Below are positions 1 to 64,000 of a DNA stretch of 64,000 bases, one piece after another. The DNA comes from an uncultured Leptolyngbyaceae cyanobacterium (lineage in GTDB: Bacteria > Cyanobacteriota > Cyanobacteriia > Leptolyngbyales > Leptolyngbyaceae), in the NCBI GenBank assembly GCA_938023035.1, contig CALIDI010000047.1:1-64000 (forward strand), in the 5' to 3' direction. The notes under the pieces are model-generated. The model was not told the origin of the DNA. It searched no databases and saw only the letters and a program-made list of their open reading frames with translations. The stretch's first letter is position 1, and every line of letters begins with the position of its first letter. A program made the position numbers and the translations under genes.

Positions 1-203
1 AACGACCTGTTGGCGTTCTCTCTGGGCGCGATCGGACAGGAACGATAACGCTTAGACGACCGCGCGCCTCTTGGGGCCGTGCTCAAGACAAGCGACTCAG
101 GCCTATCTAGAAGGCTCAGCGCTTTTCTGGAAATCGCTTAACAGCCAACCGTCGTTCCCGATCTCCTACTCTTCTGCTGTTTAAGCGTGACACCGACTGA
201 CCT
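1..203. other. Window edge and region upstream of the photolyase gene
   Basis: On the plus strand one frame is open from the first base to a TAA at 46-48 and reads like a C-terminus ending LGAIGQER, so the 3' end of an upstream gene may enter here. Fifteen codons are too few to assign. The rest, to the ATG at 204, should hold the photolyase promoter; no clear -35/-10 pair or strong ribosome binding site is visible. Confidence 0.25.
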
Positions 204-1643
204 ATGGCTGATTTAATTTTATTTTGGCATCGTCGCGATTTACGTCTCAGGGATAATGTGGGGTTGTTTGAGGCCCGACAACGCACTCCTAAGGTGGTGG
301 GAGTCTTTTGTCTGGATCCTCACATTCTTGAACGGGATGATGTTGCTCCGGCGCGGGTTGCCTATTTGGTGGGCTGCCTGCAAGCTTTGCAAAAGGGCTA
401 TGCCGAAGCGGGGAGCCAACTGGTGATTTTAAAGAATTCACCTGAAAAGGCGATTCCGACCCTGGCGGAGGCAGTTGGGGCCAGGGCTGTGTTGTGGAAT
501 CTAGATGGAGAACCCTATGCCCGGGAGCGCGATCGCGCCGTTAAAGCCGCCCTAGAGCAGGCGGGTATTCAGGTTGAGACCTTTTGGGATCAATTGCTGC
601 ATGGGCCGGATGAGATTCGCAGTGGTGCTGGCACTCCCTACACGGTTTATACCCCCTTCTGGAAAAACTGGAGTCAGCGCCCTAAGGCGTCGCCTTACCC
701 GGCTCTACAGGGGGCTGAGGGCTTGACGCCGCAGGAACAAGCGGCTGCCGCAGGGGCAGGGGCGATCGCTCTGCCATCAGCGCGGGAGCTTGGTTTTGTC
801 TGGGCCAATCCGCTGTTTTTAGAACCGGGGGAACTGGCTGCCCAACAGCGGCTAGAGAGCTTTTGTAACGAGGCGATCGCGGCTTACCAGAGCGATCGCA
901 ATTTTCCTAGCCAGCCCAGCACCTCACAACTGAGTGCAGCCCTCAAGTTTGGCGCGATCGGCATTCGCACTGTTTGGGCCAAAACCCTGGAAGTGATGGA
1001 GCAGGCCCGTAGCAACGAAACGCGTGATAGCATTCGGGTGTGGCAGCAGGAGCTGGCCTGGCGTGAGTTTTACCAGCATGTGATGTATCTTTTTCCAGAA
1101 CTGGCAGAGGGGCCTTATCGTCAACCCTTCAAGAATTTTCCCTGGTTAAATTGCGAAGACCATTTCCAAGCTTGGTGCGCCGGGCAGACAGGTTACCCGA
1201 TTGTGGATGCAGCGATGCGGCAGTTAAATGCAACCGGTTGGATGCATAACCGCTGCCGTATGATTGTGGCTAGCTTTCTCACCAAGGATTTGATCGTTGA
1301 TTGGCGCTGGGGCGAGAAATATTTTATGCAAACGCTAATCGATGGTGACCAAGCTGCGAATAACGGTGGCTGGCAGTGGAGTGCCTCCAGCGGCATGGAT
1401 CCAAAACCTCTGCGTATTTTTAACCCGGCCAGTCAAGCCCAAAAGTTTGACCCAGAGGCTGACTATATCCGCACTTGGGTACCTGAACTGCGCAGTTTAG
1501 AAACAGCGGCTCTGGTCACGGGTCAGATCTTGCCCCTTGATCGCAAACGCTGTCATTATCCTCAACCGATTGTGGATCATAATCAGCGCCAGAAACAATT
1601 TAAGGCAATTTATGCGAAGCAAAAAGCGATCGCCGACTTCTAA
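204..1643 (+). CDS. phrA: Deoxyribodipyrimidine photolyase (class I CPD photolyase)
   Basis: This is a light-driven repair enzyme that splits cyclobutane pyrimidine dimers with reduced FAD. The 479 residues match the usual 470-485. The N-terminal antenna-binding alpha/beta domain starts [12 protein letters not shown]. The C-terminal helical FAD domain carries the family signatures WMHNRCRM (about residue 346), the [12 protein letters not shown] loop (about 386) and [14 protein letters not shown]. It resembles the Anacystis-type enzyme, which uses the deazaflavin 8-HDF as antenna; that cofactor assignment is inference from family knowledge. The ATG at 204 begins directly at the conserved domain. 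The next gene lies on the opposite strand, so it is probably transcribed alone. HIP1 octamers occur inside the gene. Confidence 0.95.
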
Positions 1644-1675
1644 GGTACCACCAATGTTGCTGAATCTGGGTAGGA

Positions 1676-1815
1676 ATCACCCTATTTGCCCTTACCCTGG
1701 CCCTCTGCCCAAGCGAAAGGAATCGGCTCTTTCGCTCCCTGCTTCTATTGGAGAGGGGTACAACCCTGACGGGCTTCAAGAAAGGGGAATGAGGGCAATT
1801 CATCCCTTCATTCAG
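1676..1815. repeat. Dispersed intergenic repeat (module A, reversed) after phrA
   Basis: The gap after phrA holds a copy of the composite repeat family seen across the window. Positions 1759-1790 (core CCCTGACGGGCTTCAAG) are the reverse complement of the module at 35479, 38537 and elsewhere. It is flanked by CT-rich arms and by GAGGGCAATTCATCCC, another recurring string. Short open frames across it are repeat translations, not genes. Confidence 0.55.
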
Positions 1816-1870
1816 CAACGCCTGTACCGCCTGAACCAGGCGATCGCGACGGGAAACCGACGGAGCTGTG

Positions 1871-2188
1871 TCAACGAATTGGAATAAACGGAAAGACGGT
1901 TTTAATCAATCGGCGCAGTTTGAGCAGGGTAATCAAATCCTTAAAATGATCAGGAACCTGGGCCTGCAACTCTGGGGGTAATGCCCGTAGTTGCTGTTGT
2001 ATTTCGGCGTATTCAGCCGCTGTGAGGGGTCGCCCATCCACGGGCGATCGCGCCCCTGTGATAATTTCTGTACGCAATATTTCTTCTGGGATATCCTCTG
2101 CGGGGGGTAAGGCCAGTGCTGACCCAGCGCCCAACAACATTGCAATCCCTAATCCACCAGATAGGAGTCGATTGAGCGTTGTTTCCAT
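1871..2188 (-). CDS. Small secreted protein of unknown function
   Basis: This is a 105-residue protein with a typical Sec signal peptide: METTLN, a hydrophobic stretch LGIAMLLGAGSALA, and a likely cleavage after ALA. The mature part contains EDIPEEILRTEIITGARSP and LTAAEYAEIQ, then a basic tail ending in FPFIPIR. I recognise no domain, although short exported proteins of this general form are common in cyanobacteria. The ATG at 2188 is preferred over a TTG at 2206 because AGAGGA lies 7 bases upstream of it. It stands alone between phrA and the cobalamin adenosyltransferase gene. It probably acts in the periplasm or thylakoid lumen; no function is claimed. Confidence 0.65.
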   Translation of the reverse strand: METTLNRLLSGGLGIAMLLGAGSALALPPAEDIPEEILRTEIITGARSPVDGRPLTAAEYAEIQQQLRALPPELQAQVPDHFKDLITLLKLRRLIKTVFPFIPIR

Positions 2189-2529
2189 AGCATTCCTCTT
2201 TCTCAATGCTCTTAGTTAGTGACGGCCAGGGCTTGCACCCCTGCCCCCATCCGGTGGCAGGGCTATCGTTTGACCAGCTCACTATAAGCCCAAAGCCCCA
2301 GATGGTATCGCATTTGTTCAACGATAGCGAGCCGACTGAGATTGTGCACAAAGGTGTTCTTAGAATTCTTTCTCAGAGAATGTTGGCAAAGTCCAGTGTT
2401 TAAACCTGCGACGACGTCAGCCAAATCATCTCCGCTGGCTTAAGCCAATGTAGCCTCTCATAACCAGCGGAAGAATGTTTTGTCTGGAGCACTGCGAGGT
2501 GAGTCAGCCGAGCGACATGGCAGCCATGT
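2189..2529. other. Intergenic region with small inverted repeats
   Basis: No gene is supported here. It holds TCCGCTGG...CCAGCGGA (8-bp arms near 2433 and 2464) enclosing the palindrome GGCTTAAGCC. A second inverted repeat, ACATGG-CAG-CCATGT (2515-2529), immediately follows the stop of the minus-strand adenosyltransferase gene. Neither is followed by a T-run, so a terminator role is unproven. Confidence 0.4.
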
Positions 2530-3672
2530 CTAAAAATCAACCCCACGCTTTAGATCAACGCCCTTTTCCGCATAGTGCTTATGACAGATCATCTCAGAAT
2601 GCACGCTGGCTAGATCAAAATAGGTGGGTTGGTGTTTGCACCGTCCCGTAATCACAACTTCCGTATCCTTGGGTTTGCGCAGTAGGGCTTGAATGATCGG
2701 TTCTTCTGGCAATAGCTCTAGATCAACGGTGGGGTTTAGCTCATCCAAAATAATGGTCTTGTATAGGCCAGAGGCGATCGCCGCTCTGGCAATTTCCCAA
2801 CCGCGCTCGGCTTCCACATAATCTAGTTCTTGCTGTTGCCCACGCCAAACGATGGCATCTCGACCACAGCGCTGGTGATCTACCAAGTTGGGATAACTCT
2901 GGCGCAGTGCCGCGATCGCTGCATCTTCGGTATAACCCGCTCCACCCTTGAGCCATTGCATAATCAGCACCCGGTGCGACATATCCTGGCTAATACCGCG
3001 CCCAATGGCCTGAAGCGCCTTACCCAAGGCACTGGTTGATTTACCTTTGCCATCCCCCGTATAAATCTCAATTCCACCAATCCCGTTTTCCTTGGCGGCG
3101 GCGTGGTAGTGGGGCCGCATCTCTGAGTGCAGATCGGCAATCTCTAGCAAGGCAGAGGGAGCCGCCCGCCCAGTTGCAATCACCTCCATATGGTCTGGCT
3201 TGCGTTTGAGCGCATTCACTACTTCATCGACGGGCAGCAACCCCAGATCTAATACTGGGTTTAATTCATCCAGCACGACCACTGAATACAGCCCAGAGGC
3301 GATCGCGCCCTTAGCCACATCCCAGCCCCGCTGAGCTTCTAGCCGATCAAAGCGGGTAATCTCATCGGCTCCAAAAAACTCAGCCCGGCCCGTGCGCACC
3401 TGATCAATCAGATGGGGAAACCCCCGTTGCAGTGCGGCAATTGCCGCATCTTCATCGTAGGTGCGGCCCGGCCCTTTGAGAAAGCGCAACAGTAAGACTC
3501 GCGTTGGCTGCTCTGCGCGAATTCCCAACCCGATTGATCGCAGCACTACCCCCAGAGCGGCCTGGGACTTGCCCTTGCCCGCTCCGTCGTAGACATGAAT
3601 TTGCCCGACAATGCGCTCATCTCGTGATGCGGCGGTACGAATGCCAACGCCAACCCGTGTCATGGTTTTCAT
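2530..3672 (-). CDS. cobA: Two-domain cob(I)yrinic acid a,c-diamide adenosyltransferase (CobA/BtuR type)
   Basis: The product is predicted to transfer the adenosyl group of ATP to cobalt in corrinoids, for adenosylcobalamin synthesis or salvage. Two CobA/BtuR domains follow each other, each with the family P-loop: DGAGKGKS near residue 30 and TGDGKGKS near residue 205. Each also has a following LKG segment, a repeated AERGWEIA/AQRGWDVA-type segment and the LDELNP motif. Standard CobA is a single domain of about 200 residues, so this is a tandem duplication and fusion of about 380. The start is uncertain: ATGs at 3672 and 3663 both lie just before the conserved GVGIRTA region, and longer starts at 3717 or 3756 would overlap the divergent lipoprotein gene. 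Both P-loops look intact. Confidence 0.88.
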   Translation of the reverse strand: MKTMTRVGVGIRTAASRDERIVGQIHVYDGAGKGKSQAALGVVLRSIGLGIRAEQPTRVLLLRFLKGPGRTYDEDAAIAALQRGFPHLIDQVRTGRAEFFGADEITRFDRLEAQRGWDVAKGAIASGLYSVVVLDELNPVLDLGLLPVDEVVNALKRKPDHMEVIATGRAAPSALLEIADLHSEMRPHYHAAAKENGIGGIEIYTGDGKGKSTSALGKALQAIGRGISQDMSHRVLIMQWLKGGAGYTEDAAIAALRQSYPNLVDHQRCGRDAIVWRGQQQELDYVEAERGWEIARAAIASGLYKTIILDELNPTVDLELLPEEPIIQALLRKPKDTEVVITGRCKHQPTYFDLASVHSEMICHKHYAEKGVDLKRGVDF

Positions 3673-3769
3673 TACAGACTGCTGACCTATCTTAACGAAG
3701 TGATTCCCGTTCTTCATCCGTCTGAGAGTGTACGCTATATCCAGCGGATTTGACACAGTGTTTCAGGTT

Positions 3770-5491
3770 ATGACGGGTCAGCAATGGTTTAGATGGGGGG
3801 GCATGCTCCAATACTGGGGAGCTTGGTGGCTAGGGCAACGCCTGAGTTGGTGGAGGGCCGGAGCACAGCGATTGAAACTGGCCTCTTCTTGGGGGCGATC
3901 GCTGCTCTTCGCTTTGCTTGGCAGTCTCCTGATTGTGAGCTGTCAGCAATCGACTCCGACCATGCTGGTACCGCGCCCCGGCAATCGTCTGGTATTGGGC
4001 ACCACTGCCACGGTTGAAACGATTGACCCGGCTGATTCCTACAAAATTTTTACCGGGGCTTTACTCTATAACCTGGGCGATCGCCTTTACACCTATAAAC
4101 TAGGAACCGATGAGCTGGTACCTCAACTGGCTAGAGATTTTCCCCAGGTTAGTGAGGATGGGTTGACCTACACTATCCCTCTGCGGCAGGGGGTTGTGTA
4201 CCACGATGGTACCCCCTTTAATGCTGAAACCATGGCTTTTTCTTTAAATCGGTTCATTCAGAATGGGGGTGGCCCCTCGTTTCTGCTTTCTGACTTGGTT
4301 GAGTCTGTCCAGGCCACAGGGGACTATGAGTTAACCATTCAACTAAAAAATCCCTTTGCGGCGTTTCCCTCATTGTTGGCGTTTTCGGGTACCTGCGCGG
4401 TTTCACCCAAAGCCTACAAAATTGAGCAGGGGGCCTTCGTTCCCGATGCCTTTGTTGGTACCGGCCCCTACAAATTGGTACGCTATGGCACGGATCAACT
4501 CCAGTTGGATGCCTTTGAGCAGTATTGGGGAGGCCAACCTGCCAATCAGGGGATAGACATCCAATTCTATTCCAGCCCAGCTAACCTGTTTAATGCGTTT
4601 CGCACAGGGGCTGTGGATGTGGCGTACCAAAGCCTCTCGCTGGATCAGGTCAACAAAATCAAGGAGAGTGCTGCCACCACGGGCTGGCGAGTGCTTGAAA
4701 AAGCAGGGGGAGAGATTAACTACCTCACCTTAAATGTAACGTCGCCCCCGTTGAATCGGTTAGAGGTGCGGCAGGCGTTAGCCGCAATTGTGGATCGTCA
4801 GGTGTTGCGCGATCGCATCTTTCAAGGGCAGGTTGAACCGCTTTACACCCTAATTCCTTCAACCTTAGATGAGGAGGTGCCCACCTTCCAGACCACCTAC
4901 GGTGATAGCAATGCGGCAAAGGCACGGGAGTTGCTAACCCGGGCAGGTTATTCTGAAACCCATCCACTCAAGGTAGAGTTTTGGTATCGCTCTAACATTG
5001 CTAGTGGCCAATTGGCCGCTGTTACCCTCAAGGCGATCGCCCGCCAAAAACTCGGTAAACTCTTGCAACTGGAGCTTCGCAGTGTCGAGTCAACCACAGC
5101 CAATCGCCTGGTAGAGAAGGGGGTTTATCCCACCTTTTTGTTTGATTGGGCGGCTGATTTTCTGGATGCTGATAACTACATCGAACCCTTTCTACGGTGC
5201 CGCAATGGTTCACCCCAGACCGGTTGCATTGAGGGTAGCAGCCAGGTGCAAGGGTCGTTTTACTACAGCGAACGCGCCAATGAACTGGTCAACCGTAGCC
5301 GCAGGGAACAGAACCCCGACAAACGGCGACAGATTTTCGCCGAGATTCAGCAACTGGTGGCGGATGAAGTCCCCTACATTCCCTTCTGGCAAAACAAAGA
5401 TTTCCTCTTCACCCAACCTTGGGTTCAGGGCGCGAGCTTGGAAGTGACTCAGAAGGTACCCCTATGGACGCTGCGAAAAGCAACAGGCTGA
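3770..5491 (+). CDS. ABC transporter substrate-binding lipoprotein, family 5 (peptide/nickel/opine type)
   Basis: This is an extracellular solute-binding protein of the oligopeptide/nickel (SBP_bac_5) family, which delivers a ligand to an ABC permease. A long N-terminal region leads into a hydrophobic stretch and the lipobox LLIVSC, so the mature protein is a lipid-anchored lipoprotein. Family signatures are VETIDPADSYK, LTYTIPLRQGVVYHDGTPF and PYIPFWQNKDF near the C-terminus. Candidate starts are GTG 3728, ATG 3770 and ATG 3803; 3770 keeps a sensible signal peptide and avoids most overlap with the divergent gene. No permease or ATPase gene is adjacent, so the ligand and partners are unknown. 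It ends one base from the convergent SDR gene. Confidence 0.88.
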   Translation: MTGQQWFRWGGMLQYWGAWWLGQRLSWWRAGAQRLKLASSWGRSLLFALLGSLLIVSCQQSTPTMLVPRPGNRLVLGTTATVETIDPADSYKIFTGALLYNLGDRLYTYKLGTDELVPQLARDFPQVSEDGLTYTIPLRQGVVYHDGTPFNAETMAFSLNRFIQNGGGPSFLLSDLVESVQATGDYELTIQLKNPFAAFPSLLAFSGTCAVSPKAYKIEQGAFVPDAFVGTGPYKLVRYGTDQLQLDAFEQYWGGQPANQGIDIQFYSSPANLFNAFRTGAVDVAYQSLSLDQVNKIKESAATTGWRVLEKAGGEINYLTLNVTSPPLNRLEVRQALAAIVDRQVLRDRIFQGQVEPLYTLIPSTLDEEVPTFQTTYGDSNAAKARELLTRAGYSETHPLKVEFWYRSNIASGQLAAVTLKAIARQKLGKLLQLELRSVESTTANRLVEKGVYPTFLFDWAADFLDADNYIEPFLRCRNGSPQTGCIEGSSQVQGSFYYSERANELVNRSRREQNPDKRRQIFAEIQQLVADEVPYIPFWQNKDFLFTQPWVQGASLEVTQKVPLWTLRKATG

Positions 5492-5492
5492 A

Positions 5493-6458
5493 TTATCGCT
5501 TGGCTTTGCGGGGTCGGATACCACTCAACTTCAAGACATCGGCGATGGTAGCGCAGTAGGTCGGCAGCCCAAAGCTGGCAGGGTTGGTGACGACTTTGTG
5601 AGTAAAGTGGCGATACTCCATCGAAAAGCGATCCCAATCGGCAATTTTGATTTGAAACAGGCGAATAATCACATCCGCCAAACTGTAGGTTAGGGGAATG
5701 CGAAAATAAATGCGCTTATGGAGGTAAGCGCAGGCCTCTGCGATCGCCTGGTTAAGGGTAATGCGCTCGTTCCCTAAAACAAACTGGCGCTCCTGGCCCG
5801 GTGCAGGAGGATGATCAATCAAATACCGGACAATTTCGGCGACATCCCGACCATGGATAAAGTGAAAGCTCCCATCTGCCTGCAAAAAGCGAATCACATC
5901 AATCCAGCGGGCGACCTGGCCAATCCCCGATGAAATGTGGGAGTAGGGCACCTGCGTCTCACCACCTAGTAAAAGCGTAGGAAACAGGGTCGTAATCCGA
6001 GGGGCGATTGTCAGCTTTTGTAGCTCTTGATAGCAAAGATATTTTGAGCGAATGTAGTCAGTACCCAACTCTGCGGCTTGGGAGAGAAGTTGATTATCGC
6101 GATTCAAAATACTGGCCGTCGAAAAATAAATCACCTGCTCACACCGCTCCAGGTCAAGCTCTTGTACCAGCGCTAGGGTTTTATTGACATTGACATCAAA
6201 GACTTCTTCCTTGCCACCCCAAGAAGTCGCAATTAAGATGGCAGCATCCATCGTTTTCAGCAAATCCCCAAATTGCTCAATCTGGCGCAAATCTCCTTGT
6301 ACCAGATGAATGCCTGGGCGGGCACAATAGTTAAAACCGAGTTTGTTGGGGTTTCTCACCAGCAGATAAAGCTCATGCGCCGTCTCCTGAATCAACGCCT
6401 CCGTCACGTAGTGGCCAATACAGCCACTCGCGCCCGTCAAAAATATCCGTTTGGTCAT
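5493..6458 (-). CDS. NAD(P)-binding SDR family protein (epimerase/dehydratase-like)
   Basis: This is an extended short-chain dehydrogenase/reductase of 321 residues. The Rossmann motif TGASGCIG sits at residues 8-15. LVQGDLR follows at the end of a later strand, and the active-site region has FSTAS and a YxxxK-like YIRSK. The substrate is unknown; atypical SDRs of this kind next to heme genes occur in cyanobacteria. It lies 158 bases downstream of hemE on the same strand, so co-transcription is plausible. It converges with the lipoprotein gene, leaving one base between the stops. The ATG at 6458 begins directly at the dinucleotide-binding strand. Confidence 0.85.
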   Translation of the reverse strand: MTKRIFLTGASGCIGHYVTEALIQETAHELYLLVRNPNKLGFNYCARPGIHLVQGDLRQIEQFGDLLKTMDAAILIATSWGGKEEVFDVNVNKTLALVQELDLERCEQVIYFSTASILNRDNQLLSQAAELGTDYIRSKYLCYQELQKLTIAPRITTLFPTLLLGGETQVPYSHISSGIGQVARWIDVIRFLQADGSFHFIHGRDVAEIVRYLIDHPPAPGQERQFVLGNERITLNQAIAEACAYLHKRIYFRIPLTYSLADVIIRLFQIKIADWDRFSMEYRHFTHKVVTNPASFGLPTYCATIADVLKLSGIRPRKAKR

Positions 6459-6616
6459 TAGAGCCTAAAGGGTAAAAAAACAACAGCAAATGACGCGAGG
6501 AGGAGTCGGCTTAGATTCAGCTTTCGTCTGAGAGTTGTTTCAGCAAAATGGAGCCTTCAGGGCAAATACAGCACAAAACGAGCGGGGGAAAACCGAAGCA
6601 AAGGGCTTCCCAGGCC

Positions 6617-7684
6617 CTACCCAGCCGTTACGGCGAGCCATTGTGGCACCTGCTTACCCATCTCAAAGAAATAAGCAGCATTTTCTTCAGGGGTTCCTGG
6701 AAGGATACCATGCCCCAGATTGAGAATATATTTATTACTCCCGGCTTTGCGCACCGTATCCAGGATTCGTTCCCGAATGAACGGCTGGGTGCCAAACAAT
6801 ACGCCCGGATCAACATTACCCTGTACCCCGAGAGCCGCCCCCAGTCGGCGGCGGGCATCAGCCATGTCAACAGTCCAGTCAACACTAATAATATCCACCC
6901 CCGACTGTCCCATCCGTTCTAGCACACCAGCACTACCACTAATGTAAAGAATCAACGGGGTATCGGGGTAAACCGCTTTGACCTGTTGCACAACCTGGCG
7001 TTGATAGGGCAGGGCAAAGGTATCATAGTCTTGGGGACTAAGTTGGCCTGCCCAAGAATCAAACAACTGCACAACCTGCGCTCCTGACTCAATCTGGTAA
7101 CAGGCATAGGTGGCGATCGCGGCGGCTAGCTTGCCCAGTAAGCCATGCAATATCTCTGGCTCACTAAAGGCCATGCGCTTAATCACGCTATAGTCCTTCG
7201 AGCTTTTTCCCTCAACTGCGTAGGCGGCCAGGGTCCAGGGGGCACCGACAAAGCCCAGCACCGTCGCCTGGTTCCCCACCTCTTGTCGCAATGTTTTAAG
7301 AATAGTGCGAATAAAGGGGAGCGACTGCTCTGGCTCTAGGGCGTGTAGGTTGGCCACTTGCTCTGCCGTGCGAATGGGCGGGTCAATGATTGGCCCACGA
7401 CTTTCAACAATATCAAAGGGAATCCCAATTCCTGGAAGCGGCGTGAGAATGTCAGAAAAGAGAATCACCCCATCGGGCTGAAACGCCCGAAACGGCTGTA
7501 GTGAAATTTCAATGGCCAAATCGGGATTTTCAGACCGCTCTCGAAAAGAGGGGTGCTTATCACGCAAGTCGCGATAGGCTTTCATATAGCGCCCGGCTTG
7601 TCGCATCATCCAAACGGGTGGACGCTCAACCGTTTCACCGCGGGCAGCTCTTAACAAGAGCGGAGCTTGACTTATCCCGGTCAT
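6617..7684 (-). CDS. hemE: Uroporphyrinogen decarboxylase
   Basis: HemE removes the four acetate carboxyl groups of uroporphyrinogen III to give coproporphyrinogen III, a cytosolic step feeding both heme and chlorophyll. The 355 residues match the family. Signatures seen are [14 protein letters not shown] near residue 21, the substrate-cleft segment [11 protein letters not shown] near 155, and [12 protein letters not shown] near 325. The ATG at 7684 gives the usual N-terminus. The SDR gene follows downstream on the same strand. A weak hairpin (AGGGC/GCCCT, about 6603-6619) overlaps the region just after the stop and may end some transcripts. Confidence 0.97.
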
Positions 7685-8090
7685 TCAATCAGTTTCCTAA
7701 ATGTTTTTTAAGGGCATTCGTTAGCTTATCATTCTGGGATGTCGATTTCGCGCCTTTGCCGCAGAGAAGAATGGCTAGCCCCTACCGCACAAGGGATTGT
7801 TGTGGAAAATTTTATCGTGACGCCTCAGCCTGCCTATCTTGCGAGAAGCAAGCGACACCCTCAACCCCTCCTCAAATTTGGGAGAAAACCTGTGAATCTG
7901 GCTCCCTTGGTCGCCAGTTTTGGAATAAACCGCAAGACGGGTACATCAGGGGCATCCCCCTGATGAGCATGAGAAAAAGGGGATGAGGGCCGTTCGGCTC
8001 TTAGGGAACCGCCTAGGTCGTTACACTTTTGGGTCGTTACACTTTATCGTTGTAAAATCTTTCTGCTGGCTCTCACCCTCTAACCCCGCT
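7685..8090. other. Divergent intergenic region between hemE and the exonuclease gene, with repeat remnants
   Basis: This should contain the promoters of both divergent genes. At 7849-7895 lies a degenerate copy of the dispersed repeat (AGAAGCAAGCGACACCCTC followed by a CTCC...GGGAG arm). At 7945-7964 is a perfect hairpin, ATCAGGGG-CATC-CCCCTGAT, without a T-run. A 16-bp tandem duplication follows at 8016-8045. Open frames across the region look like repeat translations. Confidence 0.45.
8016..8045 (+). repeat. 16-bp tandem duplication upstream of the exonuclease gene
   Basis: GGTCGTTACACTTT occurs twice with a period of 16 bases (8016-8029 and 8032-8045), directly before TTATCG...TAAAAT and about 45 bases upstream of the preferred GTG start. 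The spacing is near one and a half helical turns, so it could be a paired protein-binding site; it could equally be replication slippage. Confidence 0.5.
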
Positions 8091-8885
8091 GTGCTTTCCA
8101 CCCATCTCCTACAGTTTTATCGCCAGGTCAGCCAACAACCTTTTACTGTGGTTGATGTGGAGACAACCGGTAGCAAACCGCCTCAGGCGCGCGTGATTGA
8201 AATCTCTGTGTTACAGGCGACGTTACGCGAGGGGATCGTCGCCCAACAGACTTACCTGGTCAATCCTGAGGTGAAGGTGCCACCCCCTATTACTCGCTTT
8301 ACCGGCATCACTCAGGCCATGGTAGATGCGGCACACTCTAGTCAGGAGGTCTGGCAAACTTGTCTTCCTGCTCTTAGCCGGGGAGTGTTAACAGCTCATA
8401 ATTTGGAATTTGACTATAAGTTTTTGCAGTCAGAGTATGCCCGTTTGGCTACAGCCTTTGAGCGTCCATCCCAGGCCCGGCTATGTACGGTGGTTTTGGC
8501 ACGGCTGATGTTGCCCGATTTACCCTCTCGCAGTTTGCCTAACCTGGTGCGCCATTTTGGGTTTGAGGTAGGGCGATCGCATCGGGCAGCGGCGGATACC
8601 AAAGCCTGCTGGCTGTTGCTTAAACGGTTGATCACAGAGATTATCAATGAATCAGATGAAGTGCTATTGCCCCGCTTTGCCCGGCAGTGGATCTCGCTGA
8701 AGGATACGGCAGAGATTCTGGGCTGCACCGGGCGGCAGGCGCGATCGCATCTGGCAAAAGCCGGCATTGAGCCTCGCTTAGTTGGGCGTTACAAAACCCC
8801 TATGTATCAACGCGGTGCTGTTGAGCAGTTTTATTGGCAACAGTTGCCAACACCTCCTCTGTCTTCTCAAGGGCAACCGGGGTAG
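8091..8885 (+). CDS. DEDDh 3'-5' exonuclease (DNA polymerase III epsilon-like)
   Basis: This is predicted to degrade DNA or RNA from the 3' end using two metal ions. The acidic motifs of the DnaQ fold are visible: VDVETTG (about residues 21-27 from the GTG), THNLEFD-like AHNLEFDYKF in the middle, and the late HRAAADTKA with the catalytic His and Asp. After the exonuclease fold there is about 60 residues containing SLKDTAEILGCTGRQARSH, which looks like a small helix-turn-helix and may bind DNA. The start is uncertain: GTG 8091 fits the domain and lies downstream of the tandem duplication, while an ATG at 7983 would add 36 unlikely residues. It stands alone and is not the replicative proofreading subunit by any context seen here. 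Confidence 0.85.
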   Translation: MLSTHLLQFYRQVSQQPFTVVDVETTGSKPPQARVIEISVLQATLREGIVAQQTYLVNPEVKVPPPITRFTGITQAMVDAAHSSQEVWQTCLPALSRGVLTAHNLEFDYKFLQSEYARLATAFERPSQARLCTVVLARLMLPDLPSRSLPNLVRHFGFEVGRSHRAAADTKACWLLLKRLITEIINESDEVLLPRFARQWISLKDTAEILGCTGRQARSHLAKAGIEPRLVGRYKTPMYQRGAVEQFYWQQLPTPPLSSQGQPG

Positions 8886-9989
8886 CACCAACCAGGTAGA
8901 CACCCGAAAAACTGGCATAGATACAATCAAGAACCTCTGAGAAATTACGGATGGTACTTATGACCAGCTTGAAAAATCATTTGACTGCCATATTTGCGAT
9001 CAACTTTATGCTGCGAAACCGGGTAAATTTCATCTGTAAAAAGATGCCGATACCCGTTGAAAGTTGCTGCTGATAAGCGATCGCCAATTTTTTAAACTGT
9101 ACTTCAAGAGTGACTTCAGTAAGTACTTAATCACTCAACCTTGCTACTACGATTCAAGGTACTCAAATGGTTAGAACACGATTTTAAAGCTCCATTTTTG
9201 CATGAGCAGACAGCCAGAAAACTGGCAATTTTACGGTAGGGGCAGAAGCAAAACCGCTCTTAGGCTATATTCAGTTGTGTGAAACCAGGGCATCTGCCAA
9301 ACTCTCACTAGAGGCTTCTGCCATAATCTATCCAAGGGTCATCGTGTACGGGTGGATAAAGGACAGCGTTGCTGTAGTTCCTGATTTCTCGTCATGACTT
9401 GATTAGACTTGATTAGAACAGCTACGAGGTGAGCTGATTTGCTGATTAAATTAAAAGGTCTAGTCAAAAAGATTTATTTTCCGGAGGGTGGCTCGACCGT
9501 TAAGAAACCTGAAAGAGGTGATTTTTCTAAACGGACTTTAGCCCCCTTGCCACAGCCCAATTCGCTGTTTTAACCCAGACCAGCATGATACTCGTCGTCG
9601 ATTTGCAGACGATTGACTTTCTTGAATTTGGACGAGATTGAAGGTGAGCAAATCTCCTTCGCTCTAGGAAGAAAATCAATTTCTTGCCGACGTTGGAGGG
9701 TTACCCAGTGGATTTCTCCGAATTTTCAATTCGGCCCAATTCGAAACTTGTCATGGCTCTCTTGCTGAATCAAAGGTAAGTTGATTTGGTCTTAGGCAGT
9801 CTTGACTTTCAACTTGTTCCAGCTTTGGAGCGGGTGATGGTCGGCTACTTTTGCGTTGCCGACAGCGCGTGGTGCAGCCAATTTTCTACCACTCGGCCAA
9901 CACGGTGATTACCGGATGCTTTTGTTGAGCCGTCTATTTTCGCTGATTCAAAGAGCTTCAACTGTGCTTACACATTAGGGAGAGAGGTT
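8886..9989. other. 1.1-kb gene-free leader before the surface-protein gene
   Basis: No reading frame here looks coding on either strand. Visible structures are a perfect 10-bp tandem repeat ACTTGATTAG at 9397-9416 and a hairpin CCGAATT-TTC-AATTCGG at 9718-9734. A purine-rich ribosome binding site (GGGAGAGAGG) lies at 9980-9989, just before the ATG. The unusual length suggests a long 5' untranslated leader, a non-coding RNA or decayed sequence. Confidence 0.4.
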
Positions 9990-12578
9990 ATGCCCATTAT
10001 TACAGTGACCAATAACGCCGATAGCGGAGCGGGTTCTTTGCGGCAGGCGATCGCTAATGCCCAAGTCGGCGACACCATCGTTTTTGCCCCCACTGTCACT
10101 AGCATTACACTCAACAGTCCGGTGGTGGTACCTTCTAATCGCAACCTCACCATCGATGGCGGGGCAGGGGTGACGCTAAGTGGCACCGGAAGCGGACGCC
10201 TAATCACCGTGTCTGATTTTAATACGGTGACCTTGCGCAATCTGACGCTCCAGAATGGCAATGCCAGCGGTACGACCGACCCAACCGATCGGGGGGGCGC
10301 CGTCTATGCCAACTTTCGCGTCAATCTAATTGTTGACAACGTTAATTTTCTCAATAACACCGCCCGCAATGCAGGGAGTGCCATCTACCTGGGCTTTGAG
10401 AGTAACTTAAGTGTGAATAATAGCCGCTTTAACGGCAACCAGGCGATCGCTGGCAATGATGAGCGGGGAGCCACGATTTCAACCATCACTCCAGGGATTG
10501 TGGCGATTCGCAATAGTGATTTCACCAATAACCGGGGGATCAATGGAGCCGCAATTAACGTCATCAATGCCCAGCTTACGGTTGAAAATAGCCGCTTCAT
10601 TAACAACGACGTGTTGGCCGCTCGGTTTGCCACCGGCCAAGTGCGCGATTTTCTGCGGGGCTATGGTGGAGCAATTTATACCGATCGCGCGAACAATGCT
10701 ATTGTGATTCGCAACAGCGTGTTTGAGGGCAATCAGAGTCGTGCTGCCGGGGGGGCAGTGCACCTTTTTGCTGACCCAGAAGATACGGTCACGATTGAAG
10801 ACAGCCTGTTTCGCAATAACCAAGCGATCGGCCTGATTAATGCCGCCGGCCAACCCGCTGGCGAACAGGGGAATGCCGGTGCCATTACCCATGTGCGCAA
10901 TTCCCGAGGAAGTGGCACCCTGACTCTGAATCGGGTGAGTGTGATTGATAACTTTGCCCAAACTGGCGGCGGCGGCCTCTGGGTAAACCAGACCACCAAA
11001 ACAACGATTCTAAACAGCACTTTCTCTGGTAACCAAACCGGGTTTAATCCCCCCAATAATTTCAGTCAGAACGGTGGGGCGATTTTGCTCTCAACCAATG
11101 CGGCTGCCGACATCATTAACACAACCATTGTCAATAATAAGGCGGGTTGGTCTGGGGGGGCGATCGCCGCAGGGACGGCAGCCGTACTCGTGCAAAACAG
11201 CATTTTTGCCAACAATACTGCCCGTAATCCCTTCAATATTCAACACCAGACTAGTCGTCTGCTCACAGATGGAGGCGGGAACATCCAATTTCCGCCCAAG
11301 GCCACCACGCTGGGCAATGATAACAACGTTACCAGTTCCATTTTGCTGGCAGATCCTCTGCTTGGCCCGATTCAGCAAGTCGGGAATGCGGTCTTTTTCA
11401 CGCTGCAACCGGGGAGTCCAGCGATTAACCGAGGGGTAGCCGGGGCACCCATTACCGATCAGCGAGGAGCTGGTCGTGTTGGCGCACCGGATGCGGGAGC
11501 TTATGAATTTGATGGTACTGCTCCACCCACTCAGCCCCAACTCACGATTAACAATGTCACGATTCAGGAGGGGGCAACGGGCGCGGTTAATGCGATCTTC
11601 CAGGTCAGTTTGTTTGGTAGTTCGACGCTGCCGGTGCAGGTCAGTTATGCCACAGCCGATGGCACCGCGATCGCTGGAGCCGATTACCAACCCGCCAGTG
11701 GCCTCTTGACCTTTAACCCTGGCGAAACCATTAAGAATATTGTGGTTTCGATTTTGCAAGATAACCTGGCGGAGCCAAGCGAAACCTTTACGGTGTGGCT
11801 AAGCAACCCGGTGAATGCTGCGATCGCAACAGGACAGGGAATTGGCACCATCTTAGACAACTCCCCCCCCGGAACACCACTGGCCCCAACACTAACCTCT
11901 CCATCAACGCCTTCAGCCTCCTCATCGGTAACGCCCCCAGCCCCCAGCCCGCTGCTATCAGCCACCATTAGAGCAGCCCTAGGGTTAGGCCCATCGCCCC
12001 TACCATCGCCCATTGGCAGCCCCAGCGCAGTGGTCTCTGGTGTGCTAAGAACTCCTAGACCTCCAGTCCCGGCCCGGCCCAGCGTTGGTAGGAGCCGCCT
12101 GCTCAGTTCAGCCATGCGCAGTTCGATCTTAGGCATCCCATTTACAATGCCGGTGGGACGACCCCAACCAATCTCCACAGCATCTCCAACACCAGTGCCT
12201 CCAGCAACGGTAATGAGACCTACCAACTTACCCAGCCATCCAACACCACCCGGCTTTTTAGGAGGCATTGGTGCCGCCCTCCGCAATAGACTTATTGCAA
12301 TGGGTATCGGTGATGCGATATCTTCAGCCAACCGGGGGCAACAGGCAACTCTGCTTCCCCCGGCCCCCGCACCTACCCCTGCGACGCTGACGCCACCGCC
12401 AACCTTCCCCGCTCCAGTTGTACCCGCGCCCCTACCCGCAGCCCCACCACCTGCCTCCATTAACGGTGCCGGTCAAGCCTGGTTACCCACTCCAACAACG
12501 TTTCTGGCAACTCCCCGCCCGATTCTGTCAAATGCAATAGCAGCCAATCGTCCCCGGTTCACTGGCACCAGCTTGTAA
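9990..12578 (+). CDS. Beta-helix / Calx-beta surface or secreted protein with proline-rich C-terminus
   Basis: This is an 862-residue protein with three parts. Residues 1 to about 510 form a right-handed parallel beta-helix. It opens with ITVTNNADSGAGSLRQAI, has many N-rich rungs such as RNSVFEGNQ and NSTFSGNQTG, and ends in a choice-of-anchor-Q-like segment (PDAGAYEF). Residues about 520-625 are one Calx-beta domain (VTIQEGATGAV, YATADGTAIAGADY, EPSETFTV). Residues about 630-862 are rich in Pro, Ala and Ser with low complexity. There is no classical signal peptide, which is common in cyanobacterial exoproteins of this type exported by type I secretion. A role in adhesion or the extracellular matrix is inferred. 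It is preceded by a strong ribosome binding site and flanked by gene-poor DNA. Confidence 0.85.
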   Translation: MPIITVTNNADSGAGSLRQAIANAQVGDTIVFAPTVTSITLNSPVVVPSNRNLTIDGGAGVTLSGTGSGRLITVSDFNTVTLRNLTLQNGNASGTTDPTDRGGAVYANFRVNLIVDNVNFLNNTARNAGSAIYLGFESNLSVNNSRFNGNQAIAGNDERGATISTITPGIVAIRNSDFTNNRGINGAAINVINAQLTVENSRFINNDVLAARFATGQVRDFLRGYGGAIYTDRANNAIVIRNSVFEGNQSRAAGGAVHLFADPEDTVTIEDSLFRNNQAIGLINAAGQPAGEQGNAGAITHVRNSRGSGTLTLNRVSVIDNFAQTGGGGLWVNQTTKTTILNSTFSGNQTGFNPPNNFSQNGGAILLSTNAAADIINTTIVNNKAGWSGGAIAAGTAAVLVQNSIFANNTARNPFNIQHQTSRLLTDGGGNIQFPPKATTLGNDNNVTSSILLADPLLGPIQQVGNAVFFTLQPGSPAINRGVAGAPITDQRGAGRVGAPDAGAYEFDGTAPPTQPQLTINNVTIQEGATGAVNAIFQVSLFGSSTLPVQVSYATADGTAIAGADYQPASGLLTFNPGETIKNIVVSILQDNLAEPSETFTVWLSNPVNAAIATGQGIGTILDNSPPGTPLAPTLTSPSTPSASSSVTPPAPSPLLSATIRAALGLGPSPLPSPIGSPSAVVSGVLRTPRPPVPARPSVGRSRLLSSAMRSSILGIPFTMPVGRPQPISTASPTPVPPATVMRPTNLPSHPTPPGFLGGIGAALRNRLIAMGIGDAISSANRGQQATLLPPAPAPTPATLTPPPTFPAPVVPAPLPAAPPPASINGAGQAWLPTPTTFLATPRPILSNAIAANRPRFTGTSL

Positions 12579-13075
12579 AGACGACTCAAGCTCAACTGGG
12601 TTTTCAGGAGATCTCTCAGAGAAATTACCTGCTGGCTTCAGGGGCATCTCACTTCTTAGCGAGAAAAATACTTAATAAACTTAATAAGAAGTGTGAGAGT
12701 ATAGCGGAGAGCCCCATTGCTCGACCGTTATGCTAGAAATTGCTCCCTGTAGCTAGCGCTCTCTGATTGAGGCAGAGGGTGCAGGAGTGGAACCCTCATC
12801 GGGGAGCACCCCCACCTCTCTTCACCCTTGATGGATGGCAGTGAACAAGGAATAGCGGGTACAGGTGAGATACGAGTTGAAGACAAAGGTTCTTTACTCT
12901 TGATGAATGACAGTGAACAAGGAATAGGGAAGCAACACGGTCAAAAGGACAGCGTCACATCAGGTTGTGTACGCTAGGGTGCCCTAATCCGCATGGCAAG
13001 AGTAATACAAGGGAGAGAGGGCGCAAAAGTGCAATGCTCCTGCTTTAATTCCTACAGTTCGCATACCGATTCGAC
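12579..13075. other. Intergenic region with an imperfect 29-bp direct repeat
   Basis: No gene is supported. A 29-base unit beginning CTTGATGGATGGCAGTG (12827-12855) recurs at 12899-12927 with two G-to-A differences, a period of 72 bases. CTTAATAAA is also tandemly repeated near 12671-12688. The last 60 bases should hold the aroE promoter; the sequence GGGAGAGAGGG near 13012 is purine-rich but too far from the ATG to be its ribosome binding site. Confidence 0.4.
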
Positions 13076-13954
13076 ATGGTGATTACCGGAAAAACTCAAC
13101 TTCTTGGGGTAATTGGCGATCCAATCACCCATTCGCTGTCGCCTGTCATGCATAATGCGGCTCTGGCAGCGTTGGGGGTTGACTGGGTGTACTTACCCTT
13201 TGCAGTGGCTCCAGAGCATCTGGAAACAGCCGTGCGGGGGTTCGCTGCCATTGGGTTACGGGGATTTAATGTCACCATTCCTCACAAGCAGGCAATTATG
13301 CCCCTGCTAGCTGAGGTTTCGGAGGTTGCTCAGGCCGTGGGTGCGGTTAATACGGTATGGCGTACCGATGCCGGGTGGTGGGGAACGAATACGGATGTGG
13401 TGGGTTTCTTAGCTCCTTTGCAAGCGCTGAGTCAGGCTTGGAATCAGTGCCATGCCATGATTTTGGGTTGTGGCGGCGCGGCGCGGGCCGTCATGGCGGG
13501 ATGTGCCCAATTGGGTTGTCAGACAATTCATGTTGTGGGGCGCGATGCCGCAAAAGTGGCAGCTTTTCATGCCAGTTGGTCGCAACCAGCGCTTCGCGAT
13601 CGCCTGTTTGTCGCAACCTGGGAGCAACTTCCACAGCTTTTACCCACAACTCAACTTCTGGTGAATGCCACTCCCTTGGGGATGCATCCGCAGGCTAACC
13701 AATCGCCGCTGACACCGGCAGAAATAGCCTTATTACCCCCAGAGAGTATTACCTACGATTTGATTTACACACCAAACCCAACCCTATTCTTAAAACTAGC
13801 TCAGGCGAGGGAGCTAAGGACGATCAATGGGTTAGAAATGTTGATTCAACAGGGAGCCGCAGCCCTGCAAATCTGGTTACAGCAGCAGGTTCCCATCCCA
13901 GTCATGGAAGCCGCCTTACGCCAATATTTAGGACTTGCTGAAGAAAGAGGCTAA
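13076..13954 (+). CDS. aroE: Shikimate dehydrogenase (NADP+)
   Basis: AroE reduces 3-dehydroshikimate to shikimate with NADPH in the chorismate pathway. The 292 residues are slightly longer than the typical 270-290. The substrate site GDPITHSLSPVMHN is at residues 15-28, the catalytic lysine lies in NVTIPHKQ near residue 70, and NTDVVGF follows with its Asp. The NADP-binding loop is GCGGAARAV near 132 and the late signature is NGLEMLIQQGA near 252. The ATG at 13076 gives the usual N-terminus. A secreted-protein gene begins 31 bases downstream on the same strand, so the two may share a transcript. Confidence 0.96.
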   Translation: MVITGKTQLLGVIGDPITHSLSPVMHNAALAALGVDWVYLPFAVAPEHLETAVRGFAAIGLRGFNVTIPHKQAIMPLLAEVSEVAQAVGAVNTVWRTDAGWWGTNTDVVGFLAPLQALSQAWNQCHAMILGCGGAARAVMAGCAQLGCQTIHVVGRDAAKVAAFHASWSQPALRDRLFVATWEQLPQLLPTTQLLVNATPLGMHPQANQSPLTPAEIALLPPESITYDLIYTPNPTLFLKLAQARELRTINGLEMLIQQGAAALQIWLQQQVPIPVMEAALRQYLGLAEERG

Positions 13955-13985
13955 GGTAGTAGGCACAATCCCACCGGTTGGTTCT

Positions 13986-14564
13986 ATGGCGCGTTGTTTT
14001 TTTCTATCCCTATGGCTGCTGGGAGTCATGCTGGCTAAGCCGTTGCCATCGTTAGCCGAATTACCCCCTGGAGCCGTTACTCAATCCATCTGGCGGCGAT
14101 TTGAGTCCAGCGAAGGGGGGTTTTCTGTCTTATTTCCAGGAGAGCCAAAGACATTACACCAGTCGATATCGTTACCCGATGCGATGACCAGTCAGGTCAC
14201 AATGCTGTACGTGTTTCGTCAGCAGGAGGCCATTTTATACGCGGTGGCTTTTAATGATTACGAGTTTCTCGAAGGCGTGCCCCTCACCCCTGAACTGATA
14301 GAAACCTCCCTCAACTCTGGCCGCGATGCCATGTTGAAGGCAACCAAGGCCAAACTGATGGAGGAGCGATCAGTCCAACTGGGAAAGGCAGTTGGTAAAG
14401 AGATTCGGTTTCGGCAGACAAATGGCTTGATTGGGCGGACTCGATTTTTCTTGATCGGCAAACGGCTTTATCAGGTGATGGTGATTGTCGATTCCTCGCG
14501 AGAACCCCATCTGACAAAGAGCATTGAGGGCTTCTTGACCTCTTTTCAACTGCGGGCGGAGTAG
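13986..14564 (+). CDS. Secreted protein of unknown function
   Basis: This is a 192-residue protein with a signal peptide: MARC, hydrophobic FFLSLWLLGVMLA, and a likely cleavage after SLA. The mature part begins ELPPGAVTQ and contains WRRFESSEGGFSVLFPGEP, LPDAMTSQVTMLYVF and FFLIGKRLYQVMVI. The pattern of an FSVLFPGEP-type opening with a late YQVMV strand is seen in a family of exported cyanobacterial proteins of unknown role. ATG 13986 is chosen because it puts the signal peptide at the N-terminus; an upstream start at 13935 would overlap aroE. It is probably co-transcribed with aroE but with no visible functional link. Confidence 0.72.
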   Translation: MARCFFLSLWLLGVMLAKPLPSLAELPPGAVTQSIWRRFESSEGGFSVLFPGEPKTLHQSISLPDAMTSQVTMLYVFRQQEAILYAVAFNDYEFLEGVPLTPELIETSLNSGRDAMLKATKAKLMEERSVQLGKAVGKEIRFRQTNGLIGRTRFFLIGKRLYQVMVIVDSSREPHLTKSIEGFLTSFQLRAE

Positions 14565-14592
14565 TCTGTCGGGTGAAGGAGGGGAAGGCGAG

Positions 14593-15816
14593 ATGGAAAT
14601 GTTAGAACCACACAGCGACTCGACTCTGATGCGGGCGGAAGGGCGATCGCCCCTTGCAACTGTGCCGTTTCGAGAAGGGCGACAGTTGCATCTTTTTGAA
14701 AATCCAGAGACGGCGATGCAACTTGATCGGGCGCTCTGGTATCGCTCCTTTGCACCGCAAGTGAGCAGTCTTCACTCCCTGGCTCCCTATCCACACCGGA
14801 TTTCTGCGACCACGGCCCAAGTGTTGATTGATCTCTATTCTCAGCCGGGGGATGTGGTGCTCGACCCCTTCGCCAGGTCGGGGACAATCGCGTTTGAGGC
14901 GGCGGCAGCAGGCCGGATTGCCTGGGCTAATGACCTCAGCCCCTATGCCCAGACATTAACCGCTGCGAAGCTGGCTGCCCCCCCCAGTCGGCGGGCAGCC
15001 CAAGAGCAGGCAATCGCCCTGTTTCCTAAAATCCTGGCTTTGGCACCCGAGCAAGACTTGTCAAAAGTCCCGACCTGGGTGCAGGAGTTTTTTCACCCCA
15101 ACACCCTGCGCGAAATTTTAGCGGCGGTTGCCGTTTTTCAAGCCGAGGGTCATCCCTTTTTGCTGGGGTGCTTGTTAGGGATTTTGCACCATACCCAGGC
15201 CAGTGCACTCTCCTACCCTAGTCGCTCTGAGTCTCCCTATCTGCGGCGGGCCAGCTACCCTCCTGAGCAATTTCCCGAACGGTATGCCTATCGAGAGGTG
15301 CGATCGCGCCTGCTGGCAAAAATTCAACGTTTGTATCGACGACCTCTACTGTCAGATCAGTGGGCACAGCGGCACTATCGTGTGTGGCAACACGATGGCG
15401 TGACTATCCCGCTGGCAGAATCTAGCATTGATGCTATCATCACCCATCCCCCCCATCCCGGTGCCTTTAGCTACCTGCGCGACCAGCGGCTCCGCCTTTA
15501 CTTTTTAGGACATCCCCATTGGCAAGACCTAGAGGCCCCAATGGTTCGCTCTAGGGACTACCCGGCCCGCATGGCCACTGTGCTAACAACCCTGACACGA
15601 CTCCTAAAACCCGGAGGGTGGGGGGTCTTGGTCTTTAGTCCGGGCCAGCCAGCCCATTCACCCACTACCCTGCTCTCACCCTGGCTCACCCTGGTGCGTG
15701 ACCTGCCCGCTCAGCCCCTAATCGTGCGAACGATTTACGAAGCTGAAACTTTGCACCGATCGCGATCGCCACACGCTCTACCAGCAGAGTCAATTCTGGT
15801 ACTACAACGGTATTAA
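14593..15816 (+). CDS. SAM-dependent methyltransferase-like protein (DNA N4/N6 methylase fold) with altered catalytic motif
   Basis: The 407 residues have the fold of N4/N6 amino-methyltransferases of the DNA methylase or TRM11 type. The SAM-binding motif I reads DPFARSGTIAFEA (about residue 95) in place of the usual DPFxGSGT. The catalytic motif IV, normally (D/N/S)PPY/F, reads THPPHPGAFSYLRD near residue 285. A late KPGGWGVLVFSPG strand is also typical. The family type is clear, but the loss of both the acidic or amide residue and the aromatic residue of motif IV makes activity doubtful or its substrate unusual. GGAGGGG 8-14 bases upstream supports the ATG at 14593. The gene follows the secreted-protein gene by 28 bases. 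Confidence 0.72.
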   Translation: MEMLEPHSDSTLMRAEGRSPLATVPFREGRQLHLFENPETAMQLDRALWYRSFAPQVSSLHSLAPYPHRISATTAQVLIDLYSQPGDVVLDPFARSGTIAFEAAAAGRIAWANDLSPYAQTLTAAKLAAPPSRRAAQEQAIALFPKILALAPEQDLSKVPTWVQEFFHPNTLREILAAVAVFQAEGHPFLLGCLLGILHHTQASALSYPSRSESPYLRRASYPPEQFPERYAYREVRSRLLAKIQRLYRRPLLSDQWAQRHYRVWQHDGVTIPLAESSIDAIITHPPHPGAFSYLRDQRLRLYFLGHPHWQDLEAPMVRSRDYPARMATVLTTLTRLLKPGGWGVLVFSPGQPAHSPTTLLSPWLTLVRDLPAQPLIVRTIYEAETLHRSRSPHALPAESILVLQRY

Positions 15817-16117
15817 TGCAGAGTTAATGCAGACTATTCGTGATGCAGTCGCTGGGTATCATTAAGTTTAAGATTATTTTGGGAGCGGAGGGGGAAAACC
15901 CTACCTAGGAGCAAAGCTCTACATCCCCCCTTCTTGAAGGCTTGTCAGGGCTACACCGCTGCTGCACATGCCCTGCGATCTACTCCTAAGATGAGCAGGG
16001 AACCGGATCCACAGTCCTTCTCCCACACCCCTGGCCCCCCGCAAACAGGGGGAGGGAAAGGGATTTGGGGTCTAGCTTGCTTCCCGCAGGGTGGGTTACG
16101 AAACTGGGAGGCACTCC
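15817..16117. repeat. Composite dispersed repeat cluster (modules B, A and C)
   Basis: Three recurring modules follow each other: a B-type hairpin arm (15899-15928, TAGGAGCAAAGCTCTACATC), module A (15926-15960, CTTCTTGAAGGCTTGTCAGG), and reversed module C (16075-16104, GCTTGCTTCCCGCAGGGTG). The same strings recur near 44345-44504 and 51842-51978. No gene is supported in the gap. Confidence 0.6.
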
Positions 16118-16693
16118 TCAAGACTTTTGTGGGCGACGGCGAGGGCGAGTCCAGGCTGAGCGTTCAGCTTTTTCGCGCTCGTATGCCAACAACCGACCAT
16201 AGTACTCGTGCTTACTCAAATTCATCGATAGGAAAATATGTCGGCGGGGATTGCTAAACCCCTTACGGCTAAAGAAATTGACCGCCGGGGTGTTTTCTGG
16301 ATCCGTATCCACCATCATGAAGCGGGCACCATCCACAATCATGCGCTCAACTAGCTTGTCCACCAACATGTCCGCAATGCCACGCCGCTGAAAGAGGGGG
16401 CTAACTCCTAGCCAGAGGATGTAGCCATAGGTCCAACTGGCTTTGGTAATGATGGTACCCAAAATAAAGCCAGCCAGTTGGTCTTCTGCGGTAGCTACCA
16501 AACAATATTCTGGGTCGGTATTGTAGAGGCCAATGACTTCCCACTGATCCCAGGTGCGGTAGATATAGGGATATAAATCGCTGGTGAATAGGGTCTCCCC
16601 CAGGTGAAACACGGGCGCAATATCATCAATATCCATTTCGCGCACATTAATGGAGAGCGGTGTGATTTCTGGCTTAGGCGCAGGGTCAGTCAT
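16118..16693 (-). CDS. GNAT family N-acetyltransferase
   Basis: This is predicted to transfer an acetyl group from acetyl-CoA to an unknown amine. The core GNAT fold is visible: VREMDIDDIAPVF at the start, LVATAEDQLAGFILG as the central strands, and the CoA pyrophosphate loop LGVSPLFQRRGIADML near residue 107. A later NFFSRKGF gives the family's C-terminal (Asn/Phe)-rich segment. The basic C-terminus RPRRRPQKS is unusual. The preferred ATG at 16693 lies 12 bases after the stop of the upstream nuclease gene, so the two are very probably co-transcribed. RimI-like protein N-terminal acetylation is one possibility, not shown. Confidence 0.85.
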   Translation of the reverse strand: MTDPAPKPEITPLSINVREMDIDDIAPVFHLGETLFTSDLYPYIYRTWDQWEVIGLYNTDPEYCLVATAEDQLAGFILGTIITKASWTYGYILWLGVSPLFQRRGIADMLVDKLVERMIVDGARFMMVDTDPENTPAVNFFSRKGFSNPRRHIFLSMNLSKHEYYGRLLAYEREKAERSAWTRPRRRPQKS

Positions 16694-16705
16694 GGAGAAA
16701 AGCAA

Positions 16706-17500
16706 TTAGATCGGGATTTCTGGAATGGCGGCCAAGTCAGAAAGAAGCGGGGGCATGGTCGGAGCTTGGGCAGAATGGGCTAGGCGATCGCAGCGAATCG
16801 CAAAACTACAAGTGGCACAGTGTCTTGACCCAAGGGGCACTTGAGGTAGATCTACTCCCTGATTGTACTGGGTTAACCAAACAGTTAACTGGGGCAGAAG
16901 GCGTTGTAATTCTGCCTGCGTTTGGTCGTGGAGAGCCTTTGTGTAGGGAATGTGGAGTTTTTGCAGCTCCCCATCTGCCGTCGCCTGAAAGAACCAGTAG
17001 GTCATCGAAAGTTGTTCAGGCTGGTAAGAGCTGGTTTCTGCTAGCACAAAAGGGTATAGCCGACTTTGCCAGCTCTGCTGCAAGAGCTGAGGTTGTTGGG
17101 GTTTGGCGTAGGTTTTCCAATCCAGAATTTGCGCCTGCTCTGGCCCGCATACCAGTAAGTCATAGACGACAGTCAGTAGATAACCTTCTAGTTCCAGGCT
17201 ACGGCTGCACTCACTCTGACAGACTGTATTGGCAGTTGTTGGTAGCAGCGCTGGTTCTGATTGAATAAAGGCCGCAAAGCGATCGCTCAACCCAGGGTCT
17301 GCCGCTAGCAGCGGAGCAACACTTAGCCCCAAATAGTATTGCTGCATTAACTGGTGAAATTGCTCACCCAACCGCCGTTTTTCTTGATAATCAGGGTCAC
17401 TGGCGATCGCCAACTGCTCCAAATAAGTGTGTTGGAACTTGCGGGGGCATTCGCTCAGCAGGTTGAGTTGAGTTTGAGAAAGCCGCAGGAGGTAAGCCAT
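16706..17500 (-). CDS. PD-(D/E)XK nuclease with a four-cysteine iron-sulfur cluster motif (RecB/AddB/Cas4-like)
   Basis: This is a stand-alone 264-residue nuclease of the RecB/Cas4 superfamily. The catalytic motifs run in order: a GEQFHQLM histidine motif (about residues 46-53), YDLLV with the metal-binding Asp (about 113), ILDWKT with the D-x-K pair (about 125), and QSRLYPF (about 143). One cysteine near residue 18 (SECPRKF) and a late CATCSFAIRC form the C-Xn-C-X2-C-X5-C pattern that holds a 4Fe-4S cluster in AddB and Cas4. Single-stranded DNA end processing is inferred. No cas1/cas2 or helicase partner lies nearby; the only neighbour is a GNAT gene 12 bases downstream. Confidence 0.85.
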   Translation of the reverse strand: MAYLLRLSQTQLNLLSECPRKFQHTYLEQLAIASDPDYQEKRRLGEQFHQLMQQYYLGLSVAPLLAADPGLSDRFAAFIQSEPALLPTTANTVCQSECSRSLELEGYLLTVVYDLLVCGPEQAQILDWKTYAKPQQPQLLQQSWQSRLYPFVLAETSSYQPEQLSMTYWFFQATADGELQKLHIPYTKALHDQTQAELQRLLPQLTVWLTQYNQGVDLPQVPLGSRHCATCSFAIRCDRLAHSAQAPTMPPLLSDLAAIPEIPI

Positions 17501-17674
17501 ACTACAGAGAAAAGCGAGGAGTCTGCTGGCGAACCCATTTCCCCAAATCTTTGATTTTGCTTGCCTGCATAGGTAGAGTCACCAGGGATCGATCAGTTAG
17601 TGATCGTTCACAAGGCTGCATAAGGCTGAGCACAGACGTTTCGCCGAGCACCATCAAACGCAAAACGCCTCTCA

Positions 17675-17700
17675 AAAGGAGAACGCCAAAGGAGAACGCC
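17675..17700 (+). repeat. 13-bp perfect tandem duplication
   Basis: AAAGGAGAACGCC occurs twice without a gap in the 245-base region between the nuclease and amidase genes. The rest of this region has no supported gene. It lies upstream of the minus-strand nuclease gene and could affect its promoter. Confidence 0.55.
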
Positions 17701-17745
17701 TGCTCAGAGGGCCTGCTATTTTCCAGCAAGTCTCTAGCAGCCTCC

Positions 17746-19101
17746 CTACATCAGCTTAGCGGTTTCATAGAGACGCCGTAAAATCGCCAGAATTTTATTG
17801 CCATAATCCTCATCGGCAGACCACCGCCCACTCAACATGCCGACAAGCGGCGCAATTCCACGGGTCACAAAATTAAAGCGTGGATCCACCACCTCCTGCA
17901 CGAGTGGCTCAGTATTGCCATAGGCTTTTAGGTGTTGGATGTGTGCTCTGACCCCAATTCGAGCACTAGGGAAGGATGCACCTTCTTCACCACCACCGAC
18001 GGCCCCTAACCCGGCAAAGTTATTTTGGCTGGGCTTAACAATGCCGCCAAAACGCAAAAAGTTAGTTTCCAGGCACATCTGGGCAAAAGCAATATCAGAG
18101 TTAATGCCCTCAAGTGCCCCTTCCTCACGATAAAGTCGAGCAATTTCTGGAAATTGCACAAGACTCGATTCGTTGTTTGTTTTGAGGAACATCATCAACT
18201 GCACTTCTGAAGCATTACCATGGCCTGGAATTTTGTCAATTTGTCCAGGACAGATTTGAAAAATAGAACGAAGGGAAACCGTGCGGGTGGCACTATTCCA
18301 CGCAATAGAGATGTTATAGGGGCGGAGGTCTATCGCTTTGATATAAACAATATTGCGATAAGTAATGCGTACCACATTGGGAGCTGTAGAAACATCCACC
18401 CCTAATCGATCAGCCAGATCAATGGGAATATAGGAATTGCCGTTAACAATGATGCCTTGCTCGCCATAGATTTGGCCATTAATGCTGATATTACAGGTGG
18501 GATAAGTGATCGTTGCCGATCGCTCAGTGGGGGCAGGGTCTACAGCCAAGCTCCAGGCTACCAACCCCTCCGCAATGCCTGTGGCGACATCGCGCCGCCG
18601 ATTTTGAATGATAAAGCGATCATCTGGATTGGAGAGAAACCCAATCTCCAGGTAGAGGGAAGGACAGGTCAACAACCGACAAAAGGCAAGACTGCCGATG
18701 CCCATCGCTGTGTCGGGTTTAGCCCCCCGATTGGGTAACTGGGGAACGCGCCGCAACAGAGAAAGCAATAGCAATTCGGCATGCTGTTTGCGCTGATCAT
18801 TATTGGCAATGTAGTAAACACTACTCCCCCGTACTGATGGGTTAGGAAATGCCTCAGTATGAATTTCGAGAGCGACATCCATAGGGCGAGCACGGGCACG
18901 AATCCAATCAATGCTGTTAGTCGCACTCAAATCATCCGGTACAGAGAGCACTTCAAGTTGGCGCGATCGCACCTCAGTCAAAATCAAGTCGCGGGTCAAA
19001 ATCATTTCCCTGGCTTCAGTTGTACCGGCCACAATGCTACCGGGGTCGTAGGCTCCATTTTCTCGTCCCCCATGCCCTGCTGATATAAAAATGCGTCCCA
19101 T
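17746..19101 (-). CDS. N-acetylmuramoyl-L-alanine amidase with C-terminal glucosaminidase-like domain
   Basis: This peptidoglycan hydrolase has 451 residues. Residues 1 to about 190 are an amidase_3 domain: the zinc-site segments ISAGHGG and EIHTEA and the late catalytic LEIGFLSNPDD. Residues about 205-285 resemble a copper-amine-oxidase-like beta domain (INGQIYGEQGIIVNGNSYIP), often a wall-binding module. The rest is a glucosaminidase-like domain (DIAFAQMCLETNFLRFGG, NFAGLGA, RIGVRAHIQHLKAY). It would cut both the peptide-glycan bond and the glycan strand. No signal peptide is seen at the ATG (MGRIFISAGHGG), so export is unexplained. It lies 80 bases downstream of an ABC exporter gene pair on the same strand, which may be relevant. 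Confidence 0.87.
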   Translation of the reverse strand: MGRIFISAGHGGRENGAYDPGSIVAGTTEAREMILTRDLILTEVRSRQLEVLSVPDDLSATNSIDWIRARARPMDVALEIHTEAFPNPSVRGSSVYYIANNDQRKQHAELLLLSLLRRVPQLPNRGAKPDTAMGIGSLAFCRLLTCPSLYLEIGFLSNPDDRFIIQNRRRDVATGIAEGLVAWSLAVDPAPTERSATITYPTCNISINGQIYGEQGIIVNGNSYIPIDLADRLGVDVSTAPNVVRITYRNIVYIKAIDLRPYNISIAWNSATRTVSLRSIFQICPGQIDKIPGHGNASEVQLMMFLKTNNESSLVQFPEIARLYREEGALEGINSDIAFAQMCLETNFLRFGGIVKPSQNNFAGLGAVGGGEEGASFPSARIGVRAHIQHLKAYGNTEPLVQEVVDPRFNFVTRGIAPLVGMLSGRWSADEDYGNKILAILRRLYETAKLM

Positions 19102-19181
19102 TGTGCCTATCCGTTACGAAGGTGGCTAAGCTTAACAAGCTCTGTTGTATCCCAAGCCACCCAGAAGCGCACAAATTTTTA

Positions 19182-20819
19182 TCAGACACCCGACCGGACA
19201 CTCCCAAACAGGGCTTTTGACTCAGATTCACCCGCTTTAATGAGCTTGCGCGTTAGGGTTGAAGTAACCAGAGCGCAGGCGGTAATTTGACCGAGCCAGC
19301 CCAGTAGGGCTAACGACAGCGACGACTCCCAAACCAATACTGGAGAAGCCACGGTCAATGCCCAGAGGAGCTTCAGGGGGGCGACGCCATAGGCCGTGAC
19401 AAAAATCCCTAAACAAATGGGCGGAATTAAGATCAGCCCACCCATTGTAGTGGCTGTCCAGACAACCCGCTTGGGCGATCGCTGCATTAGTAAGAGCTGA
19501 GTCACCAGCGCGCAAAGCAATAGACTGGTCGCAGCCATCACTAAAGAAAAGAACGCCGCAAAACGAGAATCGGGGCGTTCGCTCCATACCGTCCAGTTGC
19601 TGACCCAGAGGGCATCAATCCCTAAAGCGATCGCTAGATTCACGGCGATCGCCCCCACGGCTGGACTATTTTCCCCAAACACTAGATCGCTCAGCAGCGA
19701 AACCCGGCGACCTGTCCGCTGACGCCCCAGTTGCTGCCGCCGATACCTAGCCCAGTCAATCAGGGTTTGCCGATGGGGCGACAGAACCGCCGTTAAACAA
19801 AGGAACCAAACCAGATTGGCACCTAAAATCAACATCAGGCTCTCCTCCGTCCCTGGATACCGGGCATTAATCGTAAAAACAACCACAAACCCTAACAGCC
19901 AAATTTGTAGAAAAGCAGTCGCCAGGTAGCTCTGGGTTCTCGTCAGCAGGGTTGCATTCGGTCGCCGGAAACGACGATTCGCCGCCTGCCACAGCAACAG
20001 AGTGGTTGGCACCAAGGTAATCAGGCTAAAGGCCAGCAATACTTCAATTTTGCCTGTTGATAACCACCACCAGTCTGGCAGGTTCAACACTAGGTTACTT
20101 TTAGATTCTTCAATTTGATAGGACGGGTAACGGGCCGCTTGGGAGAATATCGCGTAACTCAGCCAGAGGGCGATCGCCCCAAACCATCCCTGGCTGCCGC
20201 CAAGCAAAGCAAATAAAACAGCCAGCAGTGACCAGAAAGCACAGAGGAGTATGATTAGCCCGTAGTAAATCGCCAGATACCAGAGCAGAATTCCCGCCTG
20301 GACAGCAGCAAACAGATGCAAGGGAACAATCAGTGCCACTCCTAGATAGGGCAGCACCGGCACACCCAAAAGTTTTCCCAGCAAAATACTCTGACTGCGT
20401 TCAGGACTCATGCGTACAAAGTTGAGGGTGCCACGCTGCTCTTCTCGTCCCAAATCGCTAATCAGAAGATAAACAGCGGCGGTCAACAGCACCAGCGGCA
20501 ACACCCAACTGATCACCGCAACAATTTCCAACCACCACGCCTGCCAATCCACCACCCAGTTGCCTAGAGCATCCTGAACACATTCTCGAGAATGGCGGCT
20601 CTCGCGCACTATCGTGCAAAAGCGATTGTAGAGGGCCGGAAATTTCTGACTCGAAGTCTCTAAATGGGGGAGTTGACCATAGTAGTTGGCCAACAGAAAC
20701 AGTTGCGCCAGAACCGATAGCAAAACCGTAATGATGACGTTTCGCGGTTTGAGCCGCCCCTTTACCTCGCGGGCAAATTGGGGATTTTTTTCCTTTAACT
20801 GGTTGGGCAGAGTAAACAT
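19182..20819 (-). CDS. ABC transporter permease
   Basis: This is a 545-residue polytopic membrane protein with an N-terminal cytoplasmic segment followed by about a dozen hydrophobic stretches, for example IITVLLSVLAQLFLLANYYG and ISWVLPLVLLTAAVYLLISD. A large loop after the first helix separates it from the second. The segment GREEQRGTLNFVRMSP is typical of ABC-2-type exporters of the gliding or multidrug type. It pairs with the ATPase gene 42 bases upstream on the same strand, forming an exporter with unknown substrate. The amidase gene follows downstream. Confidence 0.82.
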   Translation of the reverse strand: MFTLPNQLKEKNPQFAREVKGRLKPRNVIITVLLSVLAQLFLLANYYGQLPHLETSSQKFPALYNRFCTIVRESRHSRECVQDALGNWVVDWQAWWLEIVAVISWVLPLVLLTAAVYLLISDLGREEQRGTLNFVRMSPERSQSILLGKLLGVPVLPYLGVALIVPLHLFAAVQAGILLWYLAIYYGLIILLCAFWSLLAVLFALLGGSQGWFGAIALWLSYAIFSQAARYPSYQIEESKSNLVLNLPDWWWLSTGKIEVLLAFSLITLVPTTLLLWQAANRRFRRPNATLLTRTQSYLATAFLQIWLLGFVVVFTINARYPGTEESLMLILGANLVWFLCLTAVLSPHRQTLIDWARYRRQQLGRQRTGRRVSLLSDLVFGENSPAVGAIAVNLAIALGIDALWVSNWTVWSERPDSRFAAFFSLVMAATSLLLCALVTQLLLMQRSPKRVVWTATTMGGLILIPPICLGIFVTAYGVAPLKLLWALTVASPVLVWESSLSLALLGWLGQITACALVTSTLTRKLIKAGESESKALFGSVRSGV

Positions 20820-20861
20820 GCAAAGTCTCCAGAAGCGGATGGTGGGTCAGCCGGGTGCTTT

Positions 20862-21812
20862 TCAGGCCGTTTGTTGATGTTCCAGGGTGAGAAAGATGGA
20901 TTCTAGGTCCGCAGGTTCCCGATGAAATTGCGTTAGGGGAATGCCGGCATGAACCAGCGATCGCAACAGGTCAGCCGCCGCTTCATTGCTGCCGGTAAAT
21001 TGCACCCGGACTTCTCCCTGATCGGGGATGGTCGCCAGCACCTGACACTCAGGCCACTGGTTGAGTGCGGTAGTGAGGGGGGCGATCGCTCCCAAAGTCG
21101 AGATAACCAGCGTTTGCCGACTCAGTCGTCGGTAGAGATCCGCTAAGGGCGCGCTTTCGACCAAAAAGCCCAATTCCATCACGCCGATACTGGTACATAG
21201 CTCAGCCAGATCGCTCAACACATGGGAAGAAATCAGAATGGTCATGCCGCTAGCTTGCAAAGTGCGGATAATATCGCGAAACTGCACCCGGGCAATGGGG
21301 TCAAGACCCGATACGGGTTCATCCAACAATAGCACCGTTGGCTCGTGAACCACTGTTCGAGCTAGGCTGAGGCGTTGCTTCATCCCACGGGAGAGCGTGG
21401 CAATCAAGCTATTGCGCTTATGGGAGAGTTGTACCAGTTCTAAGATTTCGTGAAGACGGCGAGTACGACGCGGCTCCCGCAGTTGGTAGAGATGCGCAAA
21501 GTAATCGAGATAGTCCCACACTGTCAGATCCTCATACAGAGGAAAGTCATCCGGCAAATAACCAATTTGGCGCTTCAAAGCGGGATTATCCTGCCCTCGT
21601 AGTAATCGCTCCCCTGCAATGTAAACGTCACCGAGAGTTGGCTCCTCTGCGGCAGCGAGCATCCGAATCAGCGTTGTTTTACCCGCCCCATTCGGGCCAA
21701 TCAGCCCGTAAACTTCGCCGGCTTGAATCTGGAGATCGACATCGCGCACGGCGTAATGGTGTTCGAAGCGTTTGGTTAGCCCCTGGGTCAAAATAGCCAA
21801 AACCTGTTGCAT
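20862..21812 (-). CDS. ABC transporter ATP-binding protein
   Basis: This is the ATPase of the exporter encoded with the downstream permease. All nucleotide-binding motifs are present: Walker A GPNGAGKTTL (about residue 39), signature LSRGMKQRLSLA, Walker B VLLLDEPVSGLD and the switch histidine in SSHVL. The C-terminal 90 residues carry an extra domain like those of CcmA/DrrA-type exporters. An ATG at 21812 (MQQVLAILTQG) is preferred over 21848, since the domain begins there and the longer form adds an unlikely leader. The permease follows after 42 bases. Confidence 0.9.
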   Translation of the reverse strand: MQQVLAILTQGLTKRFEHHYAVRDVDLQIQAGEVYGLIGPNGAGKTTLIRMLAAAEEPTLGDVYIAGERLLRGQDNPALKRQIGYLPDDFPLYEDLTVWDYLDYFAHLYQLREPRRTRRLHEILELVQLSHKRNSLIATLSRGMKQRLSLARTVVHEPTVLLLDEPVSGLDPIARVQFRDIIRTLQASGMTILISSHVLSDLAELCTSIGVMELGFLVESAPLADLYRRLSRQTLVISTLGAIAPLTTALNQWPECQVLATIPDQGEVRVQFTGSNEAAADLLRSLVHAGIPLTQFHREPADLESIFLTLEHQQTA

Positions 21813-22046
21813 ACTTTTCCAAGAAGGCGCAGGAAGAAAGCCGAGCATTGCTGCCAGCCTAGCTGTTTCCTTCAGGGTTCGACAAGGATTTTTCGGAAAG
21901 AATCGTGATGTTTTATGAAACCGCCATTAAGGGCTGGTGGCGGAGGCGGCGGCTACAGAAATACGCGGTGCGATTCATCATGTCGTGTATGGTAATCATA
22001 CTCACCGCTTTGAAACATGACCATTGCAGGTTTCACCGAATCATTC

Positions 22047-22766
22047 ATGGCAGATTTTTTGTATCCCTATCCTCCCCTGCAATCGGGGAAATTAATCAAA
22101 CGGTATCAACGGTTCTTTGCCGATATTGAGCTGGACTCTGGAGCCATCATTACCGCTCATTGCCCGAATACAGGCCCCATGACAGGAGTTTGTCATCCAG
22201 GTAACCGGGTCTGGGTGTCAGAAAGCAATAACCCGAAGCGCAAGTTACGCTACACCTGGGAAATCATCGAGGTGAATGATACGGAACCGACATGGGTGGG
22301 TGTGAATACCGCTTTACCAAACCGGGTCGTTTATCAAGCCCTGCAACAACAGATTCTGCCCGGTTTGGGCGCTTACCAGGAAATTCGCCAAGAGGTCGCC
22401 TACGGGCGCGATCGCAACAGTCGCATTGACTTTTTATTGAGCGGCACCGATCGTCCCATCTATGTGGAAGTCAAGAATACAACTTGGGTGCAAGGTTCTG
22501 TAGCCTTGTTTCCCGATACGGTGACAACCCGGGGGCAAAAACACTTGCAAGAACTGATGGCTCTGTGCCCTAAAGCGAAAGCCGTAATGCTCTATTTCAT
22601 GAATCGGGCTGATTGCCTAGAGTTTGCCCCAGGAGATCAAGCCGATCCAACCTATGGGCAACTCCTGAGAGCGGCGATCGCAGCTGGCGTTGAAGTTTTA
22701 CCCTGTCGCTTTGCCGTTTCTCCCCAGGGGGTGCAATATTTGGGACTGGCCCAACTGCGCCTATAA
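22047..22766 (+). CDS. sfsA: Sugar fermentation stimulation protein A homolog
   Basis: SfsA proteins have an OB-like N-terminal domain and a PD-(D/E)XK-like nuclease fold in the C-terminal half; their biological role is still poorly defined. Family signatures are FFADIELDSG, ITAHCPNTGPM near residue 38, and the conserved C-terminal core SRIDFLLSG with VEVKNTT near residue 145. The 239 residues match the family. ATG 22047 is preferred over 22017 because it begins at the conserved YPYPPLQ segment. It is flanked by the divergent exporter genes and by the M23 peptidase gene 194 bases downstream; it seems independently transcribed. Confidence 0.93.
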   Translation: MADFLYPYPPLQSGKLIKRYQRFFADIELDSGAIITAHCPNTGPMTGVCHPGNRVWVSESNNPKRKLRYTWEIIEVNDTEPTWVGVNTALPNRVVYQALQQQILPGLGAYQEIRQEVAYGRDRNSRIDFLLSGTDRPIYVEVKNTTWVQGSVALFPDTVTTRGQKHLQELMALCPKAKAVMLYFMNRADCLEFAPGDQADPTYGQLLRAAIAAGVEVLPCRFAVSPQGVQYLGLAQLRL

Positions 22767-22960
22767 ATTTGGGATAAAGTTTGCCGGGCGATCGCAAAAA
22801 AGAAATTCACAAATCGAAATCTAGAGTAAGATACCCAACGGGATCAGACAGCTATTTTGCCGTCTAAAGTTGATTGCCTGAACCCCAAAAATCTCCGGAT
22901 GGTACTGGGAAGTCAGGAGAAACAGCTAACAGCAAATCTGTGCTTTTGAGGAGTCAGCTC

Positions 22961-23617
22961 ATGCCACAGCCACAATTTCACCAACCCCAGCGAAAACAGC
23001 GAATCCAAATGCGTCGTTTTCTGGTCTGGGGCTTGAGTTTCATTGGGGCATTTGTTCTGGCTATTTCTCCCCTGAGTGGGATAGCCACCGAATCGACCGC
23101 CACTAAAGTGGCTGTAGGAGGTAGCTGGCGTGGGGCTTCCTTTCCTGTCGAAAACTTTATTACTTATACCTCTCCCTTTGGCTATCGGCGCTCTCCGGAT
23201 GGCGGCTACCGCCAAGAGTTTCATCGGGGCCTGGATATGGCCGCGCCCCAAGGTAGCTACATTCGTAACTGGTGGACAGGGCGCGTAGTTGAAGTCTCTG
23301 ATAACACCGCTTGTGGTACTTCCGTTGTCGTACAGTCAGGCGACTGGCAACATATCTATTGCCATATGGAAGGTCGCGTCGAATCTGCCAATGGGCAGCG
23401 CTACATGATTGATCGCGCAGGTGGAGTGCAAATTTTTGAAGGACAAACAGTTTCTGCGGGAATGCGGATTGGCCGAGTGGGCATGACTGGGCGGACCACA
23501 GGGCCTCATTTGCATTGGGGTCTGAAGTATGACAATCAGTGGGTCGACCCGGCATTAGTGTTACGAGCCATGTATTCTGAGCAAACGGGGGCGGGGTCAG
23601 TTTCAGTGCGCCCTTAG
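22961..23617 (+). CDS. M23 family metallopeptidase
   Basis: This is an LytM-type peptidoglycan endopeptidase of 218 residues. After a basic N-terminus and the transmembrane or signal segment VWGLSFIGAFVLAISPL, the catalytic domain carries the zinc ligands HRGLDMAAP (His and Asp, about residue 91) and GPHLHWGL (HxH, about 180). The FGYRRSPDGG segment before it is also typical. GAGGAG, 7 to 12 bases upstream, decides the ATG at 22961. It probably cuts cross-bridges in the periplasm. With the amidase of the neighbouring exporter cluster it makes a wall-remodelling neighbourhood, though the strands differ. Confidence 0.9.
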   Translation: MPQPQFHQPQRKQRIQMRRFLVWGLSFIGAFVLAISPLSGIATESTATKVAVGGSWRGASFPVENFITYTSPFGYRRSPDGGYRQEFHRGLDMAAPQGSYIRNWWTGRVVEVSDNTACGTSVVVQSGDWQHIYCHMEGRVESANGQRYMIDRAGGVQIFEGQTVSAGMRIGRVGMTGRTTGPHLHWGLKYDNQWVDPALVLRAMYSEQTGAGSVSVRP

Positions 23618-23774
23618 GAGGTTTTTCATAAAAGAATTCTCCTTGGTGTCGCTACGCGGAAGTCAAAATAACAAAGCTTCAAAGTGAAAAAAGCTCAGCG
23701 TCTCCGTAGTGCAAGATTCCTGAATCGGCGACTCGTTTTTGCCGTAGTGCACCACTAGCTATCTGCCTGAGAGC

Positions 23775-23822
23775 GGGGATAAGGGGGCGAAACTCCTGGC
23801 TAGGAGCAGCACCCCTATCCCC
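23775..23822. repeat. Nested hairpin, repeat-family related
   Basis: GGGGATA, one bulged A, and GGGG pair with CCCCTATCCCC (11 base pairs), and the loop itself contains CTCCT-GGCT-AGGAG. The 5' arm and the TAGGAGC string recur near 15899-15928, so this is a member of the dispersed repeat family. The stretch 23618-23968 around it has no supported gene. Confidence 0.5.
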
Positions 23823-23968
23823 TTTAACTCCTGATCGATTCAGCAACCGGGCGATCGCTCTGTTATTGTTGTTCCTTAACCGTGGGCTGTCTAATGTTAG
23901 AAGCACTCTAGATTCTAATTGGTTTGAGAAACGACACTTAGCCCACAGGGGTTCAATACCGAGATTCT

Positions 23969-24148
23969 CTAGCGAAATCGAACATAGTGGATGCCGCGAT
24001 AGCTCAATCGCAAGGTTGCATTGGGCATACTGTCGGAGTTTGAGAGTCCTAGCTGGTGCTGGTGCTTTCTTGTCAAGGCCGGTGAACTGATCTCACTGTT
24101 GGGGGCATCGGCAGAGTCGTAGGAAATCCCACGATACATCAGTCGCAT
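23969..24148 (-). CDS. DUF4278 microprotein (first of two)
   Basis: This is a 59-residue cyanobacterial DUF4278 protein. The hallmark YRGxxY occurs at both ends: LMYRGISYDS near residues 4-12 and LSYRGIHYVRFR at the C-terminus, with a polar linker between. The function of the family is unknown. The ATG at 24148 is supported by AAGGAG 10 bases upstream. A second DUF4278 gene lies 97 bases upstream on the same strand, so the two probably form a tandem pair from duplication. It is below 60 residues and easily missed by standard gene calling. Confidence 0.82.
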   Translation of the reverse strand: MRLMYRGISYDSADAPNSEISSPALTRKHQHQLGLSNSDSMPNATLRLSYRGIHYVRFR

Positions 24149-24245
24149 AAGCAGAATACTCCTTAGAATAGGTGGCGAATCAATGAATGGAATGGAATCA
24201 CAGGGCCTCTTTTACACTTGAGTTGATCAAATTAGGGAAAACCAC

Positions 24246-24419
24246 CTAACGCCGGTAGGTTGCACCTCGGTAGGAAAGTTGAACATGGGTTGAAGCCAAT
24301 GCCTGAGGCGCTGTAAAACGTAAAACCACCCCCCGATATCGCCCAATAATTGGGCGATCGCTGGTTTTAACCGGTGTCGAAGTAGTGGTGTAAGAAATGC
24401 CGCGATAGGTCAAGTTCAT
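24246..24419 (-). CDS. DUF4278 microprotein (second of two)
   Basis: This 57-residue protein carries the same hallmark in three places: LTYRGISY at the N-terminus, RYRGVVL in the middle and LSYRGATYRR at the C-terminus. A HIP1 octamer falls inside the gene. The ATG at 24419 has AAGGAAG 8 bases upstream. It lies directly upstream of the other DUF4278 gene in the same orientation. The repeats at both ends of each protein, and the pair of genes, suggest nested duplication of a short YRG unit. Function unknown. Confidence 0.82.
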   Translation of the reverse strand: MNLTYRGISYTTTSTPVKTSDRPIIGRYRGVVLRFTAPQALASTHVQLSYRGATYRR

Positions 24420-25091
24420 GGGGACGCTTCCTTGCGCTCTCGGTTGACTTCTTTATCATGCTCTGTCACGCCTCCGCGATCGGTGATAGCCATCAATCAG
24501 CAAAGTGAGCCTCCACAAGTATTTACGTGACCGCTAACATCCCCAGAAACGACTCTTGACACATCCCATGGATGACACTCGACCAGCCAAATTGTGACCG
24601 ACGCCAGCAATGTCGGTGATTTAGATACAGGGATCTGATCGCTGTTGCCATAAGAACCATTGACGACGAGCCAGAAAGCCGCCCCGCATCGGCAGTTGCC
24701 CACTGGGTTTTATCCCAAGTTATCTGACCAAAGCCAGACTTTGGCATTCTGTATCACTGCGCTTAAACAAGTCTGCTGGTAATAGTATTAGGAGCGTTGT
24801 CTCTAATCTGCGACGTTTGAGCAAACAACCCAACTTAAAACTCTCCCCCCTTTCAGCTCACTCAAAACGCAGCATTACGCAAACACGTTAGGACGATTCA
24901 ATAAAAGAGGATTTGGCAAGTTTTCAAATATTTAGCGGAAAAATCTTCCGAGATTCGGCCCAACTTTAGCTTGTACCGATAGAACCGCTAGGAAGTTGCT
25001 CAAGCGTTGGCAAAGCCAGCCTAGAAAACTCATAAAACCCTCCTACTCTTTTCCCCTGCTCTCTCTCACCCTCCTTTACCAGCTAGCTCCT
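24420..25091. other. Gene-free region upstream of the D-lactate dehydrogenase gene
   Basis: No gene is supported. On the minus strand, 24500-24750 has two overlapping open frames of about 70 codons with a coding-like look in alternating frames (FGQITWDKTQWATAD in one, VVNGSYGNSDQIP in another). This would fit a decayed VCBS/FG-GAP-type repeat, but the evidence is weak. The promoter of the dehydrogenase gene should lie in the last 150 bases. Confidence 0.3.
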
Positions 25092-27762
<2,671 letters not shown>

Positions 27763-28323
27763 TTGTAGATGTTTGCTTCTAGATTTTGGGTTCATCGGTT
27801 ACACCAAGGACATTTGCGATCGCCCGTGGGTAAAGGGCTGACCCTGACCTACCAGCAATGGCAGGTCTCCAGCTTTTCTGGCAATTGGGTAAAGTGACGT
27901 TGCTGCCTAGCGATAGGATTTGACAAAATCCTGGAAGTGGTTTTTAGGGCTTTCAGCCGTCGCTTTATCGCTTGAGTCAGCTCAGCCTAGGGCAAGGGCA
28001 TTGCATAACGAAGGAATGAATTATCTTCATTCCCCTTTCTTAAATGCCCATCAGAGCTGTACTCTTCTTCTATTCGTAGAAGGAAGCGAGAATTCCGGTT
28101 CTCTCTCCTTTGAGGTTCTCTCTCCTTTCAGAAGAGGCCAACTTCAGATTTTTCCAAGGAGTTAGAAATCTAGCGAGCGTTCTGGTTCTCTGCCTTTGGA
28201 AGAGGGCCAGGGTGAGAGCATATGGGGTATTCCTATCCAGATGCGGCAGCGTCTGGGAAAGTTTTGTTGAGCACTCTGCTAAAGTGAGGTACTGTGAAGC
28301 CTTAACCCGCTGCTGCAAAAACT
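27763..28323. other. Intergenic region with dispersed repeat and a 17-bp tandem duplication
   Basis: Module A appears at 28029-28066 (core TTCTTAAATGCCCATCAGAG). A tandem duplication of GGTTCTCTCTCCTTTGA with one mismatch occupies 28097-28130. HIP1-like and CT-rich strings fill the rest. No gene is supported; the last 60 bases should hold the NUDIX promoter. Confidence 0.45.
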
Positions 28324-28764
28324 GTGACCTATCGCAACCCGGCCCCAACTGTTGATATCATTGTCGAGCTAGTCGATCGCCCGCAGCGGCCGATTGTATT
28401 AATTGAGCGATTAAATCCCCCCTATGGATGGGCGATTCCCGGTGGGTTTGTAGACTATGGAGAAGCCGCAGAAGCTGCCGCCGTGCGGGAGGCGAGAGAA
28501 GAAATTGGGTTGGATGTGGAGTTGGTCGAGCTGTTTCATGTGTATTCAGACCCTAGGAGAGATCAACGCCAGCACACGATCGCCATTGTGTTTCTGGCAA
28601 CGGCCACTGGAGATCCCAAAGCTGGAGATGATGCTAAGCATCTGGATATATTTGAACCCTGGCAATTTCCTAAAAACCTATGCTTTGACCACGGGCAAAT
28701 CCTGCGCGACTACTCCTACTACCGCCATTACAACATTCGCCCCCGTGTAATTGCCTCCCTCTAA
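28324..28764 (+). CDS. NUDIX hydrolase
   Basis: This is a nucleoside-diphosphate-linked hydrolase of 146 residues. The NUDIX box is intact: [20 protein letters not shown], then IGLDVE, near residues 42-67. It supplies the glycine, the REUxEE acids and the metal site. Residues before and after ([17 protein letters not shown]) are typical of ADP-ribose or NADH-type hydrolases; the substrate is not resolved. The start at 28324 is GTG (VTYRNPAPT) with no clear ribosome binding site, so it is moderately certain. The gene stands between two gene-free stretches. Confidence 0.88.
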
Positions 28765-29105
28765 ACAGGGGGCCTCAGGCTCTCGGGCGATCTGTTCCTG
28801 AATCTGGCGTGCGCCCCTGTGGGATTTACCTTCTCCAGACGGAGGGGCCGATCGGTTTGGTGTCTTTGCTCCTTCATAAAACTCCGCCACTTGCCTGGGT
28901 GCTCACCGGCGACTGTCATAGAAGCTGGCTACCAACTGACGGTCTGAGTGGCAAAATAGGGGGTGCCTTTGTGGAATCTAAAAATTCTCAGTAGGTCGGT
29001 GTCCTTCATTGTTATTAGGAAGAGTGGGGCCGTTTTCCCTTGGCGAGGAGTTGCGACCCCGTCACCCTCGGATATCCTCTTTTGTTTCATTGCACCCAAT
29101 TACTT
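28765..29105. other. Intergenic region before pyrF
   Basis: I see no gene or convincing signal in these 341 bases. A weak 7-bp inverted repeat ACAGGGG...CCCCTGT begins just after the NUDIX stop and may act in transcript ending. The last 80 bases probably hold the pyrF promoter. Confidence 0.3.
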
Positions 29106-29825
29106 ATGATTCCTGCTGAGCGCGTGATTGTAGCTTTGGATGTGCCAACGGTGGATCGGGCGAGCGCCCTGCTCGACCAGGTGCCCCAAGCCGTCTTTTG
29201 GAAGGTTGGCCTGGAGCTGTTTGTCAGTGCAGGGGCCACTATTTTGACTGAGTTAAAAATGCGCCAAAAACGCATCTTTCTAGATCTTAAGTTTCACGAT
29301 ATTCCCAACACGGTCGCAGGGGCTTGTCATGCGGCGGCAACTTATGGGGTAGATTTGATCACCCTGCATGGGGCTGCTGGCAAAACGGCTCTGCAAGCGG
29401 CACAAATGGCCGCGATCGCCGGAGCAGCGAGTGCAGGCTATGCTGCGCCTAAACTCCTAGCCATTACGTTGCTGACAAGCCTCAGTCAGCGCGATCTGGC
29501 CTTTGACCTCAAAATTCCCCTGGAACTGCCCGAATATGTGTTGCACATGGCAATGCTAGCTCAGGAGAGTGGCCTGGCAGGGGTTGTCTGCTCGCCGCAA
29601 GAGGCGACTCAATTGCGCCAGGTTTGCGGCCATGATTTTGTTCTCGTTTGTCCGGGGGTGCGCCCAAGTTGGGCAACTGCGCAGGATCAACAGCGGGTGA
29701 TGACGCCGGCAGCGGCGATGCGGGCAGGAGCCAGCTATCTGGTGATCGGGCGACCGATTACTGCCGCAACCCAGCCATCAGAGGCCTTTCAACGGATCTG
29801 TGATGAAATTGCTGGAGTGCCCTAG
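29106..29825 (+). CDS. pyrF: Orotidine 5'-phosphate decarboxylase
   Basis: PyrF decarboxylates OMP to UMP, the last step of de novo pyrimidine synthesis. The 239 residues match the bacterial enzyme. The catalytic segment [12 protein letters not shown] near residues 60-71 carries the Asp and Lys network. Other family strings are VIVALDVPT at the N-terminus and VCPGVRP and YLVIGRPIT near the C-terminus. The start at ATG 29106 (MIPAERVIV) is preferred over 29040, which adds a non-conserved leader. A secreted-protein gene follows 3 bases after the stop, so they are likely co-transcribed. Confidence 0.96.
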
Positions 29826-29828
29826 ACC

Positions 29829-30461
29829 ATGAGCAAAGCTGCTGACTCTGGCTGGGCGATCGCGCTTAGACTAAAACCCTACTACTGCCAAGGACTAACG
29901 CATTCAGCGCTAACGGCCATCTTCGTCCTGGGGTTCTCCACGACCGCGGGGAGTCGCCCGCACCCTTCCCTATCCAACCCATCACACCTCTCCCTACTGC
30001 AGCGACCCCACTCCTGCTTATCCCAAGTTCAACCCCTGACGCAGGCGTTATTACGCGACCTACCGGCCTATCTCAATCGGGTGTATGCTCGCGTTGTTTA
30101 CCCCCAGGTAAATGACTGGAGTTATGCAATTATTGCCAGCCAACCAGAGTTTGAGCCGTTACCAGTGGCCTCTACTGAGTACCCAAATCCAACAGATGAC
30201 AACCTTAAACAAATCTTCTTTACAGTGCTAGAGCGCCAATATCGGGGATCCCAGACAACCCTGCTGCAACATTACCATTGGCTATTTTTGACCCAAACTG
30301 AAACTGGCTGGCAAATTGCCTTCATGTTCTCACGGATCGGGAGCTACCCTGCAACTCCCCAGTCTCTGCTGACACCTCCCCGCGCCAGTGATGATGCGAT
30401 TACCGCTCAGGCGATTCGGCTCTGGTTAAGGGATTGTCAAGCAGGCAAAGTCAAACTCTAG
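29829..30461 (+). CDS. Secreted or membrane-anchored protein of unknown function
   Basis: This is a 210-residue protein with an N-terminal hydrophobic segment (ALTAIFVLGFSTTAG) that resembles a signal peptide, preceded by 25 polar residues. The mature part is rich in aromatic and basic residues: LLRDLPAYLNRVYARVVYPQ, a QQIFFTVLERQYRG-like segment, and HYHWLFLTQTETGWQ, which reads like a beta strand pair. No family is recognised. It begins 3 bases after pyrF and is probably its operon partner; I see no functional connection with pyrimidine synthesis. Confidence 0.65.
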   Translation: MSKAADSGWAIALRLKPYYCQGLTHSALTAIFVLGFSTTAGSRPHPSLSNPSHLSLLQRPHSCLSQVQPLTQALLRDLPAYLNRVYARVVYPQVNDWSYAIIASQPEFEPLPVASTEYPNPTDDNLKQIFFTVLERQYRGSQTTLLQHYHWLFLTQTETGWQIAFMFSRIGSYPATPQSLLTPPRASDDAITAQAIRLWLRDCQAGKVKL

Positions 30462-30787
30462 AAAAAGCGCCAGAGCGATCGCGGCTTAAGAGCAACATAC
30501 CAACTTCAACAAAAACTACAGCAGATACCTGAAACGCTTGGCGCTACAGGGCTTCTGCCAAGCGAAATCACAAATCCAAAAGGGTATCCGCACCTGAAGT
30601 GAGACTGTTTGCAAATGACAGCATTGGGCAGAAAAGACAAAAAGTAAAGGGGATAGCCTGTGAAACTACCCCCCTTAATCCCCCCTTACTAAAGAGGAAA
30701 TCATTAACTAACCACCGGAGACTAGGCCTGAGAACCCAGCCAAACTGAGTCAGCCAGCATCAAGTCTTCCACAGGAAAATCCCTAAG
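30462..30787. other. Intergenic region between convergent genes
   Basis: A perfect inverted repeat CGCTTGGC (about 30537) and GCCAAGCG (about 30559) could form an 8-bp stem. CCCCCTTAATCCCCCCTTACT near 30668 is a short string widely repeated in cyanobacterial intergenic DNA. No gene is supported. Confidence 0.35.
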
Positions 30788-30812
30788 GTCTAGAACTAAG
30801 CCAGTTCTAGAC
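30788..30812 (-). terminator. Hairpin overlapping the stop codon of the aldolase gene
   Basis: Read on the minus strand, GTCTAGAACT and AGTTCTAGAC form a perfect 10-bp stem around a 5-base loop. The first arm includes the TAG of the aldolase gene. The bases after the stem are CTTAGGGATTTTCC, a weak T-tract. It may end transcription or protect the 3' end. Confidence 0.45.
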
Positions 30813-31886
30813 ACCCACTGCTTTCTTCGCAACCTGAGCCAGTTCACCCTTGGCATACTTAGCCGCAAACTCATCCAGGCTCACTTGCTTAATCTTGCTG
30901 GCATTACCAGCCGACCAAAACTGTTGATAACGATCTGCACAAACCTTCTGCATGTACTTGATCGAAGGCTTCAAGAAGTGGCGAGGGTCAAACTCTTGGG
31001 TATTTGCAGCTAGGGCTTCGCGCACAGCCGCAGTGATAGCCAGACGGTTGTCTGTATCAATGTTGACTTTGCGAACACCACTCTTAATACCCTTTTGAAT
31101 TTCTTCTACCGGCACGCCATAGGTTTCAGGAATCGTACCGCCATACTGATTAATCAAAGCAATCAGATCTTCTGGCACAGAAGAAGAACCATGCATCACC
31201 AAGTGGGTGTTAGGCAAACGACTGTGGATTTCTTCAATCCGGCTGATGGCCAAAATTTCTCCAGTCGGCTTACGAGTGAACTTGTAAGCACCGTGGCTGG
31301 TACCGATCGCCACGGCCAGCGCATCGACCTGGGTGCGCTCCACAAAATCAACGGCTTCGTCAGGATCTGTCAACAGTTGAGAATGATCTAATTCTCCTTC
31401 AAAGCCGTGACCATCTTCGGCTTCGCCCTTACCGGTTTCCAAGGAGCCAAGGCAGCCAAGTTCCCCTTCAACAGAGACCCCAATTGCGTGGGCAACTTTC
31501 ACCACTTCACTGGTTACAGCGACGTTGTACTCATAGCTAGCAGGGGTCTTGGCATCAGCCTCCAAAGAACCGTCCATCATCACACTAGTGAAGCCATTCT
31601 TGATGGCAGAGTAACAAGTGGCAGGCTCATTCCCATGATCCTGATGCATGACGATGGGGATATGGGGATAGGTTTCAACGGCTGCCAAAATCAAGTGGCG
31701 GAGGAAGTTTTCACCCGCATACTTGCGAGCGCCACGAGAAGCTTGCAGAATGACGGGGCTATCGGTCTCGTGAGCAGCCTGCATGATGGCCTGGATCTGC
31801 TCCATGTTGTTAACGTTAAACGCGGGAATACCATAGCCGTTTTCTGCTGCGTGGTCTAACAGCAGTCGCATAGGGACGAGCGCCAT
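30807..31886 (-). CDS. fbaA: Fructose-bisphosphate aldolase, class II
   Basis: This zinc enzyme cleaves or forms fructose 1,6-bisphosphate and, in cyanobacteria, sedoheptulose bisphosphate in the Calvin cycle. The 359 residues match the CbbA-type family. The zinc His is in HQDHG near residue 82, followed by VEGELG near 138, GTSHGAYKF near 206, MHGSSS near 248 and NIDTD near 279. AGGAGG 9 bases upstream decides ATG 31886. An upstream ATG at 31934 would add 16 non-conserved residues. The gene is probably monocistronic; its 3' end carries a hairpin. Confidence 0.97.
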
Positions 31887-32193
31887 AAAGAGTCCTCCTG
31901 GATAGTTATTGAGAGCTAAGTGGCTTTCACTCAAAATCTTACGAAGATCTTAAGATACTTTGCACCTTGACGGTACGTTTTGCCTGGGATTGATGACCTA
32001 GAATAGGCAAAAATGACTATTGATTTTATTAATAGCTTGAATAGAGCCTTGCGGGTGTGGCAAGGGAATGCCTTTCTGCGTGGGATGATGACTCATTTCC
32101 TGATTCTTTTGTAGAGGCCAGGCAACGCAGGCTGCCTATCGCTCCGGGATTGCGATCGCCCTGCCTTTTAAGGCTAGCGGCTCTTCGCAGCTC

Positions 32194-32403
32194 TCAATCA
32201 TCATCAAGCTGTTGCAGCAGGCTGGCTAAATCTTCATCGGGGCAACGCTCCAAAATCGCTTCAAACACCTCCCAAAGCTTGGCGGCACTTTCTCCCAAGG
32301 TTGGACTCATGCCCCACACATCTTGCACCCAGTCTTGGGGGTGTTCATCCGCGAAAATCATGCGCTCTAGTAATTGTTTGACCTCTGCTTTTGAAAGGGA
32401 CAT
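32194..32403 (-). CDS. Small acidic protein of unknown function
   Basis: This 69-residue protein is highly acidic and helical: MSLSKAEVKQLLERMIFADE, ESAAKLWEVFEAILER, and a C-terminus ending LLQQLDDD. No domain is recognised. The ATG at 32403 has no strong ribosome binding site. It lies 78 bases downstream of the PPOX-like gene in the same direction, so it may be the third gene of the metalloprotease/PPOX cluster. Composition and orientation support a real gene, but only moderately. Confidence 0.55.
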   Translation of the reverse strand: MSLSKAEVKQLLERMIFADEHPQDWVQDVWGMSPTLGESAAKLWEVFEAILERCPDEDLASLLQQLDDD

Positions 32404-32481
32404 CAGGTTTTCAGGGGTTAAGGCGAATCTTCTTCTTTGGGTTGGGGTGTGGCATCGCTGTCATAGTTCATTCGTTGATGC

Positions 32482-33066
32482 CTAGGGATTCACTATTGTA
32501 AGCATCCAAGTGTGATCAACCCGCGCGTAAATCTGACGATTCTGGGGATTTCCTCGTAATTCCAGGTGATCGACCCGCTCAGGGTCAAGGAGCAGCAAAC
32601 AAAAATCTGGTAATGGGTTCATCTTATCGGGAACTGTGTCATCAAAGGGGTGGGTTATGGTTCGAGGGTGCCCCGGATGGGGCCAGGCAAACTGGCTTCG
32701 GGCCATATCCGAAAGTTCTTGCCAGGTTTGCTGACGGGCCTGAGCAAGGTCAATATCGGTTTCGTTCGATTGCACCAGGGTAAGGCGACCAGTCAGGCGA
32801 AACTGCTCCCGCGTTTTAGGAAAGTACCAACAAACTTCGGCCCAGGGCGATCGCTGAATCTGCTGAGCTTTTTCACTGCGAGCATCGGTGACGAACTTCA
32901 GTTGATTAGTGTCGGCCCCAAAACCACGAAAGACGACCGTCCGGTTTGCCGGGCAACCATTCGCCCGCACGGTGGCCAACTGCACATAGCGGGCATTGGG
33001 CAAAGCTCGATTGCGATGCAGGGCACGAGCTAGAGGCGATCGCCAAGGAGCAAGAACAATAGTCAT
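32482..33066 (-). CDS. Pyridoxamine 5'-phosphate oxidase family protein (Alr4036-like FMN-binding)
   Basis: This 194-residue split-barrel protein belongs to the PPOX superfamily. It opens with APWRSPLARALHRN, then YVQLATVRANGCPANRTVVFRG, the usual FMN-phosphate-binding strand pair, and AEVCWYFPKTREQFRLTGR. Members of this cyanobacterial and plant subgroup are predicted to bind FMN; their substrate is not known, and true pyridoxamine phosphate oxidation is not shown. It starts 7 bases after the metalloprotease gene, so they form an operon. The ATG at 33066 gives the expected short N-terminus. Confidence 0.83.
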   Translation of the reverse strand: MTIVLAPWRSPLARALHRNRALPNARYVQLATVRANGCPANRTVVFRGFGADTNQLKFVTDARSEKAQQIQRSPWAEVCWYFPKTREQFRLTGRLTLVQSNETDIDLAQARQQTWQELSDMARSQFAWPHPGHPRTITHPFDDTVPDKMNPLPDFCLLLLDPERVDHLELRGNPQNRQIYARVDHTWMLTIVNP

Positions 33067-33073
33067 GTGGATT

Positions 33074-33781
33074 CTACAATTCCATCCAGGGAGGGACGCA
33101 AAAGCGACTATCGCGCAATTGATGATCTAATTCGCGATAAGCTGGCTCAAACTGATCCACGAGTTGCCAAAAGTTGGCCGAATGGTTGAGATGCTTTGTA
33201 TGGCAAAGTTCATGGATGAAAACGTAGCGCACCAACTGGGGCGGCAGAAACAGCAGCTTACTGTTTAAGCTAATTGTCTGGCGGGCAGAGCAGCTCCCCC
33301 ATAGCGTCTTTTGACGGCGAATGCGCGCCGATTCAAAGGGTAAATCCAGCTCACGACTGACTTTACGCAACCAGGGAATGAGATGAATTTGGGCCTTGTG
33401 CGTAATCCACTCTTGCAACACCCGTTGACAGGTGGCATTGTCGTGCACGGAGCCGTAGAGCCTTAACTGACCCTGGGGCTGACCCACAACCTTAACGCCT
33501 AACCGCTGAGTTGGGCAGTATTCGACTTGCCAGTTTTCGGCAATAGATTGCAGTCGAATGTGCTCTGGCAAAACACCCGCTAATAGCCCGATGGTTGCTT
33601 GCTGCGCTTGCATTCGTTGACGGGTACGCTCAATCCAGCCTTGCTTTTTTTGCACAATGGCTGGAATTTGCCCTGGGTCAAACCCCGGTGGTACAACCAC
33701 CTCTAAAGAGCCAGAGATCGAAAGCCTGAGAGAAACATGCTTGGCCTTACGACTTTCACGAACGGTATAACCTGCCGGCAT
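33074..33781 (-). CDS. YgjP/SprT-like zinc metalloprotease
   Basis: This 235-residue predicted metalloprotease has an N-terminal domain (YTVRESRKAKHVSLRLS) followed by a long helical linker and the catalytic domain. The zinc-binding HELCHTKHLNH motif lies near residue 190, preceded by WGSCSARQTISLNSKLL, the usual substrate-binding strand of the DUF45 family. Targets are unknown. The start is uncertain between ATG 33781 (MPAGYTVRES), chosen for its match to the family, and an upstream ATG at 33820. It leads a minus-strand cluster with the PPOX-like and small acidic genes. Confidence 0.88.
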   Translation of the reverse strand: MPAGYTVRESRKAKHVSLRLSISGSLEVVVPPGFDPGQIPAIVQKKQGWIERTRQRMQAQQATIGLLAGVLPEHIRLQSIAENWQVEYCPTQRLGVKVVGQPQGQLRLYGSVHDNATCQRVLQEWITHKAQIHLIPWLRKVSRELDLPFESARIRRQKTLWGSCSARQTISLNSKLLFLPPQLVRYVFIHELCHTKHLNHSANFWQLVDQFEPAYRELDHQLRDSRFCVPPWMEL

Positions 33782-33883
33782 TATGTGACGTTGACTGAGA
33801 AACCCGTTTTCCATCCTCAATCATGCCTCAAATTGCCCAAATCCGGCAGCCAGATTTGACCAAATTCCAGAAAAGCAGGCTAT

Positions 33884-34348
33884 TTACCGCGGCTCATTCC
33901 ACTTGAGAGAAGATGCATTGGCCGCACGTTCAATGTTGGGACAAATCGTCTGGCGCGCAACATTGGCAGGAAATTGCTCCTGCCAACCTGAGAGCAGCGC
34001 TTGTAAGTCTTGCTTCAGCGTCTGCAACTCCTCAATTTGCCGAGTGATATCAGCCACCTTTTCTTGAAGGTGCTGTTTGACTTCGCCACAGGGCAACTCA
34101 CCCTGATCATGAATGGTGAGAATGTGCTTAATTTCATTCAGAGCTAAGCCCAGAGCCTGTGCCCGCTTAATAAAGGCCAGGCGGCCCACAACGGCTGGGT
34201 GAAATAGACGATAGCGCGTGGGCGATCGCTCAACCGTCGGAGTGAGTAGACCAATCTCTTCGTAGTAGCGAATGGTTTTCACAGGCAAACCCGTGATCTC
34301 AGCAACTTCACCAATTTTTAGCTGACTTTGAGTTGTCGTGAACGCCAT
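33884..34348 (-). CDS. MerR family transcriptional regulator, heavy-metal type
   Basis: This 154-residue regulator has a winged helix-turn-helix domain: LKIGEVAEITGLPVKTIRYYEEIGLLTP, followed by a long dimerisation helix. A cysteine at the base of that helix (ELPCGEV) and another near the C-terminus (TICPNIE) match the metal-binding pattern of ZntR/CadR-like activators. The metal is not resolved. ATG 34348 (MAFTTTQ) is preferred over 34417, whose leader is not conserved. It is divergent from mazG with 227 bases between the starts. No metal transporter gene is adjacent, so its target is unknown. Confidence 0.87.
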   Translation of the reverse strand: MAFTTTQSQLKIGEVAEITGLPVKTIRYYEEIGLLTPTVERSPTRYRLFHPAVVGRLAFIKRAQALGLALNEIKHILTIHDQGELPCGEVKQHLQEKVADITRQIEELQTLKQDLQALLSGWQEQFPANVARQTICPNIERAANASSLKWNEPR

Positions 34349-34575
34349 GGCACAAATGCTGAAAAGGTAAGGAAGGCGATCGCTAAGAATTAAACATCCT
34401 CCGACTGACGCGACCAACTGACTACCGAGTCACTCCATTAAGTATCAGAAGCTCGCCTACACATGCACTCTGCCCTTTTATATTAGAATAAGGTGCCGTT
34501 ATCCTACGGTGGCGAACGCAGATGCGACCTGACTCAGATACAGTAGGGAGGTGTCAATTTAATTCGATCGCGGTT

Positions 34576-35415
34576 ATGAGTCAGTCCCCAAGCGCATCAA
34601 AAGTTGCCCTGTTAGGGGCTGTGAATAATTTGGTAGAAGTCATTGCCCGGCTGCGATCGCCGGTGGGTGGTTGTCCCTGGGATTTGGCTCAAACCCAGGA
34701 AACACTGATCCCCTACGTGATTGAGGAAGCCTACGAAACAGTTGATGCCATTCGCCAGGGAGAGCAAGCCGCAATCTGCGAAGAGTTGGGTGATTTGCTG
34801 TTGCAGGTGGTGTTACAGGCCCAGGTTGCTAGCGATGCCGGGCACTTTACCCTAAAAGAGGTAGCAGAGGGCATTACCGCGAAGCTGATTCGCAGGCATC
34901 CCCACGTGTTTGGTGACCAAACTGTGACAGATATGGCAGAGGTGCACCGCAATTGGGAGCAAATCAAAGCGACTGAGCAGGGGGTTGATCCCACACAACC
35001 CCCGCCACTGACCGAGAAGTTAAAGCGCTATGGACGATCGCTCCCACCCCTAACAGCCGCGATGAAAATTTCGCAAAAAGCCGCAGCAGTTGGCTTTGAG
35101 TGGGATCGGGTAGAGGGTGTATGGGCTAAGTTTGAAGAAGAGCTAGCTGAGCTGAAAGAAGCGCTCCAAACCAGCGATCGCGCCCATCAGCAGGCCGAAC
35201 TAGGGGATGTCCTGTTTACCCTGGTTAATTTGGCTCGTTGGTACGACCTCGACCCTGACGCCGCTTTGCAGGGCACCAATCAGCGCTTTATTCAGCGGCT
35301 GGAACAGGTAGAAGCTTTTGCTGATCGACCCTTGACTGAGTACACCTTAGCCGAGTTTGAAGCCCTCTGGCAGCGAGCCAAAGTTCACTTGCAGCAAAGC
35401 CCTAGCGATACCTAG
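34576..35415 (+). CDS. mazG: Nucleoside triphosphate pyrophosphohydrolase MazG
   Basis: MazG cleaves noncanonical nucleoside triphosphates to monophosphates and pyrophosphate. The two-domain protein has 279 residues from ATG 34576. The conserved N-terminal motif CPWDLAQTQETL is near residue 35, followed by EEAYETVDAI and EELGDLLLQVV with the metal-binding acids, and RRHPHVFGD. The second domain repeats an EELAELKEAL and ELGDVLFTLVN pattern near the C-terminus. An upstream ATG at 34522 would add 18 non-conserved residues. It is divergent from the MerR gene and followed by a repeat cluster. Confidence 0.94.
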   Translation: MSQSPSASKVALLGAVNNLVEVIARLRSPVGGCPWDLAQTQETLIPYVIEEAYETVDAIRQGEQAAICEELGDLLLQVVLQAQVASDAGHFTLKEVAEGITAKLIRRHPHVFGDQTVTDMAEVHRNWEQIKATEQGVDPTQPPPLTEKLKRYGRSLPPLTAAMKISQKAAAVGFEWDRVEGVWAKFEEELAELKEALQTSDRAHQQAELGDVLFTLVNLARWYDLDPDAALQGTNQRFIQRLEQVEAFADRPLTEYTLAEFEALWQRAKVHLQQSPSDT

Positions 35416-35513
35416 TGCAGCAAGGCAGAAAATTCTGGACTCGCCCTAGCCAACTCTCATTCTGCTTGCTTGACTGCCCGGCTTGATGCCCGTCAGGGCG
35501 ATGCCCTTTCTGC
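35412..35513 (+). repeat. Composite dispersed repeat (modules D and A) at the mazG stop codon
   Basis: Module D begins at the stop codon of mazG (CTAGTGCAGCAAGGCAG to about 35455) and recurs just after the DUF1643 gene at 53779-53822. Module A follows at 35479-35513 (GCTTGATGCCCGTCAGGGC). Both modules occur in the same order after the DUF1643 gene, although module A is reversed there. Confidence 0.6.
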
Positions 35514-35553
35514 CATCAACGGAGAAAGGGAGCCAAATAGAGACCTTCGCCTA

Positions 35554-36639
35554 CTAAGCAGGGTGAAAGTAAAAGGCAGTTCCCAACACGATATAGGTGG
35601 CTAGTAGCAGCACTCCCTCTAGCCAGTTTGAGCGGCCATCCAAACTAATCAGGTTAGCGACCACCACAGCGATCGCCACAGCAATCACCTCAAACAAATT
35701 AAAGTTCAAATCCATTGGCTGGCCAATCGCCTGACCCACCAAAACCAGAATCGGGGCCATTAACAGGGCAACCAGCAAACTAGAACCCATAGCCACCGAA
35801 ACAGACAAATCCATATTGTCTTTCATGGCTACACTGACGGCGGTGACATATTCAGCGGCTCCGCCCACCAAGGGCAACAAAATCACCCCGGTAAACAGCG
35901 GTGTGAGGCCTAAACCAGCCGTTGCCGACTCAACTGCACCCACAAAAATCTCGGAAACAAAGGCCACTCCAATGGTTGCTATCAGCAGTACCCCTACCCA
36001 GAGGAATAAATTGGGTTTGTGATGGGCCTCTGCGTCACCACCCAACTCCTCTAATTCCGCGACGCCCACATCGTAAAGATAGCTATGGGTTTTCAAGGAA
36101 AACACCAAGGTCAGAGCGTAGACCACAATCAGCACAATGGCTACCACCTCCGACAACCGGCTAATCGCTAATGGCTCCACTACATTAGATGTAGTAATCA
36201 CGGTTGCAGGTAACAAAATTGCAGTGACAGCCAGCGTCATATTGGCTCCATTCACCCTGGCCACAATCGGTTTAAAGGTTTGTTCTTTGTAGCGCAACCC
36301 TCCCATCAGCATCGAGAGGCCCATTACCAGCAACAAGTTACTGATCATCGTGCCAGTAATGCTGGCTTTCACAATATCAACCAGCCCCGCTTTTAGAGCA
36401 ACCAGGGCAATAATTAACTCGGTCGCGTTACCAAAAATGGCATTTAACAATCCTCCAATTGAGGGGCCTAGGGTGACAGCGACTTCTTCTGTAGCTGTAC
36501 TCAACCAGATGGCGAGGGGCACAATCGCCAGGGCGGATAGGGCAAAAACGGCCAGGGGTGACCATTCTAGTTTTTCAGCCGCGATCGCGATCGGAATAAA
36601 AATCAACAACACATAGGAAAGGACTTTCTTAATGGCCAT
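35554..36639 (-). CDS. cax: Calcium/proton exchanger (CaCA family)
   Basis: This is a membrane antiporter that exports Ca2+ in exchange for protons. The 361 residues hold about eleven hydrophobic segments. The two alpha repeats are visible: GNATELIIALVALKAGL near residue 78 and GGAAEYVTAVSVAMK near residue 250, the conserved acidic segments that bind the ion. A short acidic loop (AELEELGGDAEAHH) separates the halves. ATG 36639 (MAIKKVL) is preferred over the upstream start at 36831, which would overlap the divergent gloA start and adds an unlikely leader. It is divergent from gloA. Confidence 0.93.
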   Translation of the reverse strand: MAIKKVLSYVLLIFIPIAIAAEKLEWSPLAVFALSALAIVPLAIWLSTATEEVAVTLGPSIGGLLNAIFGNATELIIALVALKAGLVDIVKASITGTMISNLLLVMGLSMLMGGLRYKEQTFKPIVARVNGANMTLAVTAILLPATVITTSNVVEPLAISRLSEVVAIVLIVVYALTLVFSLKTHSYLYDVGVAELEELGGDAEAHHKPNLFLWVGVLLIATIGVAFVSEIFVGAVESATAGLGLTPLFTGVILLPLVGGAAEYVTAVSVAMKDNMDLSVSVAMGSSLLVALLMAPILVLVGQAIGQPMDLNFNLFEVIAVAIAVVVANLISLDGRSNWLEGVLLLATYIVLGTAFYFHPA

Positions 36640-36796
36640 AAAAGCGCTGATTCTCGAAGAATTCCCCATCATCATAGGGGTTAGACCCACAAAAACGGCT
36701 CCGTATAGTCGCGCCCCTTGGAATTCTGCCCTTGGGCACAAGCATTTGTGGCTAGAGTTGGCAGAATAGAAGATGTTGTCCCTCAGGAAAGAAACC

Positions 36797-37225
36797 ATGC
36801 GCTTACTGCACACAATGTTGCGAGTTGGCAATTTGGAAGAGTCACTGAAGTTTTACTGTGATGTACTGGGTATGCGGCTTTTACGCCAAAAAGATTACCC
36901 AGGGGGCGAGTTTACCCTGGCCTTTGTTGGCTACGGAGATGAATCCGATCATACGGTGTTAGAGTTAACCTACAACTGGGGCAAAGACCACTATAACCTG
37001 GGCGATGCCTACGGCCACATTGCTATCGGCGTGGATGATATCTATGCCACCTGCGAAGCAATTAGGAGCCGTGGCGGCAAAGTTACCCGTGAACCTGGCC
37101 CAATGAAACATGGCTCAACTGTGATTGCCTTCGTTGAAGATCCAGATGGCTATAAGGTAGAGTTGATTCAACTCAATAGCCGGGATCTCTCGACCAAGCC
37201 ACCAGAGGCGGCGGCTGTCAGCTAA
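36797..37225 (+). CDS. gloA: Lactoylglutathione lyase (glyoxalase I)
   Basis: GloA isomerises the methylglyoxal-glutathione hemithioacetal to lactoylglutathione. It is a short metal-dependent form of 142 residues. The ligands are in RLLHTML (His), VLELTYN (Glu), YGHIAIGV (His) and YKVELI (Glu). [11 protein letters not shown] and [18 protein letters not shown] are also typical. It resembles the nickel-dependent Escherichia coli type, although the metal is inferred. ATG 36797 (MRLLHTM) matches the family, while an upstream ATG at 36773 adds 8 residues. It is divergent from the Ca2+/H+ exchanger gene, with 157 bases between. Confidence 0.95.
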
Positions 37226-37489
37226 TCCTCACGCATCCACTTGGGTGGAAGTTAGCCTGCTGTTTATTGCCCTGGCAGTAAGCACGCTTGCCTGCTGATA
37301 TAAAAGCTCTAGAAATTTCCGAACGCTTTTCTGTCCCCTATTGCAAGTTGTACTGAGGTATCAGTTTTAGTGGCGCTCAATCTCGGCTAACTCGCCATTG
37401 TAAGCTGAGCGCCATCGAAACCAAGAAATTAAGTTATCGAAAAAGCAGATTTGTTACGGCTCTGGCAAGCCGTCAGGTCTAAAGCATCC

Positions 37490-38098
37490 CTAGAATGCAG
37501 ATGTTGAGCTGCCTGTTCGCGGTTGAGGCCGATTGCCATAGAGGCTACGCCAAGCCGCCGTTGTGCCAGTACCGATTGCCATATCCACGGTCTTTCCATT
37601 GCTGAGCACAGCCCGAACAGGTACATTTTTATCTCGCGGAGCTTTACTGAGGGCTTCTGCCAGCTCTACGGAGATTTCACCGCCTGTATACTCGTACACT
37701 TTGCCATCAAGGGCAATCAGCAATGAAGTTACTTCATAGTCCTGACTTCTTGATTCGTAGATAGGAACCTCATCGGCGTAACGTTCATACCGTTTTCTTC
37801 CCCGGCGATCGTAGTAGGTGTGGGTCTTCCACTCTGTACGATAGCCCACAATCTCTTTCCAGTAGCGGGTAAAGGTTGCACGAATTTCGTTCGCTGACCA
37901 AGTTGTGACGAGTTCATGTTCACCTGGTTGAAAGTCTTTGTCATAGATGACTCTGCCATCAAAGGGCGTTTCAACGACTTTTGACCACTCGACTTTAGCG
38001 TTGCCTCTCACTGGCGCGGGCTGTAGAGCGATCGCATCGCTGATGCCTACAAGGCTCAAGCCAAGGGTTAAACCCAAGCTCAATAAGAATCGATTCAT
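37490..38098 (-). CDS. Secreted protein of unknown function
   Basis: This 202-residue protein has a clear signal peptide: MNRFLLSLGLTLGLSLVGIS followed by a DAIA-type cleavage site. The mature part is rich in charged and aromatic residues and is probably beta-rich: FDGRVIYDKDFQPGEHEL, RATFTRYWKEIVGYRTEW, then a Tyr/Arg-rich segment (THTYYDRRGRKRYERYADE), which looks like a turn-rich arm. I recognise no domain. The ATG at 38098 has AGGATAACAGG upstream. It stands alone between gloA and a 1.2-kb gene-free stretch. Confidence 0.7.
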   Translation of the reverse strand: MNRFLLSLGLTLGLSLVGISDAIALQPAPVRGNAKVEWSKVVETPFDGRVIYDKDFQPGEHELVTTWSANEIRATFTRYWKEIVGYRTEWKTHTYYDRRGRKRYERYADEVPIYESRSQDYEVTSLLIALDGKVYEYTGGEISVELAEALSKAPRDKNVPVRAVLSNGKTVDMAIGTGTTAAWRSLYGNRPQPRTGSSTSAF

Positions 38099-39332
38099 GC
38101 CTGTTATCCTCAGTAACCTTTTCTTAGATGCTCAAACAGATAACCTCATAGATAAATCATAGGAAGAGAGTCTGGGGAGCGGGCTGTTGGGCTGCACGAG
38201 CAATACAGATCATAGTCAGAGCCAATAGTCTATGGATTTCAGCGCGATCGCTAATGCTGATCAACAGCACCTCCTCTATCCCAAAACATACTCAACTTGA
38301 GTAAGTAGATGTAGTCAGTCGAGCCAGTTATGCTAGGTTGAAAATCGTCAACACTCCGGTGTAGGAGAGCTGCCAATTTGAATGCACTCTTTAACCTGAC
38401 TCACGAACGACTTGCTATCTAGCTCTAACTACAAAGCACTTCTGAATACATCGGAACATTTCTACCTACTTTAAACCTCGCCCTAACCTCTCAATCTAAA
38501 TCTCGGCGTTGCTGAACAGAGGGATGAGTTGCCCTCACCCCCCTTCTTGAATGCCCGTTAGGGCTATCCCCCTATCCCAAAATGAAAGAAAGGCTTTGTT
38601 CTGGCTCCCCTCCTCCCTTGATGGAAGAAGAGACTGGGGATGAGAATGGCTTAGGCCAGCCCAGAAGTCTCCGCCTTGCTGTAATAAGGTGAAGGCGAAT
38701 TGGGCCTTATTCAGATTCAGCAATGTCTAAATCTCAAGAGGTGGCTTTTCCCGAAGCAACCTCAACTGATACCCAAAGCCAATGACTTCCAGATCGAAGC
38801 CAAAGTTCCTCTGGGGGGCGAAGCAGGGCTGATCATTGGGGGCATGTCACTTTCGCCCTTACCCTTTTCTGGTGTGCCCGGATTGCTCTAATCCCTCTCC
38901 CAATTTGAGAGAGAGACTTTGAGATGGCTCGGCTCCCCTACTCCCAGGTTGGAGCAGGGTTAGGGGATGAAGGCCTGCAAAGATGCCAGGCTCTCGAGCG
39001 TTATCCTTTCACAAAGCGCTATAAAACCTAAAGTGCCTCTGTGAGACAACCTGGCAACAAAATCTTACGAAGAGCTTCCCAATCGGCAAAACGTTAAGCC
39101 TGGATCGGAACCGGGTTGAAATGGCTAAAACTTTCGTGTCAGCATATTCTGGCTAATTACAAGCGCGTAGTTTATACAGCGGCTCAACCATCAATCGGGA
39201 AAGTTAGATTTCTAACACACGTAAAATTAATATTTGAGAGAATTCTAATAATTGATGGCTTGGATTTATCTGACTCTATAGGGGATCGCCTTAGCATAGG
39301 GATTACGCGGGTTTTATTCTTGGGAGAGGCGC
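38099..39332. other. 1.2-kb gene-free, repeat-rich region
   Basis: Module A is at 38537-38577 (CTTCTTGAATGCCCGTTAGG), and a 148-bp repeat lies at 38838-38985. Near 38470 the string CTCGCCCTAACC resembles part of module D. The last 150 bases before the invertase gene are AT-rich and end in a good ribosome binding site (TGGGAGAGG). Open frames here have no domain support. Confidence 0.5.
38838..38985 (+). repeat. 148-bp dispersed repeat, plus-strand copy
   Basis: This sequence, from GGGGCATGTCACTTTCGC to AGGCCTGCAAAGATG, recurs in the opposite orientation at 54942-55090. The two copies match over nearly their whole length by eye, with scattered substitutions. It contains CCCTCTCCCAATTTGAGAGA-type hairpin arms. 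No open reading frame is shared. Confidence 0.75.
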
Positions 39333-40706
39333 ATGGTGAGTAGCAAGGAAATTGAAGAGCAGGCATGGGCAGCGTTAGAAGAATCAATTATTTATTTTCA
39401 AGGAGAGCCTGTGGGCACGATTGCAGCCCGCGACCCGGAGATTTCTGCACTCAATTATGATCAATGTTTTATCCGTGATTTTGTTTCTTCCGCCTTACTT
39501 TTTCTAATTAAGGGGAAAGCTGAAATTGTTCGTAATTTTCTAGAAGTAACATTAAAGTTGCAGCCTAAAACAACTCAGCTGGATTGTATTAAACCAAGCC
39601 GCGGGTTGATGCCTGCTAGTTTCAAAATTCAGGCTTTTAATCGACAGGAATATCTCAAACCTGATTTTGGCGATCACGCGATCGGACGGGTAGCTCCAGC
39701 CGATGCCGGGTTATGGTGGATTTTGTTACTGCGCGCCTACGGGGTTGCCACGGGGGACAAGGCTCTGGCGGAGCGCGAAGATATGCAAGAAGGAATTCGT
39801 CTGATCTTGCAACTGTGTCTGGTCACCCGATTTGATATGTATCCTATGCTTTTGGTTCCAGATGGAGCCAGTATGATCGACCGGCGGATGGGAATTTATG
39901 GGCACCCTATTGAGATTCAGGCTTTGTTTTATGCGGCATTGGTAGCCAGTTTAGAGTTACTTGTACCCAACCCAAAAAATCAGTTGACGATCCAGGGAGT
40001 ACAGAATCGCATCGTACCTTTATTGCGCCAGTTGCGTGAAAACTACTGGCTTGACCCTGACCGCTTGAATGTGATTTATCGCTATCGCGTGGAAGAATAT
40101 GGTGAAGAAGCGCTGAATCAATTCAATATTTATTCAGACTCGATTCCCTTTTATTGGTTAGCGAAGTGGATGCCAGATGCCGGTGGCTACCTAGCAGGGA
40201 ATTTAGGCCCCTCCCAACTCGATTGCCGTTTTTTTTCTGTGGGCAATTTAATGGCAATTATCGCTTCTCTCACTACTGAGGAGCAATCTCACAAAATCTT
40301 GAACTTGATTGAACTGCGTTGGAGCGATCTGATTGGGCAAATGCCGATGAAGATTTGCTACCCAGCTCTGGAAAATGGCGATTGGCGCACGGTAACGGGG
40401 GCAGACCCTAAGAACCGCGCCTGGTCTTATCACAATGGTGGGAATTGGCCAGTTTTGCTATGGATGTTGACGATTGCTAGCAAAAAAATGGGTCGGGGGG
40501 AATTAGCTCACCACGCGATCGCGATCGCCGAGCGTCGTCTGCTGACCGATCAATGGCCTGAATACTACGATGGCCCCGATGGCCGCTTGATTGGTAAAGA
40601 AGCCCGCAAGTATCAAACCTGGACAATTGCCGGATACCTTCTGGCTAAGGAAATCATCGCTAACCCCGATCACCTCAAACTGGTGACCTTTGATGCTCAC
40701 TGGTAA
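39333..40706 (+). CDS. invA: Alkaline/neutral invertase (glycoside hydrolase family 100)
   Basis: This cytosolic enzyme hydrolyses sucrose to glucose and fructose at neutral pH. It has 457 residues, the size of cyanobacterial GH100 enzymes. The (alpha/alpha)6-barrel signatures are present: NYDQCFIRDFVSSAL near residue 40, the catalytic acid region GDHAIGRVAPADAGLWW near 115, and the late RAWSYHNGGNWPVLLW near 365. A good ribosome binding site (GGGAGAGG) supports ATG 39333. No sucrose-phosphate synthase gene is adjacent, and the gene follows a long gene-free region. Confidence 0.93.
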   Translation: MVSSKEIEEQAWAALEESIIYFQGEPVGTIAARDPEISALNYDQCFIRDFVSSALLFLIKGKAEIVRNFLEVTLKLQPKTTQLDCIKPSRGLMPASFKIQAFNRQEYLKPDFGDHAIGRVAPADAGLWWILLLRAYGVATGDKALAEREDMQEGIRLILQLCLVTRFDMYPMLLVPDGASMIDRRMGIYGHPIEIQALFYAALVASLELLVPNPKNQLTIQGVQNRIVPLLRQLRENYWLDPDRLNVIYRYRVEEYGEEALNQFNIYSDSIPFYWLAKWMPDAGGYLAGNLGPSQLDCRFFSVGNLMAIIASLTTEEQSHKILNLIELRWSDLIGQMPMKICYPALENGDWRTVTGADPKNRAWSYHNGGNWPVLLWMLTIASKKMGRGELAHHAIAIAERRLLTDQWPEYYDGPDGRLIGKEARKYQTWTIAGYLLAKEIIANPDHLKLVTFDAHW

Positions 40707-40847
40707 ACGGCAGGTGAACCGGCACAGAGGGAGTGACGGCGTAGTCAGATGGTTGGATGAGCAGGAAATCGGATAGAAGGCTGAATTTTGGAAGGGTGAA
40801 TTTTGAGTGTCTGGTTCTACCCTTGAGACTTCATCCGCTTTCCTACT

Positions 40848-42512
40848 CTATTGTCGGGTCGTTAAGGCCCACCAGGCGATCGCATAGGGCTGGGCTGCTT
40901 CATTAACACGGCGGTGAAAGACCACGCGCAGTTTATAGTGGCCAGTGGTGGGGATGGGCACGAATAAGTGCTCGACACTGTCGACGGCGCTAACTGAAGC
41001 CCAGACGGCTTTGCTAAGATCCGTTTCATCGGCTTTGAGGAGATAAAGATTTAGGTCATTGAGGCCGCGATCGCGAAAGCTCTCACTCAGGTCGTAAACC
41101 CCATTGCCGTTACGATCAACTAACTCCACTAAGCGGTGCCAGGCCAGGGTTGCAGAAAGATAGCTGCCACCTCGCAATGGGTTCTCAAAGACATAATCGT
41201 GGAAAGCGGGGGTAGGTTCCCCAGTGGCTTCGGTACCTAAAGTAACGATGCGATAATCCCAACCAATCCCAGGGACTGGCTGGGTCGGACTCCATTGCCC
41301 ACGACTAAACTGGCGATAAGCTCGATAGGCGTTGAGCTGCCCAGTTCCCATCTGGATATGTAAAGGAATCTTCGGATCGGCTGCTGCATCAGACTCCAGC
41401 CAGGTTTTGTTACTTTTGTCTAAGATCGTACGGCTCATCCCGAGGTAGAAGCCATTGCCAGTATCACGAATTTTGTCTGTTGCATTTAATAAAACTGCCT
41501 TCATCACCTCTGGACGGCGGGCATCCGTCGTCCACGGGAGCGTGCAACCAACACCCGCCTGACAATTTTGACGCAGTTGGCGATCCCCATACTCCTGCAA
41601 CAGGGCCACTGTGCCAGTGACGTGGGGTGCGGCAAAGCTCGTACCACTAGAGGTGTCGAGGCTACCATTCAGCCGAACCAGGGTGATTTCATTACCAGGA
41701 GCAGTCAGGGCGATCGCTCGACGCGGGCCAACATTGCTCTCAATTCCTTCAATAGCCTGCCCGGCTCCCTGAGGATCCCCTAAATTAGCAAAATCAATCT
41801 TCCGAAAAACCTCCTCAACTCTGGCTGTAAATGAAACATTGACGCCATTGAAATTATCTGTTGGAATCGAAATTCCCCCTTTTCCTTGATTGCCCGCCAC
41901 CACATAGAGCGTATTATGGGCGCGTGCTGACCAATCAACACATAGGGTCAGCAGGGCCTTCCCATCTAAAACCGGCTTAGGGCGAGGATCGTGCTTGAGT
42001 GATTCGCCAAAACTAAAGTTAATCGCCCGGACATCTCCCCCGTTTTGACTGGCAATATGCTGGGCCGCAAGACACTCCTCTGGCTGGCCATAACGTTTTG
42101 CATTACCAGCCGCAGAGGAATAAAGCCGTGCCGCTGGTGCCACCCCAGGAATCTCTTTCGTTGCTCCAACAATAATGCTGGCAACACTGTGGGCATGATT
42201 ATCAATATTCGTATTAACCTTAGGACGCACATCTCGATAAAAAACCTGGCTTAGATTCACGACCGGGTTGCGAGATACGGCCTTATCGATCCCAAACTTG
42301 CCCGGACGCCCAATTTCTACCTGCCCCAAGGCAATCTTGCGTCCTTGTAAGTTAAACGGAGGCTGATGTAAGCGGAGTGCATCAATACCGGCCTCTGCTA
42401 AAGAACTGGACTGGAGCCGCACCAGTTTACGCGACGCCAGCGCACCCCCTGCCAGACTTAAGGGTGCGACAACTGCCAATACCCCAATCAGTAAAACTAC
42501 AGGTGGCTTCAC
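40848..42512 (-). CDS. Secreted subtilisin-like (S8) serine peptidase with atypical Asp-site segment
   Basis: The 554-residue precursor has a signal peptide ([19 protein letters not shown]). The subtilase core has the histidine motif [12 protein letters not shown] near residue 98, the oxyanion Asn in VVAGNQG near 205, and the serine motif [11 protein letters not shown] near 290. Where a VDTG-type aspartate motif is expected, the segment reads [11 protein letters not shown] near residue 62, so the triad acid seems to be Glu or shifted. About 120 C-terminal residues form an extra beta-rich region ending in ALTTR. It is divergent from rpe. An extracellular or periplasmic role is inferred. Confidence 0.82.
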
Positions 42513-42623
42513 AATTCTTCCTCACACAAGGTGATCAAATCATCATTAATCGATGCAGGAGACGGAACCCATTTTGTTAATATAAATACAATCATTGCCG
42601 ACCTTAGGAGGATGCCGCCAGCT

Positions 42624-43319
42624 ATGACTCAAAAGTCAACCGTTATTGCTCCCTCAATTCTATCAGCCGACTTCAGCCGCCTGGGCGATGAAATTCGAGC
42701 TGTTGATGCAGCTGGCGCAGATTGGATCCACGTGGATGTTATGGATGGGCGTTTTGTCCCCAACATTACGATTGGGCCATTAATTGTTGAGGCCATTCGT
42801 CCAGTCACTCAAAAGCCCCTGGATGTTCACTTGATGATTGTTGAACCAGAGAAGTACGTCGCTGACTTTGCTAAAGCCGGAGCCGATATCATCTCCGTGC
42901 ATGCGGAACATAATGCTTCTCCGCACTTGCACCGCACCCTCTGTCAAATTCGGGAGTTGGGCAAGCAATCAGGCGTTGTTCTAAACCCATCAACTCCGCT
43001 GGAATTCATTGACTACGTGCTGGATGTGTGCGATCTCGTCCTGATCATGAGCGTTAACCCTGGGTTTGGTGGGCAAAGCTTCATTCCTGGAGTGTTACCA
43101 AAGATCCGTAAGTTGCGCCAAATCTGTGATGAGCGTGGCCTTGACCCTTGGATTGAAGTCGATGGTGGTCTTAAGATTAACAACACCTGGCAAATTTTAG
43201 AAGCGGGGGCTAACGCGATTGTGGCAGGTTCTGCGGTATTTGGTGCCAAGGACTATGCAGAAGCGATCGCCGGCATTCGTAACAGCAAGCGTCCCACCCC
43301 TGAACTAGTTACCGCCTAA
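42624..43319 (+). CDS. rpe: Ribulose-phosphate 3-epimerase
   Basis: Rpe interconverts ribulose 5-phosphate and xylulose 5-phosphate in the Calvin and pentose phosphate cycles. The 231 residues match the TIM-barrel enzyme. Motifs are [14 protein letters not shown] at the start, [14 protein letters not shown] near residue 33 with the metal-binding Asp, VHLMI near 67, NPGFGGQ near 145, and EVDGG near 180. AGGAGG at 42606-42611 favours ATG 42624, since the ATG at 42612 would follow it with no spacing. It is divergent from the protease gene. Confidence 0.97.
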
Positions 43320-43549
43320 CTTCTAAAATATTAGCCCAACTTTCTCCGCGGCTGTTTCAGCACCCAAACGGATAGATAACCACTTTTGGGTTAGGCAACA
43401 TTGCTACTACCAAATTGCTAGGTTCATCAGGAGTTAAGGGGGGTGGGGGCTGTACTCTCACCCTCTTCTTACAACTAATTAGACTTGGCTACTTACGAGA
43501 TTTCAAAACTCAAAGATCTCGTTATAAATTTTTTAAAAAATCAACACAG

Positions 43550-43579
43550 AAAACGGTGGAGTGTCTGCTCCCTCCACCG
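43550..43579 (-). terminator. Rho-independent terminator of the 49-residue gene
   Basis: On the minus strand CGGTGGAG and CTCCACCG form a perfect 8-bp stem with a 10-base loop, followed by TTTTCTGTG and a further T-rich run. It lies 114 bases after the stop of the small gene at 43693, the only minus-strand gene it could serve. Confidence 0.5.
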
Positions 43580-43620
43580 ATAACTTCACTCGAAACCACC
43601 TTTTCGTCTGCAAACCTTAG

Positions 43621-43650
43621 GAAAGGTTTTTACCATAACCTTTCTGCTAA
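43621..43650 (+). terminator. Possible terminator downstream of rpe
   Basis: GAAAGGTT and AACCTTTC form a perfect 8-bp stem with an 8-base loop, followed on the plus strand by TGCTAATTTTTAT. It is about 300 bases downstream of the rpe stop, which is far for a primary terminator. Confidence 0.35.
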
Positions 43651-43692
43651 TTTTTATGCCTTAATCTCCCAAGCAAACCAATCTAGCCCTGT

Positions 43693-43842
43693 CTAATCCC
43701 GTGTTTTTGATTTTTTTCTAGACTCTCCTTCGTAGGGTTGCACCCCTGTACTGGGGTAGGCATCATCACTTGGCCCAAAAATTCGAGACATTGCCCCAGA
43801 GAGATACTGAAGCATTTCATCGATCACTTTTGGAACTGTCAT
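43693..43842 (-). CDS. 49-residue protein of unknown function
   Basis: This small protein starts MTVPKVIDEMLQYLSGAMSR, a likely amphipathic helix, and continues IFGPSDDAYPSTGVQPYEGE with a basic, probably disordered tail. The combination of a conserved-looking helix and a D/P/Y-rich middle reads like a real, constrained cyanobacterial microprotein; I do not recognise its family. GAGGTGG about 5 bases upstream decides the ATG at 43842, 12 codons inside the longer frame. It converges with rpe and is followed by a terminator-like hairpin. Confidence 0.65.
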   Translation of the reverse strand: MTVPKVIDEMLQYLSGAMSRIFGPSDDAYPSTGVQPYEGESRKKSKTRD

Positions 43843-44344
43843 AGAAACCACCTCAAGATGTCTTAAGTAAAGGAGCACTTCTCAGCAAAAACTTAACAAC
43901 TATCTGCTAAGTGCACTGATTCATTAAGCGCACTGCTGATAAATCTCTCGATCTCCTAACAGCTTTATTATGAGAAACTCACCGATAAATAGCGCGACTT
44001 CGCATTAAATGTTTAAGTTTGCAAAAAAGCGAAGATAAGACTCAAGCTAAAGGAGCGTTTGAAAAGTGTCTGGCGGTTAAAACCAAGACAATATCAGTCC
44101 AAGACCACCGCCGCAGACTTCGCTCAACCGGCGCTTTCCGTAACCGGCAGAGGCAGCATTTTTGTCTGTATCGCCCCAACTTGAGCCGTCAGGGCTACCA
44201 GGCGATCAGCCTCTAAAACATCCCATACCTTATTCCGGTCTGGATCGGGGCTGAGCTGGTCTGTAACGCCCTCCCCAAAGGAGAGGGTCGGCGCGCGCCC
44301 TTCTCTCATTGGAAGCAGAGTTGAGGGTGAAGGCGGTTCATCGA

Positions 44345-44504
44345 GTGCATCCCCGTTTCGTAACCCACCCTGCGGGAAGCAAGCTACACCCTCAATTCTT
44401 CTACTCTCAATCCTTCTACCAAGGAGGAAGATGGGCTTTAAATCCGGCTCCCCTTCGCCCATTTCAGAAGAAGGGGGTAGGGGATAGAGCGCTCTGCTCT
44501 TCCC
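44345..44504 (+). repeat. Composite dispersed repeat (modules C and B)
   Basis: Module C (GTTTCGTAACCCACCCTGCG, then GGAAGCAAGCTACACC) is followed by a CT-rich spacer, a GGCTCCCCTTCGCCC arm and module B (GGGGATAGAGCGCTCTGCTC). The same order recurs at 51842-51978, and C is reversed at 16075-16104. Confidence 0.65.
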
Positions 44505-44583
44505 AAAAGTATCCAGTAATAAAACAGCAACAATGTTAGCCAAGTCCGCCTATACGGGCTGCCCCCAGTCAGAGCCTTTTCAT

Positions 44584-44604
44584 AACCTGCAGAAGCAGGT
44601 TTTT
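44584..44604 (+). terminator. Terminator-like hairpin without an assigned gene
   Basis: AACCTGC-AGAA-GCAGGTT is a perfect 7-bp stem with a 4-base loop, followed directly by TTT and GTCC. It has the geometry of a plus-strand rho-independent terminator, but no plus-strand gene is seen upstream within 1.2 kb. Confidence 0.3.
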
Positions 44605-44741
44605 GTCCGTCTTGCTGCAACCAAAGTCATCAAAAAGTCATCAAAGCGACCAAAAGATAGGCCCCTAAAACATTCTTTAGAAAATAGGACTTTAGAAAGT
44701 AGGATTGATAAACTTAGATTTCTCTCAAACCCCACTCTGGC

Positions 44742-46034
44742 CTAACTCAGGGCAAATTGGTTAATGAAAGAGAGATCGATCGTACTAAAGTTAGTACTAA
44801 GGGCAATGTTCAGGTTTTCCATCATCTGAACAAACCAAACAACCGTATCACGGGTGCATTGCTCATAATGATTAAATAAAATTGAGAAACGCTTTTCTAG
44901 GTAAGGCTTAACCTTACGACAAATCAAGGCAATTTTCAAAAGTAAGCCGGTAGTTAGAGTCGGCCCAAGATTTGCGATTAAATCAATAAAAAGAAAATGC
45001 TGTGGCTTGTGACAGCTCTCAACTACCAAAAGATTAAGTAACTGACTACAGGTTCGTACTATCAGAAAATCATTTACTTTTTGAGTATCGCTCTCTGGCA
45101 ATGTATTACATAGCTGACTGTAGAGCTGGTTGTTAAACTGACGCTTGCCATACTCTGCATCAACCGATGCAATTATGTACTGATAGAGATCATCCTTGAA
45201 TGCTTTAAAGGTTTGAGCCTGGGTGCTGCTGGTGATAAACCGTTGAGCTACGTCACGATAGGTCTGGCTTCCCTGGGATTTGCCAGCAAAATGCTGAAGG
45301 GCAAAACACAAGTCACGATCATTCAATAAAGTCGGGTTTTTGACTGGCTTCAGCAAACGATTAGCCATTTCAGGGGAGGCGCTATGAGCAATCTGTCTGC
45401 GCCTAACTTGATAAGTGACGTACTGGGATAAGTCAACTTCATACTGGCGCTGAGCTTTTGCCTGCAAATCTCGAATCGCCTGCTGCTGATCATAAGTACT
45501 GCCCTCAACCAAAAGGCAATGCTCGTAAAGGTAGGGATAACGCCGAATTAAGGATGCAATGGATGAATTGGATGCCGGCGATTCTTGGGACGCAGCAACG
45601 ACTCTCCCCAGACGCTGCAACGCCAGATACTGTTCACTGCTAACAAACTCACTAATCAATGAACGTAAACGGCGTACCGAGCGAGAGCGGCTAAACTCTG
45701 TCACCGTCCGTGATGGGGAAGACTCAAATATAGAAATCAGATCCGGTATGGAAGATTGATATTGAGGGCGAGCCTGCCAGCGATTCACCAGAATATGGCA
45801 ACAGCGGTTTAAGACAAAGCGAAACTCCTGATCGGCTGCCTTAGAGGCTGCAATTCGATCAAGGGCAGCAGTAATCTCCCCGTCAGGGTAACCCACGCCT
45901 TCTACAAACAACTTACGAAACCGCTCGATTAGCTGCTCTGGTAGCTCGACTTGCACCAGATTCAACAGGTGATCATAAAGCACCTGCTCATCTTGCTCGT
46001 TTAGCCGATTATAGCCTGCAACCCAAGTACTCAC
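44742..46034 (-). CDS. Conserved-looking protein of unknown function, 430 residues
   Basis: This long, mostly helical protein has no domain I recognise. It contains LYDHLLNLVQVELPEQLIERF near the start, RFVLNRCCHILVNRWQARPQ near residue 85 and a Ser/Arg-rich segment (RTVTEFSRSRSVRRLRSLI) near 110. Later come YDQQQAIRDLQAKAQRQYEVDL and a hydrophobic C-terminal region ending LSFINQFALS. The start is a GTG at 46034 (MSTWVAGYNRLN). It lies 361 bases downstream of the Rel/SpoT gene in the same direction. A cytosolic, possibly regulatory helical-repeat role is inference only. Confidence 0.75.
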   Translation of the reverse strand: MSTWVAGYNRLNEQDEQVLYDHLLNLVQVELPEQLIERFRKLFVEGVGYPDGEITAALDRIAASKAADQEFRFVLNRCCHILVNRWQARPQYQSSIPDLISIFESSPSRTVTEFSRSRSVRRLRSLISEFVSSEQYLALQRLGRVVAASQESPASNSSIASLIRRYPYLYEHCLLVEGSTYDQQQAIRDLQAKAQRQYEVDLSQYVTYQVRRRQIAHSASPEMANRLLKPVKNPTLLNDRDLCFALQHFAGKSQGSQTYRDVAQRFITSSTQAQTFKAFKDDLYQYIIASVDAEYGKRQFNNQLYSQLCNTLPESDTQKVNDFLIVRTCSQLLNLLVVESCHKPQHFLFIDLIANLGPTLTTGLLLKIALICRKVKPYLEKRFSILFNHYEQCTRDTVVWFVQMMENLNIALSTNFSTIDLSFINQFALS

Positions 46035-46395
46035 CGCAGCTAGAACTCCCTTGCCTAAGGTAGTAGAGCGTCATGCACAAGTATTAAGGACTTGACTTAA
46101 AAACGCGAAACCACAGAACTAACAGTAAGTAGTCAACAAACTCTGTTTACTCAGAGGAGTAAACCTATTGCTGCCCTTTCGTATACTTCTGTGTAAAAAA
46201 GTTAGCCCCTAAATTTCACCTTGTACTCCCATATTGTCGGACAGTCAAATTAAATCGCAATGATGCAAATCACATTGTAGAAGCAATGACACTTTTACCA
46301 ATTGTCCCCTAACTCCTCGTATTCTATTCATAGCAAATAGACGGAATTGACTAATTAAAGTTTCTGTGAACTGTAGAAAATATACTAGGGAGACC
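46035..46395. other. Intergenic region with a perfect palindromic site
   Basis: No gene is supported. At 46145-46164 there is a perfect inverted repeat GTTTACTC-AGAG-GAGTAAAC, suitable for a dimeric regulator or a short hairpin; there is no following T-run. It lies in the leader of the 430-residue gene. A weak hairpin TAGGG-AGA-CCCTA overlaps the stop of the Rel gene. Confidence 0.4.
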
Positions 46396-48678
46396 CTACT
46401 CGTCCACTTGACTCAAGCGTCGGAGATTGAGGACATCCGTGAGCTTGCGTACTTGACTAAAGGTTCGCTCTAGCTGCTCATAGTCGCGAATATCAATGCC
46501 AAGGTCAATCAGGGCCGTTTGATTGGGAAAGGTTCTAACCTGAGCGTTGCGAACATTAATACTGTTATCTGTCAGCTTAGACAGAATGTCTTTTAATACC
46601 CCTACGCGATCGATTACTTCGATCTGTATATCGACTGGATAGGTTTGAGGACGTCGCCGGTCGGAGTCACTTTGATTCCAACTCACTGGTATCAGGCGAT
46701 CGCCTGGAATCTGGTCTAAATTGGGACAGCCCTGGCGATGGATGGAAATATCCCGGCGGTTCCCCCGTGTCACTACGCCGATAATCGCCTCCCCGGGGAC
46801 GGGGGTACAACAACCGGCAATATGATAGGGAAGGCCCTCTACTCCAATGATCGGAGATTTGCTAGCCGGGGCCGCAGCCAGTGCTTTTACTTGGGATACT
46901 AGTTGAGCAGCCTCGGCCTCTGCTGTTGCAGGAGTCGTCGGTTGTTGATTCTTGATGACTTCCCGCAGGCGATTCAGGGCATGGCTCAGCGTAATTTCGC
47001 CATATCCCAGGCCCGCTAATAAATCTTCTACTGCATGGTAGTTACAGCGCTCCGCAACCGCTTGCATCGGAGCTGATTTTAACAACGCCTCAAAGCCATT
47101 CTTACCCAGCTCACGCTCTAACATTTCGCGCCCGCGGATAATATTTTCTTCGCGGTGATAGCGCTTATACCATTGACGAATACGGTTACGGGCACCGGTT
47201 GTTACCGCAAAGTTTAACCAATCAAGACTCGGACGAGCATTTTTTTGCGTCAGGATTTCAACAATATCACCATTTTGGAGTTGGGTATCAAGCGGTACGA
47301 TTCGACCATTGACCAAGGCTCCTGCACAGTGGTTGCCGACCTCTGTATGGATGCGATAGGCGAAGTCTACTGGTGTCGCTCGTCTGGCTAGGGAAATCAC
47401 ATCGCTCTGGGGAGTAAAGACGTAAACATCCCCGTCGAATAAGTCGTCTTTAATGCTTTCCAGATACTCTTGAGCATCTTTTAAGTCATTTTGCCAATCC
47501 AGCAGTTGCCGAATCCAGGTAAATTTCTCATCGGCTTCACTGAGCTGAACATTGGAGCTACCAGATTCCTTATAAATCCAATGGGCGGCGATACCATATT
47601 CGGCCACGTGGTGCATTTCAACTGTACGAATTTGCACCTCTAAGGGCTTGCCAGTTTTGTCAATGACAACAGTGTGCAGGGACTGGTAGCGATTGGGTTT
47701 CGGTAAACCAATGTAGTCTTTGAAGCGCCCTGGAATCGGGCGAAACATATCATGAACAACGGCAAGTGCCCGATAGCAGGCTTCGTTGCTATCAACAATA
47801 ATGCGAACGGCAGCAACGTCATAAATCTCACTGTAGCCCTTTTGTTGGCGTTGCATTTTCTCATAGATACCGTAGAGGTGCTTGGGGCGACCACTGATAT
47901 CGGTGTAGGGAATACCGACGCTCTCCAAGCGCTGCTTCAGGGATTGCGCAACGTTGGCGAGGTGTTTTTCTCGATCAACACGCTTTTCAGCTACAAAATC
48001 TTGAATTTCGCGGTAGGCTTCTGGTTCTAAGTACTTAAAGGCCAGGTCTTCGAGTTCCCATTTGATCCGCCCAATTCCTAAGCGATTAGCCAGGGGCGCA
48101 AAGATTTCACGGGTTTCTAGGGCAATGCGGCGACGCTTTTCGTCAGAGAGATGCTCCAGCGTTCGCATGTTATGAAGGCGATCGGCGAGTTTGACGACAA
48201 TCACGCGAATGTCTTGGGCCATTGCCAAAAACATTCGACGAAAGTTTTCAGCTTGGCGCTCAGTTTTGCTTGAGAAATTAAACTTTGATAGCTTGGTGAC
48301 GCCTTCAACGAGACGACGCACTTCTGAGCCAAACTGTTCTTCTAGCTCTTCGGGGGTGACGGTTGTGTCTTCGATAATGTCATGGAGAAAACCCGCTGCA
48401 ATTAAGGCGCTGCCCCCACCCAGATCTCGTAGTAGCCCAGCAACAGCAACTGGATGCATGATGTAAGGCTCACCAGAGGCTCGGTTTTGACCTTCGTGGA
48501 GCTTGTAGGCAAACTCAAAGGCGCGACAAATCAAATCGTTGTCCTGAATGGTTTTCTCTCGAATCGGCTCAACAGTTTCCTCTGTCCCTGCCGGTTCTAC
48601 GTGACGCATCAGCAGGCATTCCTGTAACCAGTCAGGTAAGATAAAATTGGTCGAGGAAGGGGAAGCGGTGAGGTTCAT
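46396..48678 (-). CDS. relA: Bifunctional (p)ppGpp synthetase/hydrolase (RelA/SpoT family)
   Basis: This 760-residue protein makes and degrades the stringent-response alarmones. Domains run in order. The N-terminal HD hydrolase has the metal motif HDIIEDTTVT near residue 99. The synthetase has VHDMFRPIPGRFKDYIGLPK near 290 and YQSLHT. A TGS domain follows (YVFTPQSDVISLARRATPVD near 405), then a helical region, a CC/zinc-finger segment (AGCCTPVPGEAIIG near 640), and a C-terminal ACT domain. The RFKD motif, rather than the E-x-D-D of monofunctional RelA, marks a bifunctional enzyme. It is divergent from the PatD-like gene. Confidence 0.96.
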   Translation of the reverse strand: MNLTASPSSTNFILPDWLQECLLMRHVEPAGTEETVEPIREKTIQDNDLICRAFEFAYKLHEGQNRASGEPYIMHPVAVAGLLRDLGGGSALIAAGFLHDIIEDTTVTPEELEEQFGSEVRRLVEGVTKLSKFNFSSKTERQAENFRRMFLAMAQDIRVIVVKLADRLHNMRTLEHLSDEKRRRIALETREIFAPLANRLGIGRIKWELEDLAFKYLEPEAYREIQDFVAEKRVDREKHLANVAQSLKQRLESVGIPYTDISGRPKHLYGIYEKMQRQQKGYSEIYDVAAVRIIVDSNEACYRALAVVHDMFRPIPGRFKDYIGLPKPNRYQSLHTVVIDKTGKPLEVQIRTVEMHHVAEYGIAAHWIYKESGSSNVQLSEADEKFTWIRQLLDWQNDLKDAQEYLESIKDDLFDGDVYVFTPQSDVISLARRATPVDFAYRIHTEVGNHCAGALVNGRIVPLDTQLQNGDIVEILTQKNARPSLDWLNFAVTTGARNRIRQWYKRYHREENIIRGREMLERELGKNGFEALLKSAPMQAVAERCNYHAVEDLLAGLGYGEITLSHALNRLREVIKNQQPTTPATAEAEAAQLVSQVKALAAAPASKSPIIGVEGLPYHIAGCCTPVPGEAIIGVVTRGNRRDISIHRQGCPNLDQIPGDRLIPVSWNQSDSDRRRPQTYPVDIQIEVIDRVGVLKDILSKLTDNSINVRNAQVRTFPNQTALIDLGIDIRDYEQLERTFSQVRKLTDVLNLRRLSQVDE

Positions 48679-49102
48679 GCGATCGCAGGGACGGTAAAAG
48701 TAATTGAATCACTGAATCGGAGGCAATTAGTTTAACCTGATTGGATGAATGAACAAAATTCTTACAGGAGATTGCAGGGTTTGTTCAAGGTTCAAATAAG
48801 CTAAGCCGACTAATTTAGTCAATCAGGACTACTTTTCCTTATCCGGTTGTTTGAGACCAGTACTGCCACATTTAAAACCGGCTAATTTTAAAACTGGCTA
48901 ATTTCAAGCGTCATTAGAGTGGGATCAAACCCAGAACTGAAAGGAGAGGCTGAGAGTACTCAGAGTTTGCAGACAAAGAGTAGCTCTGAACTATCTGGAG
49001 TCAATGCTTGTTTCGGGCGTTGAATCTTTGTGATAAAGATTACTTTAATATATTAGCAAGTAGAAACGATTCTTTACATAATCTTCAGGTGGACGTGTGA
49101 GG
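48679..49102. other. Divergent intergenic region between rel and the PatD-like gene
   Basis: This must contain both promoters. A 16-bp tandem duplication occurs at 48874-48905 (AAAACCGGCTAATTTT, then AAAACTGGCTAATTTC), and the same TTTAAAA words recur around it. No gene is supported in the 424 bases. Confidence 0.5.
48874..48905 (+). repeat. 16-bp tandem duplication between rel and the PatD-like gene
   Basis: AAAACCGGCTAATTTT is followed without a gap by AAAACTGGCTAATTTC. Two bases differ. It lies about 200 bases from either divergent start, so it could be a regulator site or a slippage product. Confidence 0.5.
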
Positions 49103-49471
49103 ATGCTGTCACCGCTCTATTTTCAGCAAGTTTCGGCATTTCGGCAGGCTGTGACAATGCCCGATTGGGATGCGATTCTAACGGATGCCGCTGCTGCGCA
49201 AGCGATCGCTCAGGAATTGCACCAAACCTTTCGTCAGACCCTTGGAAGTCTTGAAATCGAGGCATTAGAAGCCACTGCTGCCCGGGCCTGGCAAAGTGTT
49301 TTGGTCGAAATTGATAAGCAGTTGCGCCTGCTGGCTATGGATAGCTTGTTCTTAGCAACGGCTCGACAATCAACAACCTTTGCAGCCCGCTGCCAATCTA
49401 TGCGCGATCGCCTGACACTACTAACCCGTTATTGTGATGGACTCATAGCCCAAGTAGAGCCAGTCGAATGA
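49103..49471 (+). CDS. PatD-like helical protein (heterocyst frequency control family, tentative)
   Basis: This 122-residue protein is nearly all helical: LYFQQVSAFRQAV, then LHQTFRQTLGSLEIEALEA, then a conserved-looking block VEIDKQLRLLAMDSLFLATARQ and SMRDRLTLLTRYCDGLI near the C-terminus. This arrangement, with an LRLL-MD-FL-AARQ block and a final RDRL...YCD helix, is what I recall for PatD, a protein affecting heterocyst number in Nostoc and present in non-heterocystous forms. The assignment is from memory of the pattern and should be treated as tentative. AGGTGG 9 bases upstream supports ATG 49103. It is divergent from rel. Confidence 0.6.
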   Translation: MLSPLYFQQVSAFRQAVTMPDWDAILTDAAAAQAIAQELHQTFRQTLGSLEIEALEATAARAWQSVLVEIDKQLRLLAMDSLFLATARQSTTFAARCQSMRDRLTLLTRYCDGLIAQVEPVE

Positions 49472-49623
49472 GATAGGCCACCCATCATCTTCGCTTGGAC
49501 GCTGACACCCTTTAAGGGATTTGCCGATTAGTCATGTGCCGTAGGCAGAGCGTTATCGTTAGTGTAGTCTACCCCTGGTGCCGTGTTAACCTGCAACGCT
49601 CACAGCAAATTTTGTCTGTTTCT

Positions 49624-50259
49624 ATGCACTACCTCTACCTCCATGGCTTTGCCTCTAGCCCCCGGTCTAAAAAAGCCCAAACTTTAGGTAAGCGCTTTGC
49701 TCAGGTGGGTACTCCTCTGCAAATTCCTGACCTGAATCAGGACAACTTTACGCACCTCACCCTCACCCGCCAAATCCAACAAATTGGTGCCCTGCTGCCG
49801 CCTCAAGCAGCCCCAGTCACGCTCATTGGCTCTAGCCTGGGTGGGTTAGTGGCCACGTGGGTTGCTGAGCGCCATCCGCAGGTGCAGCGACTTGTGCTGT
49901 TGGCCCCTGCCTTTGGTTTTTTAGACCATTGGTTACCACGATTGGGAGAAGCCCAGGTTCAACACTGGCGCAGGGAGGGTCAGATGGCCATTTACCATTA
50001 CGGAGAAGAGAAACCATTGCCCCTCGACTATGGGTTTATCGAAGATGCCAGGCAATATCGGGAACAGGAGTTACAGCGACCTCTGCCGACTTTGATTTTA
50101 CATGGCAATGCTGATGAGGTCATTCCTTTACAAGCCAGCATTGAGTTTAGTCGCGATCGCCCCTGGGTTCAGCTTATTCCTTTAGCCAGTGACCATGCTT
50201 TAGAAAATGTGAGTGACCAAATCTGGCAGGAAATTTGCCAGTTTTGTGAATTGGGGTAG
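49624..50259 (+). CDS. Alpha/beta hydrolase, YqiA/esterase-like
   Basis: This 211-residue hydrolase has the classic triad. The nucleophile is in GSSLGG near residue 77, the acid in GNADEVIP near 166, and the histidine in SDHALEN near 192. The N-terminus LYLHGFASSPRSKKA and the LAPAFGF strand are typical of the YqiA-like esterase group, often encoded near DNA topoisomerase genes in other bacteria; no such neighbour is seen here. The substrate is unknown. ATG 49624 (MHYLYLHGF) is preferred over the upstream start at 49534. The dehydrogenase gene follows 38 bases later. Confidence 0.87.
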   Translation: MHYLYLHGFASSPRSKKAQTLGKRFAQVGTPLQIPDLNQDNFTHLTLTRQIQQIGALLPPQAAPVTLIGSSLGGLVATWVAERHPQVQRLVLLAPAFGFLDHWLPRLGEAQVQHWRREGQMAIYHYGEEKPLPLDYGFIEDARQYREQELQRPLPTLILHGNADEVIPLQASIEFSRDRPWVQLIPLASDHALENVSDQIWQEICQFCELG

Positions 50260-50297
50260 TCTATGAAATCACGACCTCAACGCCTCGGATAGCAAAA

Positions 50298-51176
50298 ATG
50301 GAAAAAATTGGATTCATTGGCCTTGGCATCATGGGCAAACCTATGGCCCGCAATCTGATGCAAGCAGGTTATCCGCTGACGATTTATAACCGCAGCCCAG
50401 CCCCAATCGCAGAACTCACGGCTGCCGGAGCCACAGCCGCCGCATCACCTCAGGCCTTAGCTCAACAGGTAGATGTGGTGATTTCCTGCGTTTCCGATTC
50501 GCCGGATGTTGAAGCGATCACCCTGGGGAAAACAGGCATTATCCACGGGGCAAGAGCCGGCATGCTCTACATTGATATGTCTACTATCGCTCCAGCCATG
50601 GCTCGCAAAGTATATGCTGCGCTCCAGGCTCAGGGTGTGGAAGCCCTAGATGCACCAGTCTCCGGTGGGGATATTGGGGCACAGCAGGGAACATTATCCA
50701 TCATGGTTGGAGGCACAGCAGCGGCTTTCGCGCGGGCACGGCCCATTTTAGAGGTGCTGGGAAAAAATATTGTTCATGTGGGAGAACCTGGAGCTGGACA
50801 AGTCACGAAAGCCTGTAACCAGATTGTCGTTGCTATGACGGCCCAAGCCATCTCCGAAGCCCTATTGTTGGCAAAGCATCTGGGTGTTGACCCGGCACGG
50901 GTACGACAGGCGTTACTCGGGGGCTTTGCCGCCAGTCGGGTGCTTGAGGTACATGGACAGCGAATTTTGGATGGCAACTATACACCGGGCTTCAAGCTAG
51001 ATCTGCTGCGGAAGGATCTGAACATTGTGCTGCAAACTGCCCGCCAAGAACAAGTGCCCTTGCTAGGAACCGCGCAGGTAACCAGCTTGGTCGATGCGCT
51101 CTTAGCCCAGGGACATGGTGATCTAGATACAGCCGCGATCGCCCTCATCTATGACCGTTTACTAGAAACACCCTAA
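50298..51176 (+). CDS. NAD(P)-dependent beta-hydroxyacid dehydrogenase (tartronate semialdehyde reductase-like)
   Basis: This 292-residue enzyme belongs to the 3-hydroxyisobutyrate/2-hydroxy-3-oxopropionate reductase family. The Rossmann motif GFIGLGIMGKPMARNL is at residues 5-20. The substrate segment DAPVSGGDIGAQQGTLSIM is near 120, the catalytic lysine lies in GAGQVTKACNQ near 170, and KDLNIVLQTA occurs near 237. The family acts on glyoxylate-derived tartronate semialdehyde or on 3-hydroxyisobutyrate; GlxR/GarR-like activity is the likeliest in a photorespiring cyanobacterium. The ATG at 50298 fits the domain. The hydrolase gene upstream may be co-transcribed. Confidence 0.92.
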   Translation: MEKIGFIGLGIMGKPMARNLMQAGYPLTIYNRSPAPIAELTAAGATAAASPQALAQQVDVVISCVSDSPDVEAITLGKTGIIHGARAGMLYIDMSTIAPAMARKVYAALQAQGVEALDAPVSGGDIGAQQGTLSIMVGGTAAAFARARPILEVLGKNIVHVGEPGAGQVTKACNQIVVAMTAQAISEALLLAKHLGVDPARVRQALLGGFAASRVLEVHGQRILDGNYTPGFKLDLLRKDLNIVLQTARQEQVPLLGTAQVTSLVDALLAQGHGDLDTAAIALIYDRLLETP

Positions 51177-51287
51177 AAAGACAAGTGGATTTTGCCAATG
51201 CTTGCTCCGCAGCCATAAAAGACGAAGCCAGGAGCGCATTAACAACAGCCCCTGGCTAATCGAACATACAAGTAGCCACTGCATCCT

Positions 51288-51461
51288 TTAAGCCGAAGGC
51301 TGGGCGTATAAACCAGGCGCATAGGCTTCAATCACACGACCTGTCTTGTCGCAGGTAATCATCAAATAATCACAGGCGCGGCATTGGGTTCTTAGCAACC
51401 CATCAGCCTGGAGATGAAACCGCTCAGCTAAACTACCACAATTAGGGCAGTGAATTGTCAT
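51288..51461 (-). CDS. Small zinc-ribbon protein (PriA-named family in cyanobacteria)
   Basis: This 57-residue protein is a compact zinc ribbon: MTIHCPNCGSLAERF with a CxxC, then TQCRACDYLMIT with a second CxxC, and the conserved tail GRVIEAYAPGLY. Database entries for such cyanobacterial proteins often carry the name replication restart helicase PriA, which is misleading because there is no helicase domain. ATG 51461 is preferred over the ATG at 51488, since it begins at the ribbon. A nucleic-acid or protein-binding role is inferred. Confidence 0.75.
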   Translation of the reverse strand: MTIHCPNCGSLAERFHLQADGLLRTQCRACDYLMITCDKTGRVIEAYAPGLYAQPSA

Positions 51462-51582
51462 AAATTGAATCTTATCGGTTTTAAGCATGGCTCAACAGTA
51501 TTGAAGAATTAAGGGCAAGTCAGTTGAAAAATCGTAAAAAACTTGTATCGAATACAACAAAAACAGAGCGAAGCGCAGAATT

Positions 51583-51777
51583 ATGCGCTTGAATGTGTTC
51601 ATTATTAGTATGACGGTATTTATGCTTATTGGCCATGTAGATCTGGTAAGAATTTGTGATTTCATCGTGACTTCATACAGGGGATCAATCGAGCCGCTGC
51701 AAAAAGCTATTAGTAAGCTACCTCTACCAACTCAGTTAACACAAAGATTAAAACTTTCTTTGGCCTCTATGGAATGA
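51583..51777 (+). CDS. Possible small membrane protein
   Basis: This 64-residue open frame begins with a hydrophobic helix (NVFIISMTVFMLIGHVDLV) and continues with a basic, amphipathic segment ending in LKLSLASME. It is divergent from the zinc-ribbon gene, 121 bases away. There is no clear ribosome binding site and no family resemblance, so it may not be real. Confidence 0.3.
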   Translation: MRLNVFIISMTVFMLIGHVDLVRICDFIVTSYRGSIEPLQKAISKLPLPTQLTQRLKLSLASME

Positions 51778-51841
51778 GATGGACTGTATCGTAGACTACT
51801 CATTCAATATTTTTTCCCCTTTCTACGGGGGTTCTTATGGG

Positions 51842-51978
51842 GTGCATCCCAGTTTCGTAACCCAACACTGCGGGAAGCAAGCTACACCTAAGTCCCTCTC
51901 CCTGCGCCCATTTTGGGAGAAGGGTATCGCCCTGCTGGGCATTCAAGTGTAAGGGGGATGGAGTGCTCTGCACTTCCC
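51842..51978 (+). repeat. Composite dispersed repeat (modules C, A reversed, B)
   Basis: Module C (51842-51889, AGTTTCGTAACCCAACACTG then CGGGAAGCAAGC) is followed by reversed module A (51923-51960, GCCCTGCTGGGCATTCAAG) and module B (51953-51978, GGATGGAGTGCTCTGCAC). This is the most complete copy of the family in the window, comparable with 44345-44504. Confidence 0.65.
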
Positions 51979-52086
51979 GTCGGGTGGGGCAACTTGCAAA
52001 AATGAAATGCACCCGTTCTTAATATGCTTGGGGATCAAGAAAGCTGATGCTCAGAAAAGTCCACCCTTCCCGGTTATTTTGGGAAT

Positions 52087-52114
52087 AAGAAAAGTAGCGT
52101 ACACTACTTTTCTT
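52087..52114. repeat. Perfect 11-bp inverted repeat
   Basis: AAGAAAAGTAG (52087-52097), six bases CGTACA, then CTACTTTTCTT (52104-52114). It lies 158 bases upstream of the 52272 gene. It could be an operator, or the hairpin of a degenerate repeat; no T-run follows. Confidence 0.5.
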
Positions 52115-52271
52115 GCCATTAGCAGGGGAGAGTTTTTCTGCTGATTGATTGTGTCCCAAACCGCTGCTCTAAACTCGCTGACACCCACTTTGAAAAGTGA
52201 TGTTATCTGCAAACTTTGCAGAAATATCGACATTGATTACACTGTGAGAAACGTCACTTCTCTGGCTATTA

Positions 52272-52880
52272 ATGTCGAATGTTTATAGCACCCAAGACTT
52301 AATTCAAATTCTTGCCCGTGAGCGTCAGGCTTGTATGAATGGTCAGCGGTTAAGCTTGGCTGTCAGCCCCTCAGGCAACCCAGCAATTGATTTCTTTCTA
52401 AAAACAGATGGCATTCAAAGCTTTACGGCTTATCAAAACTTTAGAGCCGCTGTTCATGAGTATCAGCGATCGCACCATGTGTCTGGCATTATTTGGCAAC
52501 ATCTAACGATTAGGAGTCGAACCTTACGCTTTCCTAAGGTTCATGACCAATTAGCGGCTCTGCCAGAAGACTTACAAGTCTTGGCCAACGCTAAAGCAGC
52601 CATGATTGGCTTCTGGTGGGATGTGGTGCAAGGGATGGAGCTTTATCTTAGCCTGAATGCAGGCAAAGCTCATCAGCCAATTACTCGCCCTGCGATAGAA
52701 CGGATCTATCAGCGATCGCACTGGTTAAGCTTGCACCAACAAGGTCAGGCATCCACGTTAGAACTGATCCTCCAACTAGGCTGGGGACAACCAGAGGCCG
52801 CCAATTACCGACAGGGTTTTCCCGCCTCCGGTAGCGAATATGTGCATGCGGTGAACCCTGGTCGCCAACCATTAACTTAG
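52272..52880 (+). CDS. Protein of unknown function, 202 residues
   Basis: This is a soluble, probably mixed alpha/beta protein. It contains NVYSTQDLIQILARERQACMNG, a LSLAVSPSGNPAIDFFL segment, FRAAVHEYQRSHHVSG with a HHVSG turn, and WWDVVQGMELYLSLNAGKAH. No catalytic motif or domain is recognised. The ATG at 52272 lacks a strong ribosome binding site but begins a well-behaved frame. It is followed by the CRISPR-like repeat pair and then the DUF1643 gene. Confidence 0.65.
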   Translation: MSNVYSTQDLIQILARERQACMNGQRLSLAVSPSGNPAIDFFLKTDGIQSFTAYQNFRAAVHEYQRSHHVSGIIWQHLTIRSRTLRFPKVHDQLAALPEDLQVLANAKAAMIGFWWDVVQGMELYLSLNAGKAHQPITRPAIERIYQRSHWLSLHQQGQASTLELILQLGWGQPEAANYRQGFPASGSEYVHAVNPGRQPLT

Positions 52881-53123
52881 GATTGTGAATTGAATCAAAA
52901 CCGTCAGCTTGAATACCAGCAGATTTCGCAAATAGCAAGATGCGATCTGCCAGAGCACCCGCTCAACCTACTTAGACTTTGCCCCCCTATCTCATTCATG
53001 TGCTCTAATGAAAGTCAAGGCAGTGCAGCCTCCGGCCCGCTCAAGAATCGCTCCCATGATGAATCGATGCGTCAGAGGAGCTAGTTTGAGGGTTCAAGAC
53101 GGAGCGCCATCGCAATCCAGCCT

Positions 53124-53231
53124 TTCAAAGACGTTTGATGGTTCTACCAATCTCATTGACCCGCATCGAGCGTGAGTTGCGCGCAAACCCAGACTTCAAA
53201 GACGTTTGATGGTTCTACCAATCTCATTGAC
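53124..53231. CRISPR. CRISPR-like pair: two identical 37-bp repeats with a 34-bp spacer
   Basis: A 37-base unit starting TTCAAAGACGTTTGATGG and ending CAATCTCATTGAC occurs at 53124-53160 and 53195-53231 without a mismatch. The 34-base interval begins CCGCATCGAGCG. Repeat and spacer lengths fit cyanobacterial CRISPR units, and the repeat can fold a 6-bp stem (GAT-GGT with ACC-ATC, one bulge). Against this: only two repeats, no cas genes within the window, and the typical GAAAC end is absent. A 71-bp tandem duplication that has diverged in part is the alternative. Confidence 0.4.
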
Positions 53232-53232
53232 T

Positions 53233-53268
53233 GCTACATTTCGCCAAATAGCTATATTTCGCCAAATA
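53233..53268 (+). repeat. 18-bp tandem duplication next to the CRISPR-like pair
   Basis: GCTACATTTCGCCAAATA is followed directly by GCTATATTTCGCCAAATA, with one mismatch. It begins one base after the second 37-bp repeat and ends 16 bases before the TTG start of the DUF1643 gene. Confidence 0.6.
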
Positions 53269-53284
53269 CTCAAGTTCAAAGTGG

Positions 53285-53776
53285 TTGAAAATCCACCTTC
53301 TACAAACAGGCGCTACCTTTGATCGGACAGGGTACTATCGCTATCGGCTCTGGCGGCAGTGGGAACCCTACTTGCCAAAGGTAGGATTTGTTATGCTCAA
53401 TCCTAGTCGTGCCGATGCCAGTACTGATGACCCTACCCTGCGTCGTTGTATCAGCCTGGCAAAGGCATGGGGGTATGGAGCCTTAGAAGTTGTTAATTTA
53501 TTCGCCTATTGCACAGCCAACCCTGAGCAACTGCGCCAGGTAGACGACCCGATTGGTCAAGAAAACCACCTTTACTTAAGTCGGTTGCCCGATTGTGTCG
53601 ATCAGGTAGTCGTTGCTTGGGGAAATCGGGGCACGCTTATGAAGCGCAGCGATATTGCTCTGACAACTTTGAGAGGGCGATCGCCCCTCTATTGTGTAGG
53701 CATCACCCGCCGCCAACAACCCCGACACCCACTCTATGTCCCTGCTAACGCACCTTTACAAATATTCGACCCCTGA
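53285..53776 (+). CDS. DUF1643 domain-containing protein
   Basis: This 163-residue protein has the DUF1643 hallmarks: a WRQWEPYLPKVGFVMLNPS segment, ADASTDDPTLRRCISLAKAW with conserved Asp and Arg residues, VVNLFAYCTANPEQL, and VVAWGNRGTL near the C-terminus. The function of the family is unknown; members occur next to very different genes, often in accessory or repeat-rich DNA. The start is a TTG at 53285. The repeat pair lies directly upstream, which is notable. A module D repeat follows immediately after the stop. Confidence 0.85.
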   Translation: MKIHLLQTGATFDRTGYYRYRLWRQWEPYLPKVGFVMLNPSRADASTDDPTLRRCISLAKAWGYGALEVVNLFAYCTANPEQLRQVDDPIGQENHLYLSRLPDCVDQVVVAWGNRGTLMKRSDIALTTLRGRSPLYCVGITRRQQPRHPLYVPANAPLQIFDP

Positions 53777-54500
53777 GCTAGTACAGCCAGGCAGCAATTA
53801 ATTTTTGGACCCGCCTAACCCCCTTCAGTTCCCAGTCCTTTCTTCCAAAATACTCTTCTAGATACAAAGAGAGCCAGATCAAAGCCCCTCTTCCAGAGTG
53901 GGAGAGAAGTATGGCCCTAACGAGCATTCAAGAAAGGGAGCGAGGGTAGACAGACACATGCCTGAGTCTACTAAGGGGGCGTATTTTTTCGTCAAACGGA
54001 TGTTGACTCCGCTCAACGCCTTATATCCTGGTGTGCAGAGAAAGAAGCACAGAAGCTTTATTGGGCTTGGTGGTTTTGTTGAGGCCAAAAGAGTCGCGTA
54101 GACAACCCTTGATACCGGCAAGCCAGAAGCATCAAATGCATGAGAACGAGAGCTTTTCTGAAAGAGCGGGCGGACTTAGCTGCCTCGTTGACGGGCGACC
54201 CCTTTCTCCTAGGCGGTCAAAGCCGCAGCAAGCTGACCAAGACCTATCTTCGCAGATTACAGAAAACCTAGATATGTCGAATCTGCGAAAGCGAACCTCG
54301 CCTGTCTAGGCGCGCCCTTAGTCATCCACCTAAGGGACAGCGTACTAGGGGTTTTAGTTGTTATTGTCAGCTAACCCGATTGGCTGCTGCACTTAGCTCT
54401 GCCGCAAAGACCAACCAAATCTGCCCGATGATCGCTGAATTCTTGTTCAAAGAATTCTTGCTCAAAAAATCTCTTGTTATTCAGTTTATTCAGTCAAAGC
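53777..54500. other. Intergenic region with modules D and A and small inverted repeats
   Basis: Module D is at 53779-53822 (CTAGTACAGCCAGGCAGC), and reversed module A at 53910-53947 (CCCTAACGAGCATTCAAG). The 10-bp arms TTCGCAGATT...AATCTGCGAA lie at 54249-54258 and 54280-54289. CCCTTAG...CTAAGGG lies near 54316-54338. A 43-codon open frame (54140-54271) is discussed in the findings. Confidence 0.5.
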
Positions 54501-54698
54501 CTATCTTAGTAGCCTGGTCACGCGAACGTCGTATTCAACCCCGTTAGGGTGCTCATTTCTAGCTTGTAACCGGGCCATACCGTCTACCAATTTGCGGGAT
54601 TCTGCATCAATTTCGTAACGACTTGTGCCAGAACGAAAATCATTATTTAGCAAACCAATTGATTCCTTAATATCAACTAGAACTTCATAAGTATGCAT
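54501..54698 (-). CDS. Small protein of unknown function, 65 residues
   Basis: This short protein opens with YEVLVDIKESIGLLNNDF and ends LRLL-like (VRVTRLLR), with a central SRYEIDAESRKLVDGMARLQ helix. It looks like a compact soluble protein. AGGAGA about 9 bases upstream supports ATG 54698. No family is recognised. It lies within gene-poor, repeat-rich DNA, with no operon partner. Confidence 0.65.
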   Translation of the reverse strand: MHTYEVLVDIKESIGLLNNDFRSGTSRYEIDAESRKLVDGMARLQARNEHPNGVEYDVRVTRLLR

Positions 54699-55421
54699 CG
54701 TGAGTTTCTCCTGTAGATTGAAGCGAAAGGAGCATATACCAAAGTATATCCTGAGTTCAACAAATCAGAAAATTGCTCAGCTTGCCATCTCTATAGCCTC
54801 TCCTGCAAGCTTTTTCAGACCTTCGGCAAAAGATGCAGCAAAGAATTGTCTTTGAATTTCGTAGATCTTTGTGCTTCTTAAAAAAACCTGACGCACTAAC
54901 TAAAATCAAGCGTAGAGTAGTCATTTCGCCCGAAAGCATATCACCTTTGCAGGCCCTCATCCCCCAACCCTTTCTGCCAAACTAGAGCAGGGGAGCCGAG
55001 CCATCTCAAGGTTCTTCTTCTAAGTTGGGAGAGGGATTAGAGCAATCCGGGCATACCAGAAAAGGGTGAGGGCAAAAGTAACATGCGCCCTTTGGCTCTA
55101 GTTTGAATGAAGTTAGGGCGAGTCAAAAACTTTCGAGTACGCAACCTGGTTTGGCGCAGCGATGAGATCCCAGATGCGTCCCTTGGCCTGTGAAGATCAA
55201 GCCCAACTTCAGGACTGAGTCACCCACTGCTAACTGGTAGAAATGCTAACGACCAAGCAAAATCAGTTGTCGGGCTTATGTGGATTAAGATGCAGGAAGG
55301 TGGGTAAGATGCCTCTGTTACCCGGCGCTTTTGATGGAGCAGATCCTAGCGCTTTGGGGGTTTTCGTGCATTTTAAGCGGGTTGCACCATAATGAGGGGG
55401 CAACTTTTCGATTCAGGGGCT
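54699..55421. other. Intergenic region with a 148-bp repeat and module D
   Basis: The minus-strand copy of the 148-bp repeat occupies 54942-55090, followed by a short reversed match to module D (TTAGGGCGAGTCAAAAAC, 55098-55122). The last 250 bases before the CDF gene show no further supported feature. Confidence 0.5.
54942..55090 (-). repeat. 148-bp dispersed repeat, minus-strand copy
   Basis: The reverse complement of this stretch begins GGGCGCATGTTACTTTTGC and ends GGCCTGCAAAGGTG. It matches the sequence at 38838-38985 over almost the full length by eye. Both copies contain CCGGATTGCTCTAATCCCTC and GAGATGGCTCGGCTCCCC. Confidence 0.75.
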
Positions 55422-56351
55422 ATGACGGAGGCGCGTAGTCAGCGATCGCTACGATGGGTGCTACTTGCATCCCTTTGGCTGTCGCTGATGGTGTTAGTAA
55501 TGAAAGTGTGGATTGGGTGGGGTACCCAATCGCTTAGCCTGTTGGCGGTCTCGCTCCATACCCTGGTGAATGTCTTTAGCTTGTTTTTAGGGGTTGTTGG
55601 GGTGGCGACACGCTATAGTCGCGGGCGCGAAATTTTGGGACACAGCCGTTTAGAATCTGCGATGACCCTGCTGATGGTTGCATTTATGGGGTTTGCCTGC
55701 TTTAGCCTGTTGGCGATCGCCCTTTATCAGTTTGTTCTTAGCCGCAGTCATTCTTCGCCCGTGACTCTGACCGCCCCTTTGCTGCAATTCTTAGGAGGCA
55801 TTGTAATCATTACCTTTTGCCTGGCGAGTTTTGAGCGCTACCAGACCGGGTTGTTCGATAGTGCAACCCTGCGGCTGGCTGCCAGCCGGACGCTACAAGA
55901 TGTGTGGCTAACTCTCGGTGTACTGGGTGGGTTAGTTGCCACCAGTCAGGGAGTCGGCTGGGTCGATAGCCTGGCTGCGATTGCTCTAGTATGCCTGGTA
56001 CTCTGGGGTGGCTGGCAGGTGCTTTGTCGGCAGTTACCCTTATTCGTGCAGCAGGTTGCGATTGCTCCCGAGGCGATCGCCCAAACCATTAGCCAAATTG
56101 AGGGCATTACCCACTGCTCCCATATTCGCTCCTGGGGGTTGGTTGGGCGACAGGTCATGATCGAAGCCCAACTCGTTTTCCATCCAGACTATATGGGATT
56201 GGCTCAGATGTTAGCTGAACGGGTGGAACAGCTTCTGCAAGAACGTTACGGCAACGTCAAAGTTGTGCTTTACATTGTCCGCCCTGCTGACCCCTCGGGT
56301 TCAGCACCACCCACTGGAAACCACCTGAAAACCCGCCAAAAAAAGAAATAA
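55422..56351 (+). CDS. Cation diffusion facilitator (CDF)-like transporter, degenerate metal site
   Basis: This is a 309-residue membrane protein with about six hydrophobic segments and a cytosolic C-terminal domain (IEGITHCSHIRSWGL, then VMIEAQLVFHPD), the arrangement of CDF metal/proton antiporters. The canonical metal-binding D-x-x-x-D pairs are altered. Where SDS-H-x-x-D is expected, the first site reads AVSLHTLVNV, and the second reads SRTLQDV, keeping only some ligands. Selectivity and activity are therefore unclear. The start could be ATG 55422 (MTEARSQ) or 55392; neither has a strong ribosome binding site. The LplA-like gene converges downstream. Confidence 0.82.
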   Translation: MTEARSQRSLRWVLLASLWLSLMVLVMKVWIGWGTQSLSLLAVSLHTLVNVFSLFLGVVGVATRYSRGREILGHSRLESAMTLLMVAFMGFACFSLLAIALYQFVLSRSHSSPVTLTAPLLQFLGGIVIITFCLASFERYQTGLFDSATLRLAASRTLQDVWLTLGVLGGLVATSQGVGWVDSLAAIALVCLVLWGGWQVLCRQLPLFVQQVAIAPEAIAQTISQIEGITHCSHIRSWGLVGRQVMIEAQLVFHPDYMGLAQMLAERVEQLLQERYGNVKVVLYIVRPADPSGSAPPTGNHLKTRQKKK

Positions 56352-56465
56352 GGAGGTTTACTGCAGCCGGAGGAAACGCTAAGCCATTTTTGTAGTTTCT
56401 TCCCTGTGGTCTCCGGGTCTTTAGGCGTGCTTTCAGAGGAGCCCCCTCTGATTTCCCAAAGAGGG

Positions 56466-57200
56466 TTAGCTTGAAGGATTCTCCAGGTCTTGGGGCGGCC
56501 AGGATACTTCCTCAAACTCTACATCAAAGCATTCTCTGGCCGCTTGGGCTAATGCCCAAATCACACGTTCGATCAAATCATCTGAGCCGTCTGAGGCTGC
56601 CTCTGTAAAAGGCGATTGACCAGGATCACGACCAAATACTTGGTGATAAAGACCAGCATCTTGAGTGAGACGAATAGAGCCGTGTTGTAGCACGGCGTGA
56701 CCGCGATAAAGCTGAGCACTGCCAATGAGTTTGTAGCCGGTTGCAGTGACTAAATCAGCATCGGTCGCTGTTCCAAAACAATCAGGATTGTGGATGTAAC
56801 CGCGCCCGCTTTGCCCGTAATACAGCGGTATCCCCAGCGATCGCCAACCCTCAACCAGAAAGGCTGAAAGCTGCCGGTAAACCTGCCGCCGATTGCCTTG
56901 ATACCCAGACGTCACCAGAGCATAGGTCAAATCACCCTGATGTAATACTGCCCGCCCACCGGTTGGTCGCCGCACAATATCCAGCGATCGCCCTTGCCAC
57001 TCCAGGGAATGCCACGCTTCTGGGTAGTGGCGTTGATGATAACCCAGAGAAATCGCCGCAGGCTGCCATTGGTAAAATCGAAGCATTGGGGGGTGCTGAC
57101 CCAATCGATGCTGCTCCAGCAAATACTCATCTAGAGCCATCTGCGCCTGACCTGCTGCCTGCATCAGCGCTATTAACCGCCAGCGCGGGCCAGATGCCAT
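56466..57200 (-). CDS. lplA: Lipoate-protein ligase A family protein
   Basis: This 244-residue protein belongs to the biotin/lipoate ligase fold. The nucleotide-binding RRPTGGRAVLHQGDLTYAL motif lies near residue 78, and the conserved lysine segment TATGYKLIGSAQLY near 150, typical of LplA-type octanoate/lipoate attachment. The N-terminus (MALDEYLLEQ) and the YQWQPAAISLGYHQ segment match the family. It may attach lipoate to dehydrogenase or glycine-cleavage subunits. It begins at ATG 57200, 7 bases downstream of the stop of the YbjN gene, so both are probably co-transcribed. Confidence 0.88.
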   Translation of the reverse strand: MASGPRWRLIALMQAAGQAQMALDEYLLEQHRLGQHPPMLRFYQWQPAAISLGYHQRHYPEAWHSLEWQGRSLDIVRRPTGGRAVLHQGDLTYALVTSGYQGNRRQVYRQLSAFLVEGWRSLGIPLYYGQSGRGYIHNPDCFGTATDADLVTATGYKLIGSAQLYRGHAVLQHGSIRLTQDAGLYHQVFGRDPGQSPFTEAASDGSDDLIERVIWALAQAARECFDVEFEEVSWPPQDLENPSS

Positions 57201-57206
57201 TATTTT

Positions 57207-57686
57207 CTACTTAAAGTTGGCTTGCAGTGGTTCGTCATTTTCATCTGCCAGAGTCGCCACAATAGTCACCGCCCGCGAGATTTCTCCCGGCGCAATATCG
57301 GCTAGAGGGCGGCTAGCCACCACTACAATTTCATCACCCATCAGAGCAAAGCGAGCTTCCAGCGTCGTTGACCAATTTAACTCCAAGAGTTCACGAAACA
57401 ACTTTGCTTCATCAATCACCGGCAGTTTCAACACTGTAGACCAAACAGTCAGAGTATCTTCGTCAGACGCACCTGTTAAATGCACAAACACCTCAACCGT
57501 GCCATACTTAAATTTCCAGGTATGGCCATCTCCTGCCTTGCTAACCATGGCCGACTCTTCCGTATCCAAGCTAGCAATGACCGCTTCAATCACAGCGACA
57601 GGATGAGTCTCTGCTAGCTCCTCAATCGCAGATTCAGCAATCTCACTAGAAATGGGAGTGGTTAATTCAGACGCTACAGTTGCCAT
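57207..57686 (-). CDS. YbjN domain-containing protein
   Basis: This 159-residue acidic protein has the CesT/YbjN fold, a type-III-chaperone-like alpha/beta sandwich: HTWKFKYGTVEVFVHLTG, LTVWSTVLKLPVIDEAKLFRELLELNW, ARFALMGDEIVVVASRPLADI, and a late ISRAVTIVATLADE helix. YbjN proteins in cyanobacteria and enterobacteria are linked to stress and motility but have no defined reaction. ATG 57686 (MATVASEL) is preferred over 57719, which adds an unconserved leader. It is directly upstream of the LplA-like gene on the same strand. Confidence 0.85.
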   Translation of the reverse strand: MATVASELTTPISSEIAESAIEELAETHPVAVIEAVIASLDTEESAMVSKAGDGHTWKFKYGTVEVFVHLTGASDEDTLTVWSTVLKLPVIDEAKLFRELLELNWSTTLEARFALMGDEIVVVASRPLADIAPGEISRAVTIVATLADENDEPLQANFK

Positions 57687-58232
57687 AGTGATACCTATCT
57701 CGTAAGTGTGGGTGCGCAAAAACCAGTGCTTATGTTGCCTCTTGGGTTGCTGTCAGGCCGTTACCCCAATGATTGACCCAAAGCCACTCAACGACTCTAT
57801 ATTAGTCATGTCTGAGTTAATCCGGTCTGACAGTGCGGCAATTTTCCCAAATAATTTTCCCAAATACAAAGAGAATGCAAAGTACCTCTTTGACTTTGGT
57901 TGATGATTAATTTGGGTTGATGATTACGACCAAACCCTAATCAAAGGTAGCGCTGATTGCAGAATCTTCGGGGAAGGATCTTGATTTCTTCAGGTTTGGG
58001 ATTGCGACTTACAAGGTACCCCCCTGAGAGGAGCTTTGAACAGCATCCGGCGGCTAAAACTGCGCCAATAGAAGTCTAAAAAAACCACGGGGGGCACCGA
58101 GATTTGGCTCTGCGTTCTCTGGATCTCCGTGGTCAGGTTTCAGTTGATAAAATCTTGCGATTGTTTAGACCGCTTAAACCCCAGATTTACTTAGCATTTT
58201 TGTCCTTGCAGTTAGCGTTCTGTAAAGGAGCA
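57687..58232. other. Intergenic region between the YbjN and ferritin-like genes
   Basis: This contains the terminator of the ferritin-like gene (58078-58133) and the upstream region of the YbjN gene. Direct repeats ATTTTCCCAAATA and AATTTTCCCAAATAC overlap near 57839-57867. No gene is supported; a plus-strand open frame at 57706-57903 looks non-coding. Confidence 0.4.
58078..58133 (-). terminator. Rho-independent terminator after the ferritin-like gene
   Basis: Read on the minus strand, ACCACGG (58133-58127) pairs with CCGTGGT (58090-58084), and an inner GAGAT...ATCTC pair strengthens the stem. It is followed at once by TTTTTTT. It lies 100 bases after the stop codon at 58233, in the correct orientation. 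Confidence 0.75.
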
Positions 58233-59150
58233 CTACGCTGAGAGATTTTCTTTCCGTTTATCTTTGTGAACGGGGATGTTGTCGCGATTGAGGCCCTGGA
58301 AAAACATGGGAATCAGGCGCTCAACGAATGCTTGGGGATCGCGTTTCCAGGCACGCTGAGCCACATCAATCCGCGTTTTTTGCAGGTCGGGAGCCAAAAT
58401 GCTCTGGGGCAGTCGCTCCAGCACGTATTGCGCCCGTTGGGCTAGGGGCATGGTTTCTGAAATGGCCAGCAGTTTGTTGACCCGACGCAGTTCTGCTCCC
58501 AAGGTGAAGTCCATGCCTGCTTCGTAGGCGGCTTGTTCAATCGCGGTGTAGCGACGGCGGGCGGTCTCTACCTTGCGACGGTGCTCAGGGCTTTTATCTG
58601 CCATTTCGGCCAACAGGCGCGTTCCCCAGCGCACATGGGCGGCCTCTTCTGGGAAAATGCGTTCAATGGTTTCACGAATGGCGGCGTTTTCTTGTGTCTG
58701 GGGCGCTTGCTTTAACGCATGGATATGGGCTGAGAAGTACTCACACCCACGCTTTTCAGTCACATTGATAGCGGCTAGGGAGGAAATTAAGAAATCATCC
58801 AGGTTGCTGTTGGGGTCATAGGCTTCTGCATCCAACAGCCGCTCAAACTCTTCAATGTAGGAAGAGCCGGGAGGGGTGCCCACATCAGCCCCTAAATCGA
58901 CCAGCAGGTCGGTCAGCCACATGGCATGGCGGGCTTCATCGGCAACGTGCCGAGACAAATCGCGGGTTAACTTTGCATCTTTGCCATTGAGGGATTCAAT
59001 CAGGTTGGTTAAATCTTTGCAACTGCGCTGCTCATTAAACCGGTAGCGGTTCAGCGTAATCAAATGGGCTTCGCGATCGCGGACGACTTGAGCCAAAATT
59101 TCACGGGCACCGATCGCGTTGTTGAGTTTTCGAGGATAAGCAACCGTCAT
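58233..59150 (-). CDS. Diiron ferritin-like domain protein
   Basis: This 305-residue helical protein carries two E-x-x-H motifs typical of diiron carboxylate proteins: DEARHAMW near residue 71 and EEAAHVRW near residue 171, with further acidic residues in the helices between. It may bind iron or catalyse an oxygen-dependent reaction; the exact family is not resolved, though the size and motif spacing resemble ferritin-like proteins of cyanobacteria. A C-terminal 90-residue extension (AQYVLERLPQSILAPDL) lies outside the four-helix core. It is followed by a strong terminator and is divergent from the CSP41-like gene. Confidence 0.82.
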   Translation of the reverse strand: MTVAYPRKLNNAIGAREILAQVVRDREAHLITLNRYRFNEQRSCKDLTNLIESLNGKDAKLTRDLSRHVADEARHAMWLTDLLVDLGADVGTPPGSSYIEEFERLLDAEAYDPNSNLDDFLISSLAAINVTEKRGCEYFSAHIHALKQAPQTQENAAIRETIERIFPEEAAHVRWGTRLLAEMADKSPEHRRKVETARRRYTAIEQAAYEAGMDFTLGAELRRVNKLLAISETMPLAQRAQYVLERLPQSILAPDLQKTRIDVAQRAWKRDPQAFVERLIPMFFQGLNRDNIPVHKDKRKENLSA

Positions 59151-59310
59151 GACTTTTATTTCAGTTTGTAACTTTTCCTTTAATGTAACGTAGTTTCATA
59201 GAGGTGACTGTCAACGGCTTATCAAATCAAGGGTTTTAGCCCTAATCACCATTCATTTTGCCTGGCGAACTCACGGTAAGATAAAAAGCTGTCGCCGTTG
59301 GGATGGGGAA

Positions 59311-60246
59311 ATGCGAATTTTAATCATGGGTGGCACCCGGTTTATCGGGGTTTACCTGACGCGCTTATTGGTCAACCAGGGGCATGAGGTGGTGTTATTT
59401 AACCGGGGAAACAAACCTGCTCCTGTAGGTGGGGTGACGCAGATCCATGGCGATCGCACCAACCCCGATGATCTGATTAACCAGCTATCGTCAGAGCAGT
59501 TTGATGCCATTTTTGATAACAACGGCAGAGAACTGAGCGACACAAAGCCCCTAGCCGATCTGTTTAAGGGCAAGGTACGGCATTTTGTTTACATGAGTTC
59601 AGCCGGGGTTTATCTGAAGTCTGACCAGATGCCCTACATTGAAGGCGATGCGGTAGACCCCAACAGCCGCCATCGCGGTAAGTATGAAACCGAAACCTAT
59701 CTGGCACAACAGGGCTTACCCTTTACCGCGCTTCGGCCTACTTACATCTATGGGCCGCAAAATTACAATGACTTGGAAGCTTGGTTCTTTGATCGCATCG
59801 TCCGCGATCGACCCATCCCTATCCCTGGGCATGGGCAACACCTGACCCAGCTAGGGCATGTGAGCGATCTAGCCCAGGCGATGGCCCTGATTTTGGAAAC
59901 CCCCTGTGCCATTCGGCAAATCTACAACATCTCTGGAGAGCGCTTCGTCACCTTTGACGGGTTGGCGCGAGCCTGTGCGGCAGCAGCGGGTCAACCGATT
60001 GATCGCCTCAAGTTGGTTCATTACGACCCTAAGGCCTTCGACTTTGGCAAGCGCAAAGCCTTCCCAATGCGGACACAGCACTTTTTTGCCTCCATTCACA
60101 AAGCCAAAAACGACTTACACTGGGAACCTCACTATGATCTGCTCTCTGGGCTAAAAGACTCCTTTGAGCACGACTATCTCGCCCAAGGACGCGATCGGAG
60201 CGAGATTGATTTTTCGGTTGATGATGAAATCCTGGCCGCCGTTTGA
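59311..60246 (+). CDS. CSP41-like NAD-dependent epimerase/dehydratase family protein
   Basis: This 311-residue extended SDR protein resembles the chloroplast RNA-binding protein CSP41 and its cyanobacterial homologs. The dinucleotide loop GGTRFIGVYLTRLL is at residues 7-20, followed by LFNRGNKP and HGDRTNP. RPTYIYGPQNYND occurs near residue 145. In plastids CSP41 stabilises RNAs and has lost much of its dehydrogenase chemistry; the cyanobacterial role is unresolved. GGGGA 4 bases upstream supports ATG 59311. The CofE-like gene starts 10 bases after its stop, so the two form an operon. Confidence 0.9.
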   Translation: MRILIMGGTRFIGVYLTRLLVNQGHEVVLFNRGNKPAPVGGVTQIHGDRTNPDDLINQLSSEQFDAIFDNNGRELSDTKPLADLFKGKVRHFVYMSSAGVYLKSDQMPYIEGDAVDPNSRHRGKYETETYLAQQGLPFTALRPTYIYGPQNYNDLEAWFFDRIVRDRPIPIPGHGQHLTQLGHVSDLAQAMALILETPCAIRQIYNISGERFVTFDGLARACAAAAGQPIDRLKLVHYDPKAFDFGKRKAFPMRTQHFFASIHKAKNDLHWEPHYDLLSGLKDSFEHDYLAQGRDRSEIDFSVDDEILAAV

Positions 60247-60256
60247 GGAAAAACCC

Positions 60257-61432
60257 GTGGGTATCGTTGGTTATGTATTGCTGGCGCTAGCAGGCAGCCT
60301 GGTTAGCTTACTTTTATTGGCCTTATTGGCCATCGAAGTGCAGTATCGTCGCCGCCCTGGCAACAAGCTGGCAGTGACACCAGGAGAATGGCAAACTCAG
60401 CAGGATAGTGCTCAGCATTATCAGATCAGTGGCACGGTCGAGTTTACCAACCAAACCCGCCGACTAGAAATTATGGTGCCTGAAATCAAAGCGGAGGTAC
60501 AGTTGCTGTCTGCGGCTAGTGTGGCGGGCATTACTATAGAAACCCGGGTGATGCCCCTAGCGGCGGATACAGAAATTCGCCCAGACGGTTACTGGGAGGG
60601 CTATATCATCAAACACAAGCCGCTCCCTGTCAAAATCCTGATCGATCTGCGCGGAGCCGATTTAAGCCCCCTCAAGGCGGCCTGGGTGAAACTCCACTAT
60701 GTAAAGTACGGGCCAGCCGGGCGAATTCCTCAAACCTATCATTTGGTTGTTCCCCTCAAGTTTCCTGAGCCAAGTGATTCTAGCCATTGGCGCACTACTG
60801 AACGGGCCGAGGTTTTGCCCATTCGTACCCACTTGCTCACCCCATTAGACAACCCGGTTGCCGTGGTGCAGCGCTATGTGCAGCCCCATGCTAAGCCCGG
60901 CGATATTGTGACGATTGGCGAGTCTCCGATCGCCATTATGCAGGGTCGATTTCGCCATCCCAGCGATATCAAACCCGGCTGGGTTGCCCAGCGCTTGTGT
61001 TACCTCTTTTTGCCCACCTCCAGTTTGGCGACGGCGTGTGGATTGCAATCGCTGGTAGATATGGTGGGGCCACTGCGAGTACTCTTTGCCTTTCTGGCTG
61101 GGGCACTGGCAAAAGCCGTATTCCGCAAACCAGGGGTGTTTTACCAGTTGGCCGGTGAGCAGGCGCGGCTGATTGACGATGTGACCGGCACACTGCCCCC
61201 CTATGATCAGTTTTTGGTGATGGGGCCAGAGCACTCCCAGACTGTAGTGGATGAAATTAAACGGGCAACAGGGCTATCGGCTGCGATCGTCGATGTCAAC
61301 GATTTGCGGCGGGTGAAGGTGCTGGCGGCTTCCCCCGACATTCCGCCTGGGTTGCTCGAAAGCGCTTTAATCTCTAACCCGGCGGGTAATGCGAATGAGC
61401 AAACGCCCGTGGTATTAATCCGGCCCTTGTAG
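60257..61432 (+). CDS. F420-0:L-glutamate ligase (CofE)-like protein
   Basis: This 391-residue protein starts with a transmembrane helix (VGYVLLALAGSLVSLLLLAL), then has a 170-residue N-terminal region (FTNQTRRLEIMVPEIKAEVQ). Its C-terminal half, from TPLDNPVAVVQRYVQPHAKPGD, resembles CofE. CofE adds glutamates to coenzyme F420 in actinobacteria and archaea; in cyanobacteria the function of these proteins is not established, although they make the FO-type deazaflavin used by photolyases. GTG 60257 with GAGG 8 bases upstream decides the start, 10 bases after the CSP41-like gene. It is followed by a strong terminator. Confidence 0.78.
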   Translation: MGIVGYVLLALAGSLVSLLLLALLAIEVQYRRRPGNKLAVTPGEWQTQQDSAQHYQISGTVEFTNQTRRLEIMVPEIKAEVQLLSAASVAGITIETRVMPLAADTEIRPDGYWEGYIIKHKPLPVKILIDLRGADLSPLKAAWVKLHYVKYGPAGRIPQTYHLVVPLKFPEPSDSSHWRTTERAEVLPIRTHLLTPLDNPVAVVQRYVQPHAKPGDIVTIGESPIAIMQGRFRHPSDIKPGWVAQRLCYLFLPTSSLATACGLQSLVDMVGPLRVLFAFLAGALAKAVFRKPGVFYQLAGEQARLIDDVTGTLPPYDQFLVMGPEHSQTVVDEIKRATGLSAAIVDVNDLRRVKVLAASPDIPPGLLESALISNPAGNANEQTPVVLIRPL

Positions 61433-61444
61433 TTAAGCAGTGCC

Positions 61445-61503
61445 GCTTTCTTTCTATGACCGCCTGCATTTTCTGCTTTTCGGAAAGAAAGCAAATTTTT
61501 TTA
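61445..61503 (+). terminator. Rho-independent terminator after the CofE-like gene
   Basis: GCTTTCTTTC (61445-61454) and GAAAGAAAGC (61483-61492) form a perfect 10-bp stem, followed by AAATTTTTTT. It begins 13 bases after the stop codon of the CofE-like gene and closes the CSP41-CofE operon. Confidence 0.7.
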
Positions 61504-61560
61504 GGGTTTGATTCTTTTTAGGATTGGATGCGGTGGGCACAAGGGCTATGAGGGCGCTTT

Positions 61561-62277
61561 CTACACCTGGTTAGGGTCAACGCCTAGCTCTTGCAGTTTG
61601 GCGCGCAGCCGCTCGTTGCGCTGGCGCTCAGCAATAACCAGTTCTTCGGGGGTTGGCACCCGCTCCCCATTGGGGGTGAAAAAGCGTAGTTGGGTCTGGT
61701 CGATACCGAGGTAGAGCCGCAGTTGTTCGCTCCAGCGCCAGCCCTGCTCAGTTGGGGGAATGGGCTGATAGCTGCCATCAACGAGGTGAAAGCCCTCAAA
61801 CTCTAGGCTGTGGGGGTCAAACCAAAAGTAGTCTGGGGTGCGGAAGGTGTCTTGGTAGATGCGTTTTTTGAGGCCACGGTCGGTCTGGGCGGTCGAGTCA
61901 GACAGGAGTTCGACAATGACGTGGGGGTATTTGCCGTCTTCTTCCCACACCACCCAGCTTTTCCGGGGACGCCGCTCGGTCCCCAGCACAACAAAAAAGT
62001 CTGGGCCGCGAAAGTCTTCTGACTTGAGCTGTTTGGGACTGTAGTAGATGGTGATGTTGCCAGAAACATAGAAATCTTGACGCTCTTGCCAGTGCGATCG
62101 CAGCAGCCGAATCAGCAGGTCAATTTGGTCTCGGTGCAGGTCGGTTTCCAAGGGCAGTTCGTTACTGTAGAGGTCTCCAGGAGGGAACTTAACCCCGCTC
62201 TCAGCCTCAGCCGTGGCCGCCAGAGACCAACTCTCAGGGGCGATCGCCGCACTACCAGGTGATGGGGCCAAGGTCAT
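61561..62277 (-). CDS. Uma2 family endonuclease-like protein (DUF820)
   Basis: This 238-residue protein belongs to the Uma2/DUF820 family, PD-(D/E)XK-like proteins very common in cyanobacteria. FRGPDFFVVLG (Pro and Asp) lies near residue 88, and VIVELLSDSTAQTDRGLKKRIYQ near 120, giving the catalytic E, K and Y pattern. The C-terminus is a charged helix ending LQELGVDPNQV. Family members are often near mobile DNA and their substrate is unknown. ATG 62277 (MTLAPSPG) is preferred over 62367, whose N-terminus is not conserved. Confidence 0.9.
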   Translation of the reverse strand: MTLAPSPGSAAIAPESWSLAATAEAESGVKFPPGDLYSNELPLETDLHRDQIDLLIRLLRSHWQERQDFYVSGNITIYYSPKQLKSEDFRGPDFFVVLGTERRPRKSWVVWEEDGKYPHVIVELLSDSTAQTDRGLKKRIYQDTFRTPDYFWFDPHSLEFEGFHLVDGSYQPIPPTEQGWRWSEQLRLYLGIDQTQLRFFTPNGERVPTPEELVIAERQRNERLRAKLQELGVDPNQV

Positions 62278-62494
62278 GGCAAAACTCGGATGGAGAATGC
62301 TTCTAGTGTAGCGATGTCGGCCATGCAATCGAGCACACTCGGTGCTTTTAGTTTCTCTAATACGCACAACTGGGAAACCGCCGACTCGTGCCTAGGGCAG
62401 GGGGCTTAGAGTTACTCCAATCTGCGGGCGATCGCCCCTCTGCAACCTAGACATCAACCCCGAATCAGGCTAGGAGATGCGAAATCAACGACTC

Positions 62495-63022
62495 CTAACG
62501 GCTGCTCAAATTGGCTTCCAGGCTTTTGAGGTATTCCGTATTCACCCCCGATTCGCGGGTAAGCGCAATCTTGCCAGTACGGGCAATCTCACGAATGCCA
62601 AATTTATTCAACACCTGCACGATCGCCACCATTTTGCCGGGGTCACCCACCACCTCAATGGTGAGTGAATCTTCTGCCACATCCACAACCCGGGCACGAA
62701 AGATTTGAGCTAGCTCTAACACCTCTGAGCGATTGGAGCTAGTCGCATTCACCTTCATCAACATCAGTTCACGCTCGACACAAGGCACTGTCGTAATATC
62801 CTGCACCTTCAGCACATTAATTAATTTGTAGAGCTGTTTAGTCAACTGCTCAATATTGCGCTCATCGCCAGGCACAACCATCGTGATCCGCGAAACGCCC
62901 ATTTGTTCAGCGGGGCCGACAGCCAGGCTTTCGATATTAAAGCCACGACGGGCAAACAGGCCTGCAATGCGGGTGAGAACTCCCGCCTCATCTTCAACCA
63001 GAACAGAGAGTGTGTGCTTCAT
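62495..63022 (-). CDS. ilvH: Acetolactate synthase small (regulatory) subunit
   Basis: IlvH is the regulatory subunit that gives valine feedback sensitivity to acetolactate synthase, the first common enzyme of branched-chain amino acid synthesis. The 175 residues match the family. Two ACT domains are visible: [22 protein letters not shown] near residue 4, with [12 protein letters not shown], and a second C-terminal one ([14 protein letters not shown] near 125). The ATG at 63022 is the usual start ([12 protein letters not shown]). The large subunit gene is not in this window. Confidence 0.96.
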
Positions 63023-63369
63023 AGGGAGCAGAAAAGGTTAGGTAACAAGTTATACCAATTTCAGTGAAAAATGGGGCGTTGCTGCATCTGGCTCTGAATC
63101 ACCCAATCTGCCCTCTCCCTGGCGCGCACTCAAAGGAAGAGCAAACCGGAGCAATCGCATCTTTCTCCGAATGCGAGAAGAGCAAGGGCTGAGGGCCATT
63201 CATCCCTGCGTTAAGTACCGCCAAGAATGGAACTGCTACCTGATTGAACGCTTTACACCGGAGCGCTTTCGCTCTCCAAAATCGCAAATTGCTTGACAAG
63301 CTCAGCACCCATCCAAAATGGTATTAGGCACTTATTGTAGCCTGGGTAGACGCCTACCTAGCGGCTTTG
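63023..63369. other. Intergenic region with dispersed repeat remnants
   Basis: CTGCCCTCTCCCTGGCGCGC near 63109 and GCTGAGGGCCATTCATCC near 63190 match parts of the composite repeat family. No gene is supported. It separates ilvH from the oxidoreductase gene, both on the minus strand. Confidence 0.4.
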
Positions 63370-64000
63370 TTAGGAAATGTCTGAATTAGGTATCGTAATC
63401 ACTCGACCCGTTTCAGCCGCTTGCTGGGCCGCCGCCGCCACTTGTAGGGTGTAGAGACTTTCGGTGGGCTGGACGTAGAGGGGGTGCCCCTGGGTGAGGT
63501 GGTCTAATACTAGAGCAGTGTCTTTAACAAAGAGGCCCTGACGGGTAGGAACTGTCAACTCCTGCTGCTCAAGCGCAGTGATGAGACAACCGCGGTCACC
63601 CTGAAATACCAGGGCACCCTGACTGCCATGCACCTCCATTGACCGGTTAGCTTGCCAAATCGTTTCTCCTTTGGCATAGGTGACATCGGCAACCACCCCT
63701 TGCTTAAACCGCAGATGGGCCGTACAAACACAGGCGGTATAGGCCCCAGGGCGATCGCCCTGGGGCCAAAATCGGGCTTCGCAGGCAACCCGCTCTACTC
63801 GCCCAAACAGGTCAATCAAGCGATGCAAGCGAGACAACGCCCCAATCAGTGGAAACCCAAAGGTAGCGGTATCATAGGTCCACTTTTGAGGAGCCGGGTG
63901 CTGGGGAGTTGCGGTGATGTAGCAAGCATAGAAGGGTTGGCCAATGGCTTCAAGGTTGGCTTTTAGAATCTGGTGCAGGCCACCGAGCAACTCAATATGT
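63370..64000 (-). CDS. Gfo/Idh/MocA family oxidoreductase, C-terminal part (cut by the window)
   Basis: The frame is open to the right edge, so the N-terminal NAD-binding part lies outside. The visible 210 residues form the C-terminal sugar-dehydrogenase-like domain: HQILKANLEAIGQPFYACYITA, then GALSRLHRLIDLFGRVERVACEAR, YTACVCTAHLRFKQGVVADVTY, RSMEVHGSQGALVFQGDRG, and a late LYTLQVAAAAQQAAETGRVI helix. These are typical of NAD-dependent dehydrogenases acting on sugar-like or cyclitol substrates. The product is inferred from its domain pattern only. A TTG at 63990 is not the true start. Confidence 0.82.
   Translation of the reverse strand, partial: HIELLGGLHQILKANLEAIGQPFYACYITATPQHPAPQKWTYDTATFGFPLIGALSRLHRLIDLFGRVERVACEARFWPQGDRPGAYTACVCTAHLRFKQGVVADVTYAKGETIWQANRSMEVHGSQGALVFQGDRGCLITALEQQELTVPTRQGLFVKDTALVLDHLTQGHPLYVQPTESLYTLQVAAAAQQAAETGRVITIPNSDIS

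Follow-up and report, generated by a model that had tools for sequence, protein, structure and literature searches.

The gene pair

What might two adjacent DUF4278 microprotein genes in a cyanobacterial genome do, and how might they be expressed? The pair lies in a 64-kb stretch of DNA (here called the window) from the genome of an uncultured Leptolyngbyaceae cyanobacterium (G000; 4.75 Mb, 62 contigs and 7 DUF4278 matches). Both genes are located on the minus strand, d2 (24246..24419, 57 aa) followed head to tail by d1 (23969..24148, 59 aa), with a spacer of 97 nt between them (24149..24245). In the open reading frame analysis, each runs from ATG to stop without interruption, and each start is preceded on the same strand by a ribosome-binding-like sequence, AAGGAA for d2 (24428..24433) and AAGGAG for d1 (24159..24164). 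The d2 product scored 55.7 bits and the d1 product 30.8 bits against the Pfam profile of DUF4278 (PF14105), for which the curated cut-off is 25.3 bits, and the match ends at residue 55 in both. The original prediction of two neighboring DUF4278 genes with intact frames and good ribosome binding sites was thus confirmed.

The d2 product contains three YRG motifs and has a net charge of +8 and a pI of 11.3, and the d1 product, with a net charge of +4 and a pI of 10.1, has just the first and the last of them. It had been suggested that YRGxxY occurs at the ends of both proteins and also in the middle of the second. The YRG motifs are present, but the middle motif in d2 is YRGVVL, which is a YRG but not a YRGxxY.

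No promoter-like site was found in the spacer, and TCAC, the motif analyzed below, does not occur on the minus strand between the two start codons. We observed one weak terminator-like stem of 5 pairs (24258-24242); such stems number 5 in the 1.5 kb scanned, as compared to 1.6 in shuffled sequences. We infer that d2 and d1 are most likely co-transcribed from a start upstream of d2.

Repeat architecture of DUF4278 proteins

A total of 134 DUF4278 matches were identified in 39 genomes, the window genome counted, and at least one match was present in 35 of them. Exactly three YRG motifs were found in 78 of the 134 matches (35/48, 23/63, 9/10 and 11/13 in four classes), and in 102 with a relaxed motif. 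Three motifs is therefore the commonest state of the family, which makes d2 ordinary and d1, with two, the odd one. The 57-position Pfam profile covers the entire YRG repetition. The duplication of a YRG unit proposed originally is therefore not a local event, since the repeat architecture is family-wide. A DUF4278 protein with five YRG motifs and an internal repeated segment was observed at locus L046 (G012:C81:44441), showing that expansion occurs elsewhere.

The comparison with other DUF4278 loci recommended in the original prediction showed that the tandem arrangement recurs. Of the 39 genomes, 5 (G000, G001, G008, G033 and G035) contain one or more tandem clusters within 1.5 kb, a count that omits one overlapping same-frame pair in G012. 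In G035, three tandem DUF4278 genes were observed, and every one of them has a separate glutamine riboswitch (L040; G035:C2:1066602-1067466). Riboswitch-linked DUF4278 proteins were also observed at L004 (G000:C21), and similar ones in G001, G004, G006, G014, G017, G020 and G023; their C-terminal part ends in YDRSHxxLS and differs from the tail of proteins like IF17, the glutamine synthetase inactivating factor discussed below.

A search of solved structures returned no DUF4278 match with E up to 10, and three weak matches for the C-terminal half of a protein resembling IF17. In an AlphaFold model of d2 based on 18 sequences, six strands are predicted with RG at each turn, although the confidence of this fold is low (pLDDT 68.7, pTM 0.26).

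Conservation and age of the pair

In G001, a genome of the same genus, relatives of d2 and d1 are located in the same order on contig C154, with 49-51% identity to d2 and 42% to d1. A third, frame-shifted DUF4278 gene lies between the two relatives. The similarity to this locus was significant both at the protein level in a set of 57 sequences (E=6.5e-12 for d2 and 7.4e-12 for d1) and in whole-genome searches (E=8.3e-10 and 1.9e-9), values at which the resemblance is not attributable to chance. With the window genome counted, 7 of 388 genomes encode a protein of the d1 type at E<=0.001. Proteins resembling d2 were found at E<=1e-6 in 66 of the 388, many of these matches being other DUF4278 members.

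In a tree of 70 short DUF4278 members, which has few columns and many unresolved forks, d1 clusters with its relatives in G001 and G006, apart from d2 (bootstrap 99, SH-aLRT 58). This grouping suggests that the duplication behind d1 and d2 probably predates the split of the two species.

Four neighbors of the pair in the window, which we take to be M23-like, dehydrogenase-like, mutase-like and SfsA-like genes, gave no match within 16 kb around the G001 cluster. The SfsA-like gene is located elsewhere in G001 and adjoins a DUF4278 gene in G012. A common neighborhood was also considered as a clue to function, and none of the recurrent families points to the window pair. Neighbor families present in at least three genomes lie mostly beside riboswitch-linked DUF4278 genes; a mixed family of 16 proteins from 7 genomes occurs beside riboswitch-linked and riboswitch-free genes, and another, of 5, includes a riboswitch-free DUF4278 gene.

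A TCAC array upstream of d2

Upstream of d2, on the minus strand, we identified a putative activator array that is absent from the original prediction. It consists of three TCAC sites (24483..24530) with starts at 24530, 24508 and 24486 and spacings of 22 and 22 nt. Two further TCAC sites (24594..24619; starts 24619 and 24597, spacing 22) may form its outer part. The last TCAC is followed by a putative -10 element, ATGAT (24455..24459), which begins 27 nt downstream of the first base of that TCAC; the gap between the two is 23 nt, as in 44 of 53 instances. Relative to d2, the sites start at -111, -89 and -67, plus -200 and -178. Thus, the region has the layout by which we define an array promoter, with TCAC sites at intervals of 22-23 bp and an ATGAT some 27 nt downstream of where the last of them begins, and it holds the sole TCAC triple of 22-nt spacing in the window.

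A sequence model was constructed from 35 instances picked for a plausible downstream gene, none of them from the window genome. It gave one match in the window, at 24444-24531 (22.1 bits, E=5.7e-6, a rough value). In the window genome, with 150 of 532 candidates scored, two DUF4278 promoters ranked first and second (rough E=1.1e-7 and 4.3e-4). The d2 relative in G001, which was outside the training set, has TCAC at -136, -92 and -69, among others.

No published description of the array was found in a literature search that lacked most subscription papers. NrrA, the CRP family, RpaB/HLR1 and HetZ/DIF1 were considered as the TCAC factor, and none is supported by the excerpts of PMC7377430, PMC4390870, PMC6133370, PMC3898017 and PMC9241938.

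Promoter-like TCAC patterns in other genomes

For 56 regions upstream of short DUF4278 genes without a riboswitch, an EM run yielded a motif of two blocks, TCAC and ATGAT, separated by 23 nt. Its score was 377, as compared to at most 203 in four shuffles, which had 40 starts as against 150. A second motif of 16 nt scored 157 (at most 92 in shuffles) at scattered positions. Of the 67 riboswitch-free DUF4278 genes with an ATG start, 16 have the pattern TCAC-N21..25-ATGAT/TATGA in the preceding 230 nt (shuffles: mean 0.65, maximum 4), as compared to 1 of the 58 riboswitch DUF4278 genes (shuffles: mean 0.5, maximum 5). The 16 genes are distributed among 8 genomes and 6 genera, and 8 of them are in G001, including the d2 relative. 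The other 51 of the 67, d1 among them, lack the pattern.

A stricter pattern of two TCAC plus ATGAT was found 76 times in the 39 genomes, as compared to 10 times for the reversed pattern. Of these places 75 were examined, 10 in earlier loci and 65 in further loci, and the latter divide into 43 outside and 22 inside long open reading frames. Additional TCAC sites that were not part of the search occur upstream of the 43 non-coding instances, 20 of them at 22-23 nt, 15 at 43-46 nt and 6 elsewhere; an extra TCAC at 21-24 nt occurs in 1 of the 22 coding instances. Of all the results, this unsearched periodicity speaks most strongly for a real element. The periodicity is modest in 115 loci chosen for DUF4278 rather than for TCAC, where TCAC pairs number 26 at 22 nt, 31 at 23 nt and 37 at 45 nt, with a mean of 16.7 pairs per distance and control 4-mers reaching 31 at some distances.

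Counting overlaps, we found 222 arrays of four TCAC copies, distributed over 74 of 291 genomes, as compared to 22 in 14 genomes for the reversed control. Plain short tandem repeats are among them (L249, L252, L261 and L263). The window genome has four-copy arrays on C10, C18 and C34. Six consecutive TCAC sites at 22-23 bp were observed on C10 (L270; G000:C10:84281-84395), and the heuristic scan showed no convincing gene directly downstream of them.

Microprotein families downstream of TCAC arrays

Among the two-TCAC instances with a candidate gene, the gene has a relative downstream of another match in 20 of 36 non-coding cases, as compared to 2 of 17 coding cases; the 20 include pairs that come from the same genus or the same genome, and the choice of the downstream start codon is heuristic. 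For the four-copy arrays, 39 different places were examined among the matches listed, and 38 of them have a candidate gene. Once five places that occurred twice were discounted, 23 of these 38 have a relative behind another array, again among the matches listed. The 23 comprise the LADRYG (8), YWRQLIEVGVPID (4), GYLTIEA (4) and VVEQIF (3) families, plus two within-genus pairs, so that four families without a name account for 19 of the 38. Their proteins are small, approximately 72 aa for LADRYG, 90 aa for YWRQLIEVGVPID and 70 aa for GYLTIEA; VVEQIF proteins are of the form VVEQIF-RRITR.

Pfam scans of 16 representatives gave one match above cut-off, the DUF4278 protein of G050 (L243). LADRYG proteins (LTLADRYGL...NELS) were observed behind arrays in several genera (L271 at G000:C18, L250, L262, L264, L267, L275, L282 and L187), and the two members scanned have no Pfam name. 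Behind two-TCAC promoters, we observed SEFPLF one-helix-like microproteins in seven genomes (L176, L180, L183, L190, L203, L207 and L210), with no Pfam match for the one member scanned. INWRY microproteins, which have a DUF4278-like start below the Pfam cut-off, occur in the same position (L173, L175 and L214), as do related proteins of 438-469 aa in five genomes (L171, L177, L199, L208 and L209), for one of which the first 110 residues gave no Pfam match.

Proposed mechanism

The interpretation that we favor, at about even chances of being correct, is that d2 and d1 encode stand-alone DUF4278 microproteins that are produced from one array-activated transcript and act as partner-binding modules. 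A putative activator would bind the TCAC sites, which at 22 bp, or two helical turns, would be located on one face of the DNA, and would bring RNA polymerase to the putative -10 element, ATGAT. A single transcript would start upstream of d2 with a short leader of approximately 28 nt and continue into d1, which is rare and has no promoter signal of its own. The products are small and strongly basic, and YRG is the probable turn of a beta-hairpin. Each would probably attach to a partner protein as a binding module but would not itself inactivate glutamine synthetase. The protein-binding role is probable by analogy with IF17, whose N-terminal domain adjoins its glutamine synthetase-binding part.

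Alternative explanations

One alternative assigns the pair to nitrogen control, with an accessory role in the inactivation of glutamine synthetase resembling that of the riboswitch-linked DUF4278 genes and of the IF17 N-terminal part. The only papers retrieved by full-text searching for DUF4278 were PMC6316151 and PMC11288750. According to the sections of PMC6316151 consulted, DUF4278 constitutes the N-terminal moiety of IF17 (gifB), the glutamine synthetase inactivating factor of Synechocystis 6803, and both are tied to the glutamine riboswitch and to glutamine synthetase control; the original view that the function of the family is unknown is therefore not wholly correct. In one passage the N-terminal part is described as disposable for function and good for stability, and in another it also seems to enhance inactivation (PMC6316151). 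The net positive charge of d2 and d1 is shared with the inactivating factors in these excerpts, and of the 73 riboswitch matches in the 39 genomes, 57 have a DUF4278 match no more than 250 nt downstream, including those before 3 of the 7 DUF4278 genes in the window genome. However, among the DUF4278 matches the riboswitch precedes 43 of 55 with an open frame above 130 aa, 2 of 5 of intermediate length and 13 of the 74 that do not exceed 110 aa, and an NtcA box was found for 43 of 48 riboswitch-linked genes for proteins above 75 aa. At the window pair both controls were sought and are absent: RF01739 gave no match at gathering score in the whole window and none up to E=10 in 23600-25100, and no NtcA box (GTAN8TAC) occurs in the 400 nt before d1 or d2. 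A C-terminal part homologous to IF7 is also absent, the frames ending at 57 and 59 aa. Based on these results, we consider nitrogen control of the pair unlikely.

It is about as unlikely that the two genes are paralogues drifting within a family prone to fast duplication, and that they now have little function or none. The absence of the middle YRG from d1, the small number of genomes with d1-type proteins and the frame-shifted gene between the G001 relatives would agree with drift, as would the lack, among families in at least three genomes, of a neighbor family specific to riboswitch-free short genes. Frames and ribosome-binding-like sites are nevertheless intact in both genomes despite the low identity, and a TCAC array precedes both d2 and its relative. 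We regard it as still less probable that the TCAC spacing before d2 arose by chance or serves something other than d2 transcription. The 4-mer TCAC is common, a factor that binds it was not identified here, and the periodicity is modest in loci not selected for TCAC, but the single triple in 64 kb, the match to the sequence model, the excess over reversed-control matches and the 22-bp periodicity that was not part of the search all argue against such an explanation.

Implications

The tandem 22-bp TCAC sites could be the operator of one undescribed cyanobacterial activator with a dispersed regulon, largely of orphan microproteins and including riboswitch-free DUF4278 genes, a proposal that is as apt to be right as wrong. 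Its members would be the LADRYG, YWRQLIEVGVPID, GYLTIEA and VVEQIF-RRITR families, the SEFPLF one-helix membrane proteins, the INWRY proteins and the 438-469 aa protein. DUF4278 would then operate in two separate circuits, one with the glutamine riboswitch and NtcA and the other with the TCAC array. For many microproteins of cyanobacteria, no function has been assigned and no mode of control is known, and a readable promoter signature that groups several families provides a direct handle, by which one condition, one regulator and one pull-down would address many together. The array separates stand-alone DUF4278 genes from glutamine riboswitch genes, which argues against treating each DUF4278 gene as a gifB homologue; a recent survey (PMC11288750) identified gifB homologues by this domain.

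Comparison with known systems

Relative to Pfam PF14105, both products match the whole profile above the cut-off, although d1 lacks the middle YRG and is only 5.5 bits over it. DUF4278 is common to the window proteins and to the N-terminal moiety of IF17 as described in excerpts of PMC6316151, but the window proteins stop after this domain, without the IF7-homologous tail. The genes controlled by the type 1 glutamine riboswitch (RF01739) encode the same protein family, whereas the window pair is without the riboswitch. The DIF1 (DIF+) promoters of Anabaena carry TCCGGA at -35, and the portion of PMC6133370 available reports no conserved pattern upstream of -35 in the DIF+ alignment. TCCGGA is not found between TCAC and ATGAT of d2, whereas the two-TCAC promoters of L176, L180 and L190 have TCCGGAA or TCAGGAA directly after the last TCAC.
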